Assembly (NCBI GenBank): GCA_913058335.1
Contig: CAJXPX010000015.1
Span: forward strand, 1 to 64,000
DNA from: an uncultured Hyphomonadaceae bacterium
Lineage (GTDB): Bacteria > Pseudomonadota > Alphaproteobacteria > Caulobacterales > Maricaulaceae
Length of the DNA stretch: 64,000 bases
Direction: 5' to 3'
This document shows positions 1 through 64,000 of this stretch, one piece after another (the stretch's first letter is position 1; each line of letters opens with the position of its first letter). A program made the translations under genes and the position numbers. The notes under the pieces were generated by a model. It did not search any database. It was given only the letters and a program-made list of their open reading frames with translations, and had not been told where the DNA came from.

Positions 1-495
1 GCATTGGGGGCTTGGGGATGGGGTCTCGTCGCAGAACATATTGGACTCGAGCGAACAATTTTTATTGCTGCCTTGGCGCTTGCTCTACTTTTTACGCTTC
101 GGTTTTTCAAACCTATTCAAGAAATTCCTGATCGTATGGATAGTTATAAAAATGACAGAATTTATAAATATCCGGACGATGCCTATCCCAATTCAGCAGG
201 ACCAGTCACGATAGAAATTTATTACACTATACCCAAACATTCAAAGTCTGAATTCCTTGATATAATGACGCTTATAAAAAAATCACGCTTACGAAATGGG
301 GCGCAATCTTGGTCACTATACCAAGATAATGGAGAGCCCGAGACTTGGATTCAGTCTTTTGCCTGCAAAGATTGGGGTGAGTTCATTCGATTAAGATCAC
401 GTATTACCTCCACTGAAAATGAGCTTGCGGAACGTGCGAATGCCCTTCACTGTGAAAGGCTACCTCGTAAAATAAGTTTACGTTGGCATCATTAA
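1..495 (+). CDS. MFS exporter (MFS_3 type), C-terminal part
   Basis: Only the 3' end of the gene is in the window; the reading frame is open from base 1 and ends at TAA. The visible 164 residues begin with a hydrophobic stretch (about residues 10-35), the last transmembrane helix of a major facilitator. A soluble tail of about 100 residues follows, rich in beta/alpha pattern with a YxIPxxxxxxFLDIM segment. This arrangement, last helix plus a monooxygenase-like dimeric alpha/beta-barrel tail, is typical of the MFS_3 (DUF894, enterobactin-exporter-like) family, which effluxes siderophores or drugs across the inner membrane. The substrate cannot be told from this fragment. Confidence 0.65.
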   Translation, partial: ALGAWGWGLVAEHIGLERTIFIAALALALLFTLRFFKPIQEIPDRMDSYKNDRIYKYPDDAYPNSAGPVTIEIYYTIPKHSKSEFLDIMTLIKKSRLRNGAQSWSLYQDNGEPETWIQSFACKDWGEFIRLRSRITSTENELAERANALHCERLPRKISLRWHH

Positions 496-625
496 TCTCA
501 CTATAACCAATATCATACGTTCAACCTCCTATTGATTACTATAGAATTACCTCGCAAATTAATTGAATAATTTTAGAGTTCTAAAATGAAGTCACATCAA
601 TTTCATATTGGAAAGCGGACAATGA

Positions 626-870
626 TCAACGGCCAAGCGGCGACGTGAGGGGCTTAGTACTATCCTGCGATGTCTCTTTCAAAATAAGCGCATCCCAAGT
701 GAGATTGGAGACCACCTTACGCAGCCGCGGGTTCTCTTTCTCAAGGCCCTTAAGCCGCCGAGTCTGAGAGACTTTTAAGCCTCCATACTCACGGCGCCAT
801 TCATAGTAACTTTGCTCAGACACGCTAAGGGATCGACAAGTAGTATTTTCTAGCCATAGCGTGCTCCTTC
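626..870 (-). pseudogene. IS3-family transposase OrfA relic
   Basis: The minus strand encodes SEQSYYEWRREYGGLK, then a leucine-zipper-like LKGLEKENPRLRK and LILKE. This matches the OrfA (helix-turn-helix plus zipper) of IS3/IS407-like elements. Reading further upstream in the same frame gives TTCRSLSVSEQ, the end of the usual HTH, before a stop near 875, so the N-terminus is lost. The C-terminus is abnormal after LKE and no OrfB (DDE integrase) follows. It is a decayed insertion sequence fragment with no visible terminal repeats. Confidence 0.7.
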
Positions 871-966
871 AAGCTCAAAACGGCCAAATCTCTAACTTCT
901 AAAACAGGTCGCCTTTTTTTCTGCTCGGCCTACTCTCTAGTAAGTTAAGACGTAAATTTTCTGACT

Positions 967-2865
967 TTAAGGTATAACAGATAACTCTATGTAGGAAATA
1001 TGTTCTGCGTCATGGTGAATTGTATTCTCCGCCACGATAGAGTCTGTTTCCATTTCATTATTGCCTCCGCCGTTTAGGTTCCGGACGAATTTTGGGAAAT
1101 TTGAAGACGTGATTTCGACGCGAATACGGTGAGCTTTATCAAACCGGATACTTGTCGTCATGGGAGTCGGTTCAATTGTATAGACTTCGTCTGATTGCAT
1201 CATCACCTCTTTGTCATTTCCCTGGCGATAACGGGCTCGTTGAATTGTATCGTCTATGATCCAAGCCGTACCGTCCGGAGCGACATCAACGAGCTTTACT
1301 GCAAAGTCAGTGTCCTTAGCGCTCGAAGAAACATTTAAAACGGCATCGACAAAACCGGTTACTTCTATGGGATTGTCCAGCGGCTCGCTTGTATAGACCA
1401 AAACATCATTTCGGGCTTCAATAACGCGCTGATCAGCAGGCCCGGGAATGACCAAACCACCATTGCAGCAGTCCCCGCCCCCGATTGTCTGAACCGGATT
1501 AAGGGGGTCGTAAATATAGCTATCAGGCTGTTCATCTGAGCTTGGTTTGGTCGTACTAAGCGCTCCGTCGCCGTAAAGGCTGTTTGCATCTCCCTCACTG
1601 TGTAAATAAAACCGGATTTTCTCAGCTTTCTGAGGAGGCCATTGCTCCGCAGATTTCCACTTATTCTCGCCCATGGTGAAATATTGAACGTGTGGAGTAG
1701 TATCTGGGAAAGCCGTTTTGTCTTCTTTTAACCAGCGATCAAACCAGCTGAAGATAGCGCCATCAACGTCAAAACTCGTATCCCCCATTTCACGATCACC
1801 AATAACAGAATCTGGGCCGAGTTTGTTATAGCGACAATGCACTTCGGGAGCGACGACGACATACTGATTATCTCGGGTTTCCTGATCATTCCCTGCGGTG
1901 CGGGCATGGTTGAACAATTCCATATTCGGACCGATAGACACATCATACCAACTATTGAACCAGAGGCTTGGGACGCCCCAGCCCATCTCCTCATGGTAAA
2001 GCCCGCCTTCTTTCCAAGCCGGATCGGCAGGAGTTCGAGAAATCAAGTCTTCGAACGTACCTTCGGGCTCACCAAGGTCTTTCAACATTTCAGCCACGGG
2101 CAAATGCTTGATTTGCTCAGTCCAATCTACATCCGGTTTCGACGTCGCAAGATCATTATAAGTGGCAATCCGTGTCCGAGTTTCCTGATCTAGGCCTGAC
2201 GGCAGTTGGGCTCTGAGGGGATTGTCCACGCCGTATAGCCAAACGAAAAACAAATTACGAGGCACCCCACCCGTATACCAATTGCCTTGCTCCTCAAAGC
2301 GACCGACTTTGCCAATTCCTGCACCCGCTGACATAGGAACCATCGCTTTATGCGCCGGGTGGTCCATGCCCGCCAAAGCCAGTTGCCACTCTGCAGAGGA
2401 AGAACAGCCGAGCGTACCGACATTCCCATTTGACCAGTCTTGCTTTGCCAGCCAGCTAATGGTGTCATATCCGTCAGTTTGAGGCTTCCCAAGGATTTCG
2501 AATTTGCCTTCGGAAAAATATCGCCCCCGCTCATTTTGAACGACAAAGGCATACCCTCGATCAACTGCCTGAAGCGCGTAGCGAAGTGTTCCGCCTTTGA
2601 TTTTATGCTCATTATAAGGCGTTTTCCAAAGAATAACCGGAAACGGGCCGGTCGCGTCCTTTGGCATATAGATGTTGGTGGACAGTCCGATGCCGTCGCG
2701 CATGGGAACCAAAACGGATAGGCTAGAGTCGGCATTCGTCGCCAATTCGGTTTGCAGGGCTTTCTCTGAATATTTTGAATAATCCTGAGCCCGCACCTCC
2801 CCCATCAAAGCCGCAGCCATAGCCGCCGTACATAGTGAGACAGTCAGGAATGTTTTGGTTTTCAT
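967..2865 (-). CDS. Secreted CocE/NonD family (S15-like) hydrolase
   Basis: 632 residues. A clear Sec signal peptide covers residues 1-27 (hydrophobic core, then VRAQ). The fold is that of the X-Pro dipeptidyl-peptidase/cocaine esterase family: an alpha/beta-hydrolase domain with VPMRDGIGLSTNIY (about 54-67), RGRYFSEGKF (about 114-123) and the nucleophile elbow GCSSS around residues 153-157 (Ser155 as likely nucleophile). WFDRWLKEDK follows, then a C-terminal jelly roll from about residue 500 with the VDVAPDGTAW signature. Family members hydrolyse esters or amides of acyl compounds; the substrate here is unknown. It stands alone, with an upstream gap of more than 300 bp that should hold its promoter. 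Export suggests a periplasmic or extracellular role. Confidence 0.85.
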   Translation of the reverse strand: MKTKTFLTVSLCTAAMAAALMGEVRAQDYSKYSEKALQTELATNADSSLSVLVPMRDGIGLSTNIYMPKDATGPFPVILWKTPYNEHKIKGGTLRYALQAVDRGYAFVVQNERGRYFSEGKFEILGKPQTDGYDTISWLAKQDWSNGNVGTLGCSSSAEWQLALAGMDHPAHKAMVPMSAGAGIGKVGRFEEQGNWYTGGVPRNLFFVWLYGVDNPLRAQLPSGLDQETRTRIATYNDLATSKPDVDWTEQIKHLPVAEMLKDLGEPEGTFEDLISRTPADPAWKEGGLYHEEMGWGVPSLWFNSWYDVSIGPNMELFNHARTAGNDQETRDNQYVVVAPEVHCRYNKLGPDSVIGDREMGDTSFDVDGAIFSWFDRWLKEDKTAFPDTTPHVQYFTMGENKWKSAEQWPPQKAEKIRFYLHSEGDANSLYGDGALSTTKPSSDEQPDSYIYDPLNPVQTIGGGDCCNGGLVIPGPADQRVIEARNDVLVYTSEPLDNPIEVTGFVDAVLNVSSSAKDTDFAVKLVDVAPDGTAWIIDDTIQRARYRQGNDKEVMMQSDEVYTIEPTPMTTSIRFDKAHRIRVEITSSNFPKFVRNLNGGGNNEMETDSIVAENTIHHDAEHISYIELSVIP

Positions 2866-3187
2866 GAGTGAAACCCCTTAATTATAATAATTCTGAATTC
2901 GATTTTTAGATTATCACTCGTCAATTATGTTACAAGAGTAACAAATCCTATTTTCTAGTTTCAAATTATCACTGAGCAAGTTTTTGAAAGTTTTCTCAGG
3001 CAGCACTTTTAGATTCTCTGCTGAATGGTGTAACAAAAGCAATTTTTACCGCGATATTCCTACGCATATTTCTTGATATGATCAGATATTTACTTTGGAA
3101 TGGCTAGGAGAAAGTTTAAAAACAAAACGGGTGCTGTGGACGAAAGCTTACCACATTATCTCTTTAGTCTTTGGTGACTAGATCTCT
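2866..3187. other. AT-rich intergenic region, no gene seen
   Basis: Stretch upstream of the CocE-like gene and of the RES relic. It is AT-rich with stops in all frames. It probably contains the minus-strand promoter of the hydrolase, but I cannot point to a convincing -35/-10 pair. Confidence 0.5.
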
Positions 3188-3400
3188 TTGAGTACCGCTC
3201 AAGCGTTAGCATGGAATTTGACGCAGGCTGGGGCGAAAGGGTGGCTTTATCCAAGTGTAAGAAATGACGGAGTTTTATGAATTGCGGCGTTTTCGCCTGA
3301 CGCCATTATCATGTCACAGCACACGCGCGCTCTTCCTTATCGCTTCCATGGTGAGATTATAGATATGGAAAAGGTGGAAACGAAAGAAAAGTCTTTATAA
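3188..3400 (+). pseudogene. RES-domain protein relic (C-terminal half)
   Basis: In one plus-strand frame the DNA reads AWNLTQAGAKGWLYPSVRNDGVL, stop (TGA at 3278-3280), IAAFSPDAIIMSQHTRALPYRF, and ends with TAA at 3398-3400. This is the conserved C-terminal core of RES-domain proteins (GWxYPSVRxxxxxCxAxFxPxAI), the NAD+-degrading toxin fold of Xre-RES modules. The in-frame TGA sits where the family usually has Cys, so a single base change from TGC/TGT explains it. A TAG at 3179-3181 closes the frame just upstream, and no start codon, Xre antitoxin or N-terminal half is visible. It is most likely a dead gene remnant. Confidence 0.6.
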
Positions 3401-3761
3401 TTATTTCGCACAGCACCTAATTGCACATGTCGACTTCTAATTTACTGAATTTAATGAATAGTCATTCGAATACATCATGAGAGTAATCCTGACTTTAAAC
3501 CTATAGACCATAAAAGACTAAAGCTTTTTGTGCGCAAATCAGAACGCACTATATAAAATAGCGAACAACAGATTATCAGGTTTCGTATGGAAATTATAAC
3601 CCAGCGAATCCGCTATTTTTATATATGAATGCTTGAGGGCTCATGTGCAAATAGCAAACATAATTGTGAATTTTTTAAGAACCGATTTTTTTCTCTTGAA
3701 TGTTTAAACAGACGTGATAAACATTAACGCATTATTAATATCTACGACGGGGCAGCGTTAG
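3401..3761. other. csgF: Upstream region of the curli locus
   Basis: About 360 bp, very AT-rich, with no open frame worth calling. It must hold the promoter of csgFG. Near the end lies TTAACGCATTATTAATAT, an AT-rich box about 15-35 bp before the csgF start, followed by a G-rich ribosome-binding stretch (ACGGGGCAG). No firm -35/-10 assignment is possible by eye. Confidence 0.4.
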
Positions 3762-4337
3762 ATGAAACTAAATCATTTTAAATATTTGATAATATCCGGG
3801 GCTTTCTTGGCCTCACCTGTCTTGGCTCAAGACATTGTATATGAGCCAATTAATCCAAATTTTGGTGGAAATCCTTTCAATTCAGCGCACCTTTTAGGCG
3901 TAGCAAACGCCATAAATGGTTATGAAGATCCTGATCGGACGGCGAGCGGATTAGGAACATCTCAGGCCGATTTGTTTGTTCGCCAGCTGCAAAGTCGACT
4001 ATTATCAGGCCTTGCCTCAAACGTAACCGATGCAATTTTCGGCGATAACCCCCAAGATTCGGGGACAATCCAGTTCGGGTCTCAAACAATCACCTTTGTC
4101 CGCGGTCTATCCAGTATTCGACTGACTATTTTTGATAGTGACACGGGATCAACGACGGAAATTGAAATTCCTATCTTGAATGTTACCGGCGGAACTGATT
4201 CCACTGCGACAAGCTCGGCGTCATTTTCACCAGAAACAATTATAACATCGGGTTCGGATTTGACGGCAGGAACTTTTGGGTCGTCACCATTTTCAGATGT
4301 TATGCAAATACCGGAAGCAAATTCCGGAATGAATTAA
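3762..4337 (+). CDS. csgF: Curli assembly protein CsgF
   Basis: 191 residues with a signal peptide ending near residue 22 (VLAQ). The mature start DIVYEPINPNFGGNPFN is the conserved CsgF N-terminus, the segment that in Escherichia coli binds inside the CsgG pore and forms its second constriction. An N-rich helix and a C-terminal beta part follow. E. coli CsgF is about 138 residues; this one carries an extra Ser/Thr/Gly-rich C-terminal tail of about 50 residues. It acts in the outer membrane with CsgG to couple curlin secretion to nucleation at the surface. csgG follows 21 bp downstream, so they are surely cotranscribed. Confidence 0.9.
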   Translation: MKLNHFKYLIISGAFLASPVLAQDIVYEPINPNFGGNPFNSAHLLGVANAINGYEDPDRTASGLGTSQADLFVRQLQSRLLSGLASNVTDAIFGDNPQDSGTIQFGSQTITFVRGLSSIRLTIFDSDTGSTTEIEIPILNVTGGTDSTATSSASFSPETIITSGSDLTAGTFGSSPFSDVMQIPEANSGMN

Positions 4338-4358
4338 AAAGATAAATAGGGGCTGAAT

Positions 4359-5399
4359 GTGGGAATTAAGAGGCACACTTTGTGTCGTAATGTATTACGA
4401 CCTTTGTTTTTAGTGGTGGCGGCAAGTACATTGTCAGCTTGCGTGACGCCGTTAAAGCAGATGGCGTCCCCGAACCAATTGCATCCGGCAAAAGTCAATC
4501 CGTCAACCATTACTCAAGATGAATTGAAACAACTTCCTGCGCCGTCCCAAAAGGTTGCTATTGCCGTCTATGGTTTTGACGACAAGACAGGACAATTTAA
4601 ACAAAGCGCTACAGGCCAAACCTTATCTAGAGCTGTAACACAGGGGCCGACTTCCATTCTGGTAAAAGCTCTCCAAGACGCGGGCACTAGAAAGTGGTTC
4701 GACGTCGTCGAACGTGAAAACCTCGACAACCTTCTTAATGAACGCAATATCATTCGGGAAATGCGGCAGCGTTATTTAGGTGAAAACACCGTAAACCCTC
4801 AGGCTTTACCGCCCCTTATGTTTGCCGGTGTCCTGCTGGAAGGCGGAATCATCAGTTATGATACAAATACAAAAACGGGTGGACTTGGGGCGCGCTATCT
4901 TGGAATAGGCGGAAATGTCGAATACCGGGAAGACACCGTAACAGTTTACTTGCGCGCCGTTAGCACGAAAACAGGGGCCGTGTTGAGTAACGTCACAACA
5001 TCACAACGTATCGCTTCGGTCGGTCTGGCCGCCAATGCCTTCCGTTTTATCGCATTTCAAGACCTTTTAGAGGTAGATTCCGGCGTGACGGTCAATCAAC
5101 CCACACAACTGGCCGTTCAGCAGGCTGTTGAAAAGGCCGTTTATGCCATGATCATGGACGGGGTTGATTCAGGTCTTTGGAGCTTTGCGGACCCTAGAGC
5201 GGGACAGACAACCTTGAATAATTTTCACAGACGCAACAGTCCAGAATATGTCGAAAAAGTTCTGGCAGAGCGTCCCGAATTGAACCAGCCTAATAAGTCA
5301 AAAACAATCAAAGCGGACCCTCCTAAAATCGGAGCCATCGCACAATTAAACAACAATGCAGTTTTAGAGACCCTAGAAGGTCCGGCTGCTGGAAGATAA
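4359..5399 (+). CDS. csgG: Curli secretion channel lipoprotein CsgG
   Basis: 346 residues. The start is GTG with an AGGGG ribosome-binding stretch upstream; the nearby ATG two bases earlier is out of frame. A lipoprotein signal ends in the lipobox LSAC with Cys28 lipidated. The body shows the CsgG core: VAVYGFDDKTGQF, the RKWFDVVERENLDNLLNERNII segment, GG(I)ISYDTNTKTGG and a C-terminal helix. Nine copies form the outer-membrane pore through which unfolded curlins pass. The protein is longer than E. coli CsgG (277 residues) because of an apparently unstructured tail after about residue 300. It follows csgF and precedes the fibre genes. Confidence 0.95.
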   Translation: MGIKRHTLCRNVLRPLFLVVAASTLSACVTPLKQMASPNQLHPAKVNPSTITQDELKQLPAPSQKVAIAVYGFDDKTGQFKQSATGQTLSRAVTQGPTSILVKALQDAGTRKWFDVVERENLDNLLNERNIIREMRQRYLGENTVNPQALPPLMFAGVLLEGGIISYDTNTKTGGLGARYLGIGGNVEYREDTVTVYLRAVSTKTGAVLSNVTTSQRIASVGLAANAFRFIAFQDLLEVDSGVTVNQPTQLAVQQAVEKAVYAMIMDGVDSGLWSFADPRAGQTTLNNFHRRNSPEYVEKVLAERPELNQPNKSKTIKADPPKIGAIAQLNNNAVLETLEGPAAGR

Positions 5400-5491
5400 G
5401 TGTCGGGGAAGACAGAAAGAGAAAATATAAGAAAAATTTAAAATGGCTTGAAATTTGCAAGTCAACTAAAAGAGAGACTTTCGGAACAAAG

Positions 5492-5504
5492 TTGGTGCTC
5501 GAAA
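5492..5504 (+). repeat. TTGGTGCTCGA motif, copy 1 of 4
   Basis: TTGGTGCTCGAAA. The core TGGTGCTCGA recurs at 5687-5696, 7530-7539 and 9032-9041, always in the non-coding leader ahead of a long curlin gene. It could be a protein-binding site or an mRNA element; which is unknown. Confidence 0.5.
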
Positions 5505-5685
5505 CCGAAAGCCTCTCCCAGGAATCGACTAAAGTAGTCGAACTTCCTAACTATCAGCTTGTGGGGGCGCAGGCAACAAGGGATGAGTCATGCTTGCAGC
5601 TCACCCCTGCCCGAACCCTCAAAAGTCAAAAATGAGAAGACGTCTTCTAGACGTTCGAACTACATTTAGCGGGTTTGTTAGAACA

Positions 5686-5698
5686 TTGGTGCTCGACA
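5686..5698 (+). repeat. TTGGTGCTCGA motif, copy 2 of 4
   Basis: TTGGTGCTCGACA, about 75 bp before the start codon of the first fibre gene, a distance close to that of copies 3 and 4 from their start codons (about 75-90 bp). The constant spacing supports a real regulatory element. Confidence 0.5.
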
Positions 5699-5772
5699 CT
5701 TTCCCGAAATCTCAACGCTTCTTTTGAGGCACTCTACACCTTTGAAAAGGTGAAACAGGAAAGACTAAAACT

Positions 5773-7443
5773 ATGAAAAAACTACTTATATTAACGGCGT
5801 CAATTGTCGCATTAACATCCGGCCAGGCTTACGCAAATAATTCCACCGTCAACCAAACCGGCGATGAAAATACAGCAACTGTTGATCAGACAGCAGGTGT
5901 CGAAGGCATGGCAACAATCAATCAGAATACAGATGAGAGCACAGCCTCTATCATCCAGCGTGACGGACCTCCGCAAAGCGCAGGATTTAGCGTTGCTAGC
6001 AACGTTGCCTCCATCAATCAGAATGGCGATCAATTCCAAGACGCAACAATCGACCAAACCAATGTCAATGGGAATGCGCCGCAAAACGAAGCCACAATCA
6101 ACCAGACCGGTCCCGGCGATGAGTTTATTGATGATGATGACGACAACCCGTCTCAGCAAGCCAGCATTCTGCAAAATGGCTCAGGAAACTTGGCGACCTC
6201 TACCCAGACCGGATCCGGTGCGGAGCTTTCCGAAACCACTCAGGTTGGTGACGGCAACTTGTCTCATGTCACGCAAGGCCCAACATCTTTTTCATTCGCG
6301 ACGGCTAATGTGAATCAAGACGGCAATAACAACGACTCATCCGTTGGCCAGTCCGGATTCAATCTGACAGCCGATGTCGACCAAATGGGTAACGGCAATA
6401 TCAGCGACGTTTTACAAAGCGGTCAGCCTGTCACAGGTGGAGTAGCAAGCGGCAATACAGCCACAGTTTTCCAAAGCGGCGACAATAATGACAGTGGCGT
6501 CAACCAAAATGGCAACAACAACACAGCGAATGTTTCCCAAACCGGTACTGGCGACACAAGTACAGTGACGCAATCCGGCGAAGATGGGGAAGCTACTATC
6601 CTTCAAAGCGGCACCGGTAACACCTCTGACGTCTTACAACAGGACAATGCCGGCGGCGCAGCCGTTGTAATGCAAAGCGGCGCTGATAACACCTCTAATG
6701 TAGAGCAGACTGCAGCCGGATCCGACGTCCTCGTGGACCAAACGGGTAATCGCAACACGTCTTTGGTCAATCAAGGCCGCGAAGCCGGCCATTCTTTCCA
6801 AACAAATGGACAGGAAGCCGTTATCGATCAATCAGGCCACGACAATATGTCTACCGCCATTCAAAGCGGATCTCGTGGTGATTTGTTTGTGGATCAATCC
6901 GGTAACAATAACACATCATCTGTAACGCAATCCGGTTTTGCCAACAGCTCAGGCGATAGCGACACGGCCGGGGATGCAACCCGTATCGTGGGTATCGACC
7001 AAATCGGTAACAATAACGGTAGCACTGTTACGCAGGGCGGCCAGTTATCAATGGCAAGCGTTGCACAAATCGGCGACAACAACATCAGTTCCATCGCCCA
7101 AGAACGCGGCGCAGGAAGCCTTGCGGGCCGCCGCATGACAGCAAGCGTCACTCAGGACGGTAATGGAAATGATAGCTCCATCACTCAAACCAACACTTTG
7201 GACGCAAATGCCCAGCTTGGAAACTCAGCCACTGTCTCACAGGGCGGCGATTTTAACACGTCTACCTTGTTCCAAGACGGAAATGGAAACAATGCTAGCG
7301 TCGACCAAGCCGGAAACAACAACATATCCATGTTGTCGCAAATCGGTTTTGACAACACAGCGACTGTTTCGCAAGCGAGCGATGGTAATATCTCCACCGT
7401 CAATCAAAACGGCACTGGCAATATTGCAACAGTAACCCAGTAA
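5773..7443 (+). CDS. Long curlin-repeat amyloid fibre protein 1 (CsgA-like)
   Basis: 556 residues. A signal peptide of about 22 residues (MKKLLILTASIVALTSGQAYA) is followed almost entirely by degenerate curlin repeats of the form xVxQxGxxNxSxVxQ, spaced about 20-25 residues. Gln and Asn recur at the strand-loop-strand positions that form the amyloid ladder in CsgA. With over 20 repeats it is nearly four times the size of E. coli CsgA (about 150 residues). Asp is common, so the protein is very acidic. It would be exported through CsgG and polymerise outside the cell. Its signal peptide and the FQTNGQ region (about 341-400) are close to fibre protein 3, showing that these two are paralogues. 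The ribosome-binding site is GGAAAG. Confidence 0.9.
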   Translation: MKKLLILTASIVALTSGQAYANNSTVNQTGDENTATVDQTAGVEGMATINQNTDESTASIIQRDGPPQSAGFSVASNVASINQNGDQFQDATIDQTNVNGNAPQNEATINQTGPGDEFIDDDDDNPSQQASILQNGSGNLATSTQTGSGAELSETTQVGDGNLSHVTQGPTSFSFATANVNQDGNNNDSSVGQSGFNLTADVDQMGNGNISDVLQSGQPVTGGVASGNTATVFQSGDNNDSGVNQNGNNNTANVSQTGTGDTSTVTQSGEDGEATILQSGTGNTSDVLQQDNAGGAAVVMQSGADNTSNVEQTAAGSDVLVDQTGNRNTSLVNQGREAGHSFQTNGQEAVIDQSGHDNMSTAIQSGSRGDLFVDQSGNNNTSSVTQSGFANSSGDSDTAGDATRIVGIDQIGNNNGSTVTQGGQLSMASVAQIGDNNISSIAQERGAGSLAGRRMTASVTQDGNGNDSSITQTNTLDANAQLGNSATVSQGGDFNTSTLFQDGNGNNASVDQAGNNNISMLSQIGFDNTATVSQASDGNISTVNQNGTGNIATVTQ

Positions 7444-7452
7444 ATAAACGCA

Positions 7453-7574
7453 CGGCGGGCCATCTGGCCCGCCGCACTCTTTTGGTGAGTCGAACGGGGC
7501 GCACCGAAAACTGATGACCGGACGAACTATGGTGCTCGAAACGGCCATCACAACCAATGCCTCAAAAGAGGCAC
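7453..7574 (+). repeat. 122-bp intergenic direct repeat, copy A
   Basis: This stretch is identical base for base to 8955-9076. It begins with a perfect hairpin (9-bp stem CGGCGGGCC/GGCCCGCCG, loop ATCT, 7453-7474). A second inverted repeat TTTTGGTG/CACCgAAAA follows, then the TGGTGCTCGA motif (7530-7539), and it ends with a small hairpin GCCTC-AAAA-GAGGC (7559-7572). Similarity continues less perfectly to the next start codon. The first hairpin follows the stop of fibre gene 1 by about 9 bp and may end transcription or protect the mRNA 3' end. Confidence 0.9.
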
Positions 7575-7616
7575 TTAACCGCCTAATATGTGGGCAAAAC
7601 GGGAAAGACTAAGATC

Positions 7617-8945
7617 ATGAAAAAGACAATTTACACAACCGCCAGCATTGCGGCTCTGCTTTTCGCGGCGCCCGCCTTTGCGCAAACGACACCTCCAACA
7701 TTTCCGACGACTCAATACTCGGATATTGACCAGAATGGTGAAGACAATGAAACCATTGTTGATCAAACTGGTGGTAGTGAAGGCGTATCCCAAATCGACC
7801 AGAACGGTGATGACAATTTCGCTAGCGTTGACCAGTCGGAAGATTCTCCTGGAGCAAACTCGTTTAACGTGCCTGCCAACACTGCAAATATCAATCAAAC
7901 AGGCGATAATTCCCGCGCACGCGTTGAACAGAACAGTACCGACGCTGGTTCAAATCCCGGAAACTCTGCTACGATTACACAAAACTCTAACGGCACAGTT
8001 CAAGGCCCGAATGGCGTACCTTCTGGCTTCAGCCTTAACGGCCGAATTGTCCAAAACGGTAGCGAAAACACGTCAACAATTGATCAGTCAGGCAACCCTA
8101 ATCAGCCCCCGAATGATGGCGCTGGTTCAGGTGTAACGGCGCGTAACGATCAGACTGGCACAAACAACCAATCTGACATTACACAAGATGTCTTCGGTCA
8201 AGATGCTAATCCATTCACCGATGCAAATGTCACCCAAGATGGCTCAGACCACAATTCCAGCGTGCGTCAACGAGGTTCAGAAGCGCTTGTTGATGTCATT
8301 CAAAACGGCGTGAATAACAGCTCCAACGTCTCGCAAGGTGCAAATAGAGAGATGACAGCAACTGTCACTCAATCAGGCTCAGATAATGAGAGTTTTGTTG
8401 ATCAAATCGCAAGAACTGTGACGGCGACAGTCACTCAAAGTGGTGTCGGTGGTAAATCCGATATTGACCAAATTGCTCAAAGCCGGGAATCAACGGCTAC
8501 TCTCGTTCAAGGCGGCATGGGTAATGATAACTTCATTGAACAAGCCAATGTGAGCGCCGAAGCCATGGTCACTCAAAATGGCACAGACAATGTCAGTGAC
8601 ATCTATCAAGCCGACGGCTCTGATGCGATGGCAACTGTGGTCCAAAATGGCGTAGATGGAACATCCCTCGTCCGTCAGTCTGGTGAAATGCAAACTGCCT
8701 CACTAACACAAGGCGGCGTCGGTAACTCAAGTGAAATACGTCAAGGCGTTGATGATAATGACGTTGCTACGCCTCCTTCCTCTGGCAACGTTGCGACAGT
8801 TACACAGTCTACCGACGACAATACCAGCCTGATCACCCAGCTTGGTTTAGACAACACAGCAACTATCGATCAATCTGCTACATCTGGAAATACTTCCTCC
8901 GTAATGCAGAGCGGCATGAATAATAACGCAACTGTAACTCAGTAA
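7617..8945 (+). CDS. Long curlin-repeat amyloid fibre protein 2 (CsgA-like)
   Basis: 442 residues from the ATG at 7617. An in-frame GTG at 7590 lies before the GGGAAAG ribosome-binding site and is not the start. A signal peptide ends near residue 23 (APAFAQ). The rest is curlin-type repeats (IDQNGEDNxTIVDQ and similar) about every 22 residues, interrupted by a few Pro/Gly-rich spacers such as NPNQPPNDGAGSG. It differs in sequence from fibre proteins 1 and 3 although its flanking leaders are identical. Expected to be secreted by CsgG and to form or decorate the extracellular amyloid. Confidence 0.9.
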   Translation: MKKTIYTTASIAALLFAAPAFAQTTPPTFPTTQYSDIDQNGEDNETIVDQTGGSEGVSQIDQNGDDNFASVDQSEDSPGANSFNVPANTANINQTGDNSRARVEQNSTDAGSNPGNSATITQNSNGTVQGPNGVPSGFSLNGRIVQNGSENTSTIDQSGNPNQPPNDGAGSGVTARNDQTGTNNQSDITQDVFGQDANPFTDANVTQDGSDHNSSVRQRGSEALVDVIQNGVNNSSNVSQGANREMTATVTQSGSDNESFVDQIARTVTATVTQSGVGGKSDIDQIAQSRESTATLVQGGMGNDNFIEQANVSAEAMVTQNGTDNVSDIYQADGSDAMATVVQNGVDGTSLVRQSGEMQTASLTQGGVGNSSEIRQGVDDNDVATPPSSGNVATVTQSTDDNTSLITQLGLDNTATIDQSATSGNTSSVMQSGMNNNATVTQ

Positions 8946-8954
8946 GTAATTATT

Positions 8955-9076
8955 CGGCGGGCCATCTGGCCCGCCGCACTCTTTTGGTGAGTCGAACGGG
9001 GCGCACCGAAAACTGATGACCGGACGAACTATGGTGCTCGAAACGGCCATCACAACCAATGCCTCAAAAGAGGCAC
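8955..9076 (+). repeat. 122-bp intergenic direct repeat, copy B
   Basis: Perfect copy of 7453-7574, placed in the same position relative to the stop of fibre gene 2 and the start of fibre gene 3. It has the same three hairpins (first 8955-8976, last 9061-9074) and the TGGTGCTCGA motif at 9032-9041. Identity of the spacer between divergent coding sequences points to gene conversion or to strong selection on the non-coding DNA. Confidence 0.9.
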
Positions 9077-9117
9077 AAACTGCCTAGTATGTGGGCATAA
9101 CAGGAAAGACTAAAACC

Positions 9118-11055
9118 ATGAAAAAACTTCTTATAGCAACCGCGTCGATTGTCGCTCTGACCGCAGGTCAAGCTTACGCGAACACATCGACAGTAGACCA
9201 AAATGGCGCGAATAACGGTGCCACTGTTACTCAAACTGACGGAACAGAAGGCGTAGCCATCATCAACCAAGGAAACGTTGAAGTCGGTTATGACGCAGAA
9301 GATAGCACTGCGTCTATCACACAACGTGACGACGACCCTGCAAGTGCAGGTTTCAGTACGCCAACGAATATGGGTACGATTAATCAGACCGGCACAAATA
9401 TGAACGCCGTTATCGACCAGACAAATGGCGACGGAAACAGTGCGACGAATACGGCGACAATTGACCAAGCGTCAGACGGAGCGTTTCTCGCAACGGGTTC
9501 TGCTGCCTCGCAAGAAGCTTCCATCACACAAAATGGTGAAGGCAATACGGCTACGTCATCGCAAGGTGGTACCAATGCATTCCCTCCTCCTACCCGTAGC
9601 GGACAAACTGTCTCTGTCTCCCAGGACGGAAACTTCAACACGGCGTCTACTAATCAAAAAGGTAACGATGGCGAAGCTAGCCTTGTTCAATTAGGCGACA
9701 TGAACAACGCAACTGTCGATCAGGGCGGAGCGACCAACATGTTTACGGCAACGCAAAACGGCAATAGTAACGTCTCCACTTCTGCTCAAAGCGGCAACAG
9801 CAATGACGCCAATGTGTCTCAAACGGGTAACGGAAACGACAGTGACGTCACGCAAGATGGCGGCAGCAACGGTTCTACAGCGTCTGTCATCCAAACCGGC
9901 GACGACAATGAGAGCAATATCACACAGACAGATGTCATTGGTGGCAATCCTGTTCCGCCGCGTTCTTCAAACGGCGCAATTGTTTCACAAACAGGGACTA
10001 GCCATTTAAGCACAGTCACCCAAGGCGGTGCTACAGACGGCAACAACATGGCTGATGTTAACCAAACCGGAACAGACCAATCAAGCACCGTGACTCAGTC
10101 TGGCGATTCATCTGTTGCTACTATTATTCAGTCGAATTCTGGAAATGAATCCTTTGTAACCCAAGAAGGTTCTGCGGGTGGAAATGCCATGATTAACCAA
10201 TCAGGTGTCGATAACACGTCCACTGTGAATCAGACATCAAGCGGATCTGTTGCAACCATCAATCAGAGCGGCGTGAGTAACTCCTCAACCTTGTCACAAG
10301 GTCGGGAAGCAACAACCAACTTCCAAACGAATGGCCAATCTGCACTGATTGAACAAAGTGGAGACGACAATGTCTCAACTGCTTCACAAAGTGGATCGCA
10401 GGGCGATTTAAACGTCAGCCAAAGTGGTGATCGTAACTTGTCAACTGTATCCCAGTCAGGCTTTGCGAATGCATCAGGTGATAGCGATCTTGGTGTTGTT
10501 GGCATCAATCAAATAGGTAGCGATAACATCAGTACAGTTACGCAGTCCGGACAGCTTTCCGATGCGACGGTTTTACAAATCTCAGATTCTAACACCGCTA
10601 CCATCAACCAAAGCGTCTCAAACAGCCCGAACCCTCCGGGCGGTCCAGACCCACGCGTTGCTACGGCGTCAATCGTACAGCAAGGTGGAACTCAAAATGT
10701 CAGCTCCATCACTCAGGAGCAGGATGATGTGAATAGTGGACGCTTGGCGTCTGCGGCCTCAACTCAGGACGGTAGTGGAAACACCAGCTCGATCACTCAG
10801 ACAAACTCTCTTGTCGCAGGTGCCGAGTCAAACAATACTGCGGACGCTTTCCAGCTTGGAGATGACAACCTGTCCACGATTGAACAAGATGGCGCATTTA
10901 ACGATGCGGATCTTGACCAGATCGGAAATAACAACATGTCCCTGATCTCGCAAATGGGAGAAGGCAACACCGCGACGGTTCTACAAGGTAGCGATGGCAA
11001 CATGTCTACTGTGACCCAAAACGGCATTGGCAACTCTGCCATGGTTACCCAATAG
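9118..11055 (+). CDS. Long curlin-repeat amyloid fibre protein 3 (CsgA-like)
   Basis: 645 residues from the ATG at 9118, with CAGGAAAG just upstream; the in-frame GTG at 9091 is too early. The signal peptide (MKKLLIATASIVALTAGQAYA) is almost that of fibre protein 1. About 28-30 curlin-like repeats follow, with conserved Gln/Asn/Ser ladders. The FQTNGQ, QGDLNVSQSG and GFANASGDSD blocks are shared with protein 1. It is the largest of the three. The set probably arose by duplication and then repeat gain or loss. It should be a major or variant fibre subunit. Confidence 0.9.
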   Translation: MKKLLIATASIVALTAGQAYANTSTVDQNGANNGATVTQTDGTEGVAIINQGNVEVGYDAEDSTASITQRDDDPASAGFSTPTNMGTINQTGTNMNAVIDQTNGDGNSATNTATIDQASDGAFLATGSAASQEASITQNGEGNTATSSQGGTNAFPPPTRSGQTVSVSQDGNFNTASTNQKGNDGEASLVQLGDMNNATVDQGGATNMFTATQNGNSNVSTSAQSGNSNDANVSQTGNGNDSDVTQDGGSNGSTASVIQTGDDNESNITQTDVIGGNPVPPRSSNGAIVSQTGTSHLSTVTQGGATDGNNMADVNQTGTDQSSTVTQSGDSSVATIIQSNSGNESFVTQEGSAGGNAMINQSGVDNTSTVNQTSSGSVATINQSGVSNSSTLSQGREATTNFQTNGQSALIEQSGDDNVSTASQSGSQGDLNVSQSGDRNLSTVSQSGFANASGDSDLGVVGINQIGSDNISTVTQSGQLSDATVLQISDSNTATINQSVSNSPNPPGGPDPRVATASIVQQGGTQNVSSITQEQDDVNSGRLASAASTQDGSGNTSSITQTNSLVAGAESNNTADAFQLGDDNLSTIEQDGAFNDADLDQIGNNNMSLISQMGEGNTATVLQGSDGNMSTVTQNGIGNSAMVTQ

Positions 11056-11076
11056 GTTCCGACCTCTTTAACACCC

Positions 11077-11098
11077 CGGCGCGCAGAGATGCGCGCCG
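11077..11098 (+). terminator. Hairpin after fibre gene 3
   Basis: Perfect 8-bp stem CGGCGCGC/GCGCGCCG with loop AGAGAT, 21 bp after the stop. It is followed by ACCTTTAATTT, so the U-tract is weak. It may work as a terminator or as a 3'-end stabiliser like the hairpins in the 122-bp repeats. Confidence 0.55.
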
Positions 11099-11109
11099 AC
11101 CTTTAATTT

Positions 11110-11124
11110 GACGCATTTTGCGTC
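11110..11124 (+). promoter_or_regulatory. Small inverted repeat ahead of the short curlin gene
   Basis: GACGCA-TTT-TGCGTC lies directly in front of TATAAT (11125-11130), a perfect -10 box placed 24 bp upstream of the start codon used below. An operator or hairpin overlapping the promoter is possible. The TTGACG at 11108 is only 11 bp from the -10 box, too close to be its -35. Confidence 0.4.
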
Positions 11125-11153
11125 TATAATCAGTTTCTATGTGGAGATCAGAC

Positions 11154-11912
11154 ATGCGTTATCTCACGACTACACTCCTCGCTCTCGGGCTCAGCGGAAT
11201 ATCTGCGGCGGCTTCAGCGCAATCGGCCACAACGGTGGAGCAGATTGGCAATCGAACAAGCGCAGTTGTCGCCCACGATGGACTCGTAAATGGCACAACC
11301 GTCACCCAATCAGGATGGGATTTTGACGCAGATGTCGAGATCGTCGGAAATTCCAATAATCAAGGTACCGATGACAACAGGATTACGCAGACCGGACATG
11401 GTTCGAGCGCGACTGTAAACATTGTTGGCGACCGCAACACATTTGATATTGTGCAAGGGGGAAATGCCTCCTCTTCCGCCAATAATCAGGCGACACTGGA
11501 TGTCTTAGGGAATGACAATATAGCCGTTATTGGCCAGACAAATGACTTTGGCGAGACCTATGCTAATGACGCACAAATCATTCAGAATGGGTCGTATAAT
11601 ATTGCGCAGATCAACCAAACGGTCTCCCCTACTTTCTTATCTGGCGGCACGAACCGCGCGGTAATCAATCAAAGAGGCGACGAGAATGAGGCCTTGATTG
11701 ATCAAAAAGGTGCTGGGAATGATGCCCAAATCGAACAGGACGGCTTCAATAATTTTGGCTCCATATCTCAACAAGGCGACGGCTATACCGCCGCGTTAAG
11801 TCAGTTGGGAGACAATCTTGATTACTCTATCACGCAATCCCCTTGCCTTGTCGGTGCCGGGGCGTGCAGCGCAATGACCATGACAGTAACCCAAACGGGC
11901 GGCGGTCTATAA
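11154..11912 (+). CDS. Short curlin-repeat protein (possible nucleator, CsgB-like)
   Basis: 252 residues from the ATG at 11154, which has GGAG 8 bp upstream; another in-frame ATG at 11139 would lack a ribosome-binding site. A signal peptide of about 22 residues (AAASAQ) is followed by some ten curlin repeats (VEQIGNRTSAVV, INQRGDENEALIDQKGAGNDAQIEQ). Repeats are less regular than in the three long proteins. The C-terminus has an unusual Cys pair (SPCLVGAGACS). Its small size and place after the major subunits suggest the minor, nucleating subunit (CsgB role) that anchors fibres at the cell surface, but CsgA and CsgB cannot be separated by eye. Confidence 0.8.
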   Translation: MRYLTTTLLALGLSGISAAASAQSATTVEQIGNRTSAVVAHDGLVNGTTVTQSGWDFDADVEIVGNSNNQGTDDNRITQTGHGSSATVNIVGDRNTFDIVQGGNASSSANNQATLDVLGNDNIAVIGQTNDFGETYANDAQIIQNGSYNIAQINQTVSPTFLSGGTNRAVINQRGDENEALIDQKGAGNDAQIEQDGFNNFGSISQQGDGYTAALSQLGDNLDYSITQSPCLVGAGACSAMTMTVTQTGGGL

Positions 11913-11937
11913 TCTGAACCTTTTTACGGCGGATATT

Positions 11938-12543
11938 ATGCAGACCAGACTTTTTTTAACCGGAGCGACCTTATCTTTAATGATGGCCGGAACCGCTTGG
12001 GCCCAAGACAATCCTATAGCCACCCTACAACTTGAAGAGTCTGCAAAACAGGTATCAAAAACAATACAAACCGATCAAATTCGTCCTGTCCAAAGTCAGG
12101 ATAAGGTTCAGTCGCGTAGCGTGGACCAAATCGGCCAACGAACTGCAGACCCGTCTTTTAGTGTTGATCAAGCCGAAGGCGGGGTAGACCGCTGTGATCC
12201 CGCTTATAAAGGGCCTGCTGAATGCGATAAATTTTCTGAGGGAGAAGCCATTTCGGCTCGGAAACGCAGTCAACGCAATCCGGAAGTGGACTTCGTTACA
12301 ACAGTTGACCCAAATTCCGGCACGTCCTTTATAGACCCCGTCGACGCCGCCAATCGGATTGGCCGCGGCGATACCAACGGCTCACAAGTTGCGGAGTCTT
12401 TAGGCCAAGACCTAATCACAAATGATCCGCCCGAAGACAATAAGGATGAACGTTTGCTTCTAGATGATTTTGGCGAATTGCCACCCGATTTTCTGCAAGA
12501 TATTCAAGGCCTCCCTCCAACTGTTGTCACAAGGGGTAATTAA
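11938..12543 (+). CDS. Unknown secreted protein of the curli locus
   Basis: 201 residues with a signal peptide ending at about residue 22 (TAWAQ). No family recognised. The mature protein is acidic and mostly polar. It has one curlin-like scrap (SRSVDQIGQR, about 60-69), two Cys in CDPAYKGPAEC, and a leucine/aspartate-rich tail. Its stop overlaps the start of the csgH-like gene by one base (TAATG), so the two are translationally coupled. No CsgE gene is seen in this locus. A periplasmic accessory or chaperone role is a guess from position only. Confidence 0.65.
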   Translation: MQTRLFLTGATLSLMMAGTAWAQDNPIATLQLEESAKQVSKTIQTDQIRPVQSQDKVQSRSVDQIGQRTADPSFSVDQAEGGVDRCDPAYKGPAECDKFSEGEAISARKRSQRNPEVDFVTTVDPNSGTSFIDPVDAANRIGRGDTNGSQVAESLGQDLITNDPPEDNKDERLLLDDFGELPPDFLQDIQGLPPTVVTRGN

Positions 12544-12929
12544 TGTTTGGACTTTTTTTAAAATCCAGTGTCGTTTTGGCGGCTCTCGCTGCCGCTTCGC
12601 CTGCGGTTAGTCATGAAAACAATGCGAAAGCTTGGATAGAGTTAGATAAAAAAGACGGCAAAGCCCAAATGCGAAGCATGGCCGAATGGCCCATGGATGC
12701 CACACTCAAATATAAACTGACATTAGAGAAAAAAAGCGCCTCTGGGCGGTCATCCACCAGTCAGGGCGGAACAGTTCAAAGCTCGGCCGGGGAAGCTGTA
12801 CAACTATCGGTCAGCTCAGTTGATTACGCATCCGGTACAGAAGTTATCGCTTCTCTTACGGTAACAGGGCCGGGGGGGCATGAAGTGACGGATGAAATCA
12901 ATCTGACGGCTGCATCACCGGAAGACTGA
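12543..12929 (+). CDS. csgH: CsgH-like periplasmic curlin gatekeeper
   Basis: 128 residues, signal peptide to about residue 23. The mature domain has alternating beta strands: KAWIELDKKDGKAQMRSMAEW, YKLTLEKKSASGRSSTSQGG, then AGEAVQLSVSSVDYASGTEVIASLTV. This pattern fits CsgH, the alphaproteobacterial counterpart of CsgC, an immunoglobulin-like protein that stops curlin from forming amyloid in the periplasm. The RSSTSQGG strand-turn region is the most family-like part. Its presence at the end of the curli transcript fits three long amyloid substrates that need to be held soluble. The last 32 bp overlap the 3' end of the convergent kinase gene. Confidence 0.8.
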   Translation: MFGLFLKSSVVLAALAAASPAVSHENNAKAWIELDKKDGKAQMRSMAEWPMDATLKYKLTLEKKSASGRSSTSQGGTVQSSAGEAVQLSVSSVDYASGTEVIASLTVTGPGGHEVTDEINLTAASPED

Positions 12930-13587
12930 CCTTAAACGTTGTCCCGCCTTGGGCATTATTGGAAAAACCAATATCCCAGCCATGAGCCTCACAAATTGCT
13001 TTGCAGATAGCTAGGCCCAGTCCAGAACCTTTAAAGTCGCTTTTGGAATGAAGGCGCATAAGAGGGTCGAAGACTTTGTCTGCCCCCTCACCTGTTATAC
13101 CAATGCCGTTATCAATGATATAAATGACTGCACTTTCATTTGTTTCGTCAAGTTTTATTAGAATGTTTGGCGACGTATCAAGAGCAACAAAGCGGCACGC
13201 ATTTTCGAGCAAATGTGTAAATAGCAGGAGCGACATATTTTGATCCGCTTTAACAGTTGGAAGACGCTGATCTTCTAGCGTAACGGATTGGCCAAACTTT
13301 AAATAGATCTGGGCGGAAACCACCTCTATAACTTCCTCTAAACTCACTTTGGTAATATCCGGAGTTTCTGTCAAACACTTCACATAGATTAGCAGGTTTT
13401 CGACCAGGTCGGACACTTCCTCGGTCGACTCTGTGAGCGCGTCTAGGTAAATTTCGCCGTCGCCTCCTAAAACGTCTGAATATTCAAGCATCATAAGTTC
13501 AGCGAACTGTCTGATTTTACGTAAAGGGGATTTTAGATCATGTCCGACCTTTTTTGATAAATCAGAGATCTGGTTTTTAGTTTTCAT
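12898..13587 (-). CDS. Soluble histidine kinase without sensor domain
   Basis: 229 residues from ATG; a TTG five codons further up (13602) is possible. No membrane segment. The H-box GHDLKSPLRKIRQFAE is only about 15 residues from the N-terminus. A HATPase_c domain follows with N-box LLENACRF, G1 DNGIGITG and G2 GSGLGLAICKAI. It lacks a dedicated sensory domain, so input must come from a partner or from the receivers encoded next to it. The gene overlaps csgH by 32 bp in convergent orientation. A link to curli or biofilm control is plausible but only positional. Confidence 0.85.
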   Translation of the reverse strand: MKTKNQISDLSKKVGHDLKSPLRKIRQFAELMMLEYSDVLGGDGEIYLDALTESTEEVSDLVENLLIYVKCLTETPDITKVSLEEVIEVVSAQIYLKFGQSVTLEDQRLPTVKADQNMSLLLFTHLLENACRFVALDTSPNILIKLDETNESAVIYIIDNGIGITGEGADKVFDPLMRLHSKSDFKGSGLGLAICKAICEAHGWDIGFSNNAQGGTTFKVSLPVMQPSD

Positions 13588-13707
13588 AACCAGAACGTCC
13601 AAGCGACAGAAAGGGAAAGACTTCTAACAGGTTCATGTTTACTCACGCCTTGTGCTTGACTCAAAAAAATGCGTTTAATTGAGCGGTCAAAGACAATCCG
13701 AAAGTAT

Positions 13708-14100
13708 TTAACGAATTGCAGATTTCAATTCGCTCAATTGGGGCCCAGCAAACTTTTTCTGGAAATATTCTTTGAGATAGAACTTTTCAACTATGTCATC
13801 GACATGCTGCCCGACTTCGCTTCGAAGAAATTCCTCATCTACCAAACTGGAAATAAGGGCTATCTCCGCTTCTCCTTTATGAGGCAACAAAACAGGCAAG
13901 GTATTTTTAGCGGAGACTCCACGCGGCATCATATTATCCAATAAAATCAAGTCGTATTTTTTGGCTTTTAAATGATCAACGGCTTCGCCCACAGTTAGAG
14001 CGAAATCGAGTTGGAACGCTTTGCCGACGGATTTCCTCAACGCAAGGTCAATAAGTTTCGCCTCAATTTTCTCATCATCAAGTAATAAAATTTGTATCAT
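13708..14100 (-). CDS. Stand-alone response-regulator receiver (Rcp1-like)
   Basis: 130 residues, a single receiver domain. The acidic pair Asp8-Asp9 and the phospho-acceptor Asp55 in YDLILLDNMMP are present. No output domain. It lies 121 bp upstream of the kinase gene on the same strand, so it is a likely partner in a phosphorelay. The strongest unknown is the final target. Confidence 0.85.
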   Translation of the reverse strand: MIQILLLDDEKIEAKLIDLALRKSVGKAFQLDFALTVGEAVDHLKAKKYDLILLDNMMPRGVSAKNTLPVLLPHKGEAEIALISSLVDEEFLRSEVGQHVDDIVEKFYLKEYFQKKFAGPQLSELKSAIR

Positions 14101-14125
14101 AAAAGTTCTTCAAACATTTTTGCAA

Positions 14126-14542
14126 TTATGCAGCAAGACGCCATTGCCGCGCAACATAGGCTATCAGACGTCTTTCATCGCTTCGCAATTCACCGTCACA
14201 TTTTGCTATTGACTGCATCGCCCTAATAATTGTGATCTTGTCCTCTACCTCTTCAAGTTGGTTCATGTGCATCTGTATTTCGCGCTCTTCGTGGCCCAAT
14301 TGCACAATTTGTAAAACCTCGTCACGGTTAAGGACAAACCAGTCTTTCAACATATGATCTGTTAAAACTAAATTTGGGCTCAAAATAGATTTTACGCGCT
14401 TTGTCATTAAAATGAACATAGTCATTTCTTCATGATAAATGCGCTTTTTGGATAAAATTACAAACATAAATATCTTGAAAATATGACGCCACTTTGAGGC
14501 GGCCAGTTCAAGAGATTCGAATTCATTGGAGTTATGAGACAT
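14126..14542 (-). CDS. Hypothetical protein with TerB-like C-terminus
   Basis: 138 residues. The C-terminal 40 residues (IIRAMQSIAKCDGELRSDERRLIAYVARQ) resemble the helical repeat of TerB-like proteins, with the acidic D-G-E-L..DE-R motif. The N-terminal half is helical and basic and matches nothing I recognise. It sits 25 bp upstream of the receiver gene and is likely cotranscribed with it. Function unknown. Confidence 0.6.
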   Translation of the reverse strand: MSHNSNEFESLELAASKWRHIFKIFMFVILSKKRIYHEEMTMFILMTKRVKSILSPNLVLTDHMLKDWFVLNRDEVLQIVQLGHEEREIQMHMNQLEEVEDKITIIRAMQSIAKCDGELRSDERRLIAYVARQWRLAA

Positions 14543-14621
14543 CTACATTGTCCTTATAGTTCCACAAAATTAGCGTCTCCAGCTTAATTTAGGCTTAACC
14601 AAACTACCATTTTGGTAGACC

Positions 14622-14647
14622 AAAAAAAAGCCGCTCCGTAGAGCGGC
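14622..14647 (-). terminator. Rho-independent terminator
   Basis: On the minus strand a 7-bp stem GCCGCTC/GAGCGGC with loop TACG is followed by eight T. It lies about 50 bp after the stop of the small secreted protein (14696-15037) and should end that transcript before the TerB-like gene. Confidence 0.85.
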
Positions 14648-14669
14648 AAAGTGAGTGCCCTAAGGACTA

Positions 14670-14679
14670 GGGGGGGGGG
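14670..14679. repeat. Homopolymer of ten G
   Basis: A run of ten G (C on the minus strand) between the stop of the gene at 14696 and its terminator. Such runs are prone to slippage in replication and in sequencing. Being in a 3' untranslated region it would not shift a reading frame. Confidence 0.9.
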
Positions 14680-14695
14680 TAAGATTGATTTAAAC

Positions 14696-15037
14696 TTAGT
14701 CGGAGTAGAGGTTTCTCATAGATGATTTCATTTTTTCTTTGTTGCTTTGAGTAATGATTTTCATAGCACCCGCCGCATAATGCGGGGTAACAACCAAACC
14801 TCGACTACTGGTTTGACGCAAAACACGGTTTTGCCGGGGTAAGGGTTCTCTTATGACCCTCATTTTTTTGGTTGTCGCAAATTCGGGGGCTTTTAATTGA
14901 TAGGAATTAAAGCCCTGAGAAGAAATTGCTTGGGTCGAAAAAGACGGGCTAGTTTTGGCAGAGCCATTATTAGCCTCAGCGCTTACAGTACCAACAGCCA
15001 AAAAAGCGGAGGTAAGAATAATTTGCGAAAGTTTCAT
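14696..15037 (-). CDS. Small secreted hypothetical protein
   Basis: 113 residues from the ATG at 15037, which is preceded by GGAGAAG; longer readings start upstream of that site. A signal peptide of about 20 residues (VGTVSAEA) is followed by a Ser/Gln-rich linker and a basic region with many Arg/Lys (RVIREPLPRQNRVLRQ). No family recognised. It has its own terminator, so it is a single-gene unit within the signalling block. Confidence 0.65.
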   Translation of the reverse strand: MKLSQIILTSAFLAVGTVSAEANNGSAKTSPSFSTQAISSQGFNSYQLKAPEFATTKKMRVIREPLPRQNRVLRQTSSRGLVVTPHYAAGAMKIITQSNKEKMKSSMRNLYSD

Positions 15038-15242
15038 TGTCACTTCTCCGGGGCGTCCGCTCAAATTCAGGATTGAATATGTAACAGCGCGATGAAACCT
15101 ATATAGCTCAAGCCATTTGACCCAAAGCTGAACCAACTAAACAGAATTACTAATTTCGCTTTAACTATAACTGTTCAGGTTGAAAGACAGAGACATTCAA
15201 AAACCAGGCTCACTGCCAACGCCTATTTATTAGGCCGTCCCC

Positions 15243-15611
15243 TTAGAGAATAGCCAGGTTTCTTGAGAGAACAGACTTTAAGTCATTTTTGTCATAAATC
15301 CCGTCAACACCCGTCACGTTCCTGTCCCTTAAATGGGAACTATCCAAGGAAGACGAAATAGCAAAAACTTTCGCGTATCCCATATGGGAACGTATTTGAG
15401 GCAAGGTTTCTAAGAGGCTCGAATAAGGAGGAAGACGGTCATCCAGAAAGACGCAATCAAAAGGCCTGTCTGCCAGAATTCTGACCGCTTCGTTTAAATC
15501 AGAGCTACATACAAGCTCGGCCTCAGAGTTCACGCCTCGGGAAAGAAACTTTCTAAATAACCTGTGTTCTATGGGATCGTCATCAATCAACAATATCCGC
15601 AAATGAGTCAT
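15243..15611 (-). CDS. Stand-alone response-regulator receiver
   Basis: 122 residues, one receiver domain. The acidic cluster IDDD (about 9-12) and the phosphorylation site VFLDD (Asp57 most likely) are clear. A Lys in IYDKNDL near the end stands for the conserved lysine. No output domain. It lies 56 bp downstream of another receiver gene on the same strand and may receive phosphate from the PAS kinase encoded further upstream. Confidence 0.85.
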   Translation of the reverse strand: MTHLRILLIDDDPIEHRLFRKFLSRGVNSEAELVCSSDLNEAVRILADRPFDCVFLDDRLPPYSSLLETLPQIRSHMGYAKVFAISSSLDSSHLRDRNVTGVDGIYDKNDLKSVLSRNLAIL

Positions 15612-15667
15612 CCCAAAACGTCAAACAAATTTTACAAGCGGAAATTTTTAACAGGAGCGAACACAGC

Positions 15668-16063
15668 TTATTCCGGCTGCAATCTTTCAAACACACTTTT
15701 ATAAATGACTTGCGCCAATTCACCATATCCTAAAAATGAATCAGGCTTGACCAGATAACCATCTGCGCCGAACTCATTTGCCATGCTTTTATCGCTCGTC
15801 TCGTCTGACCCTGAAACCATAATGACAGGATGCGACCTGGTTTTAGTGTCTTCTCTAATTGCCTTTAAGACCTGAAATCCGTCTATTCCTGGCATTCGAA
15901 TATCTAGTAAAGTCGCGAGTGGGCTTTCAGATTTAATTGTTGAAACAGCCTCTCGGCCACTAGCTAGCTCAATAATTTCCAAATCAGACTCTACCTTCAG
16001 CAATGCCTTTTTTATGAGCAGCCGATCTGTTTTATCGTCATCAATAATGAGAATTTTTCTCAT
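15668..16063 (-). CDS. Stand-alone response-regulator receiver (CheY-like)
   Basis: 131 residues. Receiver motifs are textbook: IIDDDKTD at 7-14, phospho-acceptor Asp54 in TLLDIRMPG, a conserved MVSGSD switch region, and Lys in GYLVKPDSF. It begins 7 bp after the stop of the PAS histidine kinase, so kinase and receiver are one transcription unit and a likely pair. No output domain is fused. Confidence 0.9.
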   Translation of the reverse strand: MRKILIIDDDKTDRLLIKKALLKVESDLEIIELASGREAVSTIKSESPLATLLDIRMPGIDGFQVLKAIREDTKTRSHPVIMVSGSDETSDKSMANEFGADGYLVKPDSFLGYGELAQVIYKSVFERLQPE

Positions 16064-16070
16064 ACTAACT

Positions 16071-17624
16071 CTACTCCAATGACTGAGCTGCTTTGAGTGT
16101 AAACATAAATTCGCTCCCCACGTCTTGCTTTTCTATCAATGCAATTGTTCCGCCATGCAAAATAACGATTCTCTTGCACAAGGCAAGCCCTACACCTGAC
16201 CCTTCTCTGTGGGCATGGGGTTTTGCACGCCCAAATAAATCAAAAACATGGGGCGCAAAGTTTCGTTCTACGCCAACACCATTGTCAGACACGGTTATTC
16301 TCCACTCACCTAGAGACTTCTTTGCCGATACTTCTATCTTAATTGGCCTAGTGTGGTCTCTATACTTGATTGCGTTGTCGATTAGATTGGCAACAACTTG
16401 CTCGAGCAAGACCGATTCCCCCCGAACTATAATTTCATCTTGAGGAATCCTAATTTCGCCCCCTAAGTTTGCGACATCCTGCTCTCTCGCCTTGCACACT
16501 TTTGTTATAACTTCAGTGAGGTTGAGACGCCCTATATCTACTCCCTCCGGTGAAGCTCTCATAAATTTGAGGAAACTTTTGATTAATCCGCGCATGTGAA
16601 TAACGCCGTCGCTAATTTCGGAAAGATACTCTTTTCCGTCTTCACTTATATTATCAGCACACTCTTCCTGTAAGAGCTCCGCGAAAATGCCGATATGTCT
16701 AAGGGGGGCTTGAAGATCGTGTGACGTCAGGGAGGCAAAATCATCCAAATTCTTATTTATGGTCTTTAAGAGCGCCTCTTGTTCTTTGAGTTCCGTAATA
16801 TCCGTAGACACCACAAGTATTCGCTTCTCCCCGGTCACGGGATGGTCAAATGGAATTTTATCTGTTTGCACCCAACCCATTGCGCCATCATTCGGTGTAT
16901 AGCGTTCTACATAACCAAGTAGCGGTTTACCTGAGTTTATGACTTTCAAATCGTCGTCGTGATAGGTTTTCGCACTGTCACCGAAAAGGTCATAAGTATT
17001 TGCGCCCTCGACAGACTTTACGTCCATTCCCATCGATTGGGCAGCTTCTTCATTGAGCTTCAGAATGATGTTTTTATCATCCTTATACCAAATTTTATTA
17101 GGCATCGCGTCCAGAACCAGACGCATCTCAGTTTGAAGGACTTCCAAGTCCTGATTTCTCTGTTCTAGCGCCTGGGTCAAGTTGAACTCAGTCGTAATAT
17201 CCCGGCCAGCCGCTTGATATTCGTAAAGCTCGCCTTCTTGATCAAAAAGTCCGATGAGGGTCCATTTCAAAATGATTTCTTCGCCCGTCTTTGCGACCCT
17301 CATACTTCGCATTTCAGTTTGGGGAGATTCAGGCGTCAGTTGACTCAATTTTGATTTTAAACGGTGTCGTTGTCCTTTTTGCACGACTTCTATGAGGTCT
17401 TTTCCAATAAAAAATTCAGGCGTATTTTCTTCTGAAACCCCATCTGAACCAAAGAAACTCGCGAAAGTTCGGTTCACGAACCTTACCACATAATCTCGGG
17501 TAAAACGGCAAATGAGGTCAGGGTGACTATCAAGTATAGAGTGATATTCACGATGCATAATTTGATCAGGCATTTTCACCAATTCTCGCCTATCAAGGCG
17601 GCTAAACTCTATACTCTCATACAT
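16071..17624 (-). CDS. PAS-domain hybrid-free sensor histidine kinase
   Basis: 517 residues, no membrane helices, so cytoplasmic. It has two PAS domains (about 20-145 and 160-285, with the second ending in VVSTDITELKEQE), a HisKA dimerisation domain with H-box TSHDLQAPLRHIG near residue 305, and a HATPase_c domain with NLIDNAIKYRD, DNGVGV and GSGVGLALCKRI. This layout is that of bacteriophytochrome-type and oxygen or light sensing PAS kinases, but no chromophore cysteine is evident. The upstream 112-residue gene overlaps it by 8 bp. Confidence 0.9.
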   Translation of the reverse strand: MYESIEFSRLDRRELVKMPDQIMHREYHSILDSHPDLICRFTRDYVVRFVNRTFASFFGSDGVSEENTPEFFIGKDLIEVVQKGQRHRLKSKLSQLTPESPQTEMRSMRVAKTGEEIILKWTLIGLFDQEGELYEYQAAGRDITTEFNLTQALEQRNQDLEVLQTEMRLVLDAMPNKIWYKDDKNIILKLNEEAAQSMGMDVKSVEGANTYDLFGDSAKTYHDDDLKVINSGKPLLGYVERYTPNDGAMGWVQTDKIPFDHPVTGEKRILVVSTDITELKEQEALLKTINKNLDDFASLTSHDLQAPLRHIGIFAELLQEECADNISEDGKEYLSEISDGVIHMRGLIKSFLKFMRASPEGVDIGRLNLTEVITKVCKAREQDVANLGGEIRIPQDEIIVRGESVLLEQVVANLIDNAIKYRDHTRPIKIEVSAKKSLGEWRITVSDNGVGVERNFAPHVFDLFGRAKPHAHREGSGVGLALCKRIVILHGGTIALIEKQDVGSEFMFTLKAAQSLE

Positions 17625-17955
17625 TGGTTTCTGATTTCATAATCTCAACATAAGTTCCCCACGCTAGCGTGATCGTATGCGGGTCAGCATTTATATCAAT
17701 CAATAGTGCATTTAAGGCTTTCTGCTCGCCCGTAAAATTGCCTTCGACACCAAAATATTTAGCTGTCGCTAAATTGAGGCATTCAATCACGGACTCGTTT
17801 GTCTGATGGTCCAAATCCCGTTGTCGTTCGATAACATGACGCACCTTATCAACCCGGAAATATCCCGTTGAAGGAAATTGATCCTTAGAGTGTCCCACAT
17901 ATTCATTTTCGGAGAAGTCTTGTTGGTTTTTCATTGAATTTATCATCTCCTGCAT
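17617..17955 (-). CDS. Small hypothetical protein coupled to PAS kinase
   Basis: 112 residues from the first ATG; a second in-frame ATG seven codons in (17934) lies about 12 bp after AGGAG and may be the true start. No recognised family. It is polar, without signal peptide or membrane helix, and has a C-terminal helix-rich part (ATAKYFGVEGNFTGEQKALNALL). The gene end overlaps the kinase start by 8 bp, so translation is coupled and a role in the kinase pathway is likely. Confidence 0.6.
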   Translation of the reverse strand: MQEMINSMKNQQDFSENEYVGHSKDQFPSTGYFRVDKVRHVIERQRDLDHQTNESVIECLNLATAKYFGVEGNFTGEQKALNALLIDINADPHTITLAWGTYVEIMKSETNV

Positions 17956-18163
17956 ATGTCGCTATAATTTTCAATATCAGTTCCGCTCGCCTCACTAGAC
18001 AAGAAAAACTAGACCAGAGAGGAAAACACACAAAACCTTTTAAGGTTGTAAGCTAGGAGGTATAACACTTCATCTGAACCAAATTTGAAGCAACGCGGCG
18101 TAATTACTAACGCGCTATTAACCATTCTTGGGCGGAGATTAAATATAGCTTTAAGCGCGAACT

Positions 18164-18922
18164 CTACAGCGCCCCTTCGACCACGACCTTACTGCCGTCC
18201 ACCCGGCTTTTTATTCCGTAAATCTGAGCAAGACGCTCTTCGGTTAATGTTTCTTCGGGAGAGCCTTGGGCTTGAATTTGGCCATCTTTCATCCAGATGA
18301 AGCGGTCTGCATATTTCGCCGCTAAAGCTATATCGTGAAGCACAACCAGCGCGCCTTGGCCGTTACGGACGTAATTTTTAAGTAAGTCCATAACCCGAAA
18401 TTGGTGGCGTGGATCCAGCGCTGCCACGGGTTCATCCGCAATCAAAAGCGGAGCCTGCGCCGCAAACGCCCGAGCGCAATGTACGCGAGCAAGCTCGCCG
18501 CCCGAAAGTGTGTCGGTCTTTCTCTGACTAAGCTCTTGAATGTCACAGGCATTGATCGCGGCGTCTACAGCCTCTGCATCTTCTGTTTTCAGTCGGCCCA
18601 AACTGGCCCCATGAGAATAGCGCCCCAGAGCCACCACATCGTGAACGGTGTTAGGCCATGCCAAGGGCCTGATTTGCGGCAAATAGGAAATCCGCCTCGC
18701 CCTCTGCATCGGCGTTAACGCCTGAACCAAGTCCCCGCCGAGGATAACATGCCCTTTAGCTGGCTTAGAGAGCCCCAAAGATGCTCGAAGCAATGATGTC
18801 TTGCCTGCGCCGTTTGGGCCCAGCAATGCCACTAATTCTCCGGCTTCTAAAACGAGCGACGCGTTTTCCACTAAAGTCGCGCCCGGCGCCAGAACAGTGA
18901 TGTTTACTGCTTTCAATCTCAT
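18164..18922 (-). CDS. Iron-complex/cobalamin ABC importer, ATPase
   Basis: 252 residues from the ATG at 18922, which overlaps the permease stop in ATGA and follows GGAGG; a longer frame exists but is not needed. Walker A GPNGAGKT at 35-42, Q-loop YLPQ, signature TLSGGELAR, Walker B LLIADEP and H-loop VVLHD are all present. It belongs to the FecE/BtuD/HmuV family of type II importers, which move siderophores, haem or vitamin B12 across the inner membrane. The substrate cannot be named; no riboswitch or TonB receptor lies next to it. Confidence 0.9.
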   Translation of the reverse strand: MRLKAVNITVLAPGATLVENASLVLEAGELVALLGPNGAGKTSLLRASLGLSKPAKGHVILGGDLVQALTPMQRARRISYLPQIRPLAWPNTVHDVVALGRYSHGASLGRLKTEDAEAVDAAINACDIQELSQRKTDTLSGGELARVHCARAFAAQAPLLIADEPVAALDPRHQFRVMDLLKNYVRNGQGALVVLHDIALAAKYADRFIWMKDGQIQAQGSPEETLTEERLAQIYGIKSRVDGSKVVVEGAL

Positions 18923-19920
18923 GACGGCCCCACTCCTCCGCCTTGCCGCTTCATCGCAATCCAAATAAAGGCCGGCGCCCCAAATAGGGCAGCCACAACG
19001 CCGAGTTTTAATTCGGATTGGGTGGGAACGAGTCTAACGCCAATATCGGCAACTACCAAAAATACGCCGGCCAGAAGAGCTGACGGAATGAGCGATCTCG
19101 CCGGATCATGGCGCACAAATGGACGCACAATATGGGGCGCAACAATGCCAACGAATCCGATGGCTCCGGCAAGGGAAACCGCCGCGCCGGTCGCCAATCC
19201 CGCGCCAAGGACAACATATATCCTCTGGTTTCTAAGGTTGACGCCTAGCCCGCTTGCCGCCTCTTCGCCCAAGGTAAGCGCGGAAAGACCTCGGCGACAC
19301 AAGAACAGAATAATAAAGCCCAGCAGTAAAAAAGGTCCGGCCAAAGCAATATCTTCAAAGCTCCGATTTGCAACGGATCCCAATGTCCAATTGATCATGT
19401 CAAAGAGAGAAAACGGATTGGGCGAAAGGTTCAAAAGCAAGCTCATCACTGCACCTGCAAAACTGGAAAGTCCCACGCCGACAAGAATAAGCGTTACAAC
19501 AGACTTTGTCCGGATTGCCGCCAAAGCAATGATCGTGGTGGCGATCAATGCTCCCGCGATCGCAGCAATGGGCAACAACCAAGTCTGAGCGCCAATAAGC
19601 CCGTAATACAAGACGAAACTGGCCGTAAGAGACGCTGTTGCTGAAACCCCCAATACGCCCGGTTCAGCCAAAGGGTTTCGCAAAAGCCCTTGGAGCGCTG
19701 CGCCGCTGGCCCCAAGAGCGGCCCCGACCAAAAAAGCGGCCAGAGCGCGCGGCAGACGAATTTGCCAAATTACAAGGCTATCCGTCACGTTGCCCTGCCC
19801 TATCAAAGCAGTAAAAACTCGTCCCCATGCCATCGGCGTCGTTCCGAGCAGGCAGGCTACAAAAATCGCAATGACTGAGAGTAGAATTAAAAAAGGATTG
19901 ATATAACGCGAAGAGGTCAC
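18919..19920 (-). CDS. Iron-complex/cobalamin ABC importer, permease (FecCD family)
   Basis: 333 residues from a GTG at 19920 that overlaps the stop of the binding-protein gene (GTGA). Earlier starts would run deep into that gene. The hydrophobic profile has about ten helices. Family signatures include WQIRLPRALAAFLVGAALGASGAALQG, RNPLAEPGVLGVSATA near the N-terminus and GFVGIVAPHIVRPFVRHDPARSLIPSALLAG, which contains the EAA-like loop contacting the ATPase. It forms the transmembrane dimer of the importer. Confidence 0.9.
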   Translation of the reverse strand: MTSSRYINPFLILLSVIAIFVACLLGTTPMAWGRVFTALIGQGNVTDSLVIWQIRLPRALAAFLVGAALGASGAALQGLLRNPLAEPGVLGVSATASLTASFVLYYGLIGAQTWLLPIAAIAGALIATTIIALAAIRTKSVVTLILVGVGLSSFAGAVMSLLLNLSPNPFSLFDMINWTLGSVANRSFEDIALAGPFLLLGFIILFLCRRGLSALTLGEEAASGLGVNLRNQRIYVVLGAGLATGAAVSLAGAIGFVGIVAPHIVRPFVRHDPARSLIPSALLAGVFLVVADIGVRLVPTQSELKLGVVAALFGAPAFIWIAMKRQGGGVGPS

Positions 19921-20807
19921 AAATCGCCCTCGACATATTGGCGCGCGGCCAGAGCCTCTATGCCATCCATCGTAAACCATCCTCCGCAAGACATAACAGA
20001 TCCACTCAATGCCACAGTCGGAAGTGTTTCTATCTGGGCTTTCGCTATCGGGTGGCGCATAGCGCTCCATCTATCCCTTGATCGGTCATTTGTATCAAAA
20101 AACGCTGCCGCAATCAGGTCGGGCTGCTCATAAGCGAGCCTTTCAAGCGGTAAAGACCGCCAGCCGGGCTGATCTTGAAAATTGTCGAGACCGGCGGTTG
20201 TTAGCATTTCATCTATAAGCGACCCCGGCCCGCTCGTCACTCCAGAAGGCGTCATATAAAGGGCCCGGTTATTGTCAGATTTCTTGGTTATTGCTTCCAA
20301 GCGGGTTTCCATATTCCGGACAATATCTTCGCCGCGTTGCGACACACCGAGGCCTTCTGCCATTTCGCGCGTCACGCGTTTAATCCCTGCCAAGTCGCCT
20401 GCCCATCCCACATTTAAAACGGGTACACCCGCTTGTTCAAAAAACTTTGTGGCATTGGGCCCGCCGCCATAAGACCTAACAACGAGATCCGGTTTGAGAA
20501 TAAGAACATCCTCCGCGCTAGATCGGACAGTTTTCAGACCCGATGCCTTTAAGGCTTTGGCCCGTGCCTGCATATAAGAAAAAGGCTTATCCGCATCCGG
20601 CGACACGGCGAGGATTCGATAAGGCTCGACCATCTTCAAAACATACTGATCCGCACAGTAATCCAGACTGACAATACGTTGAGGTTGGGCGGACGGCGTG
20701 CCTAAAGTTGAAGGATTAGACATATAGCTTTCGACCGGGGCAGCGCTATCACACGCCGATAAAACCAGTCCCGCAATGAGAGTTGATATGAAACATCTAA
20801 TGTTCAT
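19917..20807 (-). CDS. Iron-complex/cobalamin ABC importer, binding lipoprotein
   Basis: 296 residues from the ATG at 20807 (another ATG lies four codons upstream). The lipoprotein signal ends in VLSAC with Cys19 lipidated. The mature protein starts with QRIVSLDYCADQYVLKM and has PDLVVRSYGGGPNA, the two-lobed PeripBP_2 (BtuF/FhuD) fold with a long linking helix. It captures the ligand in the periplasm and delivers it to the permease encoded directly after it. First gene of the three-gene operon. Confidence 0.85.
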   Translation of the reverse strand: MNIRCFISTLIAGLVLSACDSAAPVESYMSNPSTLGTPSAQPQRIVSLDYCADQYVLKMVEPYRILAVSPDADKPFSYMQARAKALKASGLKTVRSSAEDVLILKPDLVVRSYGGGPNATKFFEQAGVPVLNVGWAGDLAGIKRVTREMAEGLGVSQRGEDIVRNMETRLEAITKKSDNNRALYMTPSGVTSGPGSLIDEMLTTAGLDNFQDQPGWRSLPLERLAYEQPDLIAAAFFDTNDRSRDRWSAMRHPIAKAQIETLPTVALSGSVMSCGGWFTMDGIEALAARQYVEGDL

Positions 20808-21056
20808 CTTCGTTCTCATAACGCAAACGGCTTTTAAAGAAAGCCAAACTATTCTAAAGGGTGTCTAGAAGACAATTCTCTAGTCTTTATTTATATTTGA
20901 TAATGAAAAAAGAATTTGTCTTTGCTTTAAAAGTCAGCTTAACCGAGTTTAAATCGGGCGTGTTTGAATCCTTTCACCTCTTCAACTGGCCTCTTATAAA
21001 TAATCGCAAGGACGGATGAGCATATTCGGACCCCTTGTGAATTCAGGCGACTGATT

Positions 21057-22316
21057 ATGAATAAATTACTTTCTGCCATTTTGATTGTCTTCGCAATCAT
21101 ACTCGGAAGTATGGCCTGGACAACTTTAGAGCTCTCAAAAACATTTGAGAGCGAAACTCAAGCCAGAGAGCAAGCGCTAAAAACAACCGAAATTCTGTAC
21201 CACCTTCGACGTATCAGGCGGTCTGCCTTAAATGCCGAGACAGGACAGCGCGGTTATCTCCTCTCAGGAGACGAAACTTATCTCAAACCCTACACTCAGG
21301 GAAAAGCTGAGTACCAAGAGTCCTTTAACATTCTAAATGACATATTCAAAGGACAGATGACCCCCCTACAGGTTGAACGACTCCCTCTTATAGAACAAGC
21401 TGTTACGACGAAATTCACCATTATGGAGAAGACAATTGATTTAGTAAAAAGCGGTCAAAAAGTCGCCGCTATGGCTATTGTCAATACCGATCGCGCCAAT
21501 GAAGTTATGACGGATATTCGAGATGATATCCAACTGCTAATTGATGAAGAAAGCAATATTCTAAGAGGGGCGATCGCTACAGCAGATCAACGGGACAAAC
21601 GGGCGCAAAATTACTTGAAATGGATTATCAGCTTGGTCCTGGCCATGTTGATTATTGCTATATTTTTGATTTGGCGGGCTGGGAAACTCGTCAGCGCTCA
21701 GGCCCATATCAAAGATTTAGAAGAGGCCAATGCCCGAACGGAATTGGTGGCCGGTGAGCTTAATCATCGCATCAAAAACCTCTTTGCTATTGTTTTGTCT
21801 ATAGTTCGAAATACCGGACGTATGGAAACAGATGTTAAAACGGCCAATGAAAAAATACAAAATAGAATTATGGCTCTGTCTCAAGCGCACGAACTTACAA
21901 TCTCAAGAAAGGGAACAGATCACGCAGATCTACATACTCTGATTGAAAAAGTTATGGACCCGTATGTTTCGAACGAAAACATTCTCATCCTTTCAGGCGA
22001 ATCTATCGGTGTGACAGCGGATAAAATCACGCCCTTTGGCCTTATCCTTCACGAGTTGACAACTAACGCCGTTAAATACGGCGCATGGGTCGATAACATG
22101 ACAGGGACAATTGAAATTAATATTAAACAGCTCTCTCGAGAGTTCGCCAGTCTCACCTGGAAAGAGTCGGGCGGCCCTGAAATCATGAGCAGGGAGATAA
22201 GCAAAAAAGGCTTCGGCTCTCGCATGATAAATTTAAGCGCAAGCCAGCTCGGCGGAACAATACAAACGGAGTACCGACCTGAAGGCCTCTTTGTTCAAAT
22301 AGAATTTGAATTATAA
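21057..22316 (+). CDS. CHASE3-domain HWE histidine kinase
   Basis: 419 residues. A first membrane helix (about 5-22), a CHASE3 extracytoplasmic domain with RSALNAETGQRGYLLSGDETYL (56-76), a second helix (about 188-206), a short coiled coil and a HisKA_2/HWE-type kinase domain follow. The phospho-accepting His237 lies in ELNHRIKNLFAIV. The C-terminal ATPase has LHELTTNAVKYGAW and GFGSRMI. HWE kinases are abundant in Alphaproteobacteria and often feed the general stress response. No response regulator is adjacent, so the partner is elsewhere. Confidence 0.9.
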   Translation: MNKLLSAILIVFAIILGSMAWTTLELSKTFESETQAREQALKTTEILYHLRRIRRSALNAETGQRGYLLSGDETYLKPYTQGKAEYQESFNILNDIFKGQMTPLQVERLPLIEQAVTTKFTIMEKTIDLVKSGQKVAAMAIVNTDRANEVMTDIRDDIQLLIDEESNILRGAIATADQRDKRAQNYLKWIISLVLAMLIIAIFLIWRAGKLVSAQAHIKDLEEANARTELVAGELNHRIKNLFAIVLSIVRNTGRMETDVKTANEKIQNRIMALSQAHELTISRKGTDHADLHTLIEKVMDPYVSNENILILSGESIGVTADKITPFGLILHELTTNAVKYGAWVDNMTGTIEINIKQLSREFASLTWKESGGPEIMSREISKKGFGSRMINLSASQLGGTIQTEYRPEGLFVQIEFEL

Positions 22317-22331
22317 TTGAGAATGTTCGGT

Positions 22332-23144
22332 TCAGGACATATAAGATAAAACCCGGCGAGCGCGTTTGACGACAGGTTCTTCGATAAATTTCCCATCGAG
22401 TAATACGACATTCCCATTCGCTTCTTCATAAGCCGCTACAACTCTTTGGGCATGGGAGATTTCATCAGTCGTCGGCATTAGCGCAGAGTGAATACGATCT
22501 ATCTGTGCAGGGTGAATGGCGCTGCGGGCCTGTATTCCCAATGCTTTTGCTTGAAGCGTCGTGGCCTCGCAATCTTCCAAATCACGCACATGAATATGCG
22601 GCGTATCAAAAAGCTGAATATTATAGGCCCCCGCGGCTGCGACCAGTTTAGAACGGGCAAAAAGATGTGTTTCCCAAGCGAGATCACAATCCACCTCCCC
22701 AGCATAATCAATCGCTCCATACATGCCCAAAGTTACCCGCGGGTGAGAGAAAATCTCCTCTGCATTGACTAGTCCTGCTGCACTTTCGATTATTGCAAAA
22801 AACGGGCCTAAGCTTTCAGGCAACCTTTTTGATAAGCTGTCAAGCTGTTCCTTTGACGACACTTTGGGAACCATCACAAAGGGAAGTTTCAACCCGCTAC
22901 CGGAAAGCGCGGTAATATCTTTTTCTCCCACTTCTGTGTTCAGACCATTGATACGGAGGCTCACATTTTCATGCGTTGTCTTCGACAACCATTCCAAAAC
23001 TGATTCTCTAGCCGCGTCTTTTTCAGCAGGGCCAACGGCGTCCTCTAGATCAATACAGACCAAATCCGCCCCGGCCTGACAGGCTTTTTCAAACCTGTCT
23101 TCTCTATTGCCGGGGACAAAGAGTTGGGAGCGGTAAAAAGTCAT
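22332..23144 (-). CDS. CitE-like beta-hydroxyacyl-CoA lyase (HpcH/HpaI family)
   Basis: 270 residues. Motifs of the CitE-like TIM barrel are clear: RSQLFVPGNREDRFEKA (5-21), ADLVCIDLEDAVGPAEK (27-43) with the metal- and acid-binding residues, LRINGL, and GAIDYAGEVDCD. The family includes malyl-CoA, citramalyl-CoA and HMG-CoA lyases. It sits 2 bp after scoB, in the same transcript as scoAB and the TetR gene. In Mycobacterium tuberculosis the homologous neighbour of the leucine cluster (Rv2498c) cleaves (R)-HMG-CoA; by analogy this enzyme would make acetyl-CoA and acetoacetate. The exact substrate is inference. Confidence 0.8.
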   Translation of the reverse strand: MTFYRSQLFVPGNREDRFEKACQAGADLVCIDLEDAVGPAEKDAARESVLEWLSKTTHENVSLRINGLNTEVGEKDITALSGSGLKLPFVMVPKVSSKEQLDSLSKRLPESLGPFFAIIESAAGLVNAEEIFSHPRVTLGMYGAIDYAGEVDCDLAWETHLFARSKLVAAAGAYNIQLFDTPHIHVRDLEDCEATTLQAKALGIQARSAIHPAQIDRIHSALMPTTDEISHAQRVVAAYEEANGNVVLLDGKFIEEPVVKRARRVLSYMS

Positions 23145-23146
23145 AT

Positions 23147-23800
23147 TTATTCGTAGACCACATTCGCTTCGGTCTTGGCTTTAATCTCTTCAACGGAGAC
23201 ACCCGGCGCCATCTCTTTAAGGCGGAAGCGTTTTTGCTCGCCTTCGCGTTTAAAAACGCCGAGGTCGGTAATAATCATGTCGATACAGTCTTGCCCCGTT
23301 AGCGGCAGAGTACAGCTTTTGAGAAACTTGCTCTCCCCGCGTTTATTGGTGTGATCAAAGAGCGCGATACATTTCTTCACGCCTGCAACGAGGTCCATCG
23401 CCCCGCCCATGCCCTTAACCATCTTACCGGGTATCATCCAGTTCGCGATATCGCCGTTCTCAGCGACTTCCATCGCCCCCAAGATGGACAGATCAATATG
23501 CCCGCCTCGGATCATGGAAAAACTTGTCGCGCTGTCGAAAAAACTTGATTTTGGCAGCGTCGTAATCGTTTGCTTCCCTGCATTAATCAGGTCGGCGTCA
23601 ACCTCCTCCTCTGTCGGGAAAGGCCCCATACCAAGCATACCGTTTTCAGATTGTAAGGTAACATTCACACCCTCGGGAATATGGTTTGCTACTAAGGTCG
23701 GGATTCCGATGCCGAGATTAACGTAAAATCCATCTTCAAGCTCTTGCGCGGCCCGCGCGGCCATCTGATCTCTTGTCCATCCATTTTTTTGTTCAGTCAT
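23147..23800 (-). CDS. scoB: 3-oxoacid CoA-transferase subunit B
   Basis: 217 residues. The CoA-transferase beta fold is shown by [19 protein letters not shown] and the active-site segment [10 protein letters not shown], in which Glu52 forms the glutamyl-CoA intermediate. Further family motifs are [14 protein letters not shown] and [10 protein letters not shown]. Together with ScoA it transfers CoA from succinyl-CoA to acetoacetate (or another 3-oxoacid). Its start overlaps the scoA stop by one base, showing tight coupling. It would channel ketone product from leucine breakdown into acetoacetyl-CoA. Confidence 0.93.
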
Positions 23801-24513
23801 TATACGACCTCCCGTACTGTCCGCTGTTCGATCCGTTTCTCACATTTCGCCTGCACAATACGTTGAACGAAAATGCCGGGGGTATGAATGGAATTGGGGT
23901 CGAGCGTGCCGATCGGGACGATTTCATCTACCTCGGCAACGGTTACTTTCCCGGCAGTCGCCATCATAGGTGAGAAATTGCGCGCCGTGGCTTTATAAAT
24001 CAGATTGCCTTCGGCGTCGCCCTTCCAGGCTTTGACGATAGAGACATCCGCTTTCAATCCGGTTTCCATGATGAAGGTTTCGGTCTCTCCCTCCATGTTG
24101 GTAAAGTCTTTATGCTCTTTGCCTTCGGCGATCATCGTCCCCACACCCGTCTTGGTATAAAAGCCCGGAATACCCGCACCGCCGGCTCGGATACGTTCGG
24201 CCAGAGTGCCTTGCGGGTTAAATTCAAGCTCCAATTCACCGCCCAAATACTGGCGTTCAAACTCTTTGTTCTCTCCGACATATGAGCTAACCATTTTCTT
24301 GATCTGCTTGGTTTCCAAAAGCTGGCCGAGGCCAAAGCCATCCACACCGGCATTGTTTGAAATAACCGTCAAGTTTTGCGCGCCGCTGTCGCGCAGTGCT
24401 GCAATAAGATTTTCGGGTATGCCGCAAAGACCAAAGCCCCCGCTCATGACGGTCATTCCGTCTTTGCAAAGACCTTTCATGGCCTCCGCTGGTGTCTCAA
24501 ATTCCTTATTCAT
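23800..24513 (-). CDS. scoA: 3-oxoacid CoA-transferase subunit A
   Basis: 237 residues. The CoA-transferase alpha signature [14 protein letters not shown] lies at 20-33. [15 protein letters not shown] and the [16 protein letters not shown] glycine-rich region follow. It is the CoA-binding half of the alpha-beta heterodimer. The gene begins inside the TetR stop (ATGA) and ends inside the scoB start (TAATG), so regulator, transferase and lyase are one operon. Confidence 0.93.
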
Positions 24514-25130
24514 TCATCTCTCCTATAATCCGCAGTGATTCCCGATCTGAGCTGTTCCACGAAATGGTTGGCAATATCGTCTCCCTTTAACCGACCTTCG
24601 CTATCAAACCAAGCATTGAGCCAGTTCAAAGCGCCCATAAAGAAAAAAACTTGCAAACGAGGGTCGGCTCTACGGATTGAACCATCTTTATGGCCTAATT
24701 CCACGAGTCTAATGACTCTTTTCTCAATATTTGCCCGTCTGGCCAAAATTACGCCTTGGCTCTTCTCGGAAAGGCTGTCTACATCGGTCAGCAAGGAGAC
24801 ACCGGATTGCGTCAGCAGGCTAACAAAATCCCGAAAGACATTTTCTAAATCTTCTAATCCGTTTTTCCCCGCCCGAGGACTCTTTAAAATCTCCTCCATC
24901 GACTCATACGCCATCAGATGCGACTCAAATAGAATCTCTTCTTTGTTACGCACGTAATAATAAAGCGCTGCCTTGGTCAGGCCCAAAGTCTTGGCAATAT
25001 CGACCATAGACGTATTATGATATCCTCGGCGACGAAACGCGCTCGCCGCGGACAAGATCACCGCCCGTCTTTTAGCCGCAAATTGCTTATCCCGATCAAA
25101 TGGAGCTTTTATGGTCGTTGAGGCGTTCAT
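24510..25130 (-). CDS. TetR-family regulator of the leucine cluster
   Basis: 206 residues from the ATG at 25130. The N-terminal HTH (RRAVILSAASAFRRRGYHNTSMVDIAKTLGLTKAALYYYVRNKEEIL) is a classic TetR recognition unit; the rest is the all-helical ligand domain. It is divergent from the carboxylase genes and first in the scoAB operon, with an 18-bp imperfect palindrome in the 83-bp gap. Such regulators usually repress both sides and are released by an acyl-CoA or a related intermediate; which one is unknown. Confidence 0.85.
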   Translation of the reverse strand: MNASTTIKAPFDRDKQFAAKRRAVILSAASAFRRRGYHNTSMVDIAKTLGLTKAALYYYVRNKEEILFESHLMAYESMEEILKSPRAGKNGLEDLENVFRDFVSLLTQSGVSLLTDVDSLSEKSQGVILARRANIEKRVIRLVELGHKDGSIRRADPRLQVFFFMGALNWLNAWFDSEGRLKGDDIANHFVEQLRSGITADYRRDE

Positions 25131-25158
25131 GATGATGAGTTTATACCACTTAAATAAA

Positions 25159-25176
25159 TTTGACTCAAGGTTCAAA
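25159..25176. promoter_or_regulatory. Putative TetR operator
   Basis: TTTGACTCAAGGTTCAAA, an imperfect dyad (TTTGA at one end, TCAAA at the other) centred between the TetR gene and the carboxylase gene. A further GGGTCAAA half-site lies about 15 bp downstream. Position and symmetry fit a shared operator for both transcripts. Confidence 0.45.
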
Positions 25177-25213
25177 TTTTATTACACAGGGTCAAACTAA
25201 TATATAGGTCATT

Positions 25214-26797
25214 ATGATTCAGTCAAAAATCAACACCGATAGCCCCGATTTCCGCGCTAATTCTGAGCATATGGAAAGCCTTGTCGCGGACCTAAAAGAA
25301 AAGGTCGCCAAAATTGCTGAAGGCGGATCCGAGCGCGCGCGAAAGAAACATTTGGATCGCGGTAAACTCCTTCCGCGAGAGCGCGTTGAACGTCTCCTTG
25401 ACCCAGGCACACCTTTTCTAGAGCTGTCGCAAATGGCGGCTTACGGCATGTATGAAGATCAAGTGCCGAGCGCCGGAATAATTTGCGGCGTCGGTAGAGT
25501 ATCTGGCCGCGAAGTCATGATTATTTGCAATGACGCCACGGTTAAGGGCGGCACATATTACCCTATGACCTGCGCGAAACAGGCTAGAGCTCAAGAAATT
25601 GCCCAGCAAAATCGCCTGCCCTGTATCTACCTCGTAGATAGCGGCGGAGGGAACCTTCCTAATCAAGCGGAAATCTTTCCCGGCAAAGACGATTTCGGCG
25701 CGTGTTTTAATAACCAAGCCATAATGAGCTCACTGGGCATCGCGCAGATTGCTGTAGTTATGGGCAGCTGCACAGCTGGCGGTGCCTATGTTCCAGCAAT
25801 GGCCGATGAAAGCATTATCGTAGCTGATCAAGGAACAATCTTTCTCGCGGGGCCCCCTCTTGTAGAAGCGGCCACAGGCGAAAAAATCGATGCGGAAGAA
25901 CTAGGCGGCGGTGTCCTTCACGCTAAAACATCCGGCGTGGTAGATCATCTTGCCGTAAATGACACCCATGCACTCCAGATTGCCCGCGAAAGTGTTAAAA
26001 CACTAGGCGCAGCCAGCCTCAGCTACCTCCCCGACGCGGTCGAGCCCCCCGCTTATGACGAAAGAGAATTGAACGGCATTGTCCCGAAAGAGGCGAAACA
26101 GCCTTATGACTGCCGCGAGATTATTGCACGCATTACGGATGGTTCCCGCTTCCACGAATTCAAAAAAGACTATGGTGAAACCTTGGTTTGCGGTTTTGCC
26201 AAAATTCACGGTTATCAAGTCGGTATTCTCGGCAATAACGGTGTATTGTTCTCTGAAAGTGCAGTGAAAGGCGCGCATTTCGTCGAACTCTGCTGTCAGC
26301 GCAATATACCGCTAGTCTTCTTACAAAACATTACAGGCTTTATGGTTGGCTCCAAAGCTGAAGCCGGCGGTATCGCTAAACATGGTGCAAAAATGGTTCA
26401 CGCCGTCGCTTGCGCGAAAGTGCCAAAGTTCACCATTGTCGTTGGCGGCTCTTACGGGGCCGGCAATTATGGTATGTGCGGCCGCGCTTATGGCCCTCGC
26501 CTGATGTTTATGTGGCCGAACGCCCGGATCTCTATCATGGGCGGCGAACAAGCTGCCAGTGTTCTCGCCACAGTCGCACGAGATTCAGAAGGTTGGTCTG
26601 AAAAAGAAAAAGAAGATTTCAAAGCGCCGATACGCGAGCAATTTGAGCGCGAAGGCCACCCTTATTTTGCGTCGGCCCGCATTTGGGATGACGGCATTAT
26701 TGCCCCGTCCGATACGCGCCGCGTGTTAGGTCTGGGCCTCGCAATGGCGGCAAATAGCCCTCAAGAGGAGACACGTTTCGGCGTGTTCCGTATGTAA
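25214..26797 (+). CDS. mccB: Methylcrotonyl-CoA carboxylase, carboxyltransferase subunit
   Basis: 527 residues, normal length for the family. Two crotonase-like halves are visible. The first carries [24 protein letters not shown], the second the oxyanion-hole glycines [39 protein letters not shown] is typical of methylcrotonyl- rather than propionyl-CoA carboxylases. It transfers carboxyl from biotin to 3-methylcrotonyl-CoA, giving 3-methylglutaconyl-CoA. The biotin-bearing subunit gene starts 2 bp after its stop. First gene of the four-gene plus-strand operon. Confidence 0.9.
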
Positions 26798-26799
26798 TT

Positions 26800-28674
26800 A
26801 TGTCAAAGCAAATCAAAAAAATCCTTATCGCCAATCGCGGCGAAATTGCTTGCCGAGTTATCAAGACCGCCCGTAAAATGGGCATTGCTACAGTCGCCGT
26901 TTATTCTGACGCTGACCGCAAAGCGCTGCATGTGCGTCAAGCCGATGAAGCCGTCCATATTGGCCCCTCTGCGGCGAATGAAAGCTATCTGGTGATCGAC
27001 AAAATCATAAGCGCCGCCGAAGAGACAGGCGCCGACGCCATTCATCCGGGCTATGGTTTCCTGTCCGAAAATCCCGCTTTCGTGCGTGCTTGCGAAAAGG
27101 CCAAGCTGACTTTTATCGGCCCGAAAGCCGAGTCCATGGAAGCGATGGGCTTAAAAGACGCCGCCAAAAAATTAATGGATAAGGCCGGCGTTCCGACGAC
27201 GCCCGGTTATCTCGGCGAAGATCAAAATCCGAAAGTTCTAAAATCCGAGGCCGACGGTATCGGCTATCCGGTCCTGATCAAGGCCGTTGCCGGCGGCGGC
27301 GGTAAAGGTATGCGCAAAGTTGATGCCTCCAAAGATTTTGATGCCTTACTCGCCTCTTGTCAGCGTGAAGCCAAATCCAGTTTTGGAAATGACGAAGTTC
27401 TGATCGAAAAATATATTTTAAGCCCGCGCCACATAGAGGTACAGGTTTTTGGGGATACGCACGGCAATGTCGTGCATATGTTTGAGCGTGATTGTTCGCT
27501 ACAACGCCGCCATCAAAAAGTGATCGAGGAGGCCCCTGCCCCCGGTATGACCGAAGAGGTCCGCAATGCCATGACGAAAGCGGCCGTCGATGCCGCGAAA
27601 GCCGTCGATTATGTCGGCGCAGGCACTGTTGAATTTATCGTAGATGGGTCCGGAGAACTCAGCCCTGAAGGTTTCTGGTTCATGGAAATGAACACCCGCC
27701 TTCAGGTTGAACATCCGGTGACAGAAATGATTACAGGTCTGGATCTCGTTGAGTGGCAAATCCGCGTCGCCCAAGGCGAAAAACTGCCAAAGCAGACCGA
27801 AATTAAAATGAACGGCCACGCGGTTGAAGCTCGGCTCTATGCCGAAGATCCCGCCAATGATTTTCTGCCGAGTGTCGGCGATCTTACTTTGTTGAATATG
27901 CCTGGTGAAAATCGGGTCGATACCGGCGTGGAACAAGGCGGCGAAGTTTCGATTTACTACGATCCAATGATTGCAAAATTGATCGCCCATGCTGATAGCC
28001 GTTCAAATGCCGTCTCCCTATTGGAAGATATGTGCCGCGGAACCGGCGTTTACCCGATAAAGACAAATGCCCGCTTTTTGGCAAATTGCTTATCTCACCC
28101 TACTTTTGTCGCAGGACAGGTTTCCACAAATTTTATTACGGATGAAGCGGATAGTCTTTTTTATAAAGCCGCCCTGAAAGAGGACATGGAAAGTCTGTCT
28201 TTTGCGATGGCACCCCGTTCTACAGACCCGGATTTTGGAACGATAAATGGTTGGCGTTTGAACCAAGCGCCGCGCGAAACCTTTATTCGGATTTTGAATG
28301 GCGAAGATTTGACTCTCCGAATCACACCGACAACACAAGATCTTAAAAGCCATGTTAAGCGGGTTACCTTGCCAAAAGGCGATGTAATTTTCGTAGATGG
28401 CTTAAGTTATCTCTTGGAGAACATGGCTGCCGGCGCGGTCGATGCGGTTGGTGGAAACGCTCTTACCGCGTCAATGCCCGGTAAAATCATTGCCGTAAAT
28501 ACCAATTCCGGCGATACTGTGTCTGCGGGGGATCCCCTCATCGTGATGGAAGCCATGAAAATGGAAATGACGCTCGAAGCTCCCCGCGATGGTATTGTTG
28601 ACGAGGTGAAGTTCGGCGTTGGCGATTTGGTGAGTGACGGTGAGACACTGCTCACACTAGAGGACGAAGATTAA
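26800..28674 (+). CDS. mccA: Methylcrotonyl-CoA carboxylase, biotin-carrying subunit
   Basis: 624 residues. The biotin carboxylase domain (about 5-450) begins KKILIANRGEIACRVI, has the glycine-rich ATP-grasp loop KAVAGGGGKGMRK and EMNTRLQVEHPVTE. A C-terminal biotinyl domain has the biotin site AMKM with Lys587. It carboxylates its own biotin with bicarbonate and ATP and hands the carboxyl to the MccB subunit. Order and spacing with mccB mark the pair as the leucine-pathway enzyme, though other acyl-CoA carboxylases share this architecture. Confidence 0.92.
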   Translation: MSKQIKKILIANRGEIACRVIKTARKMGIATVAVYSDADRKALHVRQADEAVHIGPSAANESYLVIDKIISAAEETGADAIHPGYGFLSENPAFVRACEKAKLTFIGPKAESMEAMGLKDAAKKLMDKAGVPTTPGYLGEDQNPKVLKSEADGIGYPVLIKAVAGGGGKGMRKVDASKDFDALLASCQREAKSSFGNDEVLIEKYILSPRHIEVQVFGDTHGNVVHMFERDCSLQRRHQKVIEEAPAPGMTEEVRNAMTKAAVDAAKAVDYVGAGTVEFIVDGSGELSPEGFWFMEMNTRLQVEHPVTEMITGLDLVEWQIRVAQGEKLPKQTEIKMNGHAVEARLYAEDPANDFLPSVGDLTLLNMPGENRVDTGVEQGGEVSIYYDPMIAKLIAHADSRSNAVSLLEDMCRGTGVYPIKTNARFLANCLSHPTFVAGQVSTNFITDEADSLFYKAALKEDMESLSFAMAPRSTDPDFGTINGWRLNQAPRETFIRILNGEDLTLRITPTTQDLKSHVKRVTLPKGDVIFVDGLSYLLENMAAGAVDAVGGNALTASMPGKIIAVNTNSGDTVSAGDPLIVMEAMKMEMTLEAPRDGIVDEVKFGVGDLVSDGETLLTLEDED

Positions 28675-28686
28675 AATCAATCACCT

Positions 28687-28779
28687 GTCATTCCACAGAA
28701 GGGCGTAGCTGGAAATACGGAAGGTTGAGAGGTCAAAACTCTCCCCCTTCCGAGGTCACTTACAGCGCCCCGGAATGAC
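28687..28779. repeat. 93-bp imperfect palindrome (REP-like hairpin)
   Basis: Outer arms GTCATTCC (28687-28694) and GGAATGAC (28772-28779) enclose GGGCG/CGCCC and an inner stem GGAAGG..GAGAG/CTCTC..CCTTCC. As RNA it would fold into one long interrupted hairpin. GTCATTCC-type arms occur in dispersed intergenic repeats of Alphaproteobacteria, so this may be a genome-wide element. It lies between mccA and ivd and could adjust relative expression. Confidence 0.6.
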
Positions 28780-28798
28780 GGAAAAGAAAGAGACAGAT

Positions 28799-29968
28799 AT
28801 GACCACTAGCTACCCGACCCTTCAATTTGGGCATTCTGACGAAACAAATATGATTCGGGAGAGCGTCTACCAATTCGCTCAGGCCGAGATTGCTCCGCGC
28901 GCCGCCGAAATTGACGAAACCAATAAGTTTCCACGCGATCTCTGGCCTAAAATCGGAGCCTTAGGATTGCACGGGATTACCGTCAGTGAGGAAGATGGCG
29001 GCACGGGTCTCGGATATCTGGAACACACAATCGCGGTTGAAGAAATCAGCCGCGCTTCGGCGTCAGTCGGATTGTCCTACGGTGCCCATTCTAACCTCTG
29101 TATCAACCAGATCCGTCGTTGGGCCAATGAAGAACAGAAAGCGAAATACCTACCAAAACTTATAAGCGGCGAACATCTCGGATCTTTAGCCATGAGTGAA
29201 CCCAGCGCCGGTTCTGATGTAGTTTCCATGAAACTCAAAGCTGAAAAACAACAGGGCGGCTATCTTCTTAACGGCAATAAAATGTGGATCACCAATGCGC
29301 CCACGGCCGATACGCTTTTAGTCTATGCCAAAACTGATCCGCAAGCCGGTTCTAAAGGCATCACGGCATTTCTGATTACCCCTGATATGGAAGGCTTCTC
29401 GACCGCGCAAAAACTCGACAAGCTCGGTATGCGCGGCTCAGATACGTGTGAGCTGGTTTTCGAGGACTGTTTCGTTTCAGATGAAAACGTCGTCGGCAAG
29501 GTTGGCCAAGGCGCGGAAATTCTTATGAGCGGTCTGGATTACGAACGCGTGGTGTTGTCCGGCATCGGCCTCGGCATTATGCAGGCTGTTATGGATATTG
29601 TCCTTCCTTATATTCATGAGCGTAAACAGTTCGGCAAATCCATTGGTGAGTTTCAGCTGATGCAAGGCAAACTCGCGGATATGTATGTCACGCTCTCTAC
29701 GGCCCGCTCATATACTTACGCCGTTGCCGCCGCTTGTGACCGCGGGGAAACGACCCGCAAAGACGCCGCCGGCTGTGTACTATACGCGTCAGAGAGGGCC
29801 ACTCAAATTGCCCTTGAAGGCATCCAGATTTTGGGCGGAAATGGCTACATTAATGAATACCCGACCGGTCGCCTCTTACGCGATGCCAAATTGATGGAAA
29901 TTGGCGCGGGGACATCTGAAATCCGACGCTGGCTCATTGGCCGTGAACTCTTTGGGGAAACAAAATAA
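28799..29968 (+). CDS. ivd: Isovaleryl-CoA dehydrogenase
   Basis: 389 residues from the ATG at 28799; the in-frame ATG at 28775 falls inside the palindrome and is unlikely. Acyl-CoA dehydrogenase fold with FAD motifs [14 protein letters not shown] and KMWITNAP. The catalytic Glu lies in [12 protein letters not shown] (about residue 249), the position used by isovaleryl-CoA dehydrogenase. At the usual site near the C-terminus the protein has GAGTSEIRR, without the Glu of medium-chain enzymes. This supports isovaleryl-CoA as substrate, oxidised to 3-methylcrotonyl-CoA with electrons passed to ETF. It precedes the MaoC gene (TAATG overlap). Confidence 0.93.
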
Positions 29969-30444
29969 TGGCCGAACAAGTTGTAAGCGGTAAGTGGTTT
30001 GACGAATTGGAAGTCGGCCAAATATTTCAACACGCGATTCGCCGCACAGTGACAGAAACCGACAATATACTTTTCACGTCGATGACCCATAATCCGGCCA
30101 GGCTCCATCTCGATGCAGACTATTGTGCGAAAGAAACCGAGTTCGGGAAACCTCTGATGAATAGTCTTTTCACGCTTGGTCTCGTCGTCGGGATTTCGGT
30201 TCATGAAACAACTATGGGAACTGCAGTTGCCAATCTGGGCATGAACAATATCAAATTCCCCAAACCATTATTTGCGGGGGATACAATTCATGTCGAGACG
30301 GAAATAAAAGGATTGCGCGAGAGTAAGTCCCGCCCAAACCAAGGCATTGTGACCTTTGAACACCGCGCATATAATCAGAAAGACGAGCTCGTCTGCATTC
30401 TTGAGCGCTCAGGTCTACAGCATAAAAAGCAGAAACCTGACTAA
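29968..30444 (+). CDS. MaoC-like hydratase of the leucine cluster
   Basis: 158 residues, single hot-dog domain. The hydratase-2 motif region reads SMTHNPARLHLDADY (38-52), with Asn-Pro and His-Leu-Asp kept but His where classic enoyl hydratases have the catalytic Asp. VNS-like MNSLFTLGLVVG and FAGDTIHVETEI also fit. In mycobacterial leucine clusters the equivalent gene (Rv2499c) lies beside isovaleryl-CoA dehydrogenase. Hydration of 3-methylglutaconyl-CoA to (R)-HMG-CoA is the natural guess since no LiuC-type hydratase is present. Ends overlapping the convergent dehydrogenase gene by 4 bp. Confidence 0.8.
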   Translation: MAEQVVSGKWFDELEVGQIFQHAIRRTVTETDNILFTSMTHNPARLHLDADYCAKETEFGKPLMNSLFTLGLVVGISVHETTMGTAVANLGMNNIKFPKPLFAGDTIHVETEIKGLRESKSRPNQGIVTFEHRAYNQKDELVCILERSGLQHKKQKPD

Positions 30445-31805
30445 GCGATACTGACTGTTTTCACATTGCAGAAAGCATGAATGCCTTCTGCCGACAACTC
30501 CCTGCCATATCCCGAACGTTTGATACCGCCAAATGGCAAACGCGGATCTGAGGATGTCATGGAATTTATAAAGGTCGCCCCCGCTTCAATGCGCGTTATA
30601 GCTTTGTCCTGCTCTGCCTTATCTGTAGTCCAGACGGAAGACCCTAATCCAAATGGAGATTCATTGGCGATTTCGATCGCTTCGTCCAAATTTTTGACTT
30701 TGTAGAGTAACATCACAGGACCAAAAATTTCTTCGTGATAGGCGTCAGAACTTTTCGGGATGTCTTCTATGATTCCGGGTTTGAAATAATATCCCTTGCC
30801 GTCAATAGGTTCCGCTCCAGTGACCCGCTTCGCCCCGTCTTTAATCGCCTTTTCAACCTGCTTCGAAATCGTATCTCGCCCGTCTTTATTCACCAGCGGT
30901 CCAATATCTGTCTCTTCAGCCATCGGGTCACCAATTTTCAACGCTTCAAACGCTTTGATGAATTTTGCCTTTACATCGTCATAGATATCCGCGTGAACGA
31001 GGAACCGTTTCGCCGCAATACAGCTTTGGCCATTATTCTGTGTACGGGCTGTGGTGCCTACACTAACGGCTTTTTGAATATCTGCACTCGGCATGATTAT
31101 AAAAGGATCCGACCCGCCAAGTTCCAACACGGTTGGTTTGATTTCCTCTCCACAGATTGAAGCCACTGATGCTCCGGCAGGTTCTGAACCTGTCAGCGTT
31201 GCCGCCCTCACCCGATCGTCGCGTAAAATGCGCTCTACTTTTGACCCGCTGATAAGAAGTGTTTTAAACGCGCCATTTGGGAACCCGGCCCGCTCGAATA
31301 TATCTTCTATCGCCAAAGCGCATTGCGGCACATTAGACGCATGTTTCAAAAGCCCCGTATTTCCTGCCATGAGCGCAGGGGCGGCAAAGCGCATGACTTG
31401 CCAAAACGGATAATTCCACGGCATTACGGCCAGGACAGGTCCAATAGGCAGATATTTTCGGTACGACTTAGAGGCGCCGCTCTCAACACTTTCATCTGCA
31501 AGGTAGCCCTCGGCCCTTTCTGCATAATGGCGGCAAACCCAAGCGCATTTTTTCGCTTCCGCAACAGCGGACTTAAAAGTCTTCCCCATTTCCAACGTCA
31601 TGATTTTGCCGAAATCTTCCGCTTCTTTTTCCAGTATGTCGCCTGCTTTTTGCATTGCTTTCGCGCGATCCTCAAAAGACCAGTTCCGCAAGATTTTATG
31701 AGCTGAGAGTGAAGCCTTTATAGCTTCGTCGACCTGCGCATCGGTATGAGCCTCAAATTTCTTAATGATTTCCCCATTCACGGGATTTTGTGTCTGAATA
31801 GCCAT
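30441..31805 (-). CDS. NAD(P)-dependent aldehyde dehydrogenase (succinate-semialdehyde type)
   Basis: 454 residues from the ATG at 31805, which has AGAGG 6 bp upstream; the frame extends 29 codons further without a ribosome-binding site. Aldehyde dehydrogenase motifs: PWNYPFWQ, the general base Glu in LELGGSDPF, the nucleophile Cys in NNGQSCIAAKRF, and EIFGPV. The short N-terminus and NNGQSCIA motif match the Sad/GabD-like succinate-semialdehyde dehydrogenase group. It is convergent with the leucine operon and probably not part of it. Confidence 0.85.
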   Translation of the reverse strand: MAIQTQNPVNGEIIKKFEAHTDAQVDEAIKASLSAHKILRNWSFEDRAKAMQKAGDILEKEAEDFGKIMTLEMGKTFKSAVAEAKKCAWVCRHYAERAEGYLADESVESGASKSYRKYLPIGPVLAVMPWNYPFWQVMRFAAPALMAGNTGLLKHASNVPQCALAIEDIFERAGFPNGAFKTLLISGSKVERILRDDRVRAATLTGSEPAGASVASICGEEIKPTVLELGGSDPFIIMPSADIQKAVSVGTTARTQNNGQSCIAAKRFLVHADIYDDVKAKFIKAFEALKIGDPMAEETDIGPLVNKDGRDTISKQVEKAIKDGAKRVTGAEPIDGKGYYFKPGIIEDIPKSSDAYHEEIFGPVMLLYKVKNLDEAIEIANESPFGLGSSVWTTDKAEQDKAITRIEAGATFINSMTSSDPRLPFGGIKRSGYGRELSAEGIHAFCNVKTVSIA

Positions 31806-31892
31806 TATTGCCTCTTTAGTTCGAAATGAGCTTCCACTTATAGATAACCTTACGTCATCCCACCTGATTTGTTGCCTCCTGACATGATGCAA

Positions 31893-32213
31893 AGAGGGTT
31901 CGGTGTCGAGAGACGGAATTTGTAGAGGCGTTAATCAAACCTGACTTGCCATATATTATCGGCACCAAATCTCTAAAGACAGATCATCGATTTCCCGTCA
32001 GCATTCAAACCGTCATAAATAAGTTGAAATAAGAGATTTGGCAAATTTCGCCTTAAACAGAACATTCAACTCTATTTTTTACCGTTTTTCTGCAGATTTT
32101 TTGAAACTATTTCCACAGATACGCTTTTGTTACAGTAACAAGACAGTTTTATAACAGAAGAAAACTATATTTTGCTTGCAGAAGCGACACATTTATGATA
32201 GTTTTATGACAAC
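31893..32213. other. Intergenic, nothing recognised
   Basis: About 320 bp, AT-rich toward the right end. It should include the promoter of the aldehyde dehydrogenase gene (minus) and possibly of the small ORF that follows. No RNA gene, repeat or convincing promoter seen. Confidence 0.4.
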
Positions 32214-32369
32214 ATGATAACAGATTTATTACATATCCCTTTGGTTAATACCGCTGAATCTCACAAAATCAAAACCGTGGAAGAGCTTTCGCCTCTCGAA
32301 CTATTCGCTATGGGCTTTGCCGCAATCTTGATTTCCAGTACTGCCGCTATTTTAATTGGCGTTACTTAA
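32214..32369 (+). CDS. Possible 51-residue single-helix membrane protein
   Basis: An ATG at 32214 opens 51 codons ending in TAA. The protein has a polar N-terminal half (ESHKIKTVEELSPLELF) and a hydrophobic helix at about 32-51 (AMGFAAILISSTAAILIGVT). The amphipathic lead plus one helix at the very C-terminus looks like a real small membrane protein rather than chance, but there is no strong ribosome-binding site. Family unknown. Confidence 0.4.
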   Translation: MITDLLHIPLVNTAESHKIKTVEELSPLELFAMGFAAILISSTAAILIGVT

Positions 32370-32715
32370 ATAGTGATTTCTGGCAAAGGTTTGCTCATAT
32401 CGTTGACGTTTTTAGCGTGAAGCTAATTTGTCAAAAGTCGGGCTGAACTCTTTTAAGCCTGATCGACTAGTGCACGGTGTTTCGTTTATAGCTTTAACAA
32501 GTCGTGATAGTCTCACTATTATAGACATCCATCTTATTTAAATTTTTTGAGCCTAACTCAGCGATCACATCATGAGTTAAGGCAGAGGCGTTTTGCGTTC
32601 TCTTTTCCCCAAATTTTGATAGACGCATTCATTTTGTAGTGATCCTGCACAATGTGACCGCTCATTGCAGTCAACTTACATTGAACGCGTAAAACACATT
32701 ATGACTTAGGGAAAA
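32370..32715. other. Intergenic, nothing recognised
   Basis: About 345 bp between the small ORF and tRNA-Val. No open frame or repeat stands out; the transcription terminator of tRNA-Val would lie near 32700 but I see no strong hairpin with a T-tract. Confidence 0.4.
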
Positions 32716-32791
32716 TGGTGGGCGGTAACGGGTTCGAACCGCTGACCCTCTCGGTGTAAACGAGATGCTCTACCAGCTGAGCTAACCGCCC
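32716..32791 (-). tRNA. tRNA-Val (anticodon UAC)
   Basis: 76 nt including encoded CCA. On the minus strand the acceptor GGGCGGT pairs with ACCGCCC. The D-arm is AGCTCAGCTGGTAGAGC. The anticodon stem TCTCG/CGAGA holds loop TTTACAC, so the anticodon is TAC (Val), and the T-loop is GGTTCGAACCC-like. All cloverleaf stems form. Confidence 0.97.
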
Positions 32792-33302
32792 CCTTAGGGA
32801 GCGGCTAGATAGGCCAATCTTTAGGGTGACTGCAAGAGAAGACTTCACATATAAGTAAAAATTTTTATCCTGTAGATTACTTCATTTGAAGAAGTATCGA
32901 CCTTTACTTTCTTCCTTACCGGCACTTATGCAACTGAACCGTGGAGCGCTGGGTATTTTAAAAATATCCGACACCAAGATTTTGCATTCTTCGCCCGATT
33001 GACCGAATATTTCGATTAAGCTGGTAAGTATTGAACTCAGATCGATGTTAATAGAAATAGGGTGCCAAGATGCCTACTCATATAAGTAAAAGAAGCTAGG
33101 CATATACCCTGACCAAACAAATGGAGTTGGACGGTAATTTAAGTCCATTAAACAAAGGGATGAACGCGTTCGCTTTGCACTTACCCGACCCCAACAGCTC
33201 ACCTTGCTGCCCTACGCCGTATAGAGCTAAAATAACTGCAAAACACACAAAACAAGCGTTGACGCCTTCGGTCTCGATAGCTAAAGCCCCTCTCACATCT
33301 TA
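32792..33302. other. Intergenic between two tRNA genes
   Basis: About 510 bp. A short plus-strand frame (33121-33303) runs into the tRNA gene and has no ribosome-binding site, so I do not call it. The region should contain the promoters of both divergent tRNA genes. Confidence 0.45.
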
Positions 33303-33379
<77 letters not shown>

Positions 33380-33410
33380 TTTCTCCGGAAATGGACAGTT
33401 CTAAGACATT

Positions 33411-33444
33411 GAAAAGGCTCCGGTTTTTAGCGGGGCCTTTTTCT
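33411..33444 (+). terminator. Terminator after tRNA-Asp
   Basis: AAAAGGC and GCCTTTTT arms with CCG/CGG inside form an imperfect stem around a GTTTTTAG loop, followed by T-rich sequence. About 32 bp after the tRNA 3' end, it should end the tRNA transcript before the integrase gene. Confidence 0.7.
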
Positions 33445-33496
33445 TTTACCCCACAATTTCAAGAAATGGGGTAGAAAATTCGTCGGAAATGGGGTA
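33444..33496 (+). repeat. Repeated GAAATGGGGTA boxes before integrase
   Basis: GAAATGGGGTA occurs at 33463-33473 and again at 33486-33496, 23 bp apart, and the inverted form TTTTACCCC lies at 33444-33452. They sit between the tRNA attachment end and the integrase start codon. They could be recombinase arm-type sites or an operator controlling the integrase gene. Confidence 0.45.
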
Positions 33497-33506
33497 AAAG
33501 TGTTCT

Positions 33507-34937
33507 ATGAGCGCGACCCAAAAACCAGACCAATATTTGATGGAACGCGCCGGAAGATGGTACTATCAACGCTTTATTCCGGCCCGGTTTCAGCATGTGG
33601 ATTCGCGAAAGCGCATTCGCACTGCCCTGCGCACAAAATCAGTCGACATCGCCCGCCTTAGACGAGACGCATTAGCTGAGGCAGACGATGCTTATTGGTT
33701 GGCTCTATCCATTGAAGCCGCAGAAAATGGTGGTGTTAGCGATGCCACGCTGGAAGCCGAGCAACACCGCTATGAGGCGGCCCAGGCTCGTGCAATGGCT
33801 TATGGATTCAAATACAAACCAGCCGAGGATCTTGCGAAGGAAGCCAGAGCCGACAAACGGGTCGAACGCCTGCTCGAACGGATCGAAGTATTAGAGCGCC
33901 AAACCGGCGCCTCCGGTCGTCCGCCGCGCGCAGACACCGAAGCCTTGCTCGGCGGTGTTGAGAAGCCCGAAAAGCCCGTCGCAGATGTTACGAGTGCCTT
34001 TGAGCTTTATGTTTCCGATATCGCTTTTGACGAGCAGAAAAAGAAGTCGCCTAAGCAGCGGCGTAATTGGGAAAAGACCAAACGTACGTCCATCAACTAC
34101 TTCATCGATGTGATTGACGACGTGCCGCTCAATGAAATTACACGCGAGATGGCGTTGGCCTATCGCAGCTGGTGGATTGAGCGCATGATACCTGGCGACG
34201 GTGACACAAAGCCTGCCAGCCCGAATACCGCTAATCGGCATATCGGGAACATGCGCAGTCTCTATGACGCATATTTCACGCATATCGGTTCAGAGGAACG
34301 GCTCAATCCCTTCCGGAAGATGTTCTTCAAGGACGATCAGGAAACGAAAGTGCCGCCTTTCGAGGATGAGTGGGTGCGCGACAAGATATTGGTGCCGGGC
34401 ATGTTTGACGAGCTCAATGATGATCTGCGTCTTATGATCTATGTATTGATTGAGACAGGCGCACGAATAAGCGAAATCTGCAATCTTATGCCGGAACAAA
34501 TCAGGCTGGATTCCAACACACCGCATATCGAAATCCGCGCGATTGACCGCGAGCTTAAAACCGTGACGTCAAAGCGCGAAATTCCACTCGTTGGTGTAGC
34601 TTTAGAGGCTATGCGTTACGCACCGAACGGCTTTCCGCATTACCGTGATCGGGGAGAATTGGTGTCAGCCAATCTTATGAAGGCGTTCCGTCATCGCAAT
34701 CTGTTTCCGACGACGGATCATGTCATCTATTCTTTCCGTCATGCTTTTGAAGACCGAATGCTGGAGGCAGGTATAGATTTCGGTATGCGCTGTTACCTTA
34801 TGGGGCACAAAAATCCGCGCCCAGATTATGGCAGTAAAGGCTCACTAGAGTTTCGCCAGGAACTCTTGATGAAAATTGCGCATCCTTACCCTACGGAACT
34901 TGTAAAGCCGTCCAGCGCTATGGATGAACCTGCCTAA
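33507..34937 (+). CDS. Tyrosine recombinase (integrase) of a tRNA-Asp island
   Basis: 476 residues. The N-terminal part (YLMERAGRWYYQRFIPARF.. RIRTALRTKS) matches the DUF6538-type head of phage/island integrases; a SAM-like core-binding domain lies at about 160-260. The catalytic domain has Arg in ETGARISEICNL and SFRHAFEDRML, in which the first His of the HxxR box is replaced (Tyr-Ser-Phe-Arg-His). LMGHKN is followed by the nucleophile Tyr in RPDYGSKGS. It inserts and excises DNA at the tRNA. The 3' end overlaps the opposite small gene by 20 bp. Confidence 0.92.
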   Translation: MSATQKPDQYLMERAGRWYYQRFIPARFQHVDSRKRIRTALRTKSVDIARLRRDALAEADDAYWLALSIEAAENGGVSDATLEAEQHRYEAAQARAMAYGFKYKPAEDLAKEARADKRVERLLERIEVLERQTGASGRPPRADTEALLGGVEKPEKPVADVTSAFELYVSDIAFDEQKKKSPKQRRNWEKTKRTSINYFIDVIDDVPLNEITREMALAYRSWWIERMIPGDGDTKPASPNTANRHIGNMRSLYDAYFTHIGSEERLNPFRKMFFKDDQETKVPPFEDEWVRDKILVPGMFDELNDDLRLMIYVLIETGARISEICNLMPEQIRLDSNTPHIEIRAIDRELKTVTSKREIPLVGVALEAMRYAPNGFPHYRDRGELVSANLMKAFRHRNLFPTTDHVIYSFRHAFEDRMLEAGIDFGMRCYLMGHKNPRPDYGSKGSLEFRQELLMKIAHPYPTELVKPSSAMDEPA

Positions 34938-35151
34938 TCTTGTCTTTCGCATTGCTGGTGCTTTTATCGTTGGCCGGCTTTCTGTACTCAGCAAGCTGGG
35001 CGCGGCGAGCATTGCGGGCATCAAGCTCAGCTTTCAGCGCCTCGAAAATCGGCCAATATACCTCGCCATGACACTCGATTGCATTGGCAACGGTGCGCAA
35101 TGCGCGGCGCAGACGCACTTCAGTGATAGGGGATGATGACTTCTGACCCAT
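34918..35151 (-). CDS. Small basic protein beside integrase, copy 1
   Basis: 77 residues: SPITEVRLRRALRTVANAIE, then HGEVYWPIFEALKAELDARNARRAQL and a Lys/Asn-rich tail. Helical and basic. It is nearly repeated by a 56-residue gene at 55437-55607 (same start, same WPI.EALKAELDARN core). Unknown family; a recombination directionality or regulatory role would fit its position next to the integrase, but this is inference. The two copies share a conserved upstream leader with a small hairpin. Confidence 0.65.
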   Translation of the reverse strand: MGQKSSSPITEVRLRRALRTVANAIECHGEVYWPIFEALKAELDARNARRAQLAEYRKPANDKSTSNAKDKIRQVHP

Positions 35152-35215
35152 TATCAGATTTTAGATGATATGTGCCCGCTCGTAAGAGGAGAAAGCGGGT
35201 AAAAATTTAGGTGAA
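35011..35215. repeat. 205-bp duplicated module, copy 1
   Basis: Aligns without gaps to 55467-55671 at about 80-85% identity counted by eye. It covers the N-terminal coding part of the small basic protein plus about 60 bp of leader, ending in the identical stretch AAAAATTTAGGTGAA. The leader holds CCCGCT/AAGCGGG arms. Confidence 0.85.
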
Positions 35216-35252
35216 TTTTGAGGGTGAGAGCTGAAAATTCAGGTTCGACCAA

Positions 35253-36680
35253 TCAAACTGGGTCATTTAATAGTGTTTCCATAGGTTTTGTTGTGCCTGC
35301 GGGCAAATTAGGAAGCACATCAGCGATGTGCTCAACACAGAGCGCGAAGGCTGCTCTGGCTTTATTAATGTCTGTGGATTGCAAAGTTGTTCCGTTATGC
35401 ACAATCGCGCCGCGAGCCCGCATGACTGTATAGACCGCTTCCGCATAATCGGCGACGCCGGGCCTGCCTCTCAAACAGATTCTGACTCGCCGCCTCATGC
35501 GGTCATTAGGTTTGCTTTCATATCCATCGGCGAGCAGCGTTTCAAAAGCGACAGCGAGGTTCACGATGGCCTCATCATCGGTTGAGCGCGACCCGAATGA
35601 TTGTCGATACCAATCCAATGCTGTCACAATGCGCGCATAGAGCCTTCCTTCGGACGTGCTGGTTCCGTCGATGAAAACGGAGTCCCTGTATCCGCTCTCT
35701 ATTGTCGCCAGTGCCTTCGAGAGACGACTCGTTGCCCGTTTCATATCTGAGCGCGCCAGCAGCTCAGTACTGAGGTTCACTGACAGATCAGATAGGCGTG
35801 CCAGATCTTTTGCGCCGAGGTTCATTGGAACGCGCCGCAATTCGAGGGGCCGTGAACCAGGCCGCACGGCTTCCCCGATAAGATAATGATCAATATCCAA
35901 TGTCGAAAAATTATTGACCCGTGCTGAGGAGCTGAGGGGTACAGCGGCATATCCTTTATCATTGGCGATCGCAGTTAGCATGGTCAAAAGCGAAGATGCG
36001 ATACGGATTTTAAGGGTATAAATAAACTGGTTCTCAAACATCCCGCCCGTGTGAGACGTCAGCTTAATCATCATCAGTGGATTGTTGGTGAACCAGCGCA
36101 AGCGGGACGGGACGGTATAATGATGGAGATCGTTTACCGGCATACGGCCCTTTATGCCTAGTCTTTTTGCAAGCAATGACATACGCGCGCTCGCCGTTTC
36201 AAAACTATTGCTTTGAGCGGAAACCGCCATACCTAATGATTTGAATACCGCATATGGTAAGAGTGTGTCTGAGCTTCGGCGTAGCGGCGGCAATTCAAGC
36301 CCGAACCCGTTAAGTGGGTAGATGACAAATCCAGCTTGGTGCACAGTGGTTTGTGCGAGCGATGCCATGACGGCACCAACAACCTGACCGGGTTGACGCT
36401 GGACTTCATGGAAGACAAATTCATCAATGATCGTTGTGCTGACGAATACCTCCTTGCGCCATAGGGCTTCGGCGATAGCGGCCCGAAGCCTTCGCATATG
36501 GAATGTCAGTCCGTTGTATGTACTTTTATCAAGACTCTCCTCGCCGTCCACGACCAGATGTTCGAGAGAATTATACTGCCCAAGCAAATTATGCTTTTGC
36601 GCCAAATAGGCTTCGGACGTGTTGGTGTCGGAAGTGGCGGGCACGCTTATCGCGGCAATGATGGATGGCGAGATTGGCAT
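35253..36680 (-). CDS. Unknown protein with HEPN-like C-terminus
   Basis: 475 residues from the ATG at 36680, 5 bp after the previous gene's stop; a longer frame would overlap that gene. No signal peptide. The last 130 residues look like an Apea/HEPN-type helical domain: AFETLLADGYESKPNDRMRRRVR and RARGAIVHNG, where R-x4-H is the catalytic motif of HEPN RNases. The N-terminal two thirds match nothing I know. HEPN proteins act in RNA-cleaving defence and toxin systems, so this may be an anti-phage or island-maintenance gene sitting between the integrase and the copper genes. Confidence 0.6.
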   Translation of the reverse strand: MPISPSIIAAISVPATSDTNTSEAYLAQKHNLLGQYNSLEHLVVDGEESLDKSTYNGLTFHMRRLRAAIAEALWRKEVFVSTTIIDEFVFHEVQRQPGQVVGAVMASLAQTTVHQAGFVIYPLNGFGLELPPLRRSSDTLLPYAVFKSLGMAVSAQSNSFETASARMSLLAKRLGIKGRMPVNDLHHYTVPSRLRWFTNNPLMMIKLTSHTGGMFENQFIYTLKIRIASSLLTMLTAIANDKGYAAVPLSSSARVNNFSTLDIDHYLIGEAVRPGSRPLELRRVPMNLGAKDLARLSDLSVNLSTELLARSDMKRATSRLSKALATIESGYRDSVFIDGTSTSEGRLYARIVTALDWYRQSFGSRSTDDEAIVNLAVAFETLLADGYESKPNDRMRRRVRICLRGRPGVADYAEAVYTVMRARGAIVHNGTTLQSTDINKARAAFALCVEHIADVLPNLPAGTTKPMETLLNDPV

Positions 36681-36685
36681 GTTGG

Positions 36686-37126
36686 TCAGAGCGCAAAGAG
36701 AATGAATAGTCCCGCCGCTGCGATCCAATCAATCACAACGCAGAACGGAATATACCAGCGCGGGACCTTGGCCCCGAATAAACCGTTGTGGTGGATAAGG
36801 TCCCAAACGCCGTGCAGGAAAAGTGCAGCGACAAACATATAAGGTGACCAGATCACACCGAGTAGCGCCAAAACACCGAAGAGAGCCGCAATGCAAAGTT
36901 CTGTCAGGAACATCCAGGGGCGGCCATCGTTGGCACCAAAGCCAATGTAAGCGCCTGCGATAATGGCTATGGTGATTGCTATGGTTAGACGGCTTATGTC
37001 ATCGGGAAGCATGAGGTGCGCAGGAATTGCCACGCCCAGCACAATAGCTGATAAGAAAATGCTAGGGGAAAATGTGTGGATTTGGGAACTAGCACCGTGC
37101 TGATGTGTTTGTCCCATATCGCTCAT
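36686..37126 (-). CDS. DUF6010-like small membrane protein
   Basis: 146 residues with five hydrophobic helices (about 23-40, 46-64, 70-88, 92-108, 125-145). The loop FLHGVWDLIHHNG followed by VPRWYIPFCVVIDW is typical of DUF6010-like proteins. A His-rich start (MGQTHQHG) could bind metal. Its start overlaps the stop of the CsoR gene (ATGA), so it is cotranscribed with the copper sensor. Function unknown. Confidence 0.65.
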   Translation of the reverse strand: MSDMGQTHQHGASSQIHTFSPSIFLSAIVLGVAIPAHLMLPDDISRLTIAITIAIIAGAYIGFGANDGRPWMFLTELCIAALFGVLALLGVIWSPYMFVAALFLHGVWDLIHHNGLFGAKVPRWYIPFCVVIDWIAAAGLFILFAL

Positions 37127-37392
37127 CGCTTCAGTTTGTCGAATAGATCGATCAGTTCTGAGACCTTTTCGCGTTGCGCTTCGGCATCGCCCGATTCAAT
37201 CGCTTCAGCCACGCAGCTGTTTGCATGGTCTTTGAGGATTTCGCTTTCGGCCCGGGCCAGCGCTGATTTAACGGCTTGCATCCGATTGAGAACATCGATG
37301 CAGTAACGGTCCTCTTCGAGCATCTTGATGATGCCGCGGACCTGACCTTCCAGTCGGCGCAGACGATTTATGGTTTTTGATGACTGTTGCAT
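37123..37392 (-). CDS. csoR: CsoR/RcnR-family metal-sensing repressor
   Basis: 89 residues. The all-helical CsoR fold starts INRLRRLEGQVRGIIKMLEEDRYC. The copper-binding triad is Cys31, His56 and Cys60 (spacing 25 and 4, exactly as in mycobacterial CsoR). It therefore most likely senses Cu(I) and leaves its operator when loaded. A 17-bp dyad of the CsoR class lies directly upstream of its own start, and two more lie in the island. It heads the minus-strand transcript with the membrane protein. Confidence 0.88.
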   Translation of the reverse strand: MQQSSKTINRLRRLEGQVRGIIKMLEEDRYCIDVLNRMQAVKSALARAESEILKDHANSCVAEAIESGDAEAQREKVSELIDLFDKLKR

Positions 37393-37398
37393 TGACGA

Positions 37399-37415
37399 AT
37401 ACCCTTATGGGGTAT
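37399..37415. promoter_or_regulatory. CsoR-type operator 1
   Basis: ATACCCTTATGGGGTAT, a 17-bp dyad in the 54-bp gap between the divergent csoR and the His-rich protein gene. Arms ATACCC/GGGTAT match the G/C-tract with flanking AT of CsoR/RcnR operators. It would autoregulate csoR and control the plus-strand gene. Confidence 0.75.
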
Positions 37416-37446
37416 ATATGGTGGCAGAAGGAGATTCGGTCAAGCT

Positions 37447-37917
37447 ATGATTCTGCAAAGTATCAGACCAGCATTATTATCGGCGCTCGCCATATTTTTT
37501 GGCGTGGCTCAGATATTCTGCGTTTGCGCGAACGCACAAGCTGCTACTCCCAATCATGATACGTATGAAATGCACCAGGATGCGGGCCCAAGTTTTGGTC
37601 TCGCTCATTCCATGCTCACAATACAGCCTGATGCTGAGACTAAGAACCAACACGATGATGGCCACAATCATAACGGCGATCATGAACATGCGGCCGATTG
37701 TGCACACTGCAATGATGCGAATGTGCTGATTGGTGCCAATGATGTCATCTCGCCGATTACTTTGCCATCACCAGCCGATGAAGACTTTCTAGCGCCTGCT
37801 GCCCAAGCATTGCCAATAACGCGCGCCCTCATGGCTCCCAGCGCCTTGGACGGGCTCCGATGGCTGCATCCACCAGCCCCTACATTGGTAAGCCTGAAAA
37901 TCCGCCTAACAATTTAG
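37447..37917 (+). CDS. Exported His-rich protein of the copper island
   Basis: 156 residues with an N-terminal hydrophobic segment (about 8-30), then HDDGHNHNGDHEHAADCAHC (about 69-88), a His/Cys-rich patch suited to binding copper or zinc. The C-terminus is Pro/Ala-rich. It resembles DUF2946-type small proteins found before copper genes, but this is a loose match. The CsoR-like operator just upstream points to copper induction. A metal-buffering or sensing role in the periplasm is likely. Confidence 0.65.
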   Translation: MILQSIRPALLSALAIFFGVAQIFCVCANAQAATPNHDTYEMHQDAGPSFGLAHSMLTIQPDAETKNQHDDGHNHNGDHEHAADCAHCNDANVLIGANDVISPITLPSPADEDFLAPAAQALPITRALMAPSALDGLRWLHPPAPTLVSLKIRLTI

Positions 37918-38166
37918 AGACCGGCTCGCAGTCACGCGTCATCAGCCCCTTGGCGGCGCGTGCCTTGGACAAGACCGGTCTTTTGTTTGTGTCTTCCACA
38001 AAACATCTGACCAGCTGCGTCCACAGCGATGCCTGGTTTCCCCATCCGTGAATCTGTCACCCGCGCCATAGCGGAATAGATTGCCCCAATCGGATTGTAG
38101 ATGTCCCGGTATTGCTGGCGCCTTTCACATGGTCGCCCCCTCCCAGCAAATACAGGAATCTACATT

Positions 38167-39066
38167 ATGACTTTACGCTCGAAAACTGCTCTTCTCATCT
38201 CATCTATGGCGCTCATGACTGCGCTGCCCGCCGCCGCTCAAATGTCAGACCACACGGGTCATAAAATGGCAGGTCATGACATGCAAACCATGGAGCATGG
38301 TCGCAGCGCGCACATGGTAGAAGCGCTCGCAACAGTGACCGCTATTCTGCCTGACGATAACCGGATTAGTCTCTCTCACAACACTATCCCCGCTGTGAGT
38401 TGGCCAGCTGCAACGATGAAATTTCCGGTTACAGGCGGGATTGATGTGACAGCGTTCAAACCCGGTGATCGCGTTCAATTCACATTGCACCGGGCTGAAA
38501 ATGGCAGCCTACCGCTCGTCGAGTTGTGCCAAACAACCGCGTCAGATGTCCAACCCGGCCTTTGTGCGGGGACAGCCAAAATGGCGGGCCATGATATGAG
38601 CGGTATGGACCACGGTGAAGGCATGTCTGGTAAAATGGACCATACCAGCATGGGGCATGGAAACATGGACCATGGCAGTATGGACCATTCTACGATGGAT
38701 CTCTCGAAAATGAACCATTCTAAGATGGATGATGCGCAGAGGGACCATAGCGTTATGAACCATAGCCAGATGAACACGCCCGGCGTGTCCACGACCGGGA
38801 CTGTGCTGCGTATAGATACAGCCGCGCGCGGCCTGCGGATTAAACATGACCCCATTCCAGAAATTGGATGGCCCGTAATGACAATGCAGTTCGAGGTCGC
38901 TGAGGGAGTCAATCTGACAGGCCTCGCAACAGGTGATGCCATCAGCTTCGATTTCAATCCGGAAGCAGAAGACGGCTACGTCATCTCTGCCATTCGACCC
39001 GTCAATAAAACACCTGACACAATGCAGTCCGAAGCCTATAATCAAAATGGCCATAACAGTCACTAA
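38167..39066 (+). CDS. Periplasmic double-CusF copper-binding protein
   Basis: 299 residues from the ATG at 38167 (AGGAATC upstream). Signal peptide to about residue 25. Two CusF-like beta-barrel domains flank a Met/His-rich linker. The second has the full Cu(I) set His227-Trp235-Met238-Met240 (WPVMTMQF). The first keeps His71, Trp79 and Met84 but has Ala82 for the first Met. The linker (about 139-202) is built of MDH, MNH and HGxM units. A protein that carries Cu(I) or Ag(I) in the periplasm, probably handing it to CopA or the RND pump. Confidence 0.8.
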   Translation: MTLRSKTALLISSMALMTALPAAAQMSDHTGHKMAGHDMQTMEHGRSAHMVEALATVTAILPDDNRISLSHNTIPAVSWPAATMKFPVTGGIDVTAFKPGDRVQFTLHRAENGSLPLVELCQTTASDVQPGLCAGTAKMAGHDMSGMDHGEGMSGKMDHTSMGHGNMDHGSMDHSTMDLSKMNHSKMDDAQRDHSVMNHSQMNTPGVSTTGTVLRIDTAARGLRIKHDPIPEIGWPVMTMQFEVAEGVNLTGLATGDAISFDFNPEAEDGYVISAIRPVNKTPDTMQSEAYNQNGHNSH

Positions 39067-39104
39067 TCGCGCTTCGCAGCCACCATTATTACGGAGATAC
39101 ACCC

Positions 39105-41024
39105 ATGTATAACAGACGACGTTTCTTACAATCTACGCTTGGAGCCGGCGCACTCGCCAGTGCATCAGGTCTCATACCAGCTTGGGCGCGCCCTGCCAGT
39201 GATGGCAATCTCGGCATTCCATCGCTCACTGGAAATATGTTCGACCTCAATATCGACAAATTTCCGATACGCATAGATGGCCGCGCCACGCAGGCCATTG
39301 GCGTTAACGGCAGCGTTCCTGCCCCGCTCATTCGCTTTCGTGAGGGTGACGATATCGTCTTAAATGTGACAAACACCTTAGAGGAAGACACGTCGATACA
39401 TTGGCACGGGCTTCTCGTGCCTTTTGAAATGGATGGTGTTCCGGGCGTAGCTTTTCCAGGTATTAAGCCAGGTGAAACCTTTCAATACAAATTCGCAGTG
39501 CCTCAAAATGGCACCTATTGGTATCACTCCCATAGCGGTCTGCAGGAACAATTGGGGCATTTCGGGCCGATCATCGTTGACCCGGCTAGCTCGGATCCGG
39601 TCGTTTATGACCGAGAATATGTACTGATGCTGAGCGATTTTACGTTCGAAGACCCTTACAGGCTTTTCTCTAAGCTGAAGGCCAATAGCGGCTCCTTTAA
39701 TTTCCAGAAAAGAACAGCTGCAGATTTCATGCGCGACGCCGGTGAAAAAGGTTTGTCGCAAACTATTCGCGAACGCGCGAAATGGGGTAAAATGCGCATG
39801 TCCCCGACTGATTGGTCAGACATAACCGGCGCGCAATACACCTATCTCATCAACGGCCACTCAACTGCTGACAACTGGAACGCCGTTTTCAAAGAGGGTG
39901 AGCGCATTCGGTTAAGAATCATCAACGCAGCGGCAATGACGATTTTCAATTTCCGTATCCCCGGGCTGCCAATGACGGTCGTCGCCGCTGATGGGCTGAA
40001 CGTGCAGCCTGTTGAGACTGATGAGTTCCAAATCGGTGTCGCCGAGACGTATGATGTCATCGTGACGCCTGAACAAATCAAAGCCTATGCCCTGGTTGCC
40101 GAGGCGATTGATCGTTCGGGAATGGCGGTTGCGACGTTGGGCCCTGAACCCGGGATGAAAGCGCAGGCTCCAGCCCTTCGCGAACCCGTTCCGCTCACCA
40201 TGAAAGACATGGGCATGGGTGATATGGGCGCTATGGGCGGCATGCAAATGGACAATGGGTCCAAGGCGAGCATGGGTAACATGGCTGGAATGGACTCTCC
40301 CGCTATGCCTGGGATGGATCATTCCATGATGGAGGGAATGAACGGTAAAGATATGGCGAAAGGCCCCGGTGCAATTCCGCTCATAGCTCCAGACCTTAAA
40401 ACCGGTCCATCCACAGCAAAATTGGCCATGGCGCCGACCAGCAGACTAGATGAACCTGGGCAAGGTCTGAATGATGTCGCGCACCGCGCACTGACATATT
40501 CCCAACTGCGAAGTCTTGAGCCAAATCCCGATCAGCGCACACCAGCACGTGAGATTGAACTTCATCTGACTTCAAATATGGAACGATATATGTGGTCTTT
40601 CGACGGGCTAACTTGGTCAGAAGTCGATGGCCCCATCATATTTAACGAAGGAGAACGCCTTCGGTTAACGCTCGTCAATGACACGATGATGCCACACCCC
40701 ATCCATTTGCATGGCATGTTTTTCGATGTCGTCAATGGCGGCGGAAGCCATAAACCACGTAAGCATACAATTACCGTGAAACCCGGCGAGAAGCTCTCAG
40801 TCGATATCAGTGCTGAGCATGTGGGCGATTGGGCATTTCACTGTCACCTGCTTTATCACATGGAGGCCGGAATGTTTCGGGTCGTATCGGTGATGCCTAA
40901 TAAGTCGAAAACTGAGAGTAATACGATGCCGATGCCTATGGCGCTGGAGCATCCCCAAATGAAACAACAGCCGCCGATGGACATGAACGATCACGGTACA
41001 ATGAAGATGCAGGAGCAAGAATAA
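39105..41024 (+). CDS. copA: Copper-resistance multicopper oxidase CopA
   Basis: 639 residues. Twin-arginine signal (RRRFLQSTLGAGALAS) for folded export. The four copper-binding segments are present: SIHWHGLLVP, TYWYHSHSGLQEQ, HPIHLHGMFF and FHCHLLYHMEAGMF, the last with the type 1 Cys. A Met-rich stretch (about 366-410, MKDMGMGDMGAMGGMQM) is typical of PcoA/CopA and binds extra Cu(I). It oxidises Cu(I) to the less toxic Cu(II) in the periplasm. The next gene starts within its stop. Confidence 0.95.
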   Translation: MYNRRRFLQSTLGAGALASASGLIPAWARPASDGNLGIPSLTGNMFDLNIDKFPIRIDGRATQAIGVNGSVPAPLIRFREGDDIVLNVTNTLEEDTSIHWHGLLVPFEMDGVPGVAFPGIKPGETFQYKFAVPQNGTYWYHSHSGLQEQLGHFGPIIVDPASSDPVVYDREYVLMLSDFTFEDPYRLFSKLKANSGSFNFQKRTAADFMRDAGEKGLSQTIRERAKWGKMRMSPTDWSDITGAQYTYLINGHSTADNWNAVFKEGERIRLRIINAAAMTIFNFRIPGLPMTVVAADGLNVQPVETDEFQIGVAETYDVIVTPEQIKAYALVAEAIDRSGMAVATLGPEPGMKAQAPALREPVPLTMKDMGMGDMGAMGGMQMDNGSKASMGNMAGMDSPAMPGMDHSMMEGMNGKDMAKGPGAIPLIAPDLKTGPSTAKLAMAPTSRLDEPGQGLNDVAHRALTYSQLRSLEPNPDQRTPAREIELHLTSNMERYMWSFDGLTWSEVDGPIIFNEGERLRLTLVNDTMMPHPIHLHGMFFDVVNGGGSHKPRKHTITVKPGEKLSVDISAEHVGDWAFHCHLLYHMEAGMFRVVSVMPNKSKTESNTMPMPMALEHPQMKQQPPMDMNDHGTMKMQEQE

Positions 41025-41878
41025 TGACTCATATGAACAAGCGTTGGTCGCAATTGACTTTATGTTGCTTTGCCGCTTTGGCCGTTCCATTTTCAGCTTT
41101 GGCTCAAACATCTGCTATGACTTCAGAGAGCCCCGAAGAAACCACCGTTGAAAAACCTGCTCCCGTAGCGGGTCACCAAGCAGATGCATATTACTCAAAA
41201 GACGAAATGGAGAAATCCCGCGAGGAATTGAAAGAAATGCTCGGCAATCGAAAAACCGGGTCTATTTTGTTCAATCAGTTTGAAGCGCAATCCGCAAATG
41301 GCAGTGAAGATTTATATTGGAACGGCCAGGCTTGGTATGGCGGTGACATAAACAAGATCTGGTTTAAATCCGAAGGCTTGGTTTCAATGAATTCCGGAAA
41401 AGTGGATGACGCTGAATTACAGGCACTTTGGTCTCATGCTATTTCGCCATATTTCAACCTTCAAACCGGTATTCGCCATGACTTTAAGCCAAAGGGGCTG
41501 GACCATGCTGTGATCGGCGTACAAGGCCTCGCGCCTTATTGGTTTGAAGTCGATGTTTCCAGTTATCTGAGCACAAAGGGTGACGTTACCGCGCGCGCGG
41601 AGGTTGAGTACGATTATCGGCTCACGCAGCGGCTTATTCTGCAGCCACGAATTGAAGCCAATTTTTCAGCGCAAGACATTGCAGAACGAGACCTTGGATC
41701 AGGCCTGACAGATGTAAATGCCGGGCTGAGAATGCGCTATGAAATCAAGCGGCAATTTGCGCCTTACCTGGGCGTAGAATGGCAAGGCAAGTTCGGCGGA
41801 ACGCGGGATATTGCAAAGCTTGCCGGAAATAATGGCGACCAAACCGTGTTCCTCGTCGGCATACGGTCTTGGTATTAG
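41024..41878 (+). CDS. copB: Copper-resistance outer-membrane protein CopB
   Basis: 284 residues. Signal peptide to about residue 28, a short acidic linker, then beta-strand rich sequence. Family motifs include SILFNQFEAQ, DLYWNGQAWYGGDINKIWFKSEG, and GLAPYWFEVDVSSYLSTKGD. The C-terminus WY is typical of an outer-membrane beta barrel. It lacks the long Met-rich N-terminus of some CopB proteins. It works with CopA in sequestering or exporting copper. Coupled to copA by a one-base overlap. Confidence 0.92.
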   Translation: MTHMNKRWSQLTLCCFAALAVPFSALAQTSAMTSESPEETTVEKPAPVAGHQADAYYSKDEMEKSREELKEMLGNRKTGSILFNQFEAQSANGSEDLYWNGQAWYGGDINKIWFKSEGLVSMNSGKVDDAELQALWSHAISPYFNLQTGIRHDFKPKGLDHAVIGVQGLAPYWFEVDVSSYLSTKGDVTARAEVEYDYRLTQRLILQPRIEANFSAQDIAERDLGSGLTDVNAGLRMRYEIKRQFAPYLGVEWQGKFGGTRDIAKLAGNNGDQTVFLVGIRSWY

Positions 41879-41887
41879 GAGACAGAC

Positions 41888-42520
41888 ATGGCCTCGTCAC
41901 ATGAACGGGAATACACTCTGATAACACGCTTGGTTCATATGCTCATCGCTATCGCTGTAATCGTTCAGCTCGCGACAAGCCTTGTTATGAATGCCCACCC
42001 GCAAGATGGAAGCGAGGATGTCTTTTTTGAAGTCCACGAATATTCTGGACTGATTTCCTTTGCTGTCATCTGCGCGTTTTGGGTGATCATTTTATTCCGA
42101 CAACGCGGGACCACGCTTTCAGAATTGTTCCCGTGGTTTTCAGTCCGACGCCGAAAAGAGCTGATCGATGCAGTCAAGGCACGTTTGAGGAACACAGACA
42201 AAACCGGTCGCCTGTCATTTTATGACGGCGACCCGTTAGCGAAAGCCGTGCATGGGTTGGGCATCGCCATCATTTCAGTCATGGCAATGACCGGGTTGAC
42301 CTATTTTGTAGCTCTGAAGCTCGGTGCAGGTGAAGGCATTCTCGCATCAACAGCAATGTTAATCCATGAGCCAGTATCGAAACTGGCTTGGGCGTATCTC
42401 GTCGCCCATGCCGGCATCGCTGTTTTTCATGCATTATTGAAGGAACGAGCGCTGAGCGTGATGTGGTCACTGAAGGCTGACACGATCGATCCGGAAAGTC
42501 ATTCCAATGAGCTTGATTGA
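41888..42520 (+). CDS. Cytochrome b561-family membrane protein
   Basis: 210 residues with four to five helices. His residues in the helices (RLVHMLIAIAVI, VHEYSGLISFAV, AVHGLGIAIIS, VAHAGIAVFHALL) can ligate two haems, as in the diheme cytochrome b561/b6 group. Located directly after copB, it may move electrons for a periplasmic copper reaction. The next gene overlaps it by 14 bp. Confidence 0.82.
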   Translation: MASSHEREYTLITRLVHMLIAIAVIVQLATSLVMNAHPQDGSEDVFFEVHEYSGLISFAVICAFWVIILFRQRGTTLSELFPWFSVRRRKELIDAVKARLRNTDKTGRLSFYDGDPLAKAVHGLGIAIISVMAMTGLTYFVALKLGAGEGILASTAMLIHEPVSKLAWAYLVAHAGIAVFHALLKERALSVMWSLKADTIDPESHSNELD

Positions 42521-43541
42521 ACCGAATATTCATCCGATATTGGTCCACTTTGCTTATGCGCTCAGTATCACTTCCGTTCTCTGCTACTTGGTATCGAGTC
42601 TAAAATTCGCTGAACCATGGCAAAAAAGCTTGCGACCAGCTGCAGACTGGATGCTTGCCTTTGCGGCGCTGGCCATTCTGGCGACTATCGCGGCCGGGTT
42701 TCAGGCCTACTATACAGTGGCGCATGATGGACCTTCCCATGAAGCGATGACTACCCATCGCAATTGGGCAGTGCCCTCGGGTGCAGCGATTGTCTTGCTC
42801 GCAGTTTGGCGATGGCGGCGGCGTCAAACCCCTGCGACGGCGATTTTTAAATCACTTCTCACTGTCGCAGCCATCAGCCTTAGTGTTACGGCATGGTGGG
42901 GTGGACATATCGTCTACAATTACGGGTTGGGTGTGCAAAGCCTTCCAACTGTCACTGGCGACGGTCACGATCACGACCATGGCGACGCAGGCCGCGGCGT
43001 GGCCATGTCGGAAACTGATGACCCAGCCGAGCATGGTCATGATTTATCAAACGGACGGCATGACGAAGACGCTGCATCGGCTGGAACCCATGACAATAGC
43101 GACGGTCATCATGCGGAAGACGCACCGGAAAACAGAATTCAGGAAAGCGCAGACGGATCACCTTCGGGAATTGTAACCCAATTTGGTCTGGCAATGCGGG
43201 CTGGAGATATAGAGCGCTTACGCACGCTGGTTGCGCCTGACGTAATTATCGCCGAAGGCGGCGGAACCGAGCGCTCATTCGACGAATATGCAGGACAGCA
43301 TATGTCAGCCGATATTGCCTTTATGGGCGCGGTTGATAGCACCTTAAAGCGCCGTGACGTGATCGACGGCTCCGGTCTCTCGACTGTGATCTCAGAAAGC
43401 CAAATTCACGGCAAATACAACAATAAAACCGTGCATGCGAAAATGACCGAAACCATGGTTTTGCGTGAAACCAAGGATGGATGGCGCATTGCTCACATCC
43501 ATTGGTCATCGGCTCCCATAACTGGCGAGCACGAACACTAA
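42507..43541 (+). CDS. DUF2231 membrane domain fused to SnoaL-like domain
   Basis: 344 residues. The N-terminal half (about 1-145) has four helices of the DUF2231 type (HPILVHFAYALSIT, AGFQAYYTVAHDGPSHEAM, WWGGHIVYNYG). A His/Asp/Glu-rich linker follows (about 150-215, GDGHDHDHGD). The C-terminal 125 residues (VTQFGLAMRAGDIERLRTLVAPDV... WRIAHIHWSS) form a SnoaL/NTF2-like domain. The linker probably binds metal. Fusion of these two domains is unusual in my experience. Role in copper tolerance is inferred from the operon. Confidence 0.75.
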   Translation: MSLIEPNIHPILVHFAYALSITSVLCYLVSSLKFAEPWQKSLRPAADWMLAFAALAILATIAAGFQAYYTVAHDGPSHEAMTTHRNWAVPSGAAIVLLAVWRWRRRQTPATAIFKSLLTVAAISLSVTAWWGGHIVYNYGLGVQSLPTVTGDGHDHDHGDAGRGVAMSETDDPAEHGHDLSNGRHDEDAASAGTHDNSDGHHAEDAPENRIQESADGSPSGIVTQFGLAMRAGDIERLRTLVAPDVIIAEGGGTERSFDEYAGQHMSADIAFMGAVDSTLKRRDVIDGSGLSTVISESQIHGKYNNKTVHAKMTETMVLRETKDGWRIAHIHWSSAPITGEHEH

Positions 43542-44620
43542 TGGCTACGTGTGGAGATCAGACCGTTCCAAACGATCCGTTGTTCGGCGCGAACCATCTG
43601 ACAGCGGTCAGGTGGGGGCTCGCCGGGCTTGTTGCGTTGGGCCACATTTTTTTGCTGACGGATGGATATGAGCCAATTCGGCTACATCAATGGACAGGCG
43701 GTTATATGGCCGTGAATGGCTTCTTTATTCTGTCTGGCTTGCTCATCGCCAAGAGCCTCAGCACACGGCGCAATCTTGGAACATATCTGCGCTCGCGTCT
43801 TTTACGCATCTACCCCGCTTTAATCGCAATGGCGCTCGCATTCATTCTGGTTTTTGCGCCCTTCTTTTCCGAACCGGGTGGCATAGAACGCATATGGAGC
43901 GCGGAAACCTGGCGCTACGCGTCGAGGGTCCTTGCTATGGGCGATCCCGAACACGCCCCGGGCGGCATATTTGCGGGAAATCTTGAAGCTGATTTTAATG
44001 GTCCGCTCTGGACGATCCGATTTGAAATGCTGGCCTACCTTGCCGCAGCATTCGGATTTTTCACAGGATTGCTGGGCGGTTTTAAGCGCGTCATCGCCGC
44101 CTATCTGATTGTGCAATTAAGTTATCTCGTACTGCCCAATGTCGTGGACTTTGCGACCTTGTCCGCAGGCGCACTGTCACTATTGCGCCTCTCGTCTGCT
44201 TTCCTGATGGGCATGGTACTTTGGCACTGGCCTGCTGCCCGGCGCCCACATTCGCTGATCGTGGCCAGTCTTGCAGCGCTGTTTGTCTTGTTTGGCGCTG
44301 GCCCGGTCGGAGAGTTGCTCGCAAATCTTGCGCTCATAGCTTTGCTACTAAGACTTGGCCTGCCAAATCGCCAAAACGCAACGGTCTCGGCGATACCAGA
44401 CTATTCCTATGGCATCTACATTTGGCACTATCCTGTAATGCAAGGCGTGCTCTTTCTTCAGCCAAGCATCAGCCCTGTCATGCTCGCCATCATCTCAATT
44501 CCCGGCTTTATCCTGTTATCGGCGCTATCATGGCACCTGATCGAAAAGCCAGCCTTGCGCCTCAAAAAACGCCGTCGCCCTAAAGCGGTACTGGTATTTG
44601 ACCGTGAGGGCGCACAATGA
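43541..44620 (+). CDS. Acyltransferase family 3 (OafA/YrhL-like) membrane protein
   Basis: 359 residues from the ATG at 43541 (TAATG overlap with the previous stop); an earlier in-frame ATG would overlap that gene by 60 bp. About ten helices. The family is shown by LTAVRWGLAGLVALGHIF with the catalytic-type His, GGYMAVNGFFILSGLLIAKSL and LRSRLLRIYPALIAMALAF. Such enzymes O-acylate surface sugars or lipids in the envelope. Its place inside a copper operon is unexpected; surface modification against metal uptake is speculation. Confidence 0.85.
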   Translation: MATCGDQTVPNDPLFGANHLTAVRWGLAGLVALGHIFLLTDGYEPIRLHQWTGGYMAVNGFFILSGLLIAKSLSTRRNLGTYLRSRLLRIYPALIAMALAFILVFAPFFSEPGGIERIWSAETWRYASRVLAMGDPEHAPGGIFAGNLEADFNGPLWTIRFEMLAYLAAAFGFFTGLLGGFKRVIAAYLIVQLSYLVLPNVVDFATLSAGALSLLRLSSAFLMGMVLWHWPAARRPHSLIVASLAALFVLFGAGPVGELLANLALIALLLRLGLPNRQNATVSAIPDYSYGIYIWHYPVMQGVLFLQPSISPVMLAIISIPGFILLSALSWHLIEKPALRLKKRRRPKAVLVFDREGAQ

Positions 44621-44949
44621 GTTCCACCGCGAAAATTGCTCAAATCTATCTCGGCGCACAGGCTGAATTCGATATAATTATTCGCAAGGGTGGCAAAAGT
44701 CGGGGCCTGGCGACAATCAGTTTTCTAGCATGCGATATTTGCCTGGCCTTCTGTGAAGAGGTGACGCCTCACGCATGCGAAGCTGTCGAGGCAATCGCCC
44801 AAGTTTTCTACGCTTTGGCCAAAGAAGCTGAAAACATGAATGGCGACGAAGCCATCATGCTGCGACGCGCGCATCTAACATGCGAAACCGCAACCCATGA
44901 TCTGGCTCATCTTTTCCAAAATAAAACCACACGAAGGAGCCAAGGATAA
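44617..44949 (+). CDS. Small Cys-containing hypothetical protein
   Basis: 110 residues, ATGA overlap with the previous gene. No signal peptide. Helical, with a Cys cluster CDICLAFCEEVTPHAC (about 39-54) and another Cys in HLTCETATH. The pattern of Cys along amphipathic helices recalls four-helix copper storage proteins, but it has far fewer Cys and I do not claim homology. It ends the copA operon, just before CsoR-type operator 2. Confidence 0.6.
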   Translation: MSSTAKIAQIYLGAQAEFDIIIRKGGKSRGLATISFLACDICLAFCEEVTPHACEAVEAIAQVFYALAKEAENMNGDEAIMLRRAHLTCETATHDLAHLFQNKTTRRSQG

Positions 44950-44961
44950 TGCTCCCTTGTA

Positions 44962-44978
44962 ATACCCCTTGGGGGTAT
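44962..44978. promoter_or_regulatory. CsoR-type operator 2
   Basis: ATACCCCTTGGGGGTAT, a nearly perfect 17-bp dyad 44 bp before the small Cys-rich gene that precedes the copper ATPase. Same length and arms as the sites at 37399 and 50438. Confidence 0.8.
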
Positions 44979-45021
44979 CCATCTGATGAGTCATACTCAC
45001 TCATATTTCTTGGAGAAAATT

Positions 45022-45162
45022 ATGACACATGAACAGTCAGGAGACCGGAAGAGCCAGCGACCATGTTGCTGCGCGCCCAAGCAAAAACCGTCACGCTCGC
45101 GCCCGGTTGTAGCCGCGCCTTGCTGTAAGAAAACAAGCAAAAGCGAACGGCGTGCCTCATGA
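45022..45162 (+). CDS. 46-residue Cys-rich peptide, possible metal chaperone
   Basis: ATG with GGAGAAAA upstream; the stop overlaps the start of the ATPase gene in ATGA. The peptide is highly basic with a CCC triplet at 15-17 and a CC pair at 34-35, linked by Lys/Arg/Pro-rich sequence. No signal peptide, so cytoplasmic. Its place between a CsoR-type operator and the ATPase gene, and its translational coupling, suggest that it binds Cu(I) and delivers or buffers it for export, as metallothionein-like or chaperone peptides do. No known family recognised. Confidence 0.65.
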
Positions 45163-47393
45163 CACACACATCCGCGCCCGATGAGGCTCCAGACAAACAC
45201 GCCCTTTGCCACCATCATGACGCTGTACCTGATGTGGACCGAACATATGATCTCGTTCCGGCCGATTATGACGGTATTGTCTACACGTGCCCCATGCACC
45301 CACAGGTACGTGATACGCGTAACTCAGGCTGCCCAATCTGCGGTATGGCACTTGAAGCTGAGAGCTTTCAGGCGGGCGTTGCAGAGGACACCTCAGAACT
45401 AAATGACATGAATCGCCGGTTCTGGGTGTCTGCACTGCTCAGTTTGCCGCTGTTTATTTATGCAATGGGAGACCTCATTCCAGGGCGCCCGTTTGAACAC
45501 ATTGTGACAGGCGGCTGGGCGCAAGGTCTTCAATTACTATTGGCAACACCCGTTGTTCTATGGGGCGGCTGGCCATTCTTTGTGCGCGGGTATCAATCTT
45601 TAAAGACACGCCACCTCAACATGTTCACGTTAATCGCGCTGGGTGTTGGCGTCGCTTATATATATTCTCTCGTCGCCACTTTCGTCCCGAGCATCTTCCC
45701 CGATGCATTCCGAAATGCCAGCGGTCACGTCGCACTCTATTTTGAAGCCGCCGCTGTTATCGTCACCCTTGTCCTCCTCGGCCAAGTCCTCGAACTGCGG
45801 GCCCGAAGCGCAACCTCTGGTGCAATTCGGGCCTTGCTGGAACTCACGCCGCCAACAGCGCGCCTTATTCACGCGGATGGTCGCGAAGAAGAAGTTTATC
45901 TGGAAACGGTTAAAACGGGTGACCGGATACGGGTTCGGCCCGGTGAAAAAATCCCCGTGGACGGCAAGGTTCTGGATGGTCACAGCAGTGTGGATGAATC
46001 GATGGTGTCCGGTGAACCCGTCCCTGTAGAGAAACAGGACGGCGATGCTGTGACAGGCGGCACTGTGAACGGCACGGGCACCTTGGTTGTGACCGCCACA
46101 CGGGTAGGCGATGATACAATGCTCTCGCAAATTGTCCGCATGGTCGCCGACGCGCAGCGCTCACGCGCTCCGATCCAAAAGCTTGTCGATACTGTGTCCG
46201 GTTATTTTGTGCCTGCAGTTGTCGTTATCGCAATTGCTACATTTATCATCTGGGCGATATTTGGTCCTGATCCGGCTATGGCTTTTGCCATTGTCAACTC
46301 GGTTGCTGTACTGATTATTGCTTGTCCTTGCGCGCTCGGTCTCGCCACGCCCATGTCGATTATGGTAGGAACAGGCAAAGGTGCACAGAACGGCATACTG
46401 ATTAAAAACGCAGAAGCCTTGGAGACCTTCGAGAAGGTTACGACCATAGTTGTCGATAAGACCGGCACCCTGACCGAAGGCAAACCGAAACTTGTCACGC
46501 TAAAAGCGGACGGTGAGCGCGATAAAGACGATCTGCTTGCCAAAGTTGCAGCTGTTGAGACAGCCTCAGAGCACCCATTAGCGCAAGCCATTGTGAAGGG
46601 TGCACAAGCACGCGGCCTCGATGTCTTGCCTGCAGACACTTTCGAGTCGATCACGGGTGAAGGCGCGCAAGGCCGCGTCGCTGAATCAACAGTTGCCATC
46701 GGCAATTCTAAAATGATGCGACGTGTTGGCGCCTTTAATCCTGAATTGGAAGCTCTGGCAGAAGACCTGCGCCGCGAGGGGCAAACCATCATGTTCGTCG
46801 CCATAGACGGCCAGTCTGCGGGACTTGTCGGCGTTGCTGACCCCATTAAGGCCACGTCAAAAGCTGCAGTCGAACAGCTTCACGCGGAGGGATTGAAAGT
46901 TGTCATGCTGACCGGTGATAGCCGCAGCACCGCAGAAGCAGTCGCACGGCAAATTGGAATTGATAAAGTCCACGCCGATGTTTCACCTGAAGACAAAAAC
47001 AGAATTGTGCGGGAGTTGCAGGCATCGGGCGCAATCGTTGCTATGGCGGGCGACGGCATAAATGACGCGCCCGCTTTGGCACAAGCTGATGTTGGTCTCG
47101 CCATGGGAACAGGAACCGATGTCGCGATGGAAAGCGCGGGTGTGACCCTCGTGAAGGGTGATATCATGGGCATCGCGAAAGCCCGACATTTAAGCCATGC
47201 AACCATGGGCAATATTCGCCAGAATTTGTTCTTTGCATTTATCTACAACGCGCTGGGCGTCCCGGTTGCTGCAGGCATTCTTTATCCAGTCTTTGGCCTA
47301 CTGCTCAGCCCTATGATCGCGGCTGCCGCGATGAGCCTGTCATCTGTTTCAGTCATCACCAATGCCCTGCGCCTGCGCAGCCTGAAACTGTAG
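45159..47393 (+). CDS. Copper-exporting P1B-type ATPase
   Basis: 744 residues. In place of an HMA domain the N-terminus has a His-rich stretch (CHHHD) and a heavy-metal-binding domain [16 protein letters not shown] (42-63). Eight membrane helices; the metal-transport motif CPC at 389-391 in [11 protein letters not shown], phosphorylated Asp433 in [13 protein letters not shown]-like [10 protein letters not shown] and [10 protein letters not shown]. This set defines Cu(I)/Ag(I) pumps of the CopA/SilP group. It pumps copper from cytoplasm to periplasm, where the oxidase and CusF proteins act. Confidence 0.95.
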
Positions 47394-47410
47394 CTTTTTG
47401 AGGAGCTGAT

Positions 47411-47914
47411 ATGTCTCGTTTCCGTTTTCCCATTTTGGCAATTTTAGGGTTCGTTGCGGTGCTCGGGTTGGGGATTTCCCTGTTACCCGGCGACGGAACG
47501 CGCGTCAGCGCCCAAACCATCACCGTCTATAAAACGCCTTGGTGCGGATGCTGCGGAGACTGGATCAAGCATTTGCAGCGCGATGGGTTCGATGTCGTCG
47601 CTATCGAGCACGAGGATCTAGCCCCAGTGCGCCAGCGTTATGATGTTCCGGATCGTCTGGCCAGTTGCCATACGGCGGAAATTGACGGCTATGCGATCGA
47701 GGGACATGTTCCCGCTGCTGAAATCAGACGGCTGCTCAAAGAGCGGCCAGCTGCAAAGGGTCTATCGGTACCGGGTATGCCTATGGGATCGCCCGGAATG
47801 GAACAAAGCGGGCAATCACATCCTTATGACGTGGTGCTTTTTGGGCCGAGTGGTGACGCAGTATTTGCGTCCTATGTCGGGCGGTTTCCTCAACGCGATG
47901 ATGAGGCCAAGTAA
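47411..47914 (+). CDS. DUF411 protein (CopG-like copper protein)
   Basis: 167 residues. N-terminal membrane anchor or signal (about 6-30), then ITVYKTPWCGCCGDWIKHLQRDGFDV, the Cys-Gly-Cys-Cys motif of DUF411 proteins. SCHTAEIDGYAIEGHVPA and GLSVPGMPMGSPGME with a Met cluster follow. Family members are periplasmic copper-binding proteins common in copper islands. It overlaps the next gene by one base. Confidence 0.9.
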   Translation: MSRFRFPILAILGFVAVLGLGISLLPGDGTRVSAQTITVYKTPWCGCCGDWIKHLQRDGFDVVAIEHEDLAPVRQRYDVPDRLASCHTAEIDGYAIEGHVPAAEIRRLLKERPAAKGLSVPGMPMGSPGMEQSGQSHPYDVVLFGPSGDAVFASYVGRFPQRDDEAK

Positions 47915-49260
47915 TGGCACAAGCGTATCAAAAAGGCAGCCTCAGTCTTCTCGGCACCGTGGCAATGGGCACGGGCGTCATGATTGGCGCTGGAATCTTT
48001 GCTCTGACAGGGCAAGTCGCAGAATATGCGGGCGCCCTGTTTCCGCTGGCTTTTATTGTCGCCGCAATCATCAGCGGTTTTAGCGCTTATACTTACATCA
48101 AAGTATCCAACAAATACCCCTCCGCCGGGGGGATCGCGATGATCTTGAAGAAGGCTTATGGCCCCGCCACCATCACAGGCGCAGCGGCCTTAATGATGGC
48201 CTTCTCCATGATTATCAATGAGAGCCTCGTCGCGCGGACATTCGGTACCTACACATTGCAGCTGTTTGATGTGGGTGAGAATAGCTTGCTTGTTCCAATC
48301 TTAGCCATCGGCCTGATCTTCTCTGCATTTCTGGTGAACCTCGCAGGCAATTCCGTTATTGGCAGCGTCTCGAAAGTAACCGCCGTGCTCAAAGTCGGCG
48401 GTATACTGCTTTTTGCGCTTGTCGCGCTTTGGGCGGCAGACTTTGCGTTTCAACCTGCGAGCGGCGGCCTCACAGAGCAAGCCTCTCCCGGCGGGTTTCT
48501 CGCCGCCGTCGCGCTCGCTATTCTTGCCTATAAGGGCTTCACCACGATCACGAATAGCGGCGATGAAGTCGAAAACCCCCAACGCAATGTTGGCCGTGCC
48601 ATCATGCTATCGCTCGCAATCTGCGTGGTTGTTTATCTTCTAGTTTCTTATGCCGTCGGCTCATCACTGAGCGTTGACCAGATTGTTGAAGCCAAAGACT
48701 ACGCACTTGCTGAAGCGGCGCGGCCTGCTCTGGGCCAGGCAGGCGTCTGGTTCACTGTCGCCATTGCCATCATCGCCACAGCGTCAGGGCTTCTGGCCAG
48801 CATCTTCGCCGTATCGCGCATGCTCGCCATGCTGACAGATATGCAGCTCATTCCGCATCGTCATTTTGGTATGCCCGGCAGCATACAGAAGCATACGCTC
48901 GTATACACGGTTATCGCCGCCGCCTTGCTCGCCGCATTCTTCGATCTATCGCGTATCGCTTCACTCGGCGCCATCTTCTACCTCGTCATGGATATTCTCA
49001 TCCACTGGGGCGTGTTGCGCCACTTGCGAGAAGATGTTGACGCCAATCCGATCATCTTGAGCCTTGCTATCTTTTTCGACGCCGTTGTTCTGATCGCGTT
49101 TCTTGTCATCAAAGGGGGATCGGACCCCATGATTATCGCGATCTCTCTCGGCGGCATCGCGCTGATATTCGGTTTTGAAAAATTATTTCTCAGTCGGTTT
49201 CGTCAAGACGGCGAGCCAACACACTCAGCCCATAATACACAAAAGGAAACTTCATCATGA
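47914..49260 (+). CDS. APC-superfamily amino acid/polyamine permease
   Basis: 448 residues, twelve helices. The N-terminal substrate motif GTGVMIGAGIFALTGQVAEYAG and the SAGGIAMILKKAYGP region are of the amino acid-polyamine-organocation family. Substrate unknown. It is embedded between DUF411 and DUF5676-like genes with one- and four-base overlaps. Similar permeases are seen in other metal islands, though their purpose there is not clear; uptake of a thiol or metal-binding amino acid is speculative. Confidence 0.88.
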   Translation: MAQAYQKGSLSLLGTVAMGTGVMIGAGIFALTGQVAEYAGALFPLAFIVAAIISGFSAYTYIKVSNKYPSAGGIAMILKKAYGPATITGAAALMMAFSMIINESLVARTFGTYTLQLFDVGENSLLVPILAIGLIFSAFLVNLAGNSVIGSVSKVTAVLKVGGILLFALVALWAADFAFQPASGGLTEQASPGGFLAAVALAILAYKGFTTITNSGDEVENPQRNVGRAIMLSLAICVVVYLLVSYAVGSSLSVDQIVEAKDYALAEAARPALGQAGVWFTVAIAIIATASGLLASIFAVSRMLAMLTDMQLIPHRHFGMPGSIQKHTLVYTVIAAALLAAFFDLSRIASLGAIFYLVMDILIHWGVLRHLREDVDANPIILSLAIFFDAVVLIAFLVIKGGSDPMIIAISLGGIALIFGFEKLFLSRFRQDGEPTHSAHNTQKETSS

Positions 49261-49520
49261 CCTCATCTAACGGACCCCGGCTCGTTCCCACGGGACATGC
49301 GCTATCGCTATTTTTGCTTGTCAGCTTTCTTGTCTGTATTGGTTTCGGGCTGATTGCCCCTGACCGTCTTCATATGCATGAAGCCTGGGCACCATGGTTA
49401 CCCGGCTTTGAATGGTTGACCTTACCCGGCTTCCTCATCGGAGCGCTTGGAGCCTATCTCTATGGTTGGTATATCGCCGCTGTCTTCGTGCCGCTCTACC
49501 GCTTTTTTCACCGCAATTAG
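49257..49520 (+). CDS. DUF5676-like small membrane protein
   Basis: 87 residues, two helices: SLFLLVSFLVCIGFGLIAP and LPGFLIGALGAYLYGWYIAAVFVPLYRFF. The motif LPGFEWL..GAYLYGWYIA..VPLYRFF matches the DUF5676 family, which often accompanies copper ATPases. ATGA overlap with the permease gene. Function unknown. Confidence 0.75.
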   Translation: MTSSNGPRLVPTGHALSLFLLVSFLVCIGFGLIAPDRLHMHEAWAPWLPGFEWLTLPGFLIGALGAYLYGWYIAAVFVPLYRFFHRN

Positions 49521-49553
49521 GTCCAGTAGGACGTTCTTACGACTGGAATTGCT

Positions 49554-49961
49554 ATGACAGACAAAACACCGAAAAATTATCTCTCCATAGGCGACCTTGA
49601 TTTGCTTCTATTGCCCGATACTCCACGTGATTACGCCGACTGCAGGGCTATCCTCGACTTCAGTTTGCCGCATTATAACGTCGTATCCACTGATGCCGCG
49701 CCGTGGCAGGATGATGCGCTATGGACGATGATGGAAGCTCCGGCATGGCGACAATTGCTCATTCTCTCACAAAATGTCGGACCCTTTGAAACGGGACTGA
49801 CGCTTATGGCCCTTCAAAAAGGCTTTGACGTTTTTCTGGCATGCCCGGAGCCCGAAGCAGCGTCGCAGAATCGGATTGCGCGCTTGCGGCAATCCAGTGC
49901 GATTGTTCTAAGTCTGGATGATGCGTTGGAAGAGTTAAATTTGCAGCGCGGTGAGACGTAA
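49554..49961 (+). CDS. Hypothetical cytoplasmic protein
   Basis: 135 residues, no signal peptide or helix. The alternation LLLLPDTPRDYADC.. LLILSQNVGPFETGLTLMALQKGFDVFLACPEP suggests an alpha/beta fold with a faint look of the C-terminal half of isochorismatase-like proteins, but no catalytic triad can be shown. It ends next to the start of the channel gene (one base apart). Confidence 0.55.
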   Translation: MTDKTPKNYLSIGDLDLLLLPDTPRDYADCRAILDFSLPHYNVVSTDAAPWQDDALWTMMEAPAWRQLLILSQNVGPFETGLTLMALQKGFDVFLACPEPEAASQNRIARLRQSSAIVLSLDDALEELNLQRGET

Positions 49962-50393
49962 ATGGCGCTTGCGATACTCATAGCGATAATCACTTTTGGG
50001 CTGTCGGTAACTCTGCACTACCTTGTCATGTCTCGTCTTCTCTCTGGCTTGCCGCGTCGCCAATGGCCGCGAGGACTGCAACTCCTGACAGGGTTATACG
50101 CGGTCGGCGCGGCGCATTTGGCAGAAGCCGGAATCTATGCCGCAGGCTTTTTAGCTGGGCGCGCTCTGGGGATTGGCGGGTTCAAAAGTGCTGACGGACC
50201 CATGGGCGGTATGGATGTCTTTTACTTCTCTCTGGTCAATTACACCTCTCTCGGTCTTGGGGACATATACCCTTCGGGGCATTTGAGATTTCTCGCAGGT
50301 GTGGAGTCTCTCAACGGCTTTCTCCTGATCTCATGTTCAGCGGCCTTCATCTATCTTCTGATGTCAGGTCATCAAAAAAATCAAAACACCTAA
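49962..50393 (+). CDS. Two-helix ion channel-like protein
   Basis: 143 residues. Helices at about 5-28, 36-60 and 112-137, with a pore loop FYFSLVNYTSLGLGDIYPSG (about 87-106) that resembles the potassium-channel filter (TxGxGD), here SLGLGD. It fits the Ion_trans_2 type of small bacterial channel. Changes in the filter make its selectivity uncertain. Last gene of the ATPase transcript, before CsoR-type operator 3. Confidence 0.75.
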   Translation: MALAILIAIITFGLSVTLHYLVMSRLLSGLPRRQWPRGLQLLTGLYAVGAAHLAEAGIYAAGFLAGRALGIGGFKSADGPMGGMDVFYFSLVNYTSLGLGDIYPSGHLRFLAGVESLNGFLLISCSAAFIYLLMSGHQKNQNT

Positions 50394-50437
50394 TCTGAAT
50401 TATTGGAACGCTTTGTCCGGCACTGCGTTCCCTTTAA

Positions 50438-50454
50438 ATACCCCCTATGAGTAT
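50438..50454. promoter_or_regulatory. CsoR-type operator 3
   Basis: ATACCCCCTATGAGTAT, 17 bp, less symmetric on the right arm (GAGTAT). It lies 18 bp before the DUF305 gene start, where it would overlap the promoter. Confidence 0.6.
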
Positions 50455-50471
50455 GTGAAAAGGAAAAGACA

Positions 50472-51011
50472 ATGAAAGAAGGACACGGAAATTACTGGCG
50501 CTTCGGCGCAATGATCGCAACATCAATGCTAGTTATGTTCGGGCTTATGTATCTCAACACCTATGAGTGGAGCCATGCGCGGTGGAGCGAAACCCGGTTT
50601 TATATGACCTTCATCATGGGCGCGGCCATGGCTATAATCATGCTGGGCTTCATGCTTGGCATGTATAAAAACGCCAAGACCAATATCGCTATCTTCGCCG
50701 GAAGTGCGCTTGTCTTTGCGTTCGCACTTTTTCTCGTGCGCAGTCAAACAACCGTTCAGGATAAAGCATGGATGAGCGCCATGATCCCGCATCACTCCAT
50801 CGCCATTCTCACAAGTGAGCGCGCTGAGATTGAAGATGTTCGCGTGCGGAAACTCGCCGACGAAATTATTAAAGCGCAGCGCCGCGAAATCAAAGAAATG
50901 GACTGGCTCATTAACGACATCAAAGAAAATGGTGCCGCGATAACCGAGGCGGATGCAGAAGCGCGCGCCGTGCCAGATTTTGAAGGTCGCCTGTCTGGAG
51001 ATCCGAAATGA
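50472..51011 (+). CDS. Membrane-anchored DUF305 protein
   Basis: 179 residues. Three N-terminal helices (about 11-28, 44-64, 72-90) and a C-terminal DUF305 domain with the motif MSAMIPHHSIAI (101-112; His107, His108) and RREIKEMDWLI. DUF305 proteins are ferritin-like, Met/His-rich and common near copper genes. The C-terminal domain probably faces the periplasm. ATGA overlap with the next gene. Confidence 0.85.
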   Translation: MKEGHGNYWRFGAMIATSMLVMFGLMYLNTYEWSHARWSETRFYMTFIMGAAMAIIMLGFMLGMYKNAKTNIAIFAGSALVFAFALFLVRSQTTVQDKAWMSAMIPHHSIAILTSERAEIEDVRVRKLADEIIKAQRREIKEMDWLINDIKENGAAITEADAEARAVPDFEGRLSGDPK

Positions 51012-51796
51012 CCGCAGCTGTAGATATGGTTATCTCTGAAGCAGACGATGCTGGAACCGCCCGTCTTTACCGTATGGTGACAGACGAACATATTTGTCCG
51101 TTCGGTTTAAAGGCCAAAGACCTGCTGGAGCGCAAAGGGTTTAAGGTGGACGATAACTTACTCGAAAACCGGGAGCAGCAAGATGCGTTCAAGGAAGAGC
51201 ATGATGTCAAAACTACTCCCCAAACTTTTATCGGCGGAACGCGTATTGGCGGTTATGACGATTTGAGGCGCCACTTTGATTTAGACGTCAAAGACCCCGA
51301 CGCCGAAACTTACACACCTATTATCGCTATTTTTGCAATGGCGGCGCTTATGGCTCTGGCTGTCAGTTGGATCAGCGTTCGTTCTGTATTGACCATCCGC
51401 GCCGCCGAACTTTTCGTTGCGATCTCTATGTGCATTCTCGCCATCCAGAAGCTGCGCGACCTCGATAGCTTTTCCAATGGCTTTTTGGGCTATGATCTGC
51501 TCGCGCAGCGCCATGTGAGATACGCCTATATCTATCCCTTGGTTGAAGGCGGCGCAGGTGTATTGATGATTGCTGGCGGACTTGCTGGCGTGATCGCTGC
51601 GCCATTTGCTTTGTTTGTAGGCACGATCGGAGCGTGGTCCGTTTACAAGGCAGTCTATATCGACAAGCGTGACATTAAATGCGCCTGCGTTGGCGGCGGC
51701 AGCAATGTGCCGCTGGGGTTTATTTCACTGTCGGAAAATCTTGGGATGATGGCCATGTCGATCTGGATGATAACCAAGTTCGTGCTGATCGCCTGA
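51008..51796 (+). CDS. Glutaredoxin fused to MauE-like membrane domain
   Basis: 262 residues. Residues about 15-90 form a glutaredoxin domain: HICPFGLKAKDLLERKGF has one active-site Cys (CPFG, monothiol-like), then TTPQTFIGGTRIGGYDDL. After a linker, four helices (about 100-262) resemble MauE/DoxX-type membrane proteins, and Cys pairs sit in IKCACVGGG. A thioredoxin-like electron relay across or at the membrane is likely, perhaps to keep copper-protein cysteines reduced. Cotranscribed with the DUF305 gene. Confidence 0.82.
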   Translation: MTAAVDMVISEADDAGTARLYRMVTDEHICPFGLKAKDLLERKGFKVDDNLLENREQQDAFKEEHDVKTTPQTFIGGTRIGGYDDLRRHFDLDVKDPDAETYTPIIAIFAMAALMALAVSWISVRSVLTIRAAELFVAISMCILAIQKLRDLDSFSNGFLGYDLLAQRHVRYAYIYPLVEGGAGVLMIAGGLAGVIAAPFALFVGTIGAWSVYKAVYIDKRDIKCACVGGGSNVPLGFISLSENLGMMAMSIWMITKFVLIA

Positions 51797-51835
51797 ATCA
51801 GTTTTCCCACGCCAAAATAAACGGGTTCGGTTCGG

Positions 51836-52453
51836 TCAAGTGCCGTGCTCGCTCCCGTCCTCCTCATGCTTGTCCATATGGGCATCGCGCAAAATCTCTA
51901 TGCCGCCATAAAGCGCAATGCAGGCCACAGCGATCCCAACCAGTAAGTCCGGCCAGTTTGAACCTGTCCAAAGAACAATCACACCAGCGATGAGGATGCC
52001 GCCATTGGAAATAAAGTCATTGAAGCTAAATGTCGTCGCTGCCCGAAGATTAACATCTTTGTTCTCCAGTCTCTGTAGAAGGCGCAGACATAACAAGTTT
52101 ATGCCCCCGGCGATGGCCGCCATGATCATCATGAGGACGCCAACGGGTTCGGAGCCTTCAAGAAACCGGCGTATGGCGTCGATAATGACCCCCGCTGAAA
52201 AAACCAGTAACATGATGCCTGATAAGCGCGCCGCGCCTCGCTTCCAGACACGCGAGCGTGTGAGCGCCAGCAGGCTGAGCAAATAAACCGCGGCGTCTGA
52301 TGTGTTGTCCAGTCCATTGGCCAATAGAGCGTTAGAGTCGCCAAACAGCCCCGTTGCGAAGAACCCGACGGCTATGGCGACATTCAGCCAAAGAACAATC
52401 CATAGAGTTTTGCGCTTTTCATCGGAACCCAAGTCAAGATTTTCGCCGCTCAT
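51836..52453 (-). CDS. CDF-type cation efflux protein
   Basis: 205 residues, six helices. Metal-site motifs: GLDNTSDAAVYLLSL in helix 2 and FSFNDFISNGG in helix 5 (Asp plus Asn). It lacks the long cytoplasmic domain of full-length CDF proteins, as do many in metal islands. It should exchange Zn/Co/Cd for protons, though the unusual DxxxD-like spacing makes the substrate uncertain. Confidence 0.8.
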   Translation of the reverse strand: MSGENLDLGSDEKRKTLWIVLWLNVAIAVGFFATGLFGDSNALLANGLDNTSDAAVYLLSLLALTRSRVWKRGAARLSGIMLLVFSAGVIIDAIRRFLEGSEPVGVLMMIMAAIAGGINLLCLRLLQRLENKDVNLRAATTFSFNDFISNGGILIAGVIVLWTGSNWPDLLVGIAVACIALYGGIEILRDAHMDKHEEDGSEHGT

Positions 52454-52514
52454 GGCTAACCCCCGGTTCCAAATGTTCGGGCTTGCACGGGAATAGTGTT
52501 AGCTCGAACACTCA

Positions 52515-52874
52515 TCATGTCCTGGCCCAAGCCATTGCCGCGGCTTTATCTTCCTTGGCGAAAAATTTAAGTTCGCCGTCTGTTATCATGCCCGCAAGCT
52601 TACTAAGGCCGCGTTCCCAACGATCATCGCCAATAATGGCAATCTTCTTAAAATCATCTTTATGCGCCATATCCATTTTCAAGTCTGTCCAGAGCGCGTC
52701 CAGCGATTCGTAGCCGTCAAAATCATCCATAATCATGACCAAACTGCTGTCACCGGGATGATTCCTGCGGCGGTGTAGTTCCGGATCTAACTGTTTCAAT
52801 TCCTGCTCGGACATTTTGCCTGTGACTTCAAGCACAAGCAGCGTTTCATCGGTTTCGGGTTTTATCGTCAGCAT
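52515..52874 (-). CDS. SpoIIAA-like (STAS-type) protein
   Basis: 119 residues, ribosome-binding site AGAAAGGA. Motifs of the SpoIIAA-like family: LLVLEVTGKMSEQEL, MIMDDFDGYESLDALWTDLKM, KKIAIIGDDRWE and AAAMAWA. Small cytoplasmic alpha/beta proteins, often near stress or metal genes. Role unknown. Confidence 0.82.
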   Translation of the reverse strand: MLTIKPETDETLLVLEVTGKMSEQELKQLDPELHRRRNHPGDSSLVMIMDDFDGYESLDALWTDLKMDMAHKDDFKKIAIIGDDRWERGLSKLAGMITDGELKFFAKEDKAAAMAWART

Positions 52875-52943
52875 ATAAATCCTTTCTAATCTCAGATTGA
52901 TTGTTCTGTACTTTGAAAACGAATTGGTTGAAGGGTTGGTTCC

Positions 52944-53516
52944 CTAGATGAACCGCCTAACCGACTTTTTGTATTTGAAGTATTTATCCCCATACTCGGC
53001 TTCGAGCCACGGTTCCTCAAAATAAGGCGCAAACAGATACATGATCGCCCACGCGCTGAGCAGCAGCGTGACCAACCAAGAATTTGCCAGCATGGCCCAC
53101 CCAATTATGCCAAGCCAAGTAAACACATATATGGGGTTGCGGCTCCGTGCGAACCAGCCGGTTGTCATCAATCCGAGCTTTTCACCAAAGGCATTGCGCC
53201 ATCCCATATAAAGGGTGATGCGGATTGCCATTCCGAACCCGATGAGCAGTAGTAATCCGCCTACGCCATATTGGGCCCAGGCATGTGAGCCTTCCGGCGG
53301 CGAGAAAACGAGCACTGTCAAAGCGATCAGCGGATATAGATAAAGACGAAACAGGGCCAGAAAGGTCCAATGCTGCCAGCTGTCTTTGCCGGGGGGCGGG
53401 AAGAACTGAAACTCAGACCGCATCGCTGATAGAGCCGACAACAAAAAAATCGACAGCGCCCCGGTCAGGGAAAGACCGAAAGCAGCCCATATCGTCCAGT
53501 CTGGTAAATCAATCAT
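52944..53516 (-). CDS. ICMT/NnrU-like methyltransferase-family membrane protein
   Basis: 190 residues from the ATG at 53516 with GAGGAGAT upstream. Five to six helices; the C-terminal signature TGWFARSRNPIYVFTWLGIIGWAM and EEPWLEAEYGDKYFKYKKSVRRFI is of isoprenylcysteine carboxyl methyltransferase-like (PEMT/ICMT) proteins. A second member of the family is encoded directly upstream. Bacterial homologues in metal islands are of unknown function. Confidence 0.82.
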   Translation of the reverse strand: MIDLPDWTIWAAFGLSLTGALSIFLLSALSAMRSEFQFFPPPGKDSWQHWTFLALFRLYLYPLIALTVLVFSPPEGSHAWAQYGVGGLLLLIGFGMAIRITLYMGWRNAFGEKLGLMTTGWFARSRNPIYVFTWLGIIGWAMLANSWLVTLLLSAWAIMYLFAPYFEEPWLEAEYGDKYFKYKKSVRRFI

Positions 53517-53526
53517 CGCTATCTCC

Positions 53527-53979
53527 TCACAGCCAGCGCCGAGTGCGTTCGCGATAGGCCGTAAATGCGTCGCCAAACACCGACTGTAACGCACGCTCTT
53601 CGGGCTTGATTTGGAGCACTGTCATTGCACTGACAAAGATGGTCGGGGCCGCCAATGCAGCGATGTTGCTAAGCGAGAGCGCGCCGCCAATCAGGATCAG
53701 CGCCATCGCAAGATACATAGGATTGCGCGTGAAGCGGTAGAGACCAGTTGTGACGAGTGTTTCGGCCTGTTCAGGAACGAGCGGATTAACCGTGGTGCCC
53801 GCGCGGGCAAAGGCGAGCAACGCAAGCGCCAGCAGGAAAATGCCTGCGGCGACTAAGCCATAACCGGCGTAAACCCAAAAGGGTGCGCCAAAGGCCAATT
53901 GAGGCGTGAACTTCGCAAGGGCCCATGCGAGGACAGCGCAAACTAGCAACTGGACAATAGGCGGAATACGCAAGCTCAT
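53527..53979 (-). CDS. ICMT-like methyltransferase-family membrane protein
   Basis: 150 residues from the ATG at 53979, which overlaps the stop of the CDF gene. Four helices. The motif LVTTGLYRFTRNPMYLAMALILIGGAL and a final RTRRWL with FTAYRE are typical of the ICMT/PEMT group. It is a second, distinct paralogue next to the larger one. Operon with the CDF gene upstream. Confidence 0.82.
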   Translation of the reverse strand: MSLRIPPIVQLLVCAVLAWALAKFTPQLAFGAPFWVYAGYGLVAAGIFLLALALLAFARAGTTVNPLVPEQAETLVTTGLYRFTRNPMYLAMALILIGGALSLSNIAALAAPTIFVSAMTVLQIKPEERALQSVFGDAFTAYRERTRRWL

Positions 53980-54620
53980 CGAAATGTCTCCGTCGCTGTC
54001 GCCTGATGGGCCTGCTCGGATTTGAGCTCGCCTATGGCTTGTATGGTGATGGCAGCGGCCGATTTCAAAAACAGGCTCGCTAGGAGCGCCGCAACCACAA
54101 GATCCGGCCACGCCGCGCCTGTTGCTGCGACCAGCCCGCCCGCTGCGATCACACCGACATTGCCGATGGCATCATTGCGCGAGCACAGCCAGACAGAGCG
54201 GACATTGCTATCACCGTCGCGCCAGCGCAGCAGGATGAAAACACTGGTCAGATTGGCGAGCAAGGCCAGCAACCCAATCGCTCCCATAGTTCCAGCTTCC
54301 GGCGGCGCGCCTTTAAGCACGCGTAAGCCTGTCATGGTGAGCACAGCAATCGCAATTACGGCCAGAGACGCGCCTTTTAGTAGCGAAGCACGCGCACGGG
54401 TTTGCAAAGAGGCGCCAATAACAAAAAGGCTCAGTGCGTATGTTGCCGTATCACCTACAAAATCTAGTGCGTCCGCTTTCAGAGCTTGCGAGCCAGACAT
54501 CAGGCCTGCAGTCATCTCGACAAAAAACATGACCGCATTGATTGCAATAACGGCAATGAGTGCTCGCCTGTAATCCGGCGACACGCCATCAAATGATTTA
54601 TCTTCGCAGCATCCAGACAT
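53976..54620 (-). CDS. CDF-type cation efflux protein (divergent from MerR)
   Basis: 214 residues from the ATG at 54620 (a GTG three codons earlier is possible). A Cys pair near the start (SGCCED), six helices, metal-site motifs KADALDFVGDTATYALSL and CSRNDAIGNVGVIA. Similar in size to the other CDF gene, again without the cytoplasmic domain. It is transcribed away from the MerR gene over a shared dyad, so metal control is likely. Probable substrate Zn, Cd or Co. Confidence 0.83.
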   Translation of the reverse strand: MSGCCEDKSFDGVSPDYRRALIAVIAINAVMFFVEMTAGLMSGSQALKADALDFVGDTATYALSLFVIGASLQTRARASLLKGASLAVIAIAVLTMTGLRVLKGAPPEAGTMGAIGLLALLANLTSVFILLRWRDGDSNVRSVWLCSRNDAIGNVGVIAAGGLVAATGAAWPDLVVAALLASLFLKSAAAITIQAIGELKSEQAHQATATETFR

Positions 54621-54660
54621 TTTTTTCACTTAAACTTTGCAATTGACGATTCTGGCATAC

Positions 54661-54686
54661 CTCTACAGTCTACAGCGACTATAGAG
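54661..54686. promoter_or_regulatory. MerR-type operator between CDF and merR genes
   Basis: Half-sites CTCTACAGTC and GACTATAGAG, 9 of 10 symmetric, flank a 6-bp centre. This resembles the dyads bound by MerR-family metal sensors in long-spacer promoters. It lies in the 80-90-bp gap between the divergent genes. Confidence 0.7.
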
Positions 54687-54711
54687 GCAAGATTTTTTTA
54701 TGGAGGGCTCT

Positions 54712-55170
54712 ATGAAGCAGATGACTATCGGGCGTTTATCAAAAGCGGCAGGCGTAAAAGTCACAACCATTCGCTACTATGAATCCATCGATTTGATGGG
54801 TGAGCCGGAACGAAGCACGAGCGGTCAAAGACTCTATGGTGATGACGCCGTGCAGCGGCTCTCTTTTATTCGCCATGCCCGCGATCTGGGGTTTCCCATC
54901 GACTCCATCCGTGAACTCATTGAATTGCAGCACCAGCCGGGCGAAGATTGTGCCCATGTGGGTGTCATAGCGCGTCGGCAATTGGCGGATGTGCGCCAGA
55001 AACTTTCCCAACTCGAAGCGCTGGAAGCCGAGCTGAAACGCATGGTTTCGGCTTGTGAAGGCGGCAGCATTGCGACCTGCAAAGTCTTGGAAAGCCTAGG
55101 CGACCACGATCACTGTCTGGACTCGCATGACGGAACGGCAGTGGCTACAAAACTCGGTGCACGGCTCTGA
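54712..55170 (+). CDS. MerR-family metal-responsive regulator
   Basis: 152 residues from the ATG at 54712, 5 bp after GGAGGG. The winged HTH (TIGRLSKAAGVKVTTIRYYESIDLMGEPERSTSGQRLYGDDAVQRL) is typical. The long dimer helix is followed by a Cys-rich end: Cys80, then CEGGSIATCKVLESLGDHDHC (Cys115, 123, 135 plus His). This arrangement fits sensors of Cd/Pb/Zn of the CadR/ZntR side rather than copper CueR. It likely activates the CDF operon and perhaps the gene at 55232. Confidence 0.85.
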   Translation: MKQMTIGRLSKAAGVKVTTIRYYESIDLMGEPERSTSGQRLYGDDAVQRLSFIRHARDLGFPIDSIRELIELQHQPGEDCAHVGVIARRQLADVRQKLSQLEALEAELKRMVSACEGGSIATCKVLESLGDHDHCLDSHDGTAVATKLGARL

Positions 55171-55197
55171 TTTAGTATGATTTGAAGAAACAGCTTG

Positions 55198-55218
55198 CCC
55201 CTACAGCCGCTGTAGGGG
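55198..55218. promoter_or_regulatory. Perfect MerR-type dyad before truncated lipoprotein
   Basis: Half-sites CCCCTACAG and CTGTAGGGG around a CCG centre. It shares CTACAG with the dyad at 54661 and lies 14 bp before the start codon of the short ORF at 55232. Probably a second target of the neighbouring MerR protein. Confidence 0.7.
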
Positions 55219-55231
55219 TTAGATTAAGGCC

Positions 55232-55339
55232 ATGCTTGGAAATGAGTCGTTAAAAATGGGGTTGAGTATCGCTGGCATATTGCTTTTGAGTGGATGCGCG
55301 AGCTTTGCCAAAGCCGCCCCCGACGCGGCAACGCCCTAG
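55232..55339 (+). pseudogene. Truncated lipoprotein ORF downstream of MerR dyad
   Basis: 35 codons: a hydrophobic signal with lipobox LLLSGC (Cys22) and then a stop after SFAKAAPDAATP. Such a lipoprotein signal with nothing behind it looks like the start of a longer metal-efflux or metal-binding gene cut by deletion. The cut lies just before the duplicated 205-bp module. A very short true lipoprotein is the alternative. Confidence 0.5.
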
Positions 55340-55436
55340 GGAGCTTGGCGTAGACTTTCATCGGTGGCCGACCGAGTGGACGCCGATAAAGTTTGATCGC
55401 CTGATTACACCCGAACAGATTCCTTTTCGAATAGGA

Positions 55437-55607
55437 TCATGCCATTTGATCGGTCCTATCCGATGAATTGCGAGCATCAAGCTCTGCTTTTAAAGCCTCG
55501 ACAATGGGCCAGTACACCTCGCCGTGACAGTCGATCGCATTGGCAACTGTGCGCAAGGCCCGGCGCAAGCGCGCTTCGGTGATAGGGGGTGACGAATTCT
55601 GACCCAT
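55437..55607 (-). CDS. Small basic protein, copy 2 (56 residues)
   Basis: Encodes MGQNSSPPITEARLRRALRT, VANAIDCHGEVYWPIVEALK and AELDARN, nearly the same as the N-terminal 47 residues of the gene at 34918-35151. After that the sequence diverges and ends nine residues later (SSDRTDQMA). The second copy therefore has a different, shorter C-terminus, as if cut by recombination. Unknown function; no integrase gene lies beside this copy. Confidence 0.6.
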   Translation of the reverse strand: MGQNSSPPITEARLRRALRTVANAIDCHGEVYWPIVEALKAELDARNSSDRTDQMA

Positions 55608-55671
55608 AGGTAGATTTTAGACGATATGAGACCGCCTGTAAGATGAGAAAGCGGGCAAAAATTTAGGTGAA
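55467..55671. repeat. 205-bp duplicated module, copy 2
   Basis: Gap-free alignment to 35011-35215, about 80-85% identity by eye, including leader end AAAAATTTAGGTGAA. Together the copies bracket the copper block 35.2-55.4 kb in the same orientation. Confidence 0.85.
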
Positions 55672-55714
55672 ATCACGGATAGAGGGGCGAAATCTCAGGA
55701 CTACCATTCCCGCC

Positions 55715-56104
55715 TCAGTCGCAAATTGCAGACACCACGCGCTCTAGCCTCTGCTTTACATCTTCAGCAGTGGCTCGCAAATCATCACTACCTACCGCCC
55801 CTATAGAGGAAACCGGATTTACAGCCGCGACTTCCACGCCATGGCCAGTTTCCTGTATCACAACATTGCAGGGAAGCATGACGCCTATCTTGTCTTCACG
55901 CTCAAGTGCGGCCAGAGCCAATTTGGGATTGCATGCGCCTAGAATAATATATGGCCGGAATTCAACATCCAGCTTTTGATTGAATGTTTCCTGCACATTG
56001 ATTTCCGTCAATACCCCGAACCCTTCAGACTGCAGAGCGATCTTAGTGCGCTCAACGACGTCCTCAAAAGCACCCTCGACGGCTTTGGAAATATAATAGT
56101 TCAT
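55715..56104 (-). CDS. DUF302 protein
   Basis: 129 residues from the ATG at 56104 with GGAGCG upstream. The family pattern is clear: AFEDVVERTKIALQSEGFGVLTEINVQETFNQKLDVEFRPYIILGACNPKLALAAL and IGVMLPCNVVIQE. DUF302 domains are small alpha/beta proteins of unknown function, often near heavy-metal and oxidative genes; the Cys in GACNP and LPCN may bind metal. Confidence 0.9.
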   Translation of the reverse strand: MNYYISKAVEGAFEDVVERTKIALQSEGFGVLTEINVQETFNQKLDVEFRPYIILGACNPKLALAALEREDKIGVMLPCNVVIQETGHGVEVAAVNPVSSIGAVGSDDLRATAEDVKQRLERVVSAICD

Positions 56105-56265
56105 GGCGCGCTCCGCTCTACGATTTTCGTACTGCTTAAACAAATAGTCTAATTTGGAAAACCACGTTTGGTGAATTCTTTTAGGCAGCTTTTTGATTCA
56201 AATCAGGTTGCAAAAGAATAGGTGTGTTTCCCTGCTGACAGCGAAGAACACCTAGGAGACCTGTT

Positions 56266-56622
56266 ATGCCAAACCCAATTCGTTTTGTTTCCATTCTAGT
56301 GTTCCTCGGCACATTAGGGCTGTCCGGTTGTAACCACTATGCACCTAATCCGAGTTCAGTCTCTGTCAGTGCTATCTATATAGATCAGGCTCCGCCGCCC
56401 CGACCTCGCATCGTCGTTCCACCCGCGCCGAATTCGATTGCTGTTTGGATCGACGGCTACTGGAACTGGACCGGTGTTCAATTCGTTTGGGTCGACGGAT
56501 TCTGGGATCCCAACCCACCGCAGGCGCTGCACTGGGTTCGAGACCGTTGGGCGCAGTCAAACCGCGGCTGGTATCGTCAGCCAGGTCAATGGCACGCGGC
56601 ACCACTCGGACGGCGCAGATGA
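56266..56622 (+). CDS. YXWGXW-repeat lipoprotein
   Basis: 118 residues. Lipobox LSGC with Cys22. The mature part has two aromatic repeats (VWIDGYWNWTGVQFVWVDGFWDPNPP and a WHAAPLG end) typical of the WXXGXW-repeat group of outer-membrane lipoproteins. A strong ribosome-binding site (AGGAG) precedes it. Function unknown; it may stabilise the envelope. Confidence 0.8.
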   Translation: MPNPIRFVSILVFLGTLGLSGCNHYAPNPSSVSVSAIYIDQAPPPRPRIVVPPAPNSIAVWIDGYWNWTGVQFVWVDGFWDPNPPQALHWVRDRWAQSNRGWYRQPGQWHAAPLGRRR

Positions 56623-56699
56623 GCGACCGGTCCCGCGTCGACTGACCAATCTCAGACGCGGTGAGCAGCAACCCTTCAGTTATATGCTCCTCTCCAAGC

Positions 56700-57371
56700 C
56701 TAATCATCCGGGCGTTTACGCCCCGTCACCATCGACGTAACGAGATTTTCTTTGTGCGCCAGACTGGAGGTAATCACGCCAAAGATGTGAAGCGCAACAA
56801 GCATCAACGTCAAATATGTGAAAGCCGAATGGACGCCTTCCAGCAACTCTTCAGAGCCTTCTCCCCGTTCATGATCATCATCATATTCTTCCCCGTCATC
56901 ATCATCTCCATGCTCTACTTGAACACGTGATGCCGAAGACTGATCATTTACTGTTTGCGCACTGATGATACCGGCCAATGGCCCCCGGCCATCTTCTACT
57001 GCCAGGAGGGCCATTCCTGAAACAGTTGTGACTGTAAGCGAAAACAAAAGTGCCAAGATCATAGCCGCGCCTGCAGGGTTGTGGCCCAAATAGCGTTTGG
57101 CACCCCCTGACCGTATCCCTGCGAGATATCTGAAAACCGCTCGCGGGCCTGTGACGAAGTTTGAGAACCGCGCATGCTTTGTGCCAACAAAACCCCATAG
57201 CAGCCTTAACACTACAGCAATTGCAACAGCATATCCCGCCCAAACATGAAGGCCGAGGAGTTCATCACCAGTTAAATAGGCCGTGAAGAAACCGATTACG
57301 ATCGTCCAGTGTCCTATCCGGACCAATGGGTCCCAGACTTTTACTTTTGGCTGTTCGTCAGAGGTGCTCAT
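56700..57371 (-). CDS. Cytochrome b561-type (diheme) membrane protein with acidic loop
   Basis: 223 residues, four helices with His ligands in LVRIGHWTIVIGF, LHVWAGYAVAI, LLGHNPAG.. and VHSAFTYLTLMLVALHIFG. It matches the b-type cytochrome of the Ni-hydrogenase/cytochrome b561 group. A loop between helices 3 and 4 (about 146-180) is almost all Asp/Glu (HGDDDDGEEYDDDHERGEG), unusual and possibly metal-binding. Electron donor and acceptor unknown. Confidence 0.82.
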   Translation of the reverse strand: MSTSDEQPKVKVWDPLVRIGHWTIVIGFFTAYLTGDELLGLHVWAGYAVAIAVVLRLLWGFVGTKHARFSNFVTGPRAVFRYLAGIRSGGAKRYLGHNPAGAAMILALLFSLTVTTVSGMALLAVEDGRGPLAGIISAQTVNDQSSASRVQVEHGDDDDGEEYDDDHERGEGSEELLEGVHSAFTYLTLMLVALHIFGVITSSLAHKENLVTSMVTGRKRPDD

Positions 57372-57438
57372 TTATGGTCTCCAAAATGCTGGTCCAGTTG
57401 CGCCCATTCTTTCTTGGAAGGTGCGCAGAAGGTGGTGG

Positions 57439-58140
57439 TTAGACAACCGTTCCGAATAGTTTGCCGATTAAGCCCGTGACGATCATGGCCCCAGCCCCCC
57501 AAAGCACAACGCGGGTAACGGCCCGAATTCGCCCCGCGCCGCCCGCAGTTGCCGAAGCAAGCCCGAGCAGAGCCAGCGCAATCAAAGAGACTGTCGCGAT
57601 AATCCAATTCAATGAATCCATGGGAGCAAGCCAGGCCGCGATCAGAGGCAAAGCCGCGCCTGCTGCAAAACTTACAGCTGAAGAGATCGCGGCCAGAATT
57701 GGTTGAGCGGTTGCTGCCTCGGTCAGGCCGAGTTCGTCTCTCATATGCGCGCCAAGGGCGTCTTTCTTTGACAACTGAGACGCAACTTCCTGCGCAAGAT
57801 CTGGTTCAAGCCCTCGTGCAACATAAATATCTGCAAGTTCTTGTTCTTCTTCCTGCGGATATTGCGCCAGCGCAGCCCTCTCGGTTTCGATGTCGGCCCG
57901 TTCTGTATCAGCTTGCGAACTGACAGACACAAACTCACCTGCAGCCATCGACATGGCTCCGGCGGTCAGGCCGGCAATGCCGGCAATAATGATTTCGCCA
58001 CGTCCCGCCGAGGCCGCCGCAACACCGATAATCAAGCTCGCCGTTGAAACAATACCGTCATTGGCACCAAGCACAGTTGCGCGCAGCCATCCAATCCGGT
58101 GCAGGTAATGATGCTCATTCGGAAGGTTGCGGTACGACAT
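57439..58140 (-). CDS. VIT1/CCC1-family iron/manganese transporter
   Basis: 233 residues. The N-terminal motif HRIGWLRATVLGANDGIVSTASLIIGVAAA and AGAMSMAAGEFVSVSSQAD are diagnostic of the VIT1/CCC1 family. A short cytoplasmic helix-rich loop (about 84-140, with EEEQELADIY) and three more helices follow. These proteins move Fe2+ or Mn2+ out of the cytoplasm. Ribosome-binding site AAGGA. It is 67 bp upstream of the cytochrome gene on the same strand. Confidence 0.92.
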   Translation of the reverse strand: MSYRNLPNEHHYLHRIGWLRATVLGANDGIVSTASLIIGVAAASAGRGEIIIAGIAGLTAGAMSMAAGEFVSVSSQADTERADIETERAALAQYPQEEEQELADIYVARGLEPDLAQEVASQLSKKDALGAHMRDELGLTEAATAQPILAAISSAVSFAAGAALPLIAAWLAPMDSLNWIIATVSLIALALLGLASATAGGAGRIRAVTRVVLWGAGAMIVTGLIGKLFGTVV

Positions 58141-58234
58141 ATCATGGTCCTTAAAATGCGTTAGAGGAGGGTCTTAGAGAGACACTCGATTTGGCGATGT
58201 GATCCCGTTCTGGAACTTTTGACATCTCGCAAAT

Positions 58235-59599
58235 TCACTCACAGGCGGGCAGCGTTATATCAACACGGAGCCCGCCGCCCGGAGCATCATCCAGTCGGAT
58301 CTCGCCGCCATAGAGTTCAACAAGCTCCTTTACGATCGCCAGTCCGAGCCCATGCCCCGGCTTGAGTTGGTCCCATTGATTTCCGATTCCAAACACCATC
58401 CCTCTGGCTTCCAGAGGTAGGCCTGGGCCATCATCTTCAATCGTGATGGCCACCATGTCGCGGGGGGACCTTCGTGCAGAGATTGAGATAGACGAGCGAG
58501 CGAATTTAAATGCATTTTCCAAAATGTTTCCAAGGATTTCGTTCAAATCCTGCGTATCGGTCGTCAGGAACAAATCTGGATCGATTTCCGTCTCCACCAA
58601 AATCGACTTGTCCTTGTAGAGCGTTTGCAGAGCCTGAACCAATTGCGCCAGTTCTTTTTCCAAAGAGGTTCTCATGCCCGGCATTCGGGCGACAATCGAC
58701 GCCCGCGCGCGCGCAAGATGATGATCAATGTGGCGCTGCATTATGCGCGACTGGTCTCTGATGATGGCAGCGCTATCTTGCTCACCGCGCTCGTCCATCT
58801 CAAATGATTCATTCGCTATAATCGTGAGCGGGCCTTTAAGGCCGTGCGCAAGATTACCTGCACCTGCACGGGCGCGTTGCAACATATCCGTGATGCCGAC
58901 TAGGAGGCCATTAAATTCGGTGACCAGCGGCTGAACTTCTTGTGGAAACGCACCATCAATCTGACGCGAATTACCAGACCGCACTTGCGATAGCGCCGCG
59001 TGAAGTCTGTCAAATGGGGCCATTGCAAATTTCAATAACAATATGGTGGCGGCGATCATTGCCACCGCAAAAATACTCAGCGCGGTCGCAAGCAGTTTAT
59101 TAAAACTAGCAACCATCGCGTCGAGATGCCGTTCATCGGTGCCCACGATGTATTGGCGGATTTGTTGATCGACATGCTGTGTATTGATCGTGCGTTCTAC
59201 AAATAGCAGTTTGCCGGTAGGGCCTTCAACAGAATGGCGTTCAATTGTCTCCCCAGGCTCATGATTGTCCGGTGGGATTGTCAGATTTAGTCCTCGCAGA
59301 GACGGGCTTTCCAAATCTACTTCGCCATTCGTCCTAACAACCCAGTAATACCCCGAGCGCGGGACATCATATCTGGGGTCGCTAAAATGACTGCCCATAG
59401 CGAGCTTCCCATCCTCATCTTCTGCTATTAAACGCTCCAACTCTAGGACATGGACATCAAGCTCCTCGTAAAACTGAGCCGAAGCCTGAGTGTGGAAAAT
59501 GGCAGACAATAGCCAGAAGGCCACCAAAAAGCCTGCGCAAATCCAGAAAATGGATGCAACGATTAAACGGCGGCGTAAGGATATGTGTGATTTGGGCAT
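58235..59599 (-). CDS. Membrane sensor histidine kinase of copper two-component system
   Basis: 454 residues from ATG, one base after the regulator stop (a TTG three codons earlier is possible). Two helices (about 10-32 and 165-190) enclose a periplasmic sensor of about 130 residues. A HAMP-like segment, H-box NLAHGLKGPLTIIANE and a HATPase_c domain with NILENAFKFAR, DDGPGLP and GHGLGLAIVKELVE follow. The His in GLKGPLT type H-box is as in PhoQ-like kinases. Its neighbours (cusBA genes) suggest sensing of periplasmic copper or silver. Confidence 0.88.
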   Translation of the reverse strand: MPKSHISLRRRLIVASIFWICAGFLVAFWLLSAIFHTQASAQFYEELDVHVLELERLIAEDEDGKLAMGSHFSDPRYDVPRSGYYWVVRTNGEVDLESPSLRGLNLTIPPDNHEPGETIERHSVEGPTGKLLFVERTINTQHVDQQIRQYIVGTDERHLDAMVASFNKLLATALSIFAVAMIAATILLLKFAMAPFDRLHAALSQVRSGNSRQIDGAFPQEVQPLVTEFNGLLVGITDMLQRARAGAGNLAHGLKGPLTIIANESFEMDERGEQDSAAIIRDQSRIMQRHIDHHLARARASIVARMPGMRTSLEKELAQLVQALQTLYKDKSILVETEIDPDLFLTTDTQDLNEILGNILENAFKFARSSISISARRSPRDMVAITIEDDGPGLPLEARGMVFGIGNQWDQLKPGHGLGLAIVKELVELYGGEIRLDDAPGGGLRVDITLPACE

Positions 59600-59600
59600 C

Positions 59601-60254
59601 TTATCCAAACCTGTACCCTAAGCCACGAATGGTTTTAATTTTGTCGGCGCCGATTTGTCGCCTTAACCGGCTAATATAGACTTCAACCGTATTTGACTCC
59701 CGCATACCCTCAAGCGAATAGAGATGCTCTACAAGCTCACTTTGAGACACAACATGCCCCTGACGGGTCATGAAATATTTGAGCAGGCGAAACTCGAACG
59801 CCGTCAAATCAAGGTCAGTGCCGTCCAAGCTGACGCGGCTACGCGCCGGATCAAGTATGAGATTGTCATAGGTTAGAAGGGGGTCGCTATGCCCAGCGGC
59901 CCGGCGGACAAGAGCATTCAACCTCGCCACCAGTTCTGGCGTATGGAAAGGTTTCGTCAAATAATCATCCGCGCCAAGATTAAGGCCTTCGACCTTTTCC
60001 GTCCAACTATTGCGCGCTGTGAGAATAAGAACGGGCGTGGTCAACCCCGCGGCGCGCCAGGCTTTAAGAACTTCCAGGCCACTTTTGCCCGGTAGGCCTA
60101 GGTCAAGGATGATGGCGTCATAGGCATTGTCCTGCCCCATCAAAATAGCGTCATCTCCAGTATAAGCATGTTCATACACAAAGCCAGATTGCCGCACGCC
60201 ATTGGCGATGCGGCTGGCCACGTCTTCTTCGTCCTCGACAATAAGTATATTTAT
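59601..60254 (-). CDS. OmpR-family response regulator, unusual start codon
   Basis: The receiver begins INILIVEDEEDVASRI in frame, but no ATG/GTG/TTG lies ahead of this before an upstream stop. The first usual start, GTG at 60221, would remove the acidic pocket and first beta strand. I place the start at ATA (60254-60252), 6 bp after GGGGAT. The rest is normal: Asp in ILDLGLPG, Lys in YLTKPFHTP, and an OmpR winged HTH with TAFEFRLLKYF and RGLGYRFG. Expected to bind the TTCAG arrays upstream. The ATA start is inference; the reading could also be an error in the sequence. Confidence 0.75.
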   Translation of the reverse strand: MNILIVEDEEDVASRIANGVRQSGFVYEHAYTGDDAILMGQDNAYDAIILDLGLPGKSGLEVLKAWRAAGLTTPVLILTARNSWTEKVEGLNLGADDYLTKPFHTPELVARLNALVRRAAGHSDPLLTYDNLILDPARSRVSLDGTDLDLTAFEFRLLKYFMTRQGHVVSQSELVEHLYSLEGMRESNTVEVYISRLRRQIGADKIKTIRGLGYRFG

Positions 60255-60307
60255 GGCGAAATCCCCAGCAGGTTCGTTGCTTTGTTCTGCGTATAATATA
60301 CTTCAAG

Positions 60308-60323
60308 CTGAATTGAGCCTGAA
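60308..60323 (-). promoter_or_regulatory. TTCAG direct repeats upstream of the regulator
   Basis: On the minus strand two TTCAG boxes (60308-60312 and 60319-60323 as CTGAA on plus) are spaced 11 bp, the helical phasing of OmpR/PhoB-family sites. They lie 54 bp upstream of the regulator's reading frame, fitting autoregulation. Confidence 0.55.
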
Positions 60324-60338
60324 AAAACAAATTGGTTT

Positions 60339-60365
60339 TTCAGCTGCACTTCAGCGCCAGTTCAG
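60339..60365 (+). promoter_or_regulatory. TTCAG array, three repeats
   Basis: TTCAG at 60339, 60350 and 60361, exactly 11 bp apart. A second array lies nearer cusB. Typical of tandem binding by an OmpR-type dimer. Confidence 0.6.
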
Positions 60366-60542
60366 ATTGCCGCTGCATATGTCATGGGGTCCGATCCCCC
60401 CTTAATCGGACGACGATCTGTCTCGCGCAATTTGCGTCCCCACAGCGAATGGGTCGTCATGTGACTGCCGCCTGCGTAGCGCCATAGCCATTGCCCCCCA
60501 ATAGGACGTGGTGGCTGCGCAGGTTCACTTCAAAAATCAATT

Positions 60543-60580
60543 TTCAGGTTCAGTTCAGCTTATCTTCAGCTTGGCTTCAA
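60543..60580 (+). promoter_or_regulatory. TTCAG array before cusB
   Basis: TTCAG at 60543, 60554 and 60565 and TTCAA at 60576, all 11 bp apart, ending 49 bp before the cusB start. An additional TTCAG lies at 60549 out of phase. Likely activator site of the RND operon. Confidence 0.7.
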
Positions 60581-60629
60581 TTCGCAGGTTTAAGCGGATG
60601 CCTATTCGTTTGATATGTAGGACTTAGTC

Positions 60630-61697
60630 ATGAAAATTGGGATATATGCGGCCGCGTTCGCAGGGTTTTTGTGCATGGCCGCGCCCATCGCAGCGGCGCA
60701 GTCAGCCCAAAAAATTGATCTGACAGACCAGCAAATGACCCGGCTGGGTATTGAGTTGGATGCCGCCATCGCCGCCGACAATGCGATTATTGCCGAATTG
60801 CCAGCACGCGCAGTTCCGGCGCGTAGTAAGCTCGCTGTTGTCTCCGCGCCCTATGCCGGCACTGTTTTGGCAGTGCACGCTCTGCCCGGACAAAACGTAA
60901 ATCGGGGAGACACGCTTTTTGAGATTTCAAGTCGGGATTATGTCGAGGATCGCTCCGGCCTGGAACAAGCGCGCGCTGAGTACCAAGTCGCAAAAGCCGC
61001 AAGAGAGCGGCAGGAAAGATTGGTCGAAGAAGGTATCGCTGCGCGCAGTAGCTTGGACGAGGCCGTTGGTCGGGAACGAATCGCGCGGGCAATGGTCACC
61101 GAACATGAGCGGTCTACGCCGTCTTCGGTAAAGGCAGGACGCGCTGGCAGTTACAGCGTCAAAGCCCCTGTAAGCGGAATTGTCTCCGAGGTTAATGTCG
61201 GTGTCGGGGATAATGCCGCTGCTATGTCAGCCCTTCTTATTCTCAACAGCTCTGCTGATCTTTGGGTTAATGTTCAGATTCCCGTTCGGCTGATTGGTGA
61301 CATTTCTCCGGAGGACAAAATTGTGTTTCCAAATGGCGGGGTTGGCGATATTCTCACAATTCAGAAAGTCATTGATCCTCGCTCACGGGCCGGTTCGCTG
61401 ATCGCAACCGTCCCAGCAGATGAACAGCTTATTCAAGGACAATTATTGACGGTTCAGGTGGCCCGTTATGACTCGATCGAGCCTTTGGTTGCCGTGCCGT
61501 CCGCGTCAGTTGTCACAATTGATGGTGTTGATCGTGTTTTCCGTCGCAGCGGCGATGGGTTTAGTCTCGTTGATGTAAATGTCAGCGGCGCAACCAATGG
61601 CACTAAAATTCTGAGAAGCGCGATTCTCCCAGGCGATCAGGTCGCCATCCGGGGTCTTGTCGAACTGAAAGCCATTGCGCTTCAGGGCATGAACTGA
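60630..61697 (+). CDS. RND efflux periplasmic adaptor (CusB-like)
   Basis: 355 residues. Signal peptide to about residue 23. Membrane-fusion-protein domains in order: barrel-sandwich half (VSAPYAGTVLAVHALPGQNVNRGDTLFEI), helical hairpin (about 105-165), second lipoyl half (YSVKAPVSGIVSEVNVGVGD), beta barrel. It links the inner-membrane pump to an outer-membrane channel. It overlaps cusA by one base. No CusC-type channel gene or Met-rich N-terminus seen; the truncated lipoprotein at 55232 cannot supply it. Confidence 0.88.
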   Translation: MKIGIYAAAFAGFLCMAAPIAAAQSAQKIDLTDQQMTRLGIELDAAIAADNAIIAELPARAVPARSKLAVVSAPYAGTVLAVHALPGQNVNRGDTLFEISSRDYVEDRSGLEQARAEYQVAKAARERQERLVEEGIAARSSLDEAVGRERIARAMVTEHERSTPSSVKAGRAGSYSVKAPVSGIVSEVNVGVGDNAAAMSALLILNSSADLWVNVQIPVRLIGDISPEDKIVFPNGGVGDILTIQKVIDPRSRAGSLIATVPADEQLIQGQLLTVQVARYDSIEPLVAVPSASVVTIDGVDRVFRRSGDGFSLVDVNVSGATNGTKILRSAILPGDQVAIRGLVELKAIALQGMN

Positions 61698-64000
61698 TGC
61701 TTCAGAACCTAATAAAGTTTGCGCTGACACAGCGTCTGGTTGTTCTTGCTTTAACACTGGCTCTAATCGTCGCTGGGGCCATTTCTTTCTCGCGTCTTCC
61801 CATTGATGCCTTCCCTGACATTTCCACCACTCAGGTCAAGGTCATTATGAAAGCCCCGGGAATGACGCCTGAAGAGGTTGAACAACGGGTCATCGCGCCG
61901 ATTGAAATGGAATTGCTAGGGATCCCTCGTCAAACAATTCTACGTTCAATGGCAAAATACGCCATTGCCGATATCACCATCGACTTTGATGAGAGCGCCG
62001 ATATTTATTGGGCTCGCCAGCAAGTCACTGAGCGCCTTAACACGGCGATGGATGCGATGCCGCAAGGTGTGAGCGGTGGGCTCGCGCCCATTTCAACACC
62101 CTTGTCTGATGTCTTCATGTTTACGATAGAAGGCGGTGACTTATCCCTTGAAGAACGCCGTACACTTCTGGACTGGACGATCCGGCCCGCACTTCGCACA
62201 TTACCGGGCGTTGCCGACGTCAACTCATTGGGGGGGCGGGTTCGTACATTCGACGTCATCCCTGATATGGTCGCGCTCGCCGATGCGGGGCTAACACCGC
62301 GCGATCTGCGCGATGCGATTGAGGCCAGCAATCGCAATGACGGGTCAGGCCGGATAAATGTCGGTGAGGAAGCTTTGGTCGTGCGGGCCATTGGAGCAAT
62401 TGATACACTCGATAGCCTTGCGGCAATTACCGTGAGTGAAATGGATGGCCAAATTATCCGAATTTCTGATGTTGCCGATGTCAGGATAGGGAGCCTCACG
62501 CGCTACGGCGCGGTGACCAAGGACGGAGAGGGCGAGGCCGTCGAAGGGCTCGTATTGTCCCTACGCGGCGCCGACGCGAATGCCATAATCGAAGATGTGA
62601 AGGCGCGGATAGATGAATTAGGGCCGTCTTTGCCGGACGGTGTTGAACTTATTGCATTCTATGATCGTTCAAAACTGATCGACAAAGCGATTGAGACGGT
62701 CCGCAAAGCACTGCTTGAAGCCATCGTCCTGGTTTTAATATTGCTCCTCGCATTCTTAGGAAATCTGCGCGCGGCTCTGGTCGTCTCCTTGACGCTTCCC
62801 TTGGCCGCTCTGTTCACATTTTTGATGATGAAACTCTTTGGCATGTCCGCCAATTTGATGAGCCTTGGCGGTTTGGCGATAGCCATTGGCCTTATCGTCG
62901 ACTCGGCTGTCGTTATCGTCGAGAACACCGTGGAACAACTGGCTCAGCCGACCAAAAACAAGTCGGTCCCTCGCATTCACAAAGTCTACCGATCCTGTTG
63001 CGAGGTGGCTTTGCCAGTCGCGTCCGGAATTTTGATTATCTGTCTTGTCTTCCTGCCTTTGCTCGCGCTTGAAGGCCTGGAAGGAAAATTGTTCCGGCCC
63101 GTGGCTTTGACTATCATTTTTGCCCTTGCCGGATCATTGGTATTGTCGCTCACCATCATTCCTGTTCTGGCATCCTATGTCTTGCCCGAAACGCATGGCA
63201 AAGACCCTCTGCTTATGCGTTTGATCACCCCGGTTTACGCCCGTGCGCTAAAGGCGTGTCTGGCACTTCCCATTATTGTCTACGCCGCTGCCGCTATTGG
63301 AATTGTCGCAGCTGTGTTGGCCTATGGACAGGTTGGAAAAACCTTCATGCCAACAATGGATGAAGGCTCCGTCATTCTACAGACGGCAAAGCTTCCCTCC
63401 GTAAACCTCGCGCGCAGCACAGAGGGTGATCTGCTGGTGCAGAAAGCTTTGCTCGAAGATATTCCCGAAATTCAGAACGTCATTGCGCGTGTCGGATCTG
63501 ATGAGCTTGGCCTCGATCCCATGGGCCTGAACGAATCGGACGTGTTCGTTGTTCTAAAACCCAAATCAGAATGGCGCGTTCAGGATAAGGATTGGCTCAT
63601 TGATCAGATGCGCGTGACCATGGAAACCCTGCCAGGCATTGACCCGGCCTTTACCCAGCCTATTGAAATGCGCACCTCGGAAATGTTGACGGGTGCGCGC
63701 GGCGACCTTGCGATCAAAATATTCGGCCCTGACCTCAACACATTGTCAGAACTTGCTGGTAACATTCAGGACGTCGTCGCAGAGGTCGAAGGCGCCAGTG
63801 AAGTCTTTACGATGTCCAACGACACAATTGGCTTCATGCAGCTCAAGATAGATAGGTTAGCGGCAGGCGCAGCAGGGCTATCGATTACGGACGCCGAAGA
63901 TGATTTGAGGGCCATGCTTGAAGGTCTGAGCGCAGGTGAAGTTGTTGAACCTGGCAGGCGAACTCCTATCGTCATTCGCGGTGATGATGCGCTGAAGTCG
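61697..64000 (+). CDS. Heavy-metal RND pump (CusA/CzcA-like), 5' part
   Basis: 768 codons visible, open at the window end. HME-RND signatures: RLVVLALTLALIVAGAISFSRLPIDAFPDIS (first helix), GMTPEEVEQRVIAPIE, LRSMAKYAIADITIDFDESADIYWARQQVTERLN, and in helix 4 GLIVDSAVVIVENTVEQL, which carries an acidic residue of the proton relay. It uses proton flow to export metal from the periplasm through CusB and a channel. Whether it takes copper or Zn/Co/Cd cannot be decided because the Met triad region lies partly outside. Confidence 0.93.
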   Translation, partial: MLQNLIKFALTQRLVVLALTLALIVAGAISFSRLPIDAFPDISTTQVKVIMKAPGMTPEEVEQRVIAPIEMELLGIPRQTILRSMAKYAIADITIDFDESADIYWARQQVTERLNTAMDAMPQGVSGGLAPISTPLSDVFMFTIEGGDLSLEERRTLLDWTIRPALRTLPGVADVNSLGGRVRTFDVIPDMVALADAGLTPRDLRDAIEASNRNDGSGRINVGEEALVVRAIGAIDTLDSLAAITVSEMDGQIIRISDVADVRIGSLTRYGAVTKDGEGEAVEGLVLSLRGADANAIIEDVKARIDELGPSLPDGVELIAFYDRSKLIDKAIETVRKALLEAIVLVLILLLAFLGNLRAALVVSLTLPLAALFTFLMMKLFGMSANLMSLGGLAIAIGLIVDSAVVIVENTVEQLAQPTKNKSVPRIHKVYRSCCEVALPVASGILIICLVFLPLLALEGLEGKLFRPVALTIIFALAGSLVLSLTIIPVLASYVLPETHGKDPLLMRLITPVYARALKACLALPIIVYAAAAIGIVAAVLAYGQVGKTFMPTMDEGSVILQTAKLPSVNLARSTEGDLLVQKALLEDIPEIQNVIARVGSDELGLDPMGLNESDVFVVLKPKSEWRVQDKDWLIDQMRVTMETLPGIDPAFTQPIEMRTSEMLTGARGDLAIKIFGPDLNTLSELAGNIQDVVAEVEGASEVFTMSNDTIGFMQLKIDRLAAGAAGLSITDAEDDLRAMLEGLSAGEVVEPGRRTPIVIRGDDALKS

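Follow-up and report, generated by a model that had tools for sequence, protein, structure and literature searches.

In the curli gene locus of an uncultured Hyphomonadaceae bacterium, the two spacers lying between three large curlin genes contain the same 122 bp, at positions 7453-7574 and 8955-9076 of the window (the whole 64-kb stretch of DNA that was analyzed; forward strand), and the copies agree base for base, as the initial annotation had claimed. Judged from these sequences, recent gene conversion would account for this identity better than selection acting on each base. It appears fairly probable that the block is a spacer module shared within a tandem array of curlins, composed of a terminator-like hairpin and a motif-bearing leader, which has been recently gene-converted. 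The motif of this leader recurs in csg leaders, inside and outside this genome.

The csg locus and its repeated spacers

The row of genes comprises, on the forward strand, csgF (3762-4337; Pfam CsgF, 105.4 bits, cut-off 25.8), csgG (4359-5399; Pfam CsgG, 211.3 bits, cut-off 20.8), three large curlins, a small curlin, an open reading frame (ORF) without a Pfam match and a CsgH-like gene. Large curlins 1 (5773-7443, 556 aa), 2 (7617-8945, 442 aa) and 3 (9118-11055, 645 aa) contain 13, 5 and 14 stretches matching Pfam Curlin_rpt, respectively, and the small curlin (11151-11912), which by size and place is probably CsgB-like, contains 3. As expected of a curli operon, CsgG and CsgF are accompanied by four curlin-repeat proteins over the Pfam cut-off. 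The CsgH-like gene (12543-12929) scores 21.0 bits against Pfam CsgH (E-value 0.00035), which falls short of the cut-off of 27, and the ORF between it and the small curlin (11938-12543) has 201 aa. Adjoining the row within 12898-16063, the minus strand encodes a histidine kinase, with the Pfam domains HATPase_c and HisKA, and contains ORFs that by eye resemble response regulators; these are possible regulators.

Like alphaproteobacterial curli operons, the locus lines up csgF and csgG with curlin-repeat genes and with a gene that resembles csgH, albeit below the cut-off; it differs from them in having three large curlins with two identical spacers. According to the relevant passages of a 2012 survey (PMC3521004), csgH adjoins csgA/B in Alphaproteobacteria, these bacteria are without csgD, and large CsgA homologues with up to 22 repeats exist elsewhere; the same passages do not mention the spacers, and the words “intergenic” and “hairpin” are absent from the main text of that survey.

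The borders of the repeat are exact, as the match cannot be extended by one base on either side, and the pair is the only exact direct repeat of at least 22 bp in the window. Each copy begins 9 nt past the stop codon of one curlin and stops 41-42 nt short of the start codon of the next, the two being spaced 1502 bp apart. To the left of the block, ungapped identity between the spacers is 67% over 30 nt, and to the right it is 80-85% over 40 nt with a 1-nt shift, after which it drops within the genes. The large curlins are diverged paralogues, 33-47% identical at the protein level (47% between curlins 1 and 3, 33-37% between curlin 2 and either), so that the genes themselves have not been homogenized; the divergence of the genes between and around the repeats, also part of the initial annotation, is thereby borne out. 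A dispersed or mobile repeat can be ruled out, since the genome has just two copies of the block.

Hairpins of the block

The block had been credited with three hairpins; hairpins are indeed predicted, but folding of the strand gives four. A terminator-like GC hairpin, which the terminator scan picks out as well, occupies 7453-7474 and is followed by the tail CACTCTTTTG (the segment 7444-7480 folds at -21.8 kcal/mol), a second hairpin at 7480-7509 has a T run as its 5' arm, a third at 7512-7550 encloses the motif at 7530-7539, and a fourth stem-loop lies at 7558-7573. In both copies the terminator-like stem has nine G-C pairs, and its T run is short (CACTCTTTT). The terminator scan of the region returned 18 terminator-like sites against 11.6 in shuffled sequences; with this ratio and the short T run, termination is uncertain and a scan match is weak by itself, the nine-G-C-pair stem being the better argument. 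Another GC hairpin, of different sequence, follows curlin 3 (11077-11098), and by eye, uncounted, GC hairpins also stand 3' of many curlins in related spacers.

The earlier interpretation of the block as a terminator plus a leader fits this layout. Its first 22 bp would act as a leaky terminator, probably ending part of the transcripts after each curlin, or alternatively might protect transcript 3' ends, and the rest would make up the greater part of the following curlin's 5' leader, with the TGGTGCTCGA hairpin in it.

Origin of the identity

A recent exchange is supported by the contrast between the block and its homologous surroundings: none of the 122 positions of the block differs, compared to 7 of 41 positions, plus one indel, in the short homologous flank that separates the block from the start codons (Fisher p 4e-5). 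The 95% upper limit of divergence within the block is 2.4%. Identity inside and diverged homologous flanks outside are the pattern known from gene conversion between tandem paralogues, from which the present case differs in that the tract is wholly non-coding and lies between genes.

The leader of curlin 1 provides an older point of comparison. It is a paralogue of leader 2, identical to it at 72 of 122 aligned positions (59%), an alignment matched by none of 1000 shuffles, and it retains the motif, the GAGGCAC arm, the ribosome-binding region and GAAAGACTAA, while the linkers between them differ. The linkers are thus free to change over a longer run, and their identity between leaders 2 and 3 suggests that copying took place recently. 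We infer that the two spacers are old paralogues whose middle 122 bp would have been recently overwritten, one by the other, through homologous recombination, leaving the diverged flanks in place.

Two other histories of the identical tract were weighed against this one. Curlin 2 may have arrived recently together with its own block, either by duplication or as foreign DNA recombining inside the block, in which case the copies have been identical since its birth. The position of curlin 2 as the outlier among the large curlins agrees with such an arrival; we nevertheless regard it as unlikely, given that the spacers remain homologous past the block, with 34 of 41 positions matching up to the start codon, which indicates that the paralogues had already diverged. 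Still less probable is that the copies have stayed identical, with no recent exchange, through purifying selection acting on the entire non-coding block. In favor of this, the predicted hairpins span most of the block, and leader 1 retains both the motif and GAGGCAC, but the linkers of leader 1 have changed and the flank beside the ribosome-binding region, which is likely to be constrained too, has diverged.

The distribution of the spacers among other curli loci also speaks against selection on the entire block. No match to it was found in the 59 relatives searched, 17 of them of the same genus; csgG, however, is patchy in this genus, being present in 2 of 18 genomes including this one (some of the genomes are incomplete), so the close relatives are unable to test the block. 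The other csgG-bearing genome of the genus has, by ORF pattern, one large curlin and a different leader. A wider set of 44 loci was assembled from 40 stretches with strong csgG hits, three named Sphingomonadales loci and the window, leaving aside the weaker G371, G308 and G441 and the class-level csgG hits. Six of the 44 with fewer than two curlin ORFs by pattern (L066, L067, L068, L076, L096 and L097) were excluded from the repeat comparison, and the 37 other loci compared have at least two candidate curlin ORFs each, some of these being overlapping frames or over-extended. An identical spacer pair occurs in none of the 37, where exact repeats near the curlins reach 22 bp at most. Identical spacers are therefore particular to this genome among the loci examined, and they can be ruled out as a rule of curli arrays.

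Of the two explanations offered initially, gene conversion or selection on the non-coding sequence, the former fits and the latter is disfavored for the block as a whole by leader 1 and the 37 loci, whereas selection on parts of the block, above all on the motif, is supported. That curlin 2 is lost and regained within the population by recombination between the copies, making the fibre set phase-variable as had been proposed, is highly improbable: repeats of this length and spacing would delete cleanly to leave curlin 1, one block and curlin 3, so deletion of fibre gene 2 is possible, but direct repeats permit deletion and not inversion, the deletion cannot be undone in the way it arose, a search of the window gave no exact inverted repeat of at least 20 bp, and such a one-way loss is not called phase variation.

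The motif in csg leaders

The motif TGGTGCTCGA, which had been noticed in the block, is present in both copies (7530-7539 and 9032-9041), and two further occurrences, at 5493 and 5687, precede curlin 1. These four copies of the motif, against 0.17 expected in the window, all lie in leaders of large curlins, so that every large curlin of this genome has its own; the proximal copies precede the three start codons by 85, 86 and 85 nt.

Outside this genus, the motif was found in two further settings. In L064, from another genus of the same family (csgG 63-65% identical), the csgG-curlin leader contains TGGTGCTCG twice; at least two occurrences were seen in 4 of 200 shuffles of this 17-kb stretch. 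Across the 44 loci, the first 450 nt downstream of csgG contain TTGGYGCTCG 10 times (0.1 expected), in nine loci, and the remaining 1.62 Mb contain it 8 times; these nine are the window and eight loci of one clade of a second family. With 9 of 44 leaders, the motif is unsupported as a universal csg element. The looser TGGYGCTCG is found in 12 of the 44 loci, but in L086 and L100 it falls within curlin coding sequence.

A search of 105 genomes of the second family gave 13 matches, nine of them directly after csgF-csgG, including one in G828, where csg had not been previously recognized. The reversed control pattern has 28 matches in all (the sum of two columns) in the same genomes, so the number of matches means nothing and the argument rests on their place. 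The motif lies 94 nt from the csgG stop codon in the window, 47 nt in L064, and 99, 111 and 102 nt in L073, L074 and L097. All second-family motif loci in the comparison come from a single genus (g20), so that about three independent lineages support the motif. Same-strand ORFs over the four second-family matches away from csgG have 15, 138, 296 and 476 codons and those over the nine matches after csgG have 26-131; the ranges overlap, and ORF length fails to separate real from chance matches.

Genome-wide, TGGTGCTCG occurs 19 times against 7 for the reversed control. Four occurrences are in csg leaders, one other is apparently intergenic (L106, 1501-1509) and 14 overlap candidate ORFs of 128-728 codons, so that a genome-wide regulon is unsupported. 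The L106 site, the sole other apparently intergenic one of the genome, lies upstream of a membrane-protein-like ORF, and its other strand carries the complement of the motif.

Relatives of csgG were also seen on 47 plasmid records from many genera, and curli genes may travel on plasmids; three 60-kb Sphingobium plasmids (within L129-L135 and the plasmid collection) have long ORFs after csgG. In seven plasmid-borne csg loci, searched on the csgG strand, the motif has four matches, none of them in a csg leader.

RNA element or DNA site

At several of its sites a long hairpin carries the motif close to its tip, the stems being unrelated in sequence from one site to another. This is the case after csgG in the window (hairpin 5472-5518, motif at 5493), at position 5941 of L064 and in the second family. 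Compared to shuffled flanks, the enclosing stem has p-values, uncorrected, of 0.002 at 5493, 0.006 at 7530 and 0.022 at L064 5941, and of 0.016-0.098 in six distinct second-family sequences, which are close relatives of one another. No significant enclosing stem was found at the proximal copy of curlin 1 (5687-5696, p 0.68) or at L064 6210 (p 0.38); the two matches in coding sequence gave 0.38 and 0.58. When the motif leaders are aligned, the stems are not in register.

The stem evidence leans toward an RNA element rather than a DNA-binding site. It is possible, and we propose it tentatively, that the curli leaders of part of the order contain an undescribed cis-acting RNA element, UUGGYGCUCG (UGGUGCUCG in some) near a hairpin tip, that would be bound by a protein or a small RNA, and that in this genome spacer recombination keeps two copies alike, giving the subunits the same signal. 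The factor bound by the leader motif might control curlin expression by setting translation or stability of each curlin.

A DNA-binding site for a transcription regulator, at promoters before each curlin, appears somewhat less likely. Such a site would account for the conserved core sequence and for the two motif copies without a significant enclosing stem, but stems of unrelated sequence surround the motif at 5493, 7530, L064 5941 and in the second family, and the promoter scan, which covers the sigma-70 type only, gave 4 promoter-like sites compared to 10.1 in shuffles, none of them in the spacers.

The putative RNA element has no counterpart among the families of Rfam. Between 3000 and 13000, the only Rfam match up to an E-value of 1 is a sub-threshold snoRNA inside curlin 2, and in 14 other loci the matches at the gathering score are two tRNAs and one cobalamin riboswitch, none of them between csgG and a curlin. 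A known RNA family or cis-regulatory RNA is ruled out in that no Rfam family fits. With the structured leaders and riboswitches of Rfam the element shares a conserved core near hairpin tips and a set place between two genes, differing from them in lacking a family match.

Two further features of the leaders were observed. The GAGGCAC arm (7565-7573; GAGGCACT in leader 1) is present in all three leaders, its partner arm changing from TGCCTC to GCTTC, and by eye GAGGCAC could also pair with the motif's GGTGCTC, so that an alternative structure is possible. In addition, six hairpins with a TGGCAG hexaloop and at least five stem pairs lie within 450 nt downstream of csgG (0.04 expected), spread over 4 of the 44 loci, and three in the other 1.64 Mb. 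The six lie +96 and +141 nt from the csgG stop codon in L005, +87 and +131 in L007, +152 in L076 and +230 in L081, and may represent a second csg-leader element, of Sphingosinicella and one other genus.

Implications for curli biology

Most of what is known about the control of curli comes from enteric bacteria. At the level of titles and abstract openings, nothing on curlin spacers or on the motif was found in the curli and gene-conversion literature. The repeat is readily explained as something that recombination ordinarily produces where genes stand in tandem, and it is the motif, more than the repeat, that deserves a second look, as it may be an undescribed control element. If the motif holds up, a conserved leader element would offer a handle on fibre production in Alphaproteobacteria and on the ratios of the fibre subunits.
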